IMG/VR virus record: IMGVR_UViG_3300030451_004837 | Location: 1 to 28,311 of that record | DNA from: a virus | Length of the DNA stretch: 28,311 nt | Direction: 5' to 3' (one strand) | Part shown: positions 1 through 28,311 of the stretch, piece by piece | How positions within the stretch are numbered: position 1 is the first letter of the stretch | Layout of the letters: each line of letters opens with the position of its first letter | Notes under the pieces: model-generated | Told to the model about the DNA's origin: nothing | Databases searched by the model: none | The model's input: only the letters and a program-made list of their open reading frames with translations | Translations under genes and position numbers: made by a program

Positions 1-15
1 GTCTCCAACCCTTAC
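1..15. repeat. 15-base terminal direct repeat (left copy)
   Basis: The sequence GTCTCCAACCCTTAC at 1-15 is repeated exactly at 28297-28311. This is either the overlap left by assembling a circular or circularly permuted molecule, or a true short terminal repeat. The gene content is consistent with a complete phage genome, which favours a closed circle. The bases alone cannot tell assembly overlap from a physical end. Confidence 0.85.
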
Positions 16-57
16 CCCGAAAAACGCACACAAAAAGTTTTTTGTTTTCGGGGGTTT
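15..57. terminator. Hairpin terminator upstream of the terminase genes
   Basis: CCCCGAAAA at 15-23 pairs perfectly with TTTTCGGGG at 45-53, giving a 9-bp stem with a T-rich loop, followed by GTTT. After circularisation it lies downstream of the last gene (ending 28129) and upstream of the small-terminase gene, so it would end rightward transcription before packaging genes start again. The short T tail makes it moderate rather than strong. Confidence 0.5.
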
Positions 58-88
58 ACGCGTGCGCGGTTTTATTAGACGTGCGCAC
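58..88. repeat. CGTGCGC direct repeats and palindrome before terminase
   Basis: ACGCGTGCGCG lies at 58-68, a second CGTGCGC at 80-86, and the perfect palindrome GTGCGCAC at 81-88. The 11-base string recurs exactly at 21844-21854 in the replication region. The GC-rich strings stand out from the surrounding A/T-rich DNA. A protein-binding site (terminase or replication initiator) is possible but unproven. Confidence 0.4.
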
Positions 89-122
89 AAGAAAAAACAC
101 GTTTTTTGAAAGGATTGAAAAA

Positions 123-560
123 ATGAGCAGCAGACCCAGGTCAAACGATTCACGCAAAAAACAGGGGATTCAGGCAAAGAAAAAGCGTGATGCAAAAAAA
201 GAGCCTGCAACCCCAAAAGATGAAATTGAAAAAGCAAAGAAGGCATTGAAGCGTGAAGTGCTCAGGTACGCAAATGCAAACCTGACCAGGGCATTCAATG
301 CTTTTGGTAAGGGGATGGATATCACCTTTTTGATTTCCCTTGTTGGGATGGAGATCACAAGACTTCAACAGACACAAGACCCAAACGAACCACCTGATTT
401 CAGGTACACTGCTGCAATGCACAAGTATGTTGAAATGATGCGCAAGCTGTTATTGATTCAAGAAGGTGCACACACCTTCATCCCAAATCAGATTGCAGTC
501 ATGCTTGAATCAGTTGACGATGAAGAAGAAGATGTGAGTGATGTCCCTGAATTTGCGTAA
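123..560 (+). CDS. Putative terminase small subunit
   Basis: A 145-residue protein with a very basic, lysine-rich N-terminus (residues 1-45), a helical middle and an acidic C-terminal tail (residues about 132-145). The start at 123 is chosen because AAAGGA lies eight bases upstream; extending further upstream gives an unconvincing N-terminus. It overlaps the large-terminase gene by 20 bases and is the first gene after the putative packaging region. Small terminase subunits bind the packaging site and load DNA onto the large subunit. I recognise no specific family motif, so the call rests on position, size and charge pattern. Confidence 0.6.
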   Translation: MSSRPRSNDSRKKQGIQAKKKRDAKKEPATPKDEIEKAKKALKREVLRYANANLTRAFNAFGKGMDITFLISLVGMEITRLQQTQDPNEPPDFRYTAAMHKYVEMMRKLLLIQEGAHTFIPNQIAVMLESVDDEEEDVSDVPEFA

Positions 561-1923
561 TGAAGTTGCACAGTACAGCGTGACTGATTTTGGCATTGGT
601 CCCCCACATGAAGCGCAAAGGCGTTTCTTGCGCTCCAATGCGCCCAACGTCTACTATCTAGGGGGCAGGGGTGCAGGGAAAACCACTGTTTTGGTGCTGA
701 AGTCACTGCTGTACTGCCTGAAGCCACAAAATGCAGGCCTTGATTTTGGCTTTTTTGCACCAACATACCGCCAGATGGTCAGGTCATCAGAACCTGCATT
801 GATCAACATGCTTGAAGACTTTGCAGGGGTGTCAGGTTTTTCACTGCTCAAGAAGCACCACAGGTCAGACCACTGCTTTGAATTGATAAATGGAAGCAAG
901 ATCTTCTTCACAAGCTTTGACAGGGTTGACCGTGTGCGATCAATGTCCCTGTCAGGTATGGCAATGGATGAAGCAGAATATGCAAAACACCCCTACTATA
1001 CATATGGCACCATTGCAGCAGCGGTCAGGGGTGGTGGTGAATTGCAGACCATGCTTGCAAGCACGTCGAAGGGATATCGGGGAATGGTCAAGAAATGGGT
1101 TGATGAAGTGAATGCTGAAAACCCTGACTTTCACCTTGTTATTTCGAGAAGCTATGACAACCCGTACATCACAGAAGCTTTCATTGCTCGATTGAAGGCA
1201 ACGATGTCACGCACAAACTATCTTCAAGAAGTTGAATGTCAGATTGTGAGGCCTGCAACGCTTGTTTTTCCCGAATTCACAAGAAAGAAACACGTTGTGC
1301 CCTACAGATATGAAGAGGGCACACCCTATTCAATCGGAATTGATCCAGGTTATTCACACCCAGCAGTGACATTTGTTGCACATATTCAAGGCAATGGTGT
1401 CAATGACAGAAATGTGATCTTCAAAGAATTTGTTGAAGATGATGTGCCTGAAGAAAAGCTGTTGAATATTATGGATCAAATGATCAGAGAGACAGGGGGA
1501 AGGCCCCAGGTCATTGCATCTGACAGAGCGTTGCCCCATTTTAATCAAAAGATGATGCGCAAATGGACTGACACAAGAATCAAAACACGCCAGTCAAAGA
1601 CAGATCAAGATGTGTGGTCAGGCATGGAAGTTGTCAGGGGTCTTCTTGACCCTACTGAAAGCAAACCGTTGCTTTTCTTTTCAGAAGACTTGTTGAAGAC
1701 TCCAGGACGAGGGGTCATTCAGTGTTTTGAGCAGTTAAGACGGAAGACAAAAGACGGTGAAGTGCAAGATGCAATATACAAAGACAACATCAATGACCAT
1801 TCAGTTGATGCTGTTTCATATTGGGCAACAGCACACTATGGCAGAAGAGGCTTCACAAGACCTGAAAAGCAGGTATCATCTGAAACATACAACAGGCGAA
1901 TGCATACATTTCACAGAAGATAG
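541..1923 (+). CDS. terL: Terminase large subunit (packaging ATPase/nuclease)
   Basis: A 460-residue terminase that translocates DNA into the prohead and cuts concatemers. The N-terminal ATPase has a Walker A motif GGRGAGKT (residues 41-48), a Walker B motif ending in D143-E144 and a coupling motif LASTS. The C-terminal RNase H-like nuclease has three acidic positions: D268 in GIDPG, D328 in ASDRA and D423 in HSVDA. The length is normal for the family. A GTG at 538 directly precedes the ATG at 541; I use the ATG. The gene overlaps the putative small subunit by 20 bases and is followed by the portal, the standard packaging order. Confidence 0.96.
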   Translation: MSLNLRNEVAQYSVTDFGIGPPHEAQRRFLRSNAPNVYYLGGRGAGKTTVLVLKSLLYCLKPQNAGLDFGFFAPTYRQMVRSSEPALINMLEDFAGVSGFSLLKKHHRSDHCFELINGSKIFFTSFDRVDRVRSMSLSGMAMDEAEYAKHPYYTYGTIAAAVRGGGELQTMLASTSKGYRGMVKKWVDEVNAENPDFHLVISRSYDNPYITEAFIARLKATMSRTNYLQEVECQIVRPATLVFPEFTRKKHVVPYRYEEGTPYSIGIDPGYSHPAVTFVAHIQGNGVNDRNVIFKEFVEDDVPEEKLLNIMDQMIRETGGRPQVIASDRALPHFNQKMMRKWTDTRIKTRQSKTDQDVWSGMEVVRGLLDPTESKPLLFFSEDLLKTPGRGVIQCFEQLRRKTKDGEVQDAIYKDNINDHSVDAVSYWATAHYGRRGFTRPEKQVSSETYNRRMHTFHRR

Positions 1924-1932
1924 GGAATCACA

Positions 1933-3303
1933 ATGTCAATCAATCAATACAATTGGTCACAATGGACGCAACGAAGCACAGACTTCTTCACCATCAGTGA
2001 AAGGCTTTCAAAATTTCAAAAGCGTGACTTCACGCCCATTCAAGACATCATCATGCAACTGTTTCCGAACAGTTATGACAGAAGGCTTCCCCGTGACATT
2101 CCAATTGTTGAATCAATCGCAAAGCAACATGCAATTTGGTACAGAAGACCCCCGTCACGTGCTTTTGCACTGACTTCAGGTGACCCCCTGTCACCAAATC
2201 AGTTGCGAGCATTGCGCACCATCTATCGCGGGTTGAAGATTGATGAAGTGATGAAGCGTATCAATGAGCAGACCATCATTCAGCGCACAGTGGTTGCTGT
2301 TGTCTTGCCTATTGCAGGCACAAATTTGCTTCAAATCATGACGTTTGAACCCTATGAAATGGAAGTAGACCCTGCACCCTTGCAATCAAGTGATGTGCAA
2401 GCGTGTGCACGTGAAGGTGAATTCAGGTTCAGAATCCCTGTCAGGTCATCTTTTGACCGTATCACTTACGGCACCATGAAGATCAGCAGCACCAGGGCAG
2501 TTTATGACTACAACGGGGTTGAGCAGGGGATTTGGAATGATGACGGGTCAATGCCTGAAGAATTTGGGGGTCAGGTTCCCATTGCTGTGTGCAGACTAGG
2601 CACACCTATGAAGGGTGATTTTTTCGCAAATCTTCCAACAGACGTATATGACACCCAAGTGTCACTTGGTATCAGCTTCAGTGATATTGACTACAGAAAC
2701 CGGTTTGATTTTGCACAGAAGGTTGTCACAAACGCCACCAGGCCAGAGCTCGAATCAATGGTGATGGGGTCTGACAGAATCATTTCATTGATGGATGATC
2801 AAAAGATGGAGATTTTGAACGTCCCAAGCAACACAACAGAATTCATGAAGGCACAAGAGTCTTTCTTGAAGTACGTCAGCACACACAATGCCCTGAACCC
2901 TGCTGCATTCACAGCACAAGGGCAAGCAACAGCAGTGTCAAAGATGCTTGACCTTCATGACCGTGATTCAATGAGGCAAGACCAATTGATGGCACTGCGT
3001 GATTGTGAAAATCAACTGTACAATGCAATCAGGATGAACCTGAATGCAGGAATCAAGTCTGATTCATGGCCACAGGCTGAAGTGACTGTTGAATACAAAG
3101 AAACCCCACTGCCTGAAAACAAGTTGCAGATGCAGCAAGCTACAAGAATGGCATTTGAAGACGGGATGTCATCACCTGCACGTGAATTGTCAAAAATACA
3201 GGGCATCAGTCTTGAAGAGGCAAAACGCCAAATTGCAGAAAATCTCGAAGAATACAGAGCGGTGAAAATAGCACAAAGGGCTGATGATGAAATTCTTGGT
3301 TGA
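1933..3303 (+). CDS. Portal protein
   Basis: A 456-residue protein directly after the large terminase, of normal portal length. The N-terminal region is helical with a conserved-looking stretch around an RRPPSRAF motif, the middle is mixed alpha/beta, and the C-terminus is a long charged helix rich in E, K and Q, as in SPP1 gp6-like portals. Portals form the twelve-fold ring at one capsid vertex that docks terminase and later the neck. AGGGA lies six bases before the ATG. The last 20 bases overlap the next gene. The call rests on position, size and general portal-like composition, as no short diagnostic motif exists. Confidence 0.88.
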   Translation: MSINQYNWSQWTQRSTDFFTISERLSKFQKRDFTPIQDIIMQLFPNSYDRRLPRDIPIVESIAKQHAIWYRRPPSRAFALTSGDPLSPNQLRALRTIYRGLKIDEVMKRINEQTIIQRTVVAVVLPIAGTNLLQIMTFEPYEMEVDPAPLQSSDVQACAREGEFRFRIPVRSSFDRITYGTMKISSTRAVYDYNGVEQGIWNDDGSMPEEFGGQVPIAVCRLGTPMKGDFFANLPTDVYDTQVSLGISFSDIDYRNRFDFAQKVVTNATRPELESMVMGSDRIISLMDDQKMEILNVPSNTTEFMKAQESFLKYVSTHNALNPAAFTAQGQATAVSKMLDLHDRDSMRQDQLMALRDCENQLYNAIRMNLNAGIKSDSWPQAEVTVEYKETPLPENKLQMQQATRMAFEDGMSSPARELSKIQGISLEEAKRQIAENLEEYRAVKIAQRADDEILG

Positions 3304-3877
3304 TTATGGCTCAAAAAAAGCACAGCAGAAGCTGTTGAAGTTGCCCCCCTTGTTGCAGAAGCGGCTGAAGTTTGTTCTGTACTTTGGTGGTGCCCAGGCT
3401 GCTGCAATCAAGCACAGGGTTGCAGATCGTGGTCTTGCTGCTGACTTCAGCAAAATCAAACACTACAACAGATCGGGGGGCATGTGGTCAGGATGGCAGG
3501 CCAGGATTGTTGGACAACACGTGCAGATTGAATTTCTGAAGACTTCATTGCCAACGTCTGCTGCAAAGCTTCTTGACAAGAAGTTTGATGACCCAAAAGA
3601 TCGGCGGCAATATGTCAAAAGGCTACGTGCTGACAAGAAGCTGAAGAAAATCAGCAACAGGCTAAAAGCAAAAACCTGTGCAACGTCGAAAAGTGCGGGT
3701 GCAAGATTCTTTCAATCACCTTCAAGAGATGAAGTTAACGCCATGACAACGTGGGTGAAAGAACACCTTGAAAGAAATGTGATGGCCATTGTTGGCAAAA
3801 ACTTCAGACACAGGGCAGTGCCTGACCGATTCAATCAGTTGATGAAACGGTTGCCAGATCCCAAGGCAAAAGGGTAG
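3284..3877 (+). CDS. Head-region protein of unknown function
   Basis: A 197-residue strongly basic protein between portal and scaffold. Two ATG codons are adjacent (3284 and 3287), preceded by AAAGGG, and the gene overlaps the portal by 20 bases, so it is probably translationally coupled. A middle region around residues 40-80, including SGGMWSGWQARI, looks beta-rich, followed by a lysine/arginine-rich helical part (residues 95-125). The position fits a minor head or head-completion protein, but I do not recognise the family. A terminator-like hairpin follows it. Confidence 0.7.
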   Translation: MMKFLVDYGSKKAQQKLLKLPPLLQKRLKFVLYFGGAQAAAIKHRVADRGLAADFSKIKHYNRSGGMWSGWQARIVGQHVQIEFLKTSLPTSAAKLLDKKFDDPKDRRQYVKRLRADKKLKKISNRLKAKTCATSKSAGARFFQSPSRDEVNAMTTWVKEHLERNVMAIVGKNFRHRAVPDRFNQLMKRLPDPKAKG

Positions 3878-3897
3878 ATTCATTCTGCTTGCTACTT

Positions 3898-3956
3898 GTG
3901 GCCGTGGGGCGTATGCACCCTCACCTTCGATGGTCGTCCCACGGTCACAGTTTTTT
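3898..3956 (+). terminator. Strong hairpin terminator or attenuator before the scaffold gene
   Basis: Bases 3898-3910 pair with 3936-3948 over 13 consecutive positions (11 Watson-Crick, two G-T), and a further G-C pair at 3911/3935 extends the stem. Six T residues follow at 3951-3956. This is a classical intrinsic terminator in the 104-base gap between the unknown head gene and the scaffold gene. No new promoter is evident between it and the scaffold start, so it may act as partial attenuation that sets the ratio of portal to scaffold and capsid. The gap is visibly richer in GC than its surroundings. Confidence 0.7.
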
Positions 3957-3981
3957 GCAAGCCACAGCACCAGGGGAAGAC

Positions 3982-4581
3982 ATGGAAGAAGAAAAGCAAG
4001 CACCAGCAAGCACAGAACCACCTGCAAGCGCAGAAATGCCAGCAGAAGCACCACAAGCTGAAGCGGTTGAAGCACAGCCAGTTGAAGCAGTGTCAGTTGA
4101 AGAGCCTGTGCAGGCAGTTGTGCAGGATGTTCAAGAGCAAAAAAAAGAAGAAGTGACGCCAGAAAAAGCCAGTTCAGAAGCGGTGAACGAGGCAAACGAG
4201 GCACAGCACGTTCTTCATCAAGAGATGGTAAACCGTCTTGGTATGCTAGAAAGCAAAATCAAAGACTACGAGCAAAAAGAACAGGCCCGTCAGGCAACGA
4301 TTGAACAAGAAAAAGTTGCAGCACGTGGCAAATTGTTGAAAGAATTGGGGATCATTGACGATCTCTATGGTAGGTTAGCACCATCAATTGAAGATGCTGA
4401 CCCACGGACAGAAGAAGGTCAAGAGGCATACAGGCAATGGATGGTCAAACACCCAAACCTGTTCAAAAAGGCACCAACATTGGAGAAAATAAGCAATGCC
4501 ACGAAAGAAAGCGAGCGAATCGGAAACACATTCAGAAAACACCTTACCTTCAGCGAAGCCATCCGAAAAATCAAAGGATAG
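3982..4581 (+). CDS. Putative capsid scaffolding protein
   Basis: A 199-residue acidic protein. Residues 1-70 are rich in A, E, P and V and look disordered. Residues 75-125 look like a charged coiled coil. The C-terminus (residues 185-199) is a basic helix, the usual capsid-binding end of scaffolds. It lies two genes upstream of the major capsid gene. The ATG at 3982 is chosen because AGGGGA lies just upstream; an in-frame TTG at 3889 would read through the terminator hairpin and is unlikely. No protease signature is seen, so scaffold removal may be non-proteolytic. Function is inferred from position and composition. Confidence 0.72.
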   Translation: MEEEKQAPASTEPPASAEMPAEAPQAEAVEAQPVEAVSVEEPVQAVVQDVQEQKKEEVTPEKASSEAVNEANEAQHVLHQEMVNRLGMLESKIKDYEQKEQARQATIEQEKVAARGKLLKELGIIDDLYGRLAPSIEDADPRTEEGQEAYRQWMVKHPNLFKKAPTLEKISNATKESERIGNTFRKHLTFSEAIRKIKG

Positions 4582-4915
4582 TGCAGAAAAGAAGGTGAAG
4601 AAGGTGGTGAAGAAAAGCGCAAAAGCGAAGACAGATGACCTGATTGAAAAATACAAAAACAGGTCAAATCGTGAAATTGGGTCAGTGGTCAACGGTGATC
4701 CTGACTTTTTGTATGTTCACGTTGGTGACAATTCCAAGACAAAGATGACTGTGCAGAAGTTGCTTGACGTCGGATATGAATTGGAAACAGACCCTTCAGT
4801 TGTAAAGCATGGTTTTCTTGGTGGAAGTCTATACAAAATCCCGAAAGAATTTGCTGACCACCTGATGAAAAAACGTGGCGAAAAGTTTAGACAACCACGC
4901 CGAAGAAGGGTCTAA
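4496..4915 (+). CDS. Small basic protein between scaffold and capsid, unknown function
   Basis: A 139-residue protein overlapping the scaffold gene by 86 bases in another frame. GGAG at 4482-4485 lies ten bases before its ATG, supporting independent initiation inside the scaffold gene. Residues 1-50 are lysine/serine-rich and probably disordered. Residues 50-130 look globular (VNGDPDFLYVHVGDNSKT, then a glycine-rich segment). The C-terminus ends in RQPRRRRV. The position suggests a head accessory or decoration protein, but this is not recognised from the sequence. Confidence 0.72.
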   Translation: MPRKKASESETHSENTLPSAKPSEKSKDSAEKKVKKVVKKSAKAKTDDLIEKYKNRSNREIGSVVNGDPDFLYVHVGDNSKTKMTVQKLLDVGYELETDPSVVKHGFLGGSLYKIPKEFADHLMKKRGEKFRQPRRRRV

Positions 4916-4941
4916 GTGGTTGAAATTAAAGGAGAAATCTA

Positions 4942-5904
4942 ATGGCTAGTGGCTACTTGAACGGGGACAAATATGCACCCCTAGTGAATGAATGGAATCA
5001 GCAAATTGTGACTTTGCAGCCCACGTGGTCAAAGTTTTGCAACGTCAGAAATGACAAAGTGATTGCTTTGCAGAATTATGCTGACATCACCCCAGCAGCA
5101 CTTGCTTCTTGGGATGGGTCTGCTGAAATCAGTGAAACACCAACTGCAAAATCATATGGGTCTTTTGCAGAACAGACTGTCACTGCTGACGGTTTTGCAC
5201 GAAAGCTGACTTTCAAGCGCAATGACGTTGATCTTGACCCCACACTGCTTGATCGGAAGGCTGCTGAAATGTTTGACGCAGCAGGCCGAACAATTGAGAA
5301 GTCAGTGTATGCTGCACTCGAAGCAGGGTTTTCAACTGCTGTTGATAATGGGTCTTACAGTGGGAACAGCGGTGGGACCACTAACGTTCTTGGTGGAACA
5401 TTCTACCTGTCAGATGATTCAACCACACAGTCAAACGGTTTGACTGATGCTTTATCTGCAACATCACTTGCATCTGCACGTCAGAAGCTTGTTGAATGGA
5501 AAAGTTACACCATGGACCCAATGGGCTTGGGTTATGGTCAACTGGCCCTTGTTGTATCGCCAAAAAATGAAGACCTTGCGCTTCAGCTTGTAGGATCTCC
5601 AACACAGCTTGAAACATTTGCAGTGGCTTCTATTGGTGCAGCAGCAGGTGCAAACATCAACCCAATGGCGGGACGTCGCATTGAAGTGATTGTTTCACCA
5701 TATCTGACAGCAGATGAAGATGATTGGTTTCTGATTGAAACCGGTGCACAGTCACCCGTCTTCTACTGGACCCAGGCAGCGCCACACATGGTGATTGCTG
5801 AAAAGCCAGAAGATCAATCTGTTGTGATGTCTGTAAGCATGTTCCACAAGGTGTTCATTCAAACACCACCAAATGGAATCATTGCTTCCAATGTTCCTGC
5901 ATAG
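4942..5904 (+). CDS. Major capsid protein (HK97 fold, Mu gpT-like)
   Basis: A 320-residue protein with a strong ribosome-binding site (AAAGGAG, eight bases upstream). A region around residue 190-210 (MDPMGLGYGQLALVVSPKN) is typical of Mu gpT-like HK97-fold major head proteins, where an LVV-P segment leads into the central domain. The C-terminal part has the usual strand-rich WFLIETG and FHKVFIQTPP-type segments. Position after scaffold and before connectors agrees. A perfect hairpin terminator follows, which is common after highly expressed capsid genes. There is no obvious N-terminal pro-domain. Confidence 0.88.
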   Translation: MASGYLNGDKYAPLVNEWNQQIVTLQPTWSKFCNVRNDKVIALQNYADITPAALASWDGSAEISETPTAKSYGSFAEQTVTADGFARKLTFKRNDVDLDPTLLDRKAAEMFDAAGRTIEKSVYAALEAGFSTAVDNGSYSGNSGGTTNVLGGTFYLSDDSTTQSNGLTDALSATSLASARQKLVEWKSYTMDPMGLGYGQLALVVSPKNEDLALQLVGSPTQLETFAVASIGAAAGANINPMAGRRIEVIVSPYLTADEDDWFLIETGAQSPVFYWTQAAPHMVIAEKPEDQSVVMSVSMFHKVFIQTPPNGIIASNVPA

Positions 5905-5912
5905 GTGATTGC

Positions 5913-5955
5913 ATCCGTCACCCCCTGCTGTTTTTGGGGGTGACGGGTTCTTTTT
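5913..5955 (+). terminator. Intrinsic terminator after the capsid gene
   Basis: CCGTCACCCCC at 5915-5925 pairs perfectly over 11 bp with GGGGGTGACGG at 5936-5946 around a ten-base loop, followed by GTTCTTTTT. It lies between the capsid stop and the next start (5969). Such an element would give many capsid transcripts and fewer connector and tail transcripts by partial read-through. Confidence 0.85.
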
Positions 5956-5968
5956 GGAGTTTTTGAAA

Positions 5969-6865
5969 ATGCCAGCAAAACAGGTTCTGCAAAATCAATC
6001 AGCATCATTCGACGTGGTGGCATCTTCAAGCACTTCAAGCGCAACTGTGACCTTTTTCAAACCCGATGGGTCAGAATTGGTTGCATCAGCATCTGCAACC
6101 CTTGATGCAACTTCAGCAACCATCAATGCACAGCTTTCAAGCAGTCCAGAATCTTTGACTGTTTCAAGCGTGGTTGATTTTGTTGCTGGCCGTCCATACC
6201 TGATTGAATCAGTGGGTGGTCAAAAAAGTGTGCTGATTCTCTCCAGTGTAGATACGGCAAACAGCAGACTGATTTTTGATCAAGCACCACCTTTCACCAT
6301 CACCAACGGTGACACAGTTTCAGGTGCTAGAATTTCAGCAACACTTGCATCATCTGCAACGTCAAAGCGTGATTTGTACTATCGTGCAGACTTCACAATC
6401 ACCCCTTCAAGCGGTGATGTCTACACACGGCAAGTCATGTTTCACATTTGCAGAACGCAGTTTGAAGACCCTGTTACAGCAGATGAAGTGAAGCGTGTTT
6501 TGTCTTTTCAATTCCCGTCCGCTGCTGATTACTATCAGCCAGGGCAATTGGTTGAAATTGCGCAACGTGCTTCAAACATGGTCATCAGACAAATTGAAGC
6601 ATCAGGGAGAATGCCACACCTTTTGAGCACACCCGATGCTTTCAAAGATGCAGGGCTTCTTGCGCTCCGTCTGTGCCTTGCTGATGACAATTTGATCCCG
6701 CAATCAGGGACCACTGAAATGGTTGACTATGTTGACAGCATCCGAAAACAGATGCTTGATTCAGTGAACACTGCAATCAAAGCTGGTCAATGGTATGATG
6801 ACAATGATGATGGGAAAGTTGATGAACGCGAAACAGGTGCCTTCAGCACCAGGGTGATGCTGTGA
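5969..6865 (+). CDS. Head-tail connector-like protein with EF-hand-type loop
   Basis: A 298-residue protein after the capsid gene. Residues 1-160 are rich in S, T, A and V and look beta-sandwich/Ig-like. Residues 175-270 are helical (FPSAADYYQPGQLVEIAQRA), as in head-tail adaptor proteins. Residues 277-288 (DDNDDGKVDERE) match the EF-hand/dockerin calcium loop, with D at 1, N at 3, D at 5, G at 6, a hydrophobic residue at 8 and E at 12. The start at 5969 is chosen over an in-frame start at 5909 that lies inside the terminator; GGAG lies upstream. The connector role is inferred from place and the helical half. Confidence 0.65.
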   Translation: MPAKQVLQNQSASFDVVASSSTSSATVTFFKPDGSELVASASATLDATSATINAQLSSSPESLTVSSVVDFVAGRPYLIESVGGQKSVLILSSVDTANSRLIFDQAPPFTITNGDTVSGARISATLASSATSKRDLYYRADFTITPSSGDVYTRQVMFHICRTQFEDPVTADEVKRVLSFQFPSAADYYQPGQLVEIAQRASNMVIRQIEASGRMPHLLSTPDAFKDAGLLALRLCLADDNLIPQSGTTEMVDYVDSIRKQMLDSVNTAIKAGQWYDDNDDGKVDERETGAFSTRVML

Positions 6866-7284
6866 GAGCAACAGAAGTGCGTGACAAGATTGTGCAAGCG
6901 GTTGAAGGCATAGCACCTGACAATGTTGCACATGCGGGTGATGTGTTCAGGCAGGCACCCCCGCAACTTGACTACCCGCCCCGTGATCGTGTTTTTATGG
7001 TCACCAGGACAATACCACAAGCACCTGCTGACCTATTGTTTGCAGGGGCTGACCCTTATGACATCACGTTTGAACTTGCGGTTTCATACACTTCAACCCC
7101 AAACAGTCAAGACAGGGTTTTGCTTGACGGTGATTTGATTTGTGATGCAATCAAGTTGCTTGAAAGCCAGAATGCACAGATACTTTTCACAGATGTGAAA
7201 GGTGCTGCTGATTTTGAAGACGGGCAGGGAAACCGTCTTTGCACTTTATCAATCCGCGTTGTGTACGATAGGCGGGACGCATAA
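6862..7284 (+). CDS. Putative tail terminator/neck protein
   Basis: A 140-residue alpha/beta protein starting at a GTG that overlaps the previous stop by four bases. It begins with a helix (RDKIVQAVEGI), then strands, and ends in a strand with YDRR. This size, fold pattern and position, just before the major tail protein, are typical of siphophage tail-terminator (lambda gpU-like) or tail-completion proteins that cap the tail tube for joining to the head. The assignment is by order and secondary-structure pattern, not a diagnostic motif. Confidence 0.62.
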   Translation: MRATEVRDKIVQAVEGIAPDNVAHAGDVFRQAPPQLDYPPRDRVFMVTRTIPQAPADLLFAGADPYDITFELAVSYTSTPNSQDRVLLDGDLICDAIKLLESQNAQILFTDVKGAADFEDGQGNRLCTLSIRVVYDRRDA

Positions 7285-7299
7285 AAAGGAGTTTTTCAA

Positions 7300-8550
7300 A
7301 TGGCATACAATGCAACAAAAATTGGGGTTCTTCATGCACTCCGTCAAGATTCAGGCTATGAAACAGTGCCCACGGCTGACACGGTTGACAACACAGGCAC
7401 AAAGATTGAAGCAGAAGTTTTCATGCCACCCACAACACGTGAAGTTTTTGAACGTGCAGCAGTCCGCCATGGGTTCTATGAATTGGCACCTGTGTCAGGT
7501 TCACCATATGGTGCTGAATTCACCATCAGAAAGCCTTTGCATGGTCTTTCATCAAGTGCACTGTCAGGCAACCCTGTTGACTCCCCTGACAGTCAAATTC
7601 TTGAGGCGTTGCTTGGGTCACATTCAATCAATAACTATGAAGCATCTGGTGTTGTGTCAGGGTCTACAGAAACAGCAATCAAAGTTGCTGATGCAGATGG
7701 TGGCAATTTCACAGCAGGTGTTGCACTGATGGCTTCAGGCAAAGGTGGCTTCATTTCTGCACTTGATGACGTTGACAATGAACTTGACATGGTGCTTGAA
7801 CTCGACACAGCACCCACAGCAAGTGACACAATCTTTGGTTCAAACACTGTTTACTTGTCCACAGCAGACACTGCTGCATTTTCTTTCACGTGGAGAAGCC
7901 AGGAAAACAACACAAGAATGCATTTGCAAAGTTGTGTGCCTACCACTGCAACAATCACCCTCGGACCGAAAGACAACTATCCGATGGTTGAAGTGACTTT
8001 TCAGTGCAACAAGATGGTCAGTGATCCTGATGGGTCTGCACTTGAAGCATATGACTATTCACTGCCTGTGTTGCCTGTACCCTTCAAGGGCTCCACAACT
8101 GACACAGGTTCAAGATTGATTTTTGCAACCACAAGCGGTGGAACGGGTGCAACTGAACTTGACGTTGAAGGGCTGCAAATTGTCATCACACAGGAATTGT
8201 TGCCACAGCTATCACACAACAGCGTTTCAGGTGTTGTGGATGTTCAGGTGATCAACAGAACTGTTGAAGTCAGCATGCGTGGTGTGTTGGGAGCGTCAAA
8301 CCCTTATGACACAACAGGGGCAGTGTTGACTGATATTGCAAATTCAGCACCCAAGGCTGTGCAGTTGCAGATTGGTTCAACGTCAGGTCAAACACTGATG
8401 ATGCTGTTGCCGTCTCCAATTCAGACAGAAGTGCCAGCGGTTGAAGATCTTGGTGGTGTCTTTGGTTTGTCTTTCATGATGAAACCGGGCAACTTTGGGG
8501 GCAGTGGTCAAACAGTTGCAGATTCTGATTTCAGGATTGCTTTTCTGTAG
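7300..8550 (+). CDS. Major tail (tube) protein
   Basis: A 416-residue, S/T/G/V-rich, strand-rich protein with a strong AAGGAG site. It lies between the putative tail terminator and the tail-assembly chaperone, the invariant position of the tail tube subunit. It is longer than many tube proteins (150-250 residues), so it probably carries an extra domain; residues 105-180 look like an inserted, outward-facing domain. It forms the hexameric rings through which DNA passes. Confidence 0.82.
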   Translation: MAYNATKIGVLHALRQDSGYETVPTADTVDNTGTKIEAEVFMPPTTREVFERAAVRHGFYELAPVSGSPYGAEFTIRKPLHGLSSSALSGNPVDSPDSQILEALLGSHSINNYEASGVVSGSTETAIKVADADGGNFTAGVALMASGKGGFISALDDVDNELDMVLELDTAPTASDTIFGSNTVYLSTADTAAFSFTWRSQENNTRMHLQSCVPTTATITLGPKDNYPMVEVTFQCNKMVSDPDGSALEAYDYSLPVLPVPFKGSTTDTGSRLIFATTSGGTGATELDVEGLQIVITQELLPQLSHNSVSGVVDVQVINRTVEVSMRGVLGASNPYDTTGAVLTDIANSAPKAVQLQIGSTSGQTLMMLLPSPIQTEVPAVEDLGGVFGLSFMMKPGNFGGSGQTVADSDFRIAFL

Positions 8551-8564
8551 CAAAAAGGGGTGCA

Positions 8565-8981
8565 ATGGGTTTTCTAGTAGTGAGCAAAAAAGACACCTTC
8601 AGATTGGTATTTCAGGGCGATCCTGCAATCAAATTTGAAGGGGATGAACCAGGGTGGGTTGCAGAACATCTTGCAGAAAAGCACAGCGGTGAAACACCTG
8701 ATGTGCTTTTGTGCAGGCCCCTTGGTTGTGATGAAGTGCTGCGTGTGGTCAATGCTGTTGAATCAGATGCATCTTTGATTGTGTACGCTGCTGCACTTGG
8801 GGTGAAAGCAATTCATCAAGCAGACGGTCAGGTCATTGAAAAGCCTGAAAAGATCCGGGAAGTGTTGAACCATGCTGAAAACCTGCAAGCCGTCACAGCA
8901 CTTGCACAAGCAATCTTTTCTGCATCGAGGGAGGGTGCAGACGCTCTTCCCTTTCGCAGTCCAGGCACTGAAATACAGTGA
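8565..8981 (+). CDS. Tail assembly chaperone, short form (gpG-like)
   Basis: A 138-residue protein between the tube protein and tape measure genes, where nearly all siphophages carry a frameshifted chaperone pair. It is mixed alpha/beta with a helical C-terminal third (residues 95-120). It ends at TGA 8979-8981 while the +1 frame stays open from at least 8872 to 9300. The chaperone is expected to coat the tape measure protein before tube assembly and to be absent from the virion. An AAAAGGGG site precedes its ATG. Confidence 0.8.
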   Translation: MGFLVVSKKDTFRLVFQGDPAIKFEGDEPGWVAEHLAEKHSGETPDVLLCRPLGCDEVLRVVNAVESDASLIVYAAALGVKAIHQADGQVIEKPEKIREVLNHAENLQAVTALAQAIFSASREGADALPFRSPGTEIQ

Positions 8982-9300
8982 CAAACTGACTGGTGCACCC
9001 TTCAGGCTTTCTTGTGATGAATGCCCACGTGACAAAAAGTGTGATGAATGGTCAGAGGGTGATGGATACAAATACAGCGGCAAACCACTGTTCAAAACAC
9101 AGTGGGAGCGTTGCCCTACTTCATACCTGAATGATCGTCAGCTTTCTATTGCATTGAATGCAATCACCCATGGTAGAATTCACCCATTGACTGACTGGCC
9201 GTTTGGCTATTCTGATTGGTTTGTTCAGTGGGTTTCATCATTGCATCAAGCAATTGAAGAACGAAAACAAGAGGAGATGAAAAGCAATGGCGGCTGGTGA
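8565..9300 (+). CDS. Tail assembly chaperone, frameshift product (gpGT-like)
   Basis: Predicted +1 frameshift fusion: residues 1-129 from 8565-8951, then the +1 frame from 8953 to 9300, giving 244 residues. The downstream frame has no convincing start of its own; its first ATG (8872) gives an N-terminus that is clearly out-of-frame noise. The T-like extension has cysteines at fusion positions 150, 153, 159 and 183 (CDEC, then KKC, then ERCP), a possible zinc site, and a helical C-terminus. It overlaps the tape measure gene by 14 bases. The +1 direction is less common than the usual -1 shift, so the exact slip site is inferred. Confidence 0.75.
8946..8952 (+). other. Candidate +1 frameshift site CTT CCC T
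   Basis: In the upstream frame the codons are GCT CTT CCC TTT CGC. A +1 slip with tRNA-Leu on CTT or tRNA-Pro on CCC gives the same product, ALP then FAVQA. CCC-T is a known type of +1 shifty stop or sense site in phages. A Shine-Dalgarno-like GGGAGGG lies about 14 bases upstream (8929-8935) and could stimulate slipping, as in prfB although more distant. A -2 shift near the same place would reach the same frame. Confidence 0.55.
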
Positions 9301-11728
9301 TGTCAGGGTTTTGCTGAATGTTGATGCAGATGACAACGTGTCAGCAATCATCAAGCAAACAAATGTAGTGATGAAACGTTTTGGGAAAAACGCAGTCAAG
9401 GCAGGAAAAGACGGATCACGGGCATTCATCAAGATGCGCGGGGTCATGAAAAATGCATCCACAACTTTTACTGAAATGAATTCAAAGATTGCTCTTGTGC
9501 AAACTGCCTTTTTCGCTTTGCAGCGTGTTGGTGAACATGCCATTTCAGGTGAAATTGCCAACAATGCTGAAAAGATCTTTGCCCAGGTGATAGGCTCGAC
9601 AGAACAAGCACAGACAGCAATGAACAGCTTGCGGAAGTCAACCAAGGGGATCATTGATGACACTTCTTTGCAGGTCTTTGCGTCCCGTCTTTTGATTGCT
9701 GGAAGTCAAATGAAAGACGTTGCAGGGATGGCTGAACTTGCAGGAAAAGTTGCCCTTGCAACTGGCCGTCAGGTGCCTGAAGTCATGCAGAAGCTTCAGG
9801 ATGCAATTCTTGGTGGACGTCAAACGGAATTCAGAAGACTTGGTGTTGCAGTTGACCTGAACAAGACAATCAAAGAACAGATTGAACTTGAGGGAAGGCG
9901 CGTTGATGACCTTGAAATGTCAGAGTTGATCACAAGACGATTGACCATCGTCACAGAAAAGCTGACGCAAGCCATGGATGCAGCAGGCATCAACACAGAA
10001 GAATTGTCAACGCATTTGCGGGGGTTGAAGGCAGATCTAGACAATCTCGAAAGCACAGCACAGCAAACCCTTGCACGTGCAATCTCTCCTGAGATGATTG
10101 AGGAACGTGCAGGTCTTGTCAGCAAGACTGTGCAGCGTGTCTTGCGCACGTCAGGTGCTGCTGCATTGACGCAATTGTTTGGTGATGGTGAATTGGTTTC
10201 AGAACGATTTCAGCGGTTTTCAGAAAAGCTTGCAAAAGAAACAGGTCTTTCAGTCAAAGCAATTCAGACTGACATCAGGGATGCTGTTTTGGGTGCTGAA
10301 ACCATCACAGGTGAACGAGCTGGTGCAGGCTTCTTTGATCACCAGGCAGCATTCACTGAAGCAGGAAAGATTGAAGAACTTGCAATGCACCTTGCTGAAA
10401 GATTGATCACGGCTGACCGTGAACGCTTTGCAGACAAGCAAAAGCTTGCACAGGATGCAATTGCAAATGAAGACAGGCTTGAAAAACTAGCGGGAAAAGA
10501 AAAAAGTGAACTGAAAAAGCAGATTCATGACATGGAAGTGTTTTTCTTCAATGAGCGTTCAAACATGACCCAGGAAGAACAAATCACCATGGATGCTGCA
10601 ATCAGAACAGAAAAACTGAACTTGCAGTTGAAAGAAGAAAAGATTGACTTGCTGAAGCATGAACTTGAAGTGCTGAAAATTAGTGCTGAAACAATGGAAA
10701 AGCTTGAAAAGCTTGACGCACCCAAGCCAAAAAAAGCAGTCAAAAAAGGACCATCAGCAGCGCAGATTGCAGCAGAAAGGAAGCGTGACAATGATCGAAT
10801 GATGCGAGCAATTGTGGAAGACAAGAGGCTGCAACGGTCATTGGAGATTGAGCACTTCAAGCGTCAAAAGTCACTGACGATTGTTCACGCATTAGAAATG
10901 GAAGACATCAGAAAGAAGTTTGATGAAGAAAGGATGTTGAATACAGAAATGACCATGCATGAACAGTTTTTGCTTGAAACAAAGCAGCAAGCTGAAGAGA
11001 TACGCATGGCGCACACCCAGGCTGACCAATTGCTTGAAATTGAAAAGGGACGTCAAGCAAAGATTGAAGAATTGCACAAAGCACACGCTGAACATTTGAA
11101 AGAAATGCGTGAGCAAGATCTTGAAGAATTCCAACGTCAAGCAGAAAGTGTTGCGGGTGCGCTTGGTATGCTCCAGGGCCCATTGATTCAGCTTGTTGAC
11201 CATGAAAAAGGTGCATCACGTTCAATGAAACGATTTGGCGCAACCATGGGCGCAACAAGTGCTGCTGCAACTGTCTATGCACAGGAAACAGACACAAGTG
11301 CAGATGCAACAGATAGGCTGAAGCAGGGTTTACCTTCGATGGTGTCAGCAGGTGGAACTGCTGCTGCTGCATTTGTAAAGCAGACCAAAACAAAAGCAAT
11401 GATTCAGGGGGGATTTGAAGCAGCATCTTCCCTTGCAGCGTTTGCAACTGGAAACATTGTGGGTGGTGCAGGTCATGCTGCTGCTGCTGCTGCGTTTTTT
11501 GCCCTTGCAGGCAAATCAAAGGGCAAAGCGTCTTCAGGTCTTGGGTCAAAGGAAGCTGCATTGACTTCAGGGGGTGGCGGCACAGGGATGTCAGCGGCAA
11601 CGGGTGGTTCACAGGTCACTGTCAACGTGCAGGGCTTTGCACTTGGAAGTGCTGTTGACATGGGTTCAGCAATCGGAAGAACCGTTGACACAGCACGTCA
11701 CACAGGTCTTGATTCTTCAGAGGTATAA
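9287..11728 (+). CDS. Tape measure protein
   Basis: An 813-residue protein, the longest helical product here, placed directly after the tail chaperones. The N-terminal part (residues 1-370) is helical and A/L/R-rich. Residues about 380-620 are charged coiled coil rich in E, K, Q and L. A hydrophobic, alanine-rich stretch at about 705-745 could insert in the host membrane during DNA ejection. The C-terminus is glycine-rich. At about 1.5 angstrom per residue it would set a tail near 120 nm. GAGGAG lies 11 bases before the ATG, inside the preceding chaperone frame. GCT repeats at about 11478-11493 encode the poly-alanine. Confidence 0.92.
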   Translation: MAAGDVRVLLNVDADDNVSAIIKQTNVVMKRFGKNAVKAGKDGSRAFIKMRGVMKNASTTFTEMNSKIALVQTAFFALQRVGEHAISGEIANNAEKIFAQVIGSTEQAQTAMNSLRKSTKGIIDDTSLQVFASRLLIAGSQMKDVAGMAELAGKVALATGRQVPEVMQKLQDAILGGRQTEFRRLGVAVDLNKTIKEQIELEGRRVDDLEMSELITRRLTIVTEKLTQAMDAAGINTEELSTHLRGLKADLDNLESTAQQTLARAISPEMIEERAGLVSKTVQRVLRTSGAAALTQLFGDGELVSERFQRFSEKLAKETGLSVKAIQTDIRDAVLGAETITGERAGAGFFDHQAAFTEAGKIEELAMHLAERLITADRERFADKQKLAQDAIANEDRLEKLAGKEKSELKKQIHDMEVFFFNERSNMTQEEQITMDAAIRTEKLNLQLKEEKIDLLKHELEVLKISAETMEKLEKLDAPKPKKAVKKGPSAAQIAAERKRDNDRMMRAIVEDKRLQRSLEIEHFKRQKSLTIVHALEMEDIRKKFDEERMLNTEMTMHEQFLLETKQQAEEIRMAHTQADQLLEIEKGRQAKIEELHKAHAEHLKEMREQDLEEFQRQAESVAGALGMLQGPLIQLVDHEKGASRSMKRFGATMGATSAAATVYAQETDTSADATDRLKQGLPSMVSAGGTAAAAFVKQTKTKAMIQGGFEAASSLAAFATGNIVGGAGHAAAAAAFFALAGKSKGKASSGLGSKEAALTSGGGGTGMSAATGGSQVTVNVQGFALGSAVDMGSAIGRTVDTARHTGLDSSEV

Positions 11729-11730
11729 AC

Positions 11731-12372
11731 ATGGCAAGGGGTCTTCAGTTTTGGGTCAAAGGGTGGTCAGGTTCAATCACTGTCACTGATGGTGTTGATT
11801 CTGTTGTTGTGACTCCTGACAATTCAAGCAGCCCTTTTGAAGTCTTGAAGACTGTTGCAACAAACTGTCAGGCCACCTTTGGTGGCACATGGTCAGCAGA
11901 ATTGACTTCAGACTTTTTTTTGAGGCTTTCAAGCAGTGGGGCAGGCACTTGGGATGCTTCATTGACAGAAACCTGTGACACCCTGATGGGTCTAAATGCT
12001 TCCTATTCTTCTGTATCAGCCATTTCAGGCACAAGCATACCAACAGGGGGTTTCTTCCCCTATGATGACGGCAACGGGCTTGTGTACGTGCTTGACGCCA
12101 GGATTGCAGGCAACACAGGTGTGCAACTGTATGATGGGGCATACTGGTACAACACACCGGGAACAAACCACAGAAGACCTGTTGTCAGGTTCAGTTGTTT
12201 ACGGGCAAAGGTCTTGAATTTTGTTGAAGCTGTTGAAAACATGGGAACACCTGCAAAGGTGCAGATTGTTGACGATGCTGATGACCCTTCTTTTTATGTG
12301 GGGAACATCAGAACCAGTGAAACCAACGCAATTGATGGGTGGACCAATATCCAGATGGAGCTGACCAGATGA
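11731..12372 (+). CDS. Tail-tip protein, distal-tail-like
   Basis: A 213-residue, strand-rich protein immediately after the tape measure, the usual place of the distal tail protein. GAGG lies eight bases before the ATG. Its first half (around PFEVLKTVA, W-SAEL and TCDTLMG) resembles the N-terminal domain of the next protein, suggesting a duplicated domain. Its stop overlaps the next start (ATGA). It probably caps the tube and joins it to the tip complex; the precise role is inferred from order. Confidence 0.6.
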   Translation: MARGLQFWVKGWSGSITVTDGVDSVVVTPDNSSSPFEVLKTVATNCQATFGGTWSAELTSDFFLRLSSSGAGTWDASLTETCDTLMGLNASYSSVSAISGTSIPTGGFFPYDDGNGLVYVLDARIAGNTGVQLYDGAYWYNTPGTNHRRPVVRFSCLRAKVLNFVEAVENMGTPAKVQIVDDADDPSFYVGNIRTSETNAIDGWTNIQMELTR

Positions 12373-15300
12373 AAGTGATGCAGGCATTTGTCAATTGTGA
12401 TCTACCAGGGCACAGGCAAATTGAATTTGACACAGGGTCAGGGTTTACATCTGCACAGGTTTCAGGATGGTTGCCTTTCAAAGACTATGTTGCAGCACTA
12501 TCTGCCACCCTTCCAAACGGGTGGTCAATGGAATACAGCACCACATTTGACAGGGTTGTTTTGACGGCAGGTACAGGCAACCTGAAATTGCGATTTGAAA
12601 CACAATCAATGGCTGACACATTGGGGTCAACCACCACCACAACAAGCAATTTCACAACAACAAGCAGGCTTGATTCAAACCCCATGGGCTGTGTGCAGAT
12701 TCAACACCTTCACATTTCAACACCTGTGTCAGGCAATAAACCAACATTGCGCTCTTTTAGGCATGGCAGGGCACACGCAACTTCATTTGGTGCGTCCATT
12801 AGCTACAGGGTGACAGTCAGGTTCAATGCATCTGAAATTGACCGTGTGCAGAATGGTCCTTTGTCATGTGGCAAGCTGCGTTTTGGTGATTACACTGCGT
12901 CAAGTGTGTACAGCGCAACAGATCTTGGTGGATATCTTGACGGGTTTTTGCAGGCACAAAACAGCCTGTTTTTTGAAAATGAAGAGGTTGAAATTGGTTC
13001 AACGTCTGAAATGACAATCATTGCACCTGACACAGCACACAACAACAGTGCAGCAGTCAGTGATGCCTTTTGGGGTCACATAGTCAGGGGATATTCACTG
13101 AACTATTTTTGCACAATTGAAGGGGTGCAATTTCGTTTTGCAGAACATGACGTGGGGTTTTCTTCAGGTGATTACACTGACAGCTTCACCTTGATTGTTG
13201 ATGGTTCACAAAAAGCACACTACAAGATTGACCGCTTCAAGGGTCTTGCTGCTGCATCAGGGGTCACCCTTGGTGTGTTGGACCCTGACAATGACCTTGG
13301 TGTGTTCACCAGGGCAAATGTGCAGATTCCCATTTCATCAGAAGTTGCCTACAATGACACAAGCATTTCACTTTCTTCTGACTCCACTAATTTCGGCCCT
13401 AGTGGCGTTGTGTTTTTAGGCAAAGAAGCTTTGTCCTTTACAAGCAACACAGGCCCTTCGGGCACCCCTGCAAACACCTTGCAAGGCATTTCAAGACCGT
13501 ATGGTGAAGGGTATGACTACGGGACAAAAAGCACAGAAAAATTCAGGACAGTGACAAACAAGAAGCGTGTTTGGGATGGCTGTGAAGTTGATTTGCGGGC
13601 AATGCTTCTTGATCCCTACGGCAGGGCAGTGGGCACAACATATGCTGATGACTATCAAAGACAGGTCTTCAGCGGTGAAGTTGATGGTGTTCCCGGCTAT
13701 GATTCAGGTGTGTGGGTTTTGCAAACACGTGATTTGTTGCGCCGATTGACCAGGAAAGTGGGTCAGGGTGCAGTTGGAAGAACAGCACCCACGCCAAACA
13801 GCAACAACTTGCCCGTCACAGGTCAGGCCTTTTCTGAAGCTTCATCTTTGTGGGTCAGGACAACAGGCAATGAAAAGCTGTTGTTGAATGTTGTTGGGAA
13901 TTCAGGTAGTGGTAACTTTGATTCCGTGCAGTATGAATTGTCACTTTCAGCACTGTCTTTGCCAAACTATCACACCCTGTTTGAAGGCATTGAAGCATTG
14001 CTGAAGACCATCAAGAATCTTCAGTTGACACCATTGTCTTCAACATCAGGTTTGATTTCAGAGCAGTGCACAATCTTGCACTTTGCAGATGGTTATGACT
14101 TGAATTCAGATGGCACTGTCAATGTGGGTCTTGCCCTTGCACCCAAGGCAGGCAATGACTACTTCATTGCAGAAATCCAAGTCACAACAATTGCTGGTCA
14201 GACAGCACCTGCATGGTTGCCTGACGGAATTGAATTCTACAACGGCAACACAGATGAAGCATCACTTTCAGAGCTTTTGAAAAAGCAAATTCCAGGCTTT
14301 TCAGGTCAGTCAATTCAAAACATTGTCATCAAGCAACCACCAAACAGCGCAAGCACCCTCGGAACATGGGAGTCAAGCGGGTTTGCATTGATGGAAGGTG
14401 ACAATGACTTTTCAGAGTTGATCAAATATCAAAGCACAAACACAACTGCCATTGTTGGCAGAATTGTCTTGCAGGACTGCACAAGAAACATCTTGGGTCA
14501 AGAAGTCAACGTGTTTAAGGGCAACAGGGAAATCAAGCAGGCGTTGCGACAGGGCACAGAAGCACAAGCGCAAGATGCAACCCTTGGTTCACTTGCCTGT
14601 CAGGTGCTGGAGTCTTCAGGCAACACGTCTGAAAGGGGCACCTTTGATGTGTTCCCCAGTGGTTTTGGCTACGCTTTGAAAGCTTCAAGTCATGTTATGG
14701 ACGATCCAAACACCTTGGGTCAGCCTGACATTTGCATTGCAAGCGCATTGAATTTTCAAGCAGATATGATTTTGACCGGGGGGGTCAGTTTTGAAGAGTA
14801 TTTTGGCGGGACTGCTGCTGCAATGGGGTTCTGTTTTTCATGGGTCAGATATGGGTCTGACTTGCGGATTGGCTGCGTTTCTACGTTTCCAGGGGGAACA
14901 AATGAAGCATACACGTTGACAGATGCAGACCTTGTTGCAGGGTCATCTGTTGAGATTGTCAAAGTGGCAGCAGGCCCAAATGAAGTGACAGTTGAACAAT
15001 CAGAATCACCGACTGTGAAAGCAAAAAGTCAATACACATACAGAGTCATTGAAGACATGCTTTCACGCGGGACGGTGGGTCAAAAGGTCAGCTTGTATGG
15101 TCTAGAAGAAGGGGCGTTTTTCGTCTTTGCAAAGGCCCTTGCAGTCAGTCTTGTCAACAATTCATCTTCTGATGTTGCGTACAGAATCAAAGTCAGACCA
15201 GGGCGCGACTATCTAGCAGGGCAAAACATCAGGTTGAACATCACGCACCCTTCATGCTTTGACTGGAAAAACAACCAAACAGGATTGCAGGACGTTGCAA

Positions 15301-15692
15301 GGGTCACAGAAGTGCAACGGTCACTTGCAACGGGTGAATGCACACTGACCATCATGACAAGTGCAACCACCTTCTTTCCCGTCCTTTGTCCCTGCACAGT
15401 GATCACAAATTACAATGGCACAGGGTCTGATGGTATTTTGACAGTGACTGATGCAAGCATTTTTGAAGTGAATGATGTGTTGAGAGCATACAACCCAGGC
15501 ACAACCCTTGCTGAAGAAAAGTCAGTCATTGCTGTTGATACGTCCACAAATCAAATCACTGTTTCAGGTCTTTTGAGCTTTATTCCAACGAATAACTACA
15601 CAACGTGCACATATCCTGTTGACAGCAATGCATCAATTTCAACACGGCAAGCAGCACATTCACACGTTGCTGATGGGGGGTCATACTCATGA
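12369..15692 (+). CDS. Large tail-tip/baseplate hub protein
   Basis: A 1107-residue, strand-rich protein and the largest gene. The ATG at 12369 overlaps the upstream stop and has GGAG nine bases before it; an in-frame ATG at 12339 would overlap more. The first 200 residues resemble the preceding protein. Residues 290-460 contain repeated GVLDPDNDLG and ISRPYGEGYDYG-like segments typical of hub or adhesion domains, and the last 200 residues contain CPC and an SHVADGGSYS end. Its size and place after the tape measure suggest the central tip protein that contacts the host surface. No hydrolase motif is recognised. Confidence 0.7.
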   Translation: MKVMQAFVNCDLPGHRQIEFDTGSGFTSAQVSGWLPFKDYVAALSATLPNGWSMEYSTTFDRVVLTAGTGNLKLRFETQSMADTLGSTTTTTSNFTTTSRLDSNPMGCVQIQHLHISTPVSGNKPTLRSFRHGRAHATSFGASISYRVTVRFNASEIDRVQNGPLSCGKLRFGDYTASSVYSATDLGGYLDGFLQAQNSLFFENEEVEIGSTSEMTIIAPDTAHNNSAAVSDAFWGHIVRGYSLNYFCTIEGVQFRFAEHDVGFSSGDYTDSFTLIVDGSQKAHYKIDRFKGLAAASGVTLGVLDPDNDLGVFTRANVQIPISSEVAYNDTSISLSSDSTNFGPSGVVFLGKEALSFTSNTGPSGTPANTLQGISRPYGEGYDYGTKSTEKFRTVTNKKRVWDGCEVDLRAMLLDPYGRAVGTTYADDYQRQVFSGEVDGVPGYDSGVWVLQTRDLLRRLTRKVGQGAVGRTAPTPNSNNLPVTGQAFSEASSLWVRTTGNEKLLLNVVGNSGSGNFDSVQYELSLSALSLPNYHTLFEGIEALLKTIKNLQLTPLSSTSGLISEQCTILHFADGYDLNSDGTVNVGLALAPKAGNDYFIAEIQVTTIAGQTAPAWLPDGIEFYNGNTDEASLSELLKKQIPGFSGQSIQNIVIKQPPNSASTLGTWESSGFALMEGDNDFSELIKYQSTNTTAIVGRIVLQDCTRNILGQEVNVFKGNREIKQALRQGTEAQAQDATLGSLACQVLESSGNTSERGTFDVFPSGFGYALKASSHVMDDPNTLGQPDICIASALNFQADMILTGGVSFEEYFGGTAAAMGFCFSWVRYGSDLRIGCVSTFPGGTNEAYTLTDADLVAGSSVEIVKVAAGPNEVTVEQSESPTVKAKSQYTYRVIEDMLSRGTVGQKVSLYGLEEGAFFVFAKALAVSLVNNSSSDVAYRIKVRPGRDYLAGQNIRLNITHPSCFDWKNNQTGLQDVARVTEVQRSLATGECTLTIMTSATTFFPVLCPCTVITNYNGTGSDGILTVTDASIFEVNDVLRAYNPGTTLAEEKSVIAVDTSTNQITVSGLLSFIPTNNYTTCTYPVDSNASISTRQAAHSHVADGGSYS

Positions 15693-16690
15693 CGGTGAGC
15701 ATTCCAACAACATATTCAACCAGTGACATCACAGTTGGTGAAGGAGTTGCACCAGGGCAGCAGATCACAAGTGAAGGCCTTGACACCATCATTGACAATC
15801 ACAACTTCATTGGTGGGAATTACAGACCATCATGTGCTGATGTGATCATGATTGATCGTGGTGGTTTCACCACCTTTGTTGCAGCAGGGTCAAGCTATTA
15901 CAATCTGTGCGCAATCCCTGTTTTGGGTCATGCAGATGCAAAGCAAATGACGTTCACAGGTGTCTTCACAAACGTGCAATCAAGTGATGCAAATGTGCGT
16001 CTTGTTTGCGGTGGCAACACAGGTTCTTCTGTCACCCTTTCAGCAGGTGCAACGGCAACAACATTGACATTGACCTGTGATGCAGAAACAACTGACTTTT
16101 GTGCAGCAGTCCAAGTCAATCAACCATCAGGCGGTTCTGATGAGCAGGTGTACCTTTTGACAGGCAGTTTCAACTGGTCAGGGCTTACAGGAACACAGTC
16201 AGATTCACCTACATCAACAGGTTTTGTTTGGGCACAGTCTTCAGAATTGATTGACACAAAACCTGTCACAGTGGAGCAGTACAACCGATTTTTGAATGGT
16301 CCCTACACAGTGTGGAAGGGTTGCCCACAGTCAATGGGGTCAATTGTGTGGGGTTTGACATTCAGGACAGTTGAAACAACGTCAACATCATACACTGAAG
16401 TTGGCAGGATGTTGCTTGTCAAAAGAAGACCCAATGTTGTTGTAGAATTCACAGCACTTGGGAGGCATGGCACAGTCAAGCTTGAAATTGCTGGTCAGTC
16501 ATATGAAAAGAACTGTGATTCAGGGAGTGTGCCAGCGTACAACACTGACCCTGATGACCTAGATGTTCACAGCTTTTCTGATATTGACCTTTCGGAGCAA
16601 CCCCAGTTGCTTGAAGTGGTTGTGTATTGGAAGTCAACCAGCGGGACGAGTGCAACCCTTGGTGCAATCAATGCAATGGTGAAAAAATGA
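15689..16690 (+). CDS. Putative tail fibre / receptor-binding protein
   Basis: A 333-residue, S/T/G-rich beta protein with an ATGA overlap to the hub gene. An N-terminal segment (residues 1-45, with NFIGGNYRP) could be an attachment helix and strand, followed by several strand-rich blocks with scattered cysteines. The C-terminal block (residues 250-330) looks like a carbohydrate-binding-type beta sandwich. The location at the end of the tail operon is where receptor-binding proteins usually sit. Family unrecognised; the role is inferred. Confidence 0.55.
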   Translation: MTVSIPTTYSTSDITVGEGVAPGQQITSEGLDTIIDNHNFIGGNYRPSCADVIMIDRGGFTTFVAAGSSYYNLCAIPVLGHADAKQMTFTGVFTNVQSSDANVRLVCGGNTGSSVTLSAGATATTLTLTCDAETTDFCAAVQVNQPSGGSDEQVYLLTGSFNWSGLTGTQSDSPTSTGFVWAQSSELIDTKPVTVEQYNRFLNGPYTVWKGCPQSMGSIVWGLTFRTVETTSTSYTEVGRMLLVKRRPNVVVEFTALGRHGTVKLEIAGQSYEKNCDSGSVPAYNTDPDDLDVHSFSDIDLSEQPQLLEVVVYWKSTSGTSATLGAINAMVKK

Positions 16691-17190
16691 GCAACTTTGT
16701 TGATGCAGAAGGTCACTTTGACCACGTTGGGCAGAAGGTCATAGGCACTTTAGAACCTGTTGTTGTGAATGGCGACAAGGCTGAAGCTTTGTGGTTGCTT
16801 CTTGCTGACCAAAAACAAACAGATCTTCTGTTTTGGGGTCCGTCGTTTTGTGTCATTGGTGGTCAACAAGAGCGTCAATTCCGGACAACAGACGGTCAGC
16901 CTATGGTGCTTGGGTTCACTGTCCCTGCTTTTTGTGACCGTCTTGCATTTGATGTTTTTGCACTTGGCACAGGTGATGTCACGTTTGGGGGTTCATACAC
17001 AGTTGAAGTCAATGCAGAAGGCACTTTGCCTGTCAGGATTCCGGGCAGTCAAACAGACAATCTCCTTTCTGTTACTAATCCAAACCCAGGGAATTCAATT
17101 TTTCAGAAAATAAACATAGCAATTGACACCGATGTTGATCTTCGTTGTGTCATTGTTCGATTTCTAAGGTCAAACCAACAACTTTCATAG
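16687..17190 (+). CDS. Minor tail/virion protein of unknown function
   Basis: A 167-residue beta-rich protein, coupled to the preceding gene by an ATGA overlap; the in-frame start at 16627 is rejected because it adds 60 bases of overlap. The N-terminus (NFVDAEGHFDHVGQKV) is polar, then strands alternate (FWGPSFCVIGG, FTVPAFCDRLAFDVFALG). It is the last gene of the uninterrupted structural operon and likely part of the tail tip. No specific family is recognised. Confidence 0.62.
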   Translation: MSNFVDAEGHFDHVGQKVIGTLEPVVVNGDKAEALWLLLADQKQTDLLFWGPSFCVIGGQQERQFRTTDGQPMVLGFTVPAFCDRLAFDVFALGTGDVTFGGSYTVEVNAEGTLPVRIPGSQTDNLLSVTNPNPGNSIFQKINIAIDTDVDLRCVIVRFLRSNQQLS

Positions 17191-17200
17191 GGGTCATAAA

Positions 17201-17482
17201 ATGGTCGATACTATTGCAAAAAATGTTCAACATCTTCTTTCAGGCGTGATTCAGGTTGACAAACTCCCTGATGCCTTGCGCTGCATTTCTATCGGGTCAC
17301 GCAACTTTGTACGTGCTGTCAGAGCCTTCCAGGAAGCATATGGTCTTTTGGTTGATGGCGAATGCGGGCCCATCACAATGGGATTCATTGAAGAGCAGAA
17401 CAAACCTAAGCCAGTGAAAAAAAAGAAGAAACAAAAAAGTGCACCAGAATCTGAATCAGTTGGTGTAGATTCAGAAGAGTAA
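17201..17482 (+). CDS. Small peptidoglycan-binding-like protein
   Basis: A 93-residue protein with a GGGG ribosome-binding site. Residues 34-65 (FVRAVRAFQEAYGLLVDG, then GP-T) match the second half of the PG_binding_1 fold, in which a helix with AFQ, then GL-VDG and GPxT, is diagnostic. The C-terminus (residues 68-93) is a lysine-rich then acidic tail. No catalytic domain or signal peptide is visible. It may be a virion-associated wall anchor or an accessory to lysis. The endolysin at 24774 carries a similar module. Confidence 0.65.
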   Translation: MVDTIAKNVQHLLSGVIQVDKLPDALRCISIGSRNFVRAVRAFQEAYGLLVDGECGPITMGFIEEQNKPKPVKKKKKQKSAPESESVGVDSEE

Positions 17483-17522
17483 ACAAGAGAGACTGCAAGG
17501 GGTTTTGCCGTGAGTGTGAAAA

Positions 17523-17684
17523 ATGGAATTCATAGAGATTGCGGTGGGATTGCTATCAACAGCGTTTCTGACGATATTCAATCACCAGCGTTCAAAAGAG
17601 AAAGAAACAGAAGAACGCTTGAGAGCGTTGGAGATATCAATTGCACGTCTGGAAAGCAGGGTGGAGCATGCGCAATTGCAGTGA
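17523..17684 (+). CDS. Small membrane/coiled-coil protein, spanin- or holin-like
   Basis: A 53-residue protein. Residues 4-19 (IEIAVGLLSTAFLTIF) form one clear transmembrane helix, and residues 24-52 form a charged coiled coil with leucine spacing (RLRALEISIARLESRVEHAQ). A stop (17517-17519) sits just upstream, so the ATG at 17523 is the first in-frame ATG. The ribosome site is weak. It is overlapped out of frame by a lipoprotein gene, as Rz is by Rz1, so it may be a miniature inner-membrane spanin or a holin-like protein. It is shorter than typical Rz. Confidence 0.6.
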   Translation: MEFIEIAVGLLSTAFLTIFNHQRSKEKETEERLRALEISIARLESRVEHAQLQ

Positions 17685-18123
17685 ATTCAATGTTTTTGGT
17701 TTCAATCATTTTGTCATTGGTGTCTTGTGCTCAGTCATTTTGAGTTGCACCCCTGCACAGCGTGAAGAGTTGAAGAAAACTGCATTCACGTCACTTGATT
17801 GCAGTCTGCACAGCAGTCTTGGTTGCGCTGGACAGGCAGCAGGCGCATGTGCTTTGCCGTCTGTTGATGGTGGCAATTGGGGCACATATGCTGAATGTCT
17901 TTCACACACTGCACAGGGATGCATGACAAAAAGCCTTGCAAGGTGTGCTCTTGCAGGCGTTGCAAGTCTTGTTTCAGGTCCTATTGTAGGCGGGAGCACA
18001 GGTTGCGGTTCAGATGTTCACGCTGAACAAGTGCAACTGTGCGTGGGTGGAAAGGAAATCAACAATCAGCACCAGGCAATGACTGCTGCTGCTGAGTGCT
18101 GGCGGGATGTTTGCGGGTTCTAG
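17641..18123 (+). CDS. Cys-rich probable lipoprotein (outer spanin candidate)
   Basis: A 160-residue protein with a hydrophobic segment FVIGVLCSVILSC ending in a lipobox-like ILSC at C36, so the mature protein would begin with lipidated Cys. The mature part has eleven cysteines, probably disulfide-linked outside the cytoplasm. The TTG at 17641 has GGAG seven bases upstream; ATG 17668 is an alternative (lipobox Cys 27). It starts inside the membrane-protein gene, as outer spanins do, but is longer and Cys- rather than Pro-rich, so the spanin role is uncertain. The stop shares CTAG with the opposite gene. Confidence 0.6.
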   Translation: MHVWKAGWSMRNCSEFNVFGFNHFVIGVLCSVILSCTPAQREELKKTAFTSLDCSLHSSLGCAGQAAGACALPSVDGGNWGTYAECLSHTAQGCMTKSLARCALAGVASLVSGPIVGGSTGCGSDVHAEQVQLCVGGKEINNQHQAMTAAAECWRDVCGF

Positions 18124-18458
18124 TATTCTTTGCGCTGTCCAATTGTGATGGCACCATCAGCAAGCCCTGACCATTCAACATATATTGAATACGCTGTCAT
18201 TGGACAACCATCACCATCATTGTTGTTGTAGAACAACCCACCAGATGCGCCGAATGTCTGTGTTTTTAGCGTGTGAGCAGTTGAAGCAGATGACCCTGAA
18301 TCACCCAGGACTTTCACATTGACTGTGCAAGCTGGTGAAGATCCTGTTGCCTGAAAAAAAACCTGACCCGTGAAAAGCTTGTATCCATCGACCACAAAAG
18401 TGGTGTTGCCTGAAGCAGCAGTTGAACCCTGCACAGGCAATTCAAAACGTGTTGCCAT
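18120..18458 (-). CDS. Beta-rich, virion-like protein on the minus strand
   Basis: A 112-residue protein with an AAGGGGAT ribosome site. It is strand-rich, full of S, T, G and A, with two cysteines, and resembles small phage structural proteins of unknown role in composition (FVVDGYKLFTGQVFFQATG, then YSIYVEWSG). It is isolated between the late plus-strand operon and the early region. It is convergent with the lipoprotein gene and shares its stop tetramer CTAG at 18120-18123. No family is recognised; it might be a decoration or surface protein with its own control. Confidence 0.72.
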   Translation of the reverse strand: MATRFELPVQGSTAASGNTTFVVDGYKLFTGQVFFQATGSSPACTVNVKVLGDSGSSASTAHTLKTQTFGASGGLFYNNNDGDGCPMTAYSIYVEWSGLADGAITIGQRKEY

Positions 18459-18474
18459 TTTTTATCCCCTTGAA

Positions 18475-18488
18475 TTGATTGCAATCAA
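18475..18488. promoter_or_regulatory. 14-bp perfect palindrome, possible operator
   Basis: TTGATTGCAATCAA is its own reverse complement. It lies 16 bases upstream of the minus-strand start at 18458, in the divergent intergenic region. Its location suggests an operator controlling the minus-strand gene. No partner repressor is assigned, but the phage has two helix-turn-helix proteins. Confidence 0.45.
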
Positions 18489-18556
18489 AAAACAAATTTG
18501 TCTTCTGACTATACACCACCACGCTGAAAAAGCATCACAAAGAAAAAACGCACAAA

Positions 18557-18601
18557 ATGCACATTTGTTGTTGACGGGTATGTGCACATTGTGCATATAA
18601 T
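18557..18601 (+). promoter_or_regulatory. Early promoter with overlapping inverted repeats
   Basis: TTGACG (18571-18576) and TATAAT (18596-18601) form -35 and -10 boxes with a 19-base spacer, slightly long. The spacer contains ATGTGCACAT (18580-18589), a perfect palindrome. ATGCACA at 18557-18563 and TGTGCAT at 18590-18596 form an additional inverted pair with the same half-site. Binding there would block polymerase, so this is a likely autoregulated operator. The downstream leader ends in AAAGGAG before the ATG at 18643. Confidence 0.7.
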
Positions 18602-18642
18602 GGGACATCAACAAAGGGCAGGAGCCCAAAGGAGCAAGCAAA

Positions 18643-19041
18643 ATGGAAAACGTAAAATTAAAAGAAGAAATGACCAAAACAGAAATCTTGAAATCAATAA
18701 CCCTTGAAGATGTTGGGCTGACCGAAGCACACAAATTTGACGAAATCAAGAAAGTTTTAGGTTCTGCAATCGATGACGGGCATGATGCTTTCCATCATAA
18801 TTTCATTTATGCTGCTTTTCCGCATGATTATTTTTTTGTATCCAACAAAGAGGCAAACGATTGGCTTGGGTCGGCTGATGCTCTTTGTTTGAAAATTGTG
18901 GAGCAGACAGATGAATTTGATGCCCTTGGTTTGTATTACATAGAGAATACAAATTATGCAGCCACAAGATACATTCACGTTGTTGCTCAGTTAATTCATG
19001 AGCGATTGGTAGAAGAACTGGACGCCATTAACTGCAACTAA
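18643..19041 (+). CDS. Acidic early protein, unknown (anti-defence candidate)
   Basis: A 132-residue, acidic, mostly helical protein, first in an operon behind the operator-rich promoter. AAGGAG lies eight bases before the start. Residues 14-45 are helical, and residues 48-68 are aromatic (AFHHNFIYAAFPHDYFFV). Its codons use more T at third positions (CAT, GAT, TTT, TAT) than neighbouring genes, a hint of separate origin. No known family is recognised. Because the operon ends with an Aca-like helix-turn-helix gene, it is a candidate anti-CRISPR or other anti-defence protein. Confidence 0.75.
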   Translation: MENVKLKEEMTKTEILKSITLEDVGLTEAHKFDEIKKVLGSAIDDGHDAFHHNFIYAAFPHDYFFVSNKEANDWLGSADALCLKIVEQTDEFDALGLYYIENTNYAATRYIHVVAQLIHERLVEELDAINCN

Positions 19042-19047
19042 TCACCC

Positions 19048-19063
19048 GCCCCCTTCGGGGGGC
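19048..19063 (+). terminator. UUCG tetraloop hairpin
   Basis: GCCCCC TTCG GGGGGC is a perfect 6-bp stem closed by the very stable UUCG loop, seven bases after the stop at 19041. There is no T-run after it (ATACTTTC), so it may be a weak terminator or an mRNA-stabilising 3' element that gives the first gene more transcript than the regulator gene downstream. Confidence 0.55.
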
Positions 19064-19089
19064 ATACTTTCAAAAAAGGAGCAAGCAAG

Positions 19090-19239
19090 ATGAAAAATAA
19101 AAAAGTTTATACTGTGACAGTTGTGAAAGGGCTGATGTGCAGAAAATATTACGTTGAATTGACACTTGAAAAAGCACGTGAAATTGCAATGAGACCAGAA
19201 GTCAGGTGTGTGTGTTTGATTGAGGGAGGTCTGTCATGA
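19090..19239 (+). CDS. 49-residue early protein, unknown
   Basis: A 49-residue protein beginning MKNKKVYTVTVVKG, with two predicted strands, a helix (LTLEKAREIAM) and a final strand, that is, a small alpha/beta fold. The ribosome site AAAAAAGGAGCAAGCAAG closely copies that of the first gene of the operon (AAAGGAGCAAGCAAA). The stop overlaps the next start (ATGA), so it is coupled to the helix-turn-helix gene. Function unknown. Confidence 0.65.
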   Translation: MKNKKVYTVTVVKGLMCRKYYVELTLEKAREIAMRPEVRCVCLIEGGLS

Positions 19240-19451
19240 ATCATTGTCAACGTCTTCAGGAGTGGATGAAGGCAGCAGGTTTGAATCAGCAGCAGGCTGC
19301 TGAAGTCTTTGGTGTGAAGAAGCGTTGTCTTCAGTATTGGTTGCATGGTCGTCAACTACCAGGACCCGCAACACAGTTGCTTTCTGTTTTGGAATCACAC
19401 CCGATGATTCAATCATTTCTTTTGTCCAGTCACACATCAGAAACCCCCTAG
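19236..19451 (+). CDS. Aca1-like helix-turn-helix regulator
   Basis: A 71-residue DNA-binding protein with a helix-turn-helix at residues about 8-40: KAAGLNQQQAAEVFGV, then a recognition helix and QYWL. The pattern of AGxxQxxAAE, a YxL-type end of the recognition helix and a P-x-T-x-x-L motif near the C-terminus resembles, as I recall, Aca1-family repressors of anti-CRISPR operons, which are of similar size. GGGAGG lies upstream. It closes the operon and is a good candidate to bind the inverted repeats at 18557-18596. It could also be a generic Cro-like regulator. Confidence 0.75.
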   Translation: MNHCQRLQEWMKAAGLNQQQAAEVFGVKKRCLQYWLHGRQLPGPATQLLSVLESHPMIQSFLLSSHTSETP

Positions 19452-19456
19452 AAATT

Positions 19457-19497
19457 GACCACCACCTGATTCAGACCATCTGTTTCAGGTGGTGGTC
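19457..19497. terminator. 13-bp hairpin between convergent transcripts
   Basis: GACCACCACCTGA (19457-19469) pairs perfectly with TCAGGTGGTGGTC (19485-19497), and the loop itself contains CAGA/TCTG pairing. It lies just after the regulator gene and before the convergent recombination gene. No long T-run follows on either strand, so it may be a rho-assisted terminator or RNA end. Confidence 0.65.
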
Positions 19498-19515
19498 GTG
19501 GTGCCTACATGGAGC

Positions 19516-19540
19516 AAAACAACCCCCAATTTGGTTGTTT
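19516..19540 (-). terminator. Terminator of the minus-strand recombination operon
   Basis: AAACAACC (19517-19524) pairs with GGTTGTTT (19533-19540) over 8 bp. Read on the minus strand, the stem starts within the stop codon of the 19539 gene and ends with a T-run (TTTT). This suits an intrinsic terminator for leftward transcription from the ATPase and exonuclease genes. Confidence 0.55.
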
Positions 19541-20300
19541 AAGCATCATCACCAGCACCAGTGTGATGATTTTTGTGTGCAGACCTGAATGACTGCACAA
19601 AGTGTTTTGCATCAAGGGGCATCCCGTTCTGCAACAAGTCTGAATATCTACCACCGGCAATGACGTTGTGTGCAGGTTCCGTCTGCAACACACGTTTGCC
19701 ATCAGGAAGAATCAAGCAACGCAGAATCATATCAACACCAGCTTGCAAGGCAGCACCTGACTTGCCACCCAGGGCAGGCTTGAATCTTGTGATTCTGTTG
19801 CCCTTGTAAGGGTCAGCAAACTTCAGCACATTCCCTGTTTCATCAAGTTCTTCTGTTGCTTCATGGTCTACAAAATAGCACCCAAAATTGCCTGCAAGAA
19901 GCATTGACCACAGCTTTTTCAATTCAGAATTCACCTGACCATATCCTTTCCCGTTGTTTGTGAATCTTGCTGAAGTCCTGTCACATTTCATCTGATTGCA
20001 CACGTGGTCAATTGCTTTGTCATAAAGCTTTGAAACGGTGTCAACAATGACAAGCTTGTATTGATGTTCAGTTGTCAGCAACTCCCTTGCTGTTTGCATC
20101 ACGTCAGACCACCCTGCATTCTCCAGGTCAACCCTGAAGCACGTCAGGTGTTTTGTGCCACCCTCAGTGTCAAGAAACAGCACGTCACCTGAATCAAGAG
20201 TGCTGCAAAAAGTGGTTTTTCCGATTTTTGGAACACCATAAATGAGGCAGTTGATTTTTCTATAGTCAAAGACCTTGGTTGACTTGCTTGTTGGCAGCAT
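19539..20300 (-). CDS. Sak4-like recombination ATPase (AAA_24)
   Basis: A 253-residue RecA-fold ATPase of the kind called phage nucleotide-binding protein or Sak4. Walker A is GVPKIGKTT (residues 22-30), preceded by a strand INCLIY; Walker B is YKLVIVDT (D87). The T-E-G motif at about 45-48 and the DPYKGNRITR-like basic loop are typical. Sak4 proteins bind single-stranded DNA and promote annealing. It lies four bases after the exonuclease gene on the same strand with a GGAAGGG ribosome site, forming a two-gene recombination operon. Confidence 0.85.
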   Translation of the reverse strand: MLPTSKSTKVFDYRKINCLIYGVPKIGKTTFCSTLDSGDVLFLDTEGGTKHLTCFRVDLENAGWSDVMQTARELLTTEHQYKLVIVDTVSKLYDKAIDHVCNQMKCDRTSARFTNNGKGYGQVNSELKKLWSMLLAGNFGCYFVDHEATEELDETGNVLKFADPYKGNRITRFKPALGGKSGAALQAGVDMILRCLILPDGKRVLQTEPAHNVIAGGRYSDLLQNGMPLDAKHFVQSFRSAHKNHHTGAGDDA

Positions 20301-20304
20301 TTTT

Positions 20305-21231
20305 TCACCCTTCCTTTACCGTGAAACGACGTCCACGGGCTGTGTTTTTCCATTGTATTTTCATGCCGTCACACCAAGCAACTTCATGGTCACCCAGCAT
20401 TTTCTTCAGGCTGTTTTCTGCTTCTTTCTTGTCTTCAGTTGCAGCCTTTTCAAAGCGTTTGCTTGTGACATATTGCTGAAGCATCTGCTGTGCTTGCCTA
20501 TTGCCCCGCAGGTCTAATTCACAAAGGTCTTCATCAGCTTCAGGGTGCATCAGATTCAGAGCATTCTTTGTGCTGTCAGAACCGTCAATCAGGTATGAAA
20601 AGTCATCATTTTGAATTGCTGACCATAGCTTCTCTTCAGCTTCAATCAATTCAGAAATTTCATCATCATCCCACAAGATGACTTCAGAGTGCCAAACAGG
20701 GCCAGCAGCCAGGCAAACAATGACACACCATCTTCTGTCAGTGACTGCCATATAGTGCAAGCATTGTGCGCGATAGTGAGCAGGGGCAGTCCTATCTGAC
20801 CAGGCTTTTGCACCATATATTGAAAGGGCTGTTTTTGCTTCAACAATGCCTGCACCATGCTTCTTTGATGATGCACCTGAATCAGGCGTTGCAAGCATGA
20901 ATTCATGGTGCGGATGCTTCAGCATTGGCAGTGAAGAAAGCCTTTCAACGTATCCAGGTCGCAACACCTGTGCCTGACTGATGACATAGGGTTCAAGGTC
21001 ATTGCCTATTGTGATGGCGTTGCTTTTTGGGTTCAGACTGATGTCCTTCTTTTTTTCAAGGTACAACTGCAAAGGACTGCACCAAGGGTTCAGACCCAGG
21101 GCAACCCCTGCATCAGACCCACCAAGGCCAGTCCGGCGAATCTGCAACCATTCCTGACGGGTCAGGTCAGAAGGGTTTGCAACGATGATTGGTTCATGAC
21201 GTGTTTTTTTCTTCATTGCTTGACTTTTCAT
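20305..21231 (-). CDS. YqaJ/lambda-type recombination exonuclease
   Basis: A 308-residue PD-(D/E)XK nuclease. Motifs in order: RRTGLGGSDAG (residues 32-42), GNDLE with E80, catalytic D117 (ATPDS), ExK at E131/K133, and the Q-H-Y motif at 156-160. The enzyme digests one strand of duplex ends to expose single-stranded DNA for its Sak4 partner. The C-terminal third (residues 200-300) is a charged helical extension. ATG 21231 has no clear ribosome site; ATG 21216 is an alternative. It is divergent from the regulator at 21255 with only 23 bases between. Confidence 0.88.
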   Translation of the reverse strand: MKSQAMKKKTRHEPIIVANPSDLTRQEWLQIRRTGLGGSDAGVALGLNPWCSPLQLYLEKKKDISLNPKSNAITIGNDLEPYVISQAQVLRPGYVERLSSLPMLKHPHHEFMLATPDSGASSKKHGAGIVEAKTALSIYGAKAWSDRTAPAHYRAQCLHYMAVTDRRWCVIVCLAAGPVWHSEVILWDDDEISELIEAEEKLWSAIQNDDFSYLIDGSDSTKNALNLMHPEADEDLCELDLRGNRQAQQMLQQYVTSKRFEKAATEDKKEAENSLKKMLGDHEVAWCDGMKIQWKNTARGRRFTVKEG

Positions 21232-21254
21232 TTTTGAAAAGAGAATGTCAACAC

Positions 21255-21557
21255 ATGAATTTGCGAATGTGGATCAAACAAACCGGGACAACACAAACTG
21301 AACTTTCAAAGCGTTCAGGTGTGCCTATTGCAACAATTCACCGGGTGCTGAATGGTCAGCAAGCATCAGCACCTGTTGCTTTGAAGCTATGGGAGGCAAC
21401 AGACTGTGAAGTGCATCTGTTGTCAATTCTGTACCCTAACGAGCGGTTTACATTGGCACTTGAAAGAGAGGTGCAAATTGAAGAACAAAAACAGGTGGAC
21501 AAAAGTTCCACACTGGTGGTTTCAGACCATCCACATGATCAATCTGAAAGAAGTTGA
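21255..21557 (+). CDS. Cro/CI-type helix-turn-helix regulator
   Basis: A 100-residue protein with an N-terminal XRE helix-turn-helix at about residues 5-35 (KQTGTTQTELSKRSGVPIATIHRVLNG), a near-consensus pattern. A C-terminal extension (residues 60-100) is acidic and polar. ATG 21255 is chosen over upstream in-frame starts inside the opposite gene. It heads the rightward replication operon and is divergent from the exonuclease, so it may control both. There is no CI-type cleavage domain. Confidence 0.8.
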   Translation: MNLRMWIKQTGTTQTELSKRSGVPIATIHRVLNGQQASAPVALKLWEATDCEVHLLSILYPNERFTLALEREVQIEEQKQVDKSSTLVVSDHPHDQSERS

Positions 21558-21993
21558 CCTGAAGTTGCTTCTGCTTCTGTGGAGCAATACAAAAGATGGC
21601 AAAGTGCCAGCAGACGCAAATGAAGCTGCGTTTCTTGCAGGGTACGGTCAAAAGCAAAAAACAAGCAGAATTGAACAAGCATTGAACACACTTCATGAAG
21701 TGGGGTTTTTGCAACGTGATGTTGAAGGCTATTTTTTTGCCGAATGGCAGCAAATTATGCGCAAGAAATTCGCAAAATTTCAGAAATCTTCCGCAAATTT
21801 CCGAAAACAAAACAAAGAAAAACAAGAAGTTGCGCAAGACACTACGCGTGCGCGTTTATATTCTCCTATAGAGAATATAGAGAATGACTTGAAAAACCCC
21901 CTTTTTGAGGGCGGGGGTTTTCAAGGTCAAGAGGGGGAAGAGTTAAACAAGCGAGCAATTGAAATCATGAAGGAAGTGAAGAATGAAAACTGA
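21535..21993 (+). CDS. Putative replication initiator/helicase loader
   Basis: A 152-residue protein upstream of and overlapping the DnaB-like helicase gene by 11 bases. The N-terminal 75 residues look like a winged helix (LLLLLWSNTKDGKVPADANEAAF... RIEQALNTLHEVGFLQ), as in phage replication initiators. The middle is K/R/Q-rich, and the C-terminus resembles the tail of helicase loaders. The ATG at 21535 is preferred because the upstream in-frame start lies inside the regulator and gives an odd Cys/Trp-rich N-terminus. Its coding DNA contains an origin-like repeat cluster. The function is inferred. Confidence 0.6.
   Translation: MINLKEVDLKLLLLLWSNTKDGKVPADANEAAFLAGYGQKQKTSRIEQALNTLHEVGFLQRDVEGYFFAEWQQIMRKKFAKFQKSSANFRKQNKEKQEVAQDTTRARLYSPIENIENDLKNPLFEGGGFQGQEGEELNKRAIEIMKEVKNEN
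21759..21925. other. Candidate replication origin inside the initiator gene
   Basis: Within the putative initiator gene are two near-direct repeats of T(T/C)CGCAAA-TTTC-GA (21769-21784 and 21790-21804), the string ACGCGTGCGCG (21844-21854), a 9-bp-arm palindrome TATATTCTC/GAGAATATA (21857-21865/21871-21879), and a long hairpin (21888-21901/21913-21925, 13 bp with one bulge). Iterons, an AT-rich palindrome and hairpins in the initiator gene mimic the lambda origin in gene O. No origin activity is shown. Confidence 0.4.
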
Positions 21994-23272
21994 AATTTTG
22001 ACATTGCAACATCACATCATTGCTTCATACATCACCACCTTGCAGATGCAACAAGACGTTCACATTGACCCACATGCATTCATTGATGATGGGTGCAAGG
22101 TCTTGGTTGATGACATCAATCAAAACGGTCATGACCTTGTGCGTTTGATAATGGACCACGGCAAAACACCAGCAAAAGAAGCAATTCTTTCAGTGGTAGG
22201 CATAGACATGACACACATCATGCCGTGGTCATATGCGAAATCAGTCTACTTGCCCAGGCTTGAACGCTACATCAGAAACAAAGAAATCAGGTCAGGTGCA
22301 ATCACCTGCTTGAATGCTTTGAAAGATAGCGACACAGAAAAGGCATTGCTGTCACTTCAGAAGACCCTTGATGAAAATGAAGGTCAGTCTGATGACCCGT
22401 TTGTTGGGAACGCCAGAAAGGCAGCAGTTGACTACATGGAAAGACTGGAATTGCTGTTGAAGGGTGAAGAGCCTGAAAGCAAGATTCAAACAGGTGTGCC
22501 TATGTTCAACAGAAGAATCAATGCCAGTCTTGGTGGTGGTCTTCACACTGGTCAGATTGGTGCTATTGGTGCACGTCCAGGGCGCGGGAAGTCTTCATTT
22601 GCATTTTGGCTTGTTGACATGGCGTTGAAAAATGACCCTGACCTGAAGGCATGTGTGTTTTCTTTGGAGATGCCAGCAGCAGATGTTGCAAAGAAAATGC
22701 TTGAAACACAGATGCATAGAGAGATTCAGAAATATCATCACCTGAACTTCAGCAGAACACCTTCAGCATCACTTGCATCTGCTGCACTTGCACACTCCGA
22801 TGAACGCTTGAAACGTCTTGTGATTGATGACGATTGCCCACAGAGCGTGGAGCAATTGATTGCACGTGCACATCAGCTTTCAAAGCAGGGGGTGAAGCTG
22901 TTTGTGGTTGATTACATTCAATTGGTCAATGTGGGTGATGTGCCTGCTGAAATGCTGCGTGTTGCATACGGGAATGCTGTCAGGATGCTGACAGAAGATG
23001 CAAAGAACAATGACAGGTGCTGGATCATTTTGACGCAGTTGAGCAGGTCAGCAGATGGCAGGGCACCAGTGCTTTCAGATGCAAAAGAGACTTCAGCAAT
23101 TGAAGAGAACATGCACTGGATTCTTGGTTTGCACAGGGACACCATGAATGATGGCAGGCTGCACCCTGATGAATTGCAATGTTGGATTCTGAAAAATCGC
23201 TATGGTCCCGCAGGTGAGATGGTCAGGTTTGAGGCAAGTTGGAAGACAAATTTTTTCACTGAGAGGGTATGA
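21983..23272 (+). CDS. DnaB-family replicative helicase
   Basis: A 429-residue RecA-fold hexameric helicase that unwinds the replication fork. Walker A GARPGRGKSS (residues 196-205) follows an arrangement typical of DnaB (PMFNRRIN...GGGLHTGQIGAIGARPG). Motif H1a is FSLEM (E229), Walker B is VVDYIQL, H3 is ILTQLSR, and H4 is LKNRYGPAGEMVRFE. The N-terminal 150 residues are a diverged DnaB N-domain. Gene order after the initiator and the absence of a phage polymerase imply that it recruits host replication proteins. Confidence 0.93.
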   Translation: MKTEILTLQHHIIASYITTLQMQQDVHIDPHAFIDDGCKVLVDDINQNGHDLVRLIMDHGKTPAKEAILSVVGIDMTHIMPWSYAKSVYLPRLERYIRNKEIRSGAITCLNALKDSDTEKALLSLQKTLDENEGQSDDPFVGNARKAAVDYMERLELLLKGEEPESKIQTGVPMFNRRINASLGGGLHTGQIGAIGARPGRGKSSFAFWLVDMALKNDPDLKACVFSLEMPAADVAKKMLETQMHREIQKYHHLNFSRTPSASLASAALAHSDERLKRLVIDDDCPQSVEQLIARAHQLSKQGVKLFVVDYIQLVNVGDVPAEMLRVAYGNAVRMLTEDAKNNDRCWIILTQLSRSADGRAPVLSDAKETSAIEENMHWILGLHRDTMNDGRLHPDELQCWILKNRYGPAGEMVRFEASWKTNFFTERV

Positions 23273-23610
23273 AGATGACACCAGAAAGAAAAGAGATTGA
23301 ACGAGCAAAGCACCCAACAAAGAAGTCAGTTGAGGCTTGCCTGAAAGCCTCCAGGGCATACAGGTTGCGGATGGCAAACAGTGTGTCAGGAGCAGTTGAA
23401 CCAAGCTTGAAAGAACAGCTTGCACAGGCCCTTCTTGACCATATGAAAGAAGTTGAACAGATGAAGATTATGCATGCACACATGATGTTTCAGGTCAAAA
23501 TGGCTCTTTCAGTTGAAAGAGAACTGCAAGAAATGCTTGAGAAGCAGCGGTGGTCATACCTGTCAGGATACAAGAATTTGCTTGTCAGGGAGGACAAAGA
23601 AGATGCGTGA
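23269..23610 (+). CDS. Small helical protein of unknown function
   Basis: A 113-residue, basic, almost fully helical protein coupled to the helicase by an ATGA overlap (a second ATG at 23275 is possible). Residues 45-95 form a likely coiled coil with methionine-rich faces (HMKEVEQMKIMHAHMMFQVKMAL). It lies within the replication operon and overlaps the methyltransferase gene by eight bases. No family is recognised. Confidence 0.72.
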   Translation: MKMTPERKEIERAKHPTKKSVEACLKASRAYRLRMANSVSGAVEPSLKEQLAQALLDHMKEVEQMKIMHAHMMFQVKMALSVERELQEMLEKQRWSYLSGYKNLLVREDKEDA

Positions 23611-24250
23611 CTTGTTTCTTCCTGACAAGATTGAAAGGGTGCTGATTGCTTGTGAATCATCAGGTGTGTCACGTAATGCATGGAACCAGGCAGGCTTTGA
23701 CTGCTGGTCTGTTGACCTGCTTGAAGCTGATGACCACGGTGAAAAGCACATTGTTGGTTGTGCACTTGAAGTCATTGATGATGGATGGGATCTAATTATT
23801 GCCCACCCGCCCTGCACATATCTTTGCAATTCTGGTGTGTGGATGCTTTCAGACAAACACCTTCACAAAGACCCTGACAGATGGGAAAAGCTTGATGAAG
23901 CTTGCAGATTTTTCAGAGCGTTCATTGATGCACCAGCACCCAGGGTCTGTGTTGAAAACCCAGTGCCCCATAAATATGCAGTGGAAAGAATCGGAGGGTT
24001 GAAGCCTGCACAATATGTTCAACCCTTTGAATATGGTCACCCAGAATCAAAAAAGACAGGTTTATGGTTGAAAGGATTGCCACCTTTGAAACCCACAAAC
24101 GTGGTCAAAAAGCCTGCTTCAGGGCATTGGGACAACCAGACAAAATCAGGGCAAAACAAGTTGGGACCATCAAAAAACAGATGGAAGGAAAGGTCAAAAA
24201 CGTATCAAGGCATTGCAGATGCTATGGTGCAGCAATGGGGCAATTTCTGA
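23603..24250 (+). CDS. Cytosine DNA methyltransferase-like protein
   Basis: A 215-residue Rossmann-type protein. Residues 12-40 (VLIACESSGVSRNAWNQAGF... SVDLL) correspond to C5-methyltransferase motif I and its acidic end. PPCTYL (PPC at 69-71) is motif IV with the catalytic Cys, and VENP (residues 117-120) is motif VI. It is half the length of typical C5 enzymes and has no clear target-recognition domain, as in many phage-encoded forms. It may modify phage DNA against restriction. The ATG at 23603, with GGAGG upstream, is preferred over an upstream start in the neighbouring gene. Confidence 0.82.
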   Translation: MRDLFLPDKIERVLIACESSGVSRNAWNQAGFDCWSVDLLEADDHGEKHIVGCALEVIDDGWDLIIAHPPCTYLCNSGVWMLSDKHLHKDPDRWEKLDEACRFFRAFIDAPAPRVCVENPVPHKYAVERIGGLKPAQYVQPFEYGHPESKKTGLWLKGLPPLKPTNVVKKPASGHWDNQTKSGQNKLGPSKNRWKERSKTYQGIADAMVQQWGNF

Positions 24251-24314
24251 TTGCACTTGCTTCTGGTGAGCTCCACCATCACAATCAGCACACAAACACA
24301 CAAGGGGTTTTCAA

Positions 24315-24773
24315 ATGAGCACAACAGTCACAGCAGCACCTTTGACCTACACATTCAGTGAAAGCATCACCTTGGTTGGTGAACAGCGCGGTTCAAGCAT
24401 ATCAAAACAGGTGCACTCAGGGATAAAAGAGTATTCACGCATTGTCAGACATATTGGTGCATCTGCATACATGACGGTTGCAGAATTTGCGTCAGCACCA
24501 CTGAATTCAGGGAGTCAGTTTGACCTTGAGGAAGTGAAGTACATCAGAATCACAAACCTAGACACAAACCATGACCTTGCAATTGCGCTTGACCCTGCTG
24601 TTGCAGGCAACACAATTGCGATAAGGCTTGAACCAGGTCACACATTCATGATGGGGTCACCAATTGATGCAATTGCTGATTCAGAAACATTGCCCTTCAG
24701 GGATCTAGAAAAAATCCGATTGCGAGCAACATCAACTGCTGTTGATGCAGAGATTGTTGTGGGGTCCATCTAG
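24315..24773 (+). CDS. Virion-like protein of unknown function
   Basis: A 152-residue, strand-rich protein with AAGGGG seven bases before its ATG. Regions include ESITLVGEQRGSSISKQ, YIRITNLDTNHDLAIAL and a VGSI end. The alternating strands and abundant S, T and D resemble phage structural proteins that form beta rings. It sits with the endolysin between the replication and nuclease blocks, away from the main structural operon. No family is recognised; a tail-tip or decoration role is a guess. Confidence 0.68.
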   Translation: MSTTVTAAPLTYTFSESITLVGEQRGSSISKQVHSGIKEYSRIVRHIGASAYMTVAEFASAPLNSGSQFDLEEVKYIRITNLDTNHDLAIALDPAVAGNTIAIRLEPGHTFMMGSPIDAIADSETLPFRDLEKIRLRATSTAVDAEIVVGSI

Positions 24774-25694
24774 ATGTCAAAGCAAAGAATCTTCACAGTG
24801 CGTGATGGTCAGATTGACTTTTCTGTTCGACCAGGGGCACAAGGTCAGCTTGTCAAAGACTTTCAGTCAGCATTCAATGCTTCAAGCTTTGTCAATCAGT
24901 TTGAAGTCATTGATGTTGATGGCATTTGGGGACCACAAACCAACAAGGCAGTGAATCTTGCAAACGATGATGACAAGAAGCTGATGACAATTGACACACT
25001 GAATGCTGTCAACATGGATGCAGCATTCATCATTGACGTGTCAGACCATCAAGCAAGAATTGATTTCAAAGGTCTTGCATCAATTGGGATACGGGGAGCC
25101 TATTACAAGTTGACAGAAGGCTTTGACTGGAAAGCAAAAAGGGCTGACAGGCTTCATGAAGCAGTTGATGCAGGCATGTTGGTGGGCGTGTATCATTTTG
25201 GCCGTCCTGACCTGCACCCACGCGTTGAAGAAGCCAGGATTGAAAGAAGAAACTTTGAAGAAGAAAAGAAGAAGCTTGGTATCGAGTTTGACTTGAACGA
25301 CGTCTATGACCTTGAAAAAGGCAACCCTGACGACAAAGAACACAACACCCGATACTTCACAGAATTTGCACAGGGTGACATTGTTGACCTTTACACAGCG
25401 CGATTTGCAGTTGATGCCTACTGCACAAGTGACATCTACAGGGCAACACTTGAAAACAATCACAATAGCAACGTGTGGTGGGCTGAATATGTCAGGGAAG
25501 ATCCCAAGGGCGGACCACAGAAAATCCCAACACTGATGACAGATTGCAGAATTTGGCAATTCACAAGCAAGCTTCTGTCAGGGTTCACAAGAAAATATGA
25601 CGGTGAAGCATCCATGATTGATTGTAATCTGATTTGGGGTGACTACTCACACAAAAACAAAAGAAGGTGCAGCGTTGACAGTGCAAGCAGTTGA
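24774..25694 (+). CDS. GH25 endolysin with peptidoglycan-binding module
   Basis: A 306-residue lysin. Residues about 20-70 form a PG_binding_1-like module (GQLVKDFQ... VDGIWGPQTNKAV). Residues 85-295 are a glycoside hydrolase family 25 muramidase: AFIIDVSDHQ near D88, VYDLEKG with the catalytic DxE at D179/E181, WWAEYV and IWQFTS near the end. It would cleave the glycan strands to lyse the host. No signal peptide is seen, so release depends on a holin. The start abuts the upstream stop, with GGGG nearby. The last 56 bases overlap the next gene. Confidence 0.92.
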   Translation: MSKQRIFTVRDGQIDFSVRPGAQGQLVKDFQSAFNASSFVNQFEVIDVDGIWGPQTNKAVNLANDDDKKLMTIDTLNAVNMDAAFIIDVSDHQARIDFKGLASIGIRGAYYKLTEGFDWKAKRADRLHEAVDAGMLVGVYHFGRPDLHPRVEEARIERRNFEEEKKKLGIEFDLNDVYDLEKGNPDDKEHNTRYFTEFAQGDIVDLYTARFAVDAYCTSDIYRATLENNHNSNVWWAEYVREDPKGGPQKIPTLMTDCRIWQFTSKLLSGFTRKYDGEASMIDCNLIWGDYSHKNKRRCSVDSASS

Positions 25695-25953
25695 AATTTT
25701 AGCAGATGACCACACAAAAGAAGGCGTTGAACAAAAAGCAATGGAGTGTGGATTGGCCTTGCTTGAAGGTGGAAAGATACACCTTGAAAAGCGCAAAGCA
25801 TCAGAAATGTTTCTGAAATGGTTGGTTCATTGTGGTATCCCATACACTGTGGTTGAAGTTGATATGCCTGCATACAAGGGCAGGTTTGCAGAACGCATTT
25901 CACATGCGTTGATGATTGCCACCGTTGGCAGGAGGGCGCTAGGCATTGATTGA
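25639..25953 (+). CDS. Small protein of unknown function
   Basis: A 104-residue alpha/beta protein. From GTG 25639 it overlaps the endolysin gene by 56 bases; TTG 25675 (with AAGG seven bases upstream) or GTG 25681 would remove most of the overlap and are plausible. Residues 40-75 (LLEGGKIHLEKRKASEMFLKWLVHCGIPYTVVEVD) look globular. It ends with an acidic tail overlapping the resolvase start. No family is recognised. Confidence 0.6.
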   Translation: MTTHTKTKEGAALTVQAVEILADDHTKEGVEQKAMECGLALLEGGKIHLEKRKASEMFLKWLVHCGIPYTVVEVDMPAYKGRFAERISHALMIATVGRRALGID

Positions 25954-26458
25954 TTGCTTCATTGGCATTGACCCCGGTGTTGAAGGGGCAGTTGTGTGTC
26001 TTGGCAGGCAGTCACAGTTGATTGCAGTGCATGACATGCCAGTGATTAAAAACGGCAACAGGCGTGAATTGCTAGTGCGGGAATTGGCAAACATCTTGAA
26101 GGGATACTTTGAACAATATGGTTCAAAGAAGGTCTTTGTGACGCTAGAAAAGCACACACCAAGACCAGGGCAAGGGGTCAGCAGTCAGTGCAAGCTTGCA
26201 AAGATGTGTGGGGTTATTGAAGGCATTGTTGCTTCTTGTGGCGTGTCTTATCAGATAGCGCACCCACGCACGTGGGCAAAGGTCATGCGTGATGTTGAAG
26301 GCAAAGATGTCAAAACCAAGGCGATGCTTGCAGCAGGCAGAAGGTGGTCTGACTTAGACCTATCGAAAAAGAAACACCACAACAGGGCTGATGCTGCACT
26401 GTTGGCAGAGTATGGGCGGCTGTATCATGACACGGCGATTGAACTTCAGGGTCAGTGA
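25946..26458 (+). CDS. RuvC-like Holliday junction resolvase
   Basis: A 170-residue RNase H-fold nuclease. FIGIDPGVEGAVV (D9) is the first RuvC motif, TLEKH (E68) the second, and HNRADAALLAEYG (D149 region) the third, with a basic KKKHHNR segment before it. It resolves branched DNA from recombination or replication, preparing linear substrates for packaging. Start TTG 25946 has GGAGGG nine bases upstream and overlaps the previous stop by eight bases. Confidence 0.86.
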   Translation: MIDCFIGIDPGVEGAVVCLGRQSQLIAVHDMPVIKNGNRRELLVRELANILKGYFEQYGSKKVFVTLEKHTPRPGQGVSSQCKLAKMCGVIEGIVASCGVSYQIAHPRTWAKVMRDVEGKDVKTKAMLAAGRRWSDLDLSKKKHHNRADAALLAEYGRLYHDTAIELQGQ

Positions 26459-26948
26459 TGACCTTGCATCACAAGTTGAAGCAATAGCTGAGAGCCTAAA
26501 CAGGTCAGGTGTTGACGTGTCGATTTCACAGATTGCAAGAAAGCTTCTTGAAGAAGGCTTGCAGCGTATGTCAAGCAATCAACCAAGCAATTCAGAAAAG
26601 GGTGCACAGTTTGAACGTGAATGTGCTGACATGCTCCGCCAAGCTTTGTGGGATGCTGAGATTGAACTGGTGAAGCAGAAGCCAGGCAGAAGAAACCCTG
26701 ACATCAGAACACCCCTTTTTGATATTGAGTGCAAGACAGGCAAAAGACCTTCAACACGTGATGCATGGAGTCAAGCAAGGGCATCAGCCATTGAAGGAAA
26801 GACGCCAATTGCAATCATCAAAGATGAAGATGCAGATGCCTTTGTTGTGATGGGGTTCAAGACGTTTCTTGCACTGGCACGTGCTGTTCATGAGTTGCAG
26901 ATTTTTGCTGAAGACTTGCCAGAAAGGCTGAATGATGACGTGGAATGA
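26427..26948 (+). CDS. RHH domain fused to PD-(D/E)XK resolvase-like nuclease
   Basis: A 173-residue protein. Residues 1-50 look like a ribbon-helix-helix DNA-binding domain (RRLNFRVSDDLASQVEAIAE... ISQIARKLLEEGLQR). Residues 55-155 look like an Hjc/VRR-type nuclease: KGAQFERE, then PD (D92), DIECK (E101, K103) and a Q116 helix. The combination suggests a sequence-targeted nuclease. It overlaps the RuvC-like gene by 32 bases out of frame. Start ATG 26427 is chosen over an in-frame start at 26391, which would overlap more. The ribosome site is weak. Confidence 0.78.
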   Translation: MTRRLNFRVSDDLASQVEAIAESLNRSGVDVSISQIARKLLEEGLQRMSSNQPSNSEKGAQFERECADMLRQALWDAEIELVKQKPGRRNPDIRTPLFDIECKTGKRPSTRDAWSQARASAIEGKTPIAIIKDEDADAFVVMGFKTFLALARAVHELQIFAEDLPERLNDDVE

Positions 26949-27141
26949 CAAGCATCAGTTTCATGTGTTTGACTTGTGGTTGTGGTCTTGCTTGTTGTGG
27001 ATGCATGACAATGGTGTGATACAATTGGAAAACAAGCCGTTGCTTGTGCGGGGAGGGTGGCAGGGTGACTTCTTGGGTGACAGTCGCATTTTTTGCGGGT
27101 TTGATTTTTGGGTTTCTGATAACAGATCTCACGGGTGGTGA
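26932..27141 (+). CDS. Trp-rich small ORF, uncertain
   Basis: A 69-residue ORF with eight tryptophans (for example FDLWLWSCLLWMHD), beginning within the last 17 bases of the nuclease gene, with AAAGG upstream. A strong hydrophobic segment near residues 13-24 suggests a membrane-interacting peptide. It competes with a 26-residue membrane peptide in another frame of the same DNA (27065-27145). I cannot decide whether either is translated. Confidence 0.4.
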   Translation: MMTWNDKHQFHVFDLWLWSCLLWMHDNGVIQLENKPLLVRGGWQGDFLGDSRIFCGFDFWVSDNRSHGW

Positions 27142-27145
27142 ATGA
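27065..27145 (+). CDS. Candidate 26-residue membrane microprotein
   Basis: From GTG 27065 the reading frame gives MTSWVTVAFFAGLIFGFLIT then a polar end, that is, one ideal transmembrane helix. GGGAGG at 27051-27056 lies eight bases upstream. It ends overlapping the start of the next gene. It could be a holin-like or accessory membrane peptide. It is too short for certainty and lies in a different frame from the Trp-rich ORF. Confidence 0.35.
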   Translation: MTSWVTVAFFAGLIFGFLITDLTGGE

Positions 27146-27666
27146 TGCCGATTGAAAGATGTCAAACAATGGGCCGTCAAGGCTTCAGATGGGGCAAATC
27201 AGGCTTCTGCTATACAGGGGCAGGTGCAAGGCAGAAAGCAGAACGTCAAGGTGTTGCTGTGCGTCTTGGTGGGTATGAAGAACCTTTGACAGATTCAGAT
27301 TTCAGACCACCGGCAAAAGTCAGGGAAAATGCAGAAAAGGGTCTGAAGCTGCGCAAAGAATTCAAACGTGGTGGGCTATCTTCACAAGAAGCAGGTGACC
27401 AGGGCATTGGGTCAGGTGTTGTCAGGGCAACAAACCTGAAAAACAATGAAAAGATGTCAAAGCGTAGCATTGAAATGATGGTGCGCTTCTTTGATAGGTC
27501 AGAGCGGTACAAAGATGCAGCAGGGTCTGATGCACGTGGCTATTTTGGAAATGATGACAACCCTTCAGCAGGCTATGTTGCTTGGTTGCTTTGGGGTGGT
27601 GATGAAGGGCGCGAATGGGCACAGGCACTTCTTGCGCGGATAGAAAGGGAAGATCGTGAAGATTAA
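27142..27666 (+). CDS. Cys-module protein, phage-associated domain of unknown function
   Basis: A 174-residue protein. Residues 6-37 (RCQTMG..GF.WGKSGFCYTG....KAERQG) form a small module with two cysteines, also present in the next gene and, as I recall, in several phage head-region proteins. Residues 55-174 contain VRENAEKGLKLRKEF, GGLSSQEAG, and GYVAWLLWGGDEGREWA, typical of a phage-associated domain whose function is unknown to me. ATG 27142 and ATG 27145 are both possible. It overlaps the next gene by 11 bases. Confidence 0.78.
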   Translation: MMPIERCQTMGRQGFRWGKSGFCYTGAGARQKAERQGVAVRLGGYEEPLTDSDFRPPAKVRENAEKGLKLRKEFKRGGLSSQEAGDQGIGSGVVRATNLKNNEKMSKRSIEMMVRFFDRSERYKDAAGSDARGYFGNDDNPSAGYVAWLLWGGDEGREWAQALLARIEREDRED

Positions 27667-28129
27667 CCGTTGCAGCGTGATGGGCAAGCGTGGTTTTCAA
27701 TACAATGACGGCACTTGTCACATTGGTCTTTCAGGAAGACACAGAGCAGAAGAAGATGCTGCTGCAAGCGGGGAAGCGTTTGTTTCATTTGATCTTGACA
27801 AGACATTGATTGATGAACAAGGCAATGCAACAGAACTTGTGAAAGCTGTGCACAAATACCATGACAAAGGCTTTCAGATAGCAATCACAACTGCACGTGA
27901 CAGCCAGGGCAGAAAGGCAGTTGAACAGATACTTGATGACATTGGCATTGCTTCCATTGTCAAGCAGATACACATGACCAGTCAAAAGGCAAAAGGTCTA
28001 TACTTCAGAGATTCAGGGTTTTCACCTGTATTTCATATTGATGACAAAGCTGTTGAAATTGCAGGGTTGCCTGATTCAGTGCGCGGAATTCATGCAAGTC
28101 AGCTTGAAACACCATCAGATTCTGACTGA
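27656..28129 (+). CDS. Cys-module / HAD-family phosphatase fusion
   Basis: A 157-residue protein starting at GTG 27656 with AAAGGGA upstream. Residues 5-32 repeat the Cys module of the preceding gene (RC..MG.RGF.Y..G.C..G...R.RAE). Residues 43-140 are a HAD hydrolase: motif I FDLDKT (D46, D48, T50), motif II TTARDS near 78-83, lysine 111 or 113, and HIDD (D129, D130) as motif IV. It may be a nucleotide or DNA 3'-phosphatase; the substrate is unknown. It is the last gene before the closing intergenic region. Confidence 0.8.
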   Translation: MKINRCSVMGKRGFQYNDGTCHIGLSGRHRAEEDAAASGEAFVSFDLDKTLIDEQGNATELVKAVHKYHDKGFQIAITTARDSQGRKAVEQILDDIGIASIVKQIHMTSQKAKGLYFRDSGFSPVFHIDDKAVEIAGLPDSVRGIHASQLETPSDSD

Positions 28130-28285
28130 AAATACTGATACAAATACAGGCTTCACATTTGCGTTTTAAGACGTTTGTGTTTTTTGTGCGTACAGGTGAT
28201 GAACGCTGTGCGCTTAGAGGGTTTCAGGGGCAATTTTGTTTGATATAGAGCCAAAAAAACACCCCCCCCACCCTTTTTGACGGGG

Positions 28286-28297
28286 CCCCCCGGGGGG
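28286..28297. repeat. CCCCCCGGGGGG palindrome
   Basis: Six C then six G, self-complementary, preceded by GGGG (28282-28285). It is very unlike the rest of this moderately AT-rich genome and touches the 15-base terminal repeat. It is a likely strong structure in DNA or RNA and a place where assembly could break; homopolymer length errors are possible. Confidence 0.7.
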
Positions 28298-28311
28298 TCT
28301 CCAACCCTTAC
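28297..28311. repeat. 15-base terminal direct repeat (right copy)
   Basis: GTCTCCAACCCTTAC matches bases 1-15 exactly, including the last base of the contig. It supports a circular or terminally repetitive molecule. In a circular map one copy should be removed. Confidence 0.85.

Follow-up and report, generated by a model that had tools for sequence, protein, structure and literature searches.

A phage operon with an Aca1-type operator core and two small cargo genes, probably autoregulated by a 71-aa HTH protein

Introduction

Aca genes are usually found through protein similarity or through a neighbouring known Acr, and such searches miss operons in which both proteins have diverged. Here we ask whether a short operon in the IMG/VR virus record IMGVR_UViG_3300030451_004837, proposed from its sequence as a candidate anti-CRISPR (acr-aca) operon, is controlled like one, and whether it can be classed as one. 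The whole stretch analyzed, positions 1 to 28,311 of that record (28.3 kb), is referred to as the window. The operon is probably an early phage operon of the Aca type under negative autoregulation. Its control resembles that of an acr-aca operon, but it cannot be filed as one.

Results

Layout of the operon

The window encodes a terminase, a portal protein, Sak4, a YqaJ exonuclease, DnaB and an endolysin; no tyrosine integrase was found in it. Searches of IMG/VR with Sak4, YqaJ and the major capsid protein returned no phage relatives, and Rfam and tRNA searches gave no match. The operon is on the plus strand and is flanked by two minus-strand genes, one at 18120-18458 and the other encoding Sak4. 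It adjoins the recombination genes Sak4 and YqaJ. Its promoter is followed by a gene for a 132-aa protein, a GC-rich hairpin, a gene for a 49-aa protein, the gene for a 71-aa helix-turn-helix (HTH) protein and a hairpin with 19-bp arms (Table 1). The start of the HTH gene overlaps the stop of the 49-aa gene (ATGA at 19236-19239). All three ORFs and the ATGA coupling are present as the sequence-only reading had described them, and the acr-aca-like layout that it had seen (promoter, small genes without assigned function, HTH gene last, hairpin) holds. In general, Aca operons are recognized as short runs of same-strand genes that close with an HTH gene and whose core promoter contains inverted repeats (PMC9765179, PMC9410906), a layout that this operon shares.

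The claim of terminal hairpins was confirmed by the one between the convergent HTH and Sak4 genes, which is very strong (z -5.7; -43.5 kcal/mol for a 106-nt stretch). It has no clear T-run and is a probable bidirectional terminator. The hairpin between the cargo genes is a possible attenuator or mRNA end protector.

Table 1. Features of the operon (positions in the window; a dot marks features without a strand)
Feature	Position	Strand	Basis
Possible second, degenerate operator GCACA-A-AATGC (8/10), upstream of -35	18550..18560	.	Read from sequence
Sigma-70 promoter TTGACG-N19-TATAAT	18571..18601	+	Sole 11/12 match in window; function inferred
Putative operator O1 TGCACA-T-TGTGCA, core GCACA-N-TGTGC	18583..18595	.	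Perfect 6-1-6 palindrome in promoter spacer
Ribosome-binding leader AAGGAGCAAGCAA of 132-aa gene	18629..18641	+	Exact duplicate at 19076-19088
132-aa acidic protein, candidate cargo	18643..19041	+	Coding score in-frame only
GC-rich hairpin GCCCCC-TTCG-GGGGGC between cargo genes	19047..19064	+	Fold z -1.95; without T-run
49-aa basic protein, candidate cargo	19090..19239	+	Coding score in-frame only
71-aa XRE-type HTH protein, autorepressor candidate, ATGA-coupled	19236..19451	+	PHROG, Pfam and PDB HTH matches
19-bp-arm hairpin between convergent HTH and Sak4 genes	19457..19497	.	z -5.65 / -4.10, two strands

A putative operator in the promoter spacer

The promoter elements TTGACG (18571-18576) and TATAAT (18596-18601) form the only 11/12 sigma-70 match in 28 kb, compared to a mean of 0.5 per shuffled window; within the 184-bp intergenic gap, 9 of 2000 shuffles produced such a match. 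The spacer of 19 nt is above the optimal length. The putative operator sequence within 18550-18605 is GCACATTGTGC. Its exact GCACA-N-TGTGC core (18584-18594) occurs once in the window, with no further copy at one mismatch, and base composition predicts about 7e-5 exact copies for the gap. The degenerate upstream site is part of a 15-bp inverted repeat (18550-18564/18580-18594) that was equalled in 8 of 500 shuffles. When arms were capped at 12, the inverted repeats of the gap were not significant (50 of 300 shuffles). The promoter repeats noted at first reading are thus found as this 15-bp repeat together with the perfect palindrome between the promoter elements.

The acrIF1-aca1 promoter of Pseudomonas phage JBD30 contains the palindromes GGCACA-C-TGTGCC and GGCACA-A-TGTGCC, the latter between TTGCGA and TAATCT. 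Since GCACA-N-TGTGC stands in the spacer in both phages, they have the same core in the same promoter place; note that this match was seen post hoc, after Aca1-like control had already been proposed by the sequence-only reading. By sequence, the HTH gene is thus preceded in its own promoter by an Aca1-type core.

The HTH protein and its relatives

The Aca1-like helix pattern earlier ascribed to the 71-aa protein is there. Its recognition helix reads KKRCLQYWL, compared to SDRVMRYYL in Aca1, and R30 aligns with Aca1 R44, a residue that Stanley et al. reportedly found to be critical in 2019. R30, Q33, Y34 and R39 also carry the same numbers as four of the five promoter-recognition residues listed for Aca2 (PMC9410881).

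Membership in the Aca1 family was not borne out. With the profile of phrog_3865, the PHROG family of JBD30 Aca1, as a stand-in for AcaHMMdb, the match had an E value of 2.3e-4 over 30 of 74 positions (40% coverage), short of the AcaFinder cut-offs of E<1e-10 and >60% coverage of the Aca HMM (PMC9765179). Among its best PHROGs, phrog_3865 ranked behind phrog_2104 (2.7e-6), phrog_2328 (4.3e-6) and phrog_2967 (2.1e-4), and pairwise scores were higher for generic XRE proteins than for Aca1. A genome search for relatives returned four loci (three distinct), all encoding generic XRE/CI-type repressors. A broad alignment (A3) made for a degenerate scan showed too little conservation and was dropped.

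By sequence, the PDB entries matched were MqsA (0.006) and Aca1 (0.024), the latter being the sole Aca. A confident AF2 model was built from nine sequences (pLDDT 85). Its top Foldseek match was Aca1 (7vjn), at a non-significant E value of 0.07 and from an input alignment that contained two Aca1 homologues. VIA placed HigA2 (Z 10.4) and MqsA (Z 8.9) above Aca2, Aca10, Aca1 and Aca7; Aca2, Aca7 and Aca10 were matched by fold at common Z values. We therefore rejected fold as a test of Aca membership, because this neighbourhood of HigA2, MqsA, Aca2, Aca10, Aca1 and Aca7 does not discriminate. The antitoxin HMMs for MqsA/HigA gave scores below their cut-offs (TIGR03830, 19.8 bits vs 61.8; MqsA_antitoxin, 21.7 vs 30).

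The cargo genes

Both cargo ORFs have a positive coding score in their own frame and in no other. A 13-base leader, AAGGAGCAAGCAA, precedes each of them (18629-18641 and 19076-19088) and occurs exactly twice in the window; the twin leaders are suggestive of the duplication of a single unit. The 132-aa protein has a pI of 4.7, with 25 D+E vs 11 K+R. T-rich codon use, put forward earlier as a hint of separate acquisition of its gene, stood in part: a T3 of 0.36 is within the phage range, whereas synonymous codon usage is a clear outlier (z -4.8). The GC content of this gene is 37.6%, compared to mostly 43-50%, and its composition is consistent with separate acquisition. A second codon-usage outlier in the window (21439-21993, z -3.1) lies beside a second HTH gene (21255-21557).

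Neither cargo protein had a match worth the name in Pfam, PHROGs, NCBIfam, PADLOC or the PDB, nor did either match an Acr family in NCBIfam or Pfam. Relatives of the 132-aa protein were not found in IMG/VR, GTDB genomes, or phage and plasmid records at the sensitivity used, nor were relatives of the 49-aa protein in phage records. DUF7222 (PF23864), which we presumed from its sequence pattern to be a candidate for the 132-aa protein, was rejected, as 454 of 2000 shuffled copies scored higher and the hhalign probability was 0.6%. An AlphaFold model of the 132-aa protein, computed without relatives, had a pLDDT of 37 and was discarded. An anti-defence role is in keeping with the acidity, the small size, the position and the mode of control, but the same features also fit any early host-takeover protein.

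Occurrence of the operator in other viral contigs

A scan of IMG/VR found the operator inside a promoter in 53 stretches, compared to 8 for a composition-matched control palindrome. The two operator scans together gave 62 operator loci, 19 of which had an XRE HTH gene within 1.6 kb downstream; none of 8 control loci did. These counts include near-duplicate loci, use one control pattern and are partly circular, the HTH-finding HMM having been seeded in part with operator-linked HTHs. With the HTH of the window itself excluded, every one of the 14 non-redundant operator-linked HTHs had arginine at the R30 position, vs 7 of 21 other HTHs, from which Aca1 and three further operator-locus HTHs had been removed (Fisher 5e-5). 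Of the indirect evidence for binding of the 71-aa protein to its own promoter, that from the survey is the best.

The HTHs of L035 and L068 are Aca1 homologues. Several operator-linked HTHs are ATGA-coupled behind a small ORF, namely that of L035 and those of L075 and L082. At L035 (7016-7572), an operator promoter precedes a 90-aa gene that the Aca1 homologue overlaps by ATGA, making this an uncatalogued candidate acr-aca1 operon. The first gene behind the operator at L073 (1588-2055) encodes 155 aa and overlaps the start of the operator-linked HTH ORF; its N-terminus has a weak AcrIIA3-like match (NF033948, E 3e-5), below the cut-off. L055 and L063 have CGCACA-T-TGTGCG promoters in front of related small proteins (GYxTYxxIGNATLI.THAP.GEEVEYQVQTAGGLRSCYF) and HTHs of the RNWQQWELGER type.

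Operator promoters without a nearby HTH precede genes that we labelled TilS-like, RecA-like and exonuclease-like by eye from their translations, and the operator is thus found at genes that are plainly not acr genes. The operator therefore may be bound by something else. Near-identical TTGACATTATAAGCACAATGTGCTATAAT-type promoters are found at L024, L037, L042 and L049, with no HTH within 2 kb, and there the operator serves some other regulator; at L024 the TTGACATTATAAGCACAATGTGCTATAAT-type promoter precedes a 111-aa gene, and a paralogue of that gene follows further downstream. As a rule, 'operator means acr-aca' was rejected, since an HTH within 1.6 kb was lacking at the majority of operator loci.

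Discussion

We infer with good support, because the operator core is shared with JBD30 and the recognition helix carries the arginine, that the HTH protein binds GCACA-N-TGTGC and represses its own operon. Upon phage entry the near-consensus promoter would fire strongly, and the 132-aa and 49-aa proteins would be made. The last gene on the same mRNA would yield an XRE HTH protein that, as a dimer, would occupy the site between -35 and -10 and shut the promoter. Such a burst followed by shut-off would suit host-takeover or anti-defence proteins. As the likely binding site matches that of the Aca1 repressor, the operon appears to be switched on and off in the manner of anti-CRISPR genes.

What the cargo does is less certain. 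An anti-defence function is plausible. It may be directed against something other than CRISPR (restriction, retron or toxin-antitoxin-based defence, or a host RNA polymerase or nuclease to be inhibited in the course of host takeover), a reading we hold tentatively. The same regulatory evidence applies to it, the codon outlier suggests separate acquisition, and small ORFan early phage genes often are anti-defence or host-takeover genes; however, PADLOC, Pfam, PHROG and PDB matches that would name such a function were absent for the cargo.

It is also possible, though doubtful, that the operon is an ordinary Cro-like control unit, in which the HTH protein governs the development of the phage, with the small genes encoding accessory regulators or inhibitors unrelated to defence. 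The best PHROG and genome matches are indeed generic XRE/CI-type repressors, the operon adjoins recombination genes, a comparable HTH gene comes first in the YqaJ operon of Exiguobacterium phage vB_EauM-23, and the window has its second HTH gene. Yet no tyrosine integrase was found in the window, and the operator core is confined to the operon promoter and absent from the other promoters of the phage. The HTH protein therefore looks like a local regulator, not a global one.

That the 132-aa and/or 49-aa protein inhibits CRISPR-Cas, with the HTH protein as a new Aca, is unlikely. The operon does pass as a short-gene operon under AcaFinder's rules (genes <200 aa on the same strand, gaps <250 bp; PMC9765179), it has an Aca1-type operator, L035 shows the same order of operator, small gene and Aca1, and the 132-aa gene has a foreign composition and an acidic product. 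Against this, NCBIfam and Pfam yielded no Acr homologue, the HTH protein scores outside the AcaFinder cut-offs, and Aca-like HTHs often occur where there is no acr gene (PMC9410906, PMC8434428). A toxin-antitoxin-like module with the 49-aa protein as toxin and an MqsA/HigA-type antitoxin is very improbable: the gene order with overlap and the HigA2 and MqsA fold matches would fit, but the 49-aa protein matched no toxin family, the HTH protein lacks an extension for toxin binding like the zinc domain of MqsA, and a resemblance to HigA2/MqsA is seen among Aca proteins as well (Table 1 of PMC9410906).

The probably autoregulated operon of Aca type matters in that its operator is better preserved than its proteins. 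If binding is true, the operator could serve as bait for counter-defence genes in uncultured phages, such operons being minable by operator instead of protein homology, and the 132-aa and 49-aa proteins, as well-defined candidates, could be put through a plaque or plasmid-protection assay at little cost. A more far-reaching proposal, for which we have limited confidence, combines two claims: that one or both proteins are the first representatives of a new family with an anti-defence function, possibly an anti-CRISPR one, under a new Aca with the Aca1 operator and a distant Aca1 sequence, and that the GCACA-N-TGTGC core promoter marks a wider set of operons (L035, L063, L068, L073, L075, L081 and L082). 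For anti-CRISPR activity specifically, our expectation is low.

Comparison with known systems

The closest known arrangement is acrIF1-aca1 of JBD30. There, too, one promoter serves a small gene and, behind it, an HTH gene that overlaps it, with one GCACA-N-TGTGC site between the -35 and -10 elements and another further upstream. Here, in contrast, the upstream site is degenerate and centred 34 bp away (25 bp in JBD30), and there are two cargo genes, neither resembling AcrIF1. The HTH protein shares with Aca1 the arginine at the R44 position and the YxL that follows, but is 40% identical over 30 residues only (tblastn E about 2), has Q19/Q20 where Aca1 has R33/R34, and does not have the extended loop of Aca1.

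Aca2 of Pectobacterium phage ZF40, also an autorepressor of a small operon, has R30, Q33, Y34 and R39 in common with the 71-aa protein. It differs in an extra C-terminal dimerization domain and in its promoter, which carries TTCGC..GCGAA, not GCACA. Generic XRE/CI repressors include the best overall match to the HTH, that of Olsenella (L020; 59% over 34 aa), but have glycine at the arginine position and are often longer and stand-alone. The IMG/VR loci L075 and L082 have a GCACA-N-TGTGC promoter, a small gene (145 or 85 aa) and an overlapping gene for a 60-62-aa HTH, the arrangement of the present operon with cargo proteins unrelated to the 132-aa protein.
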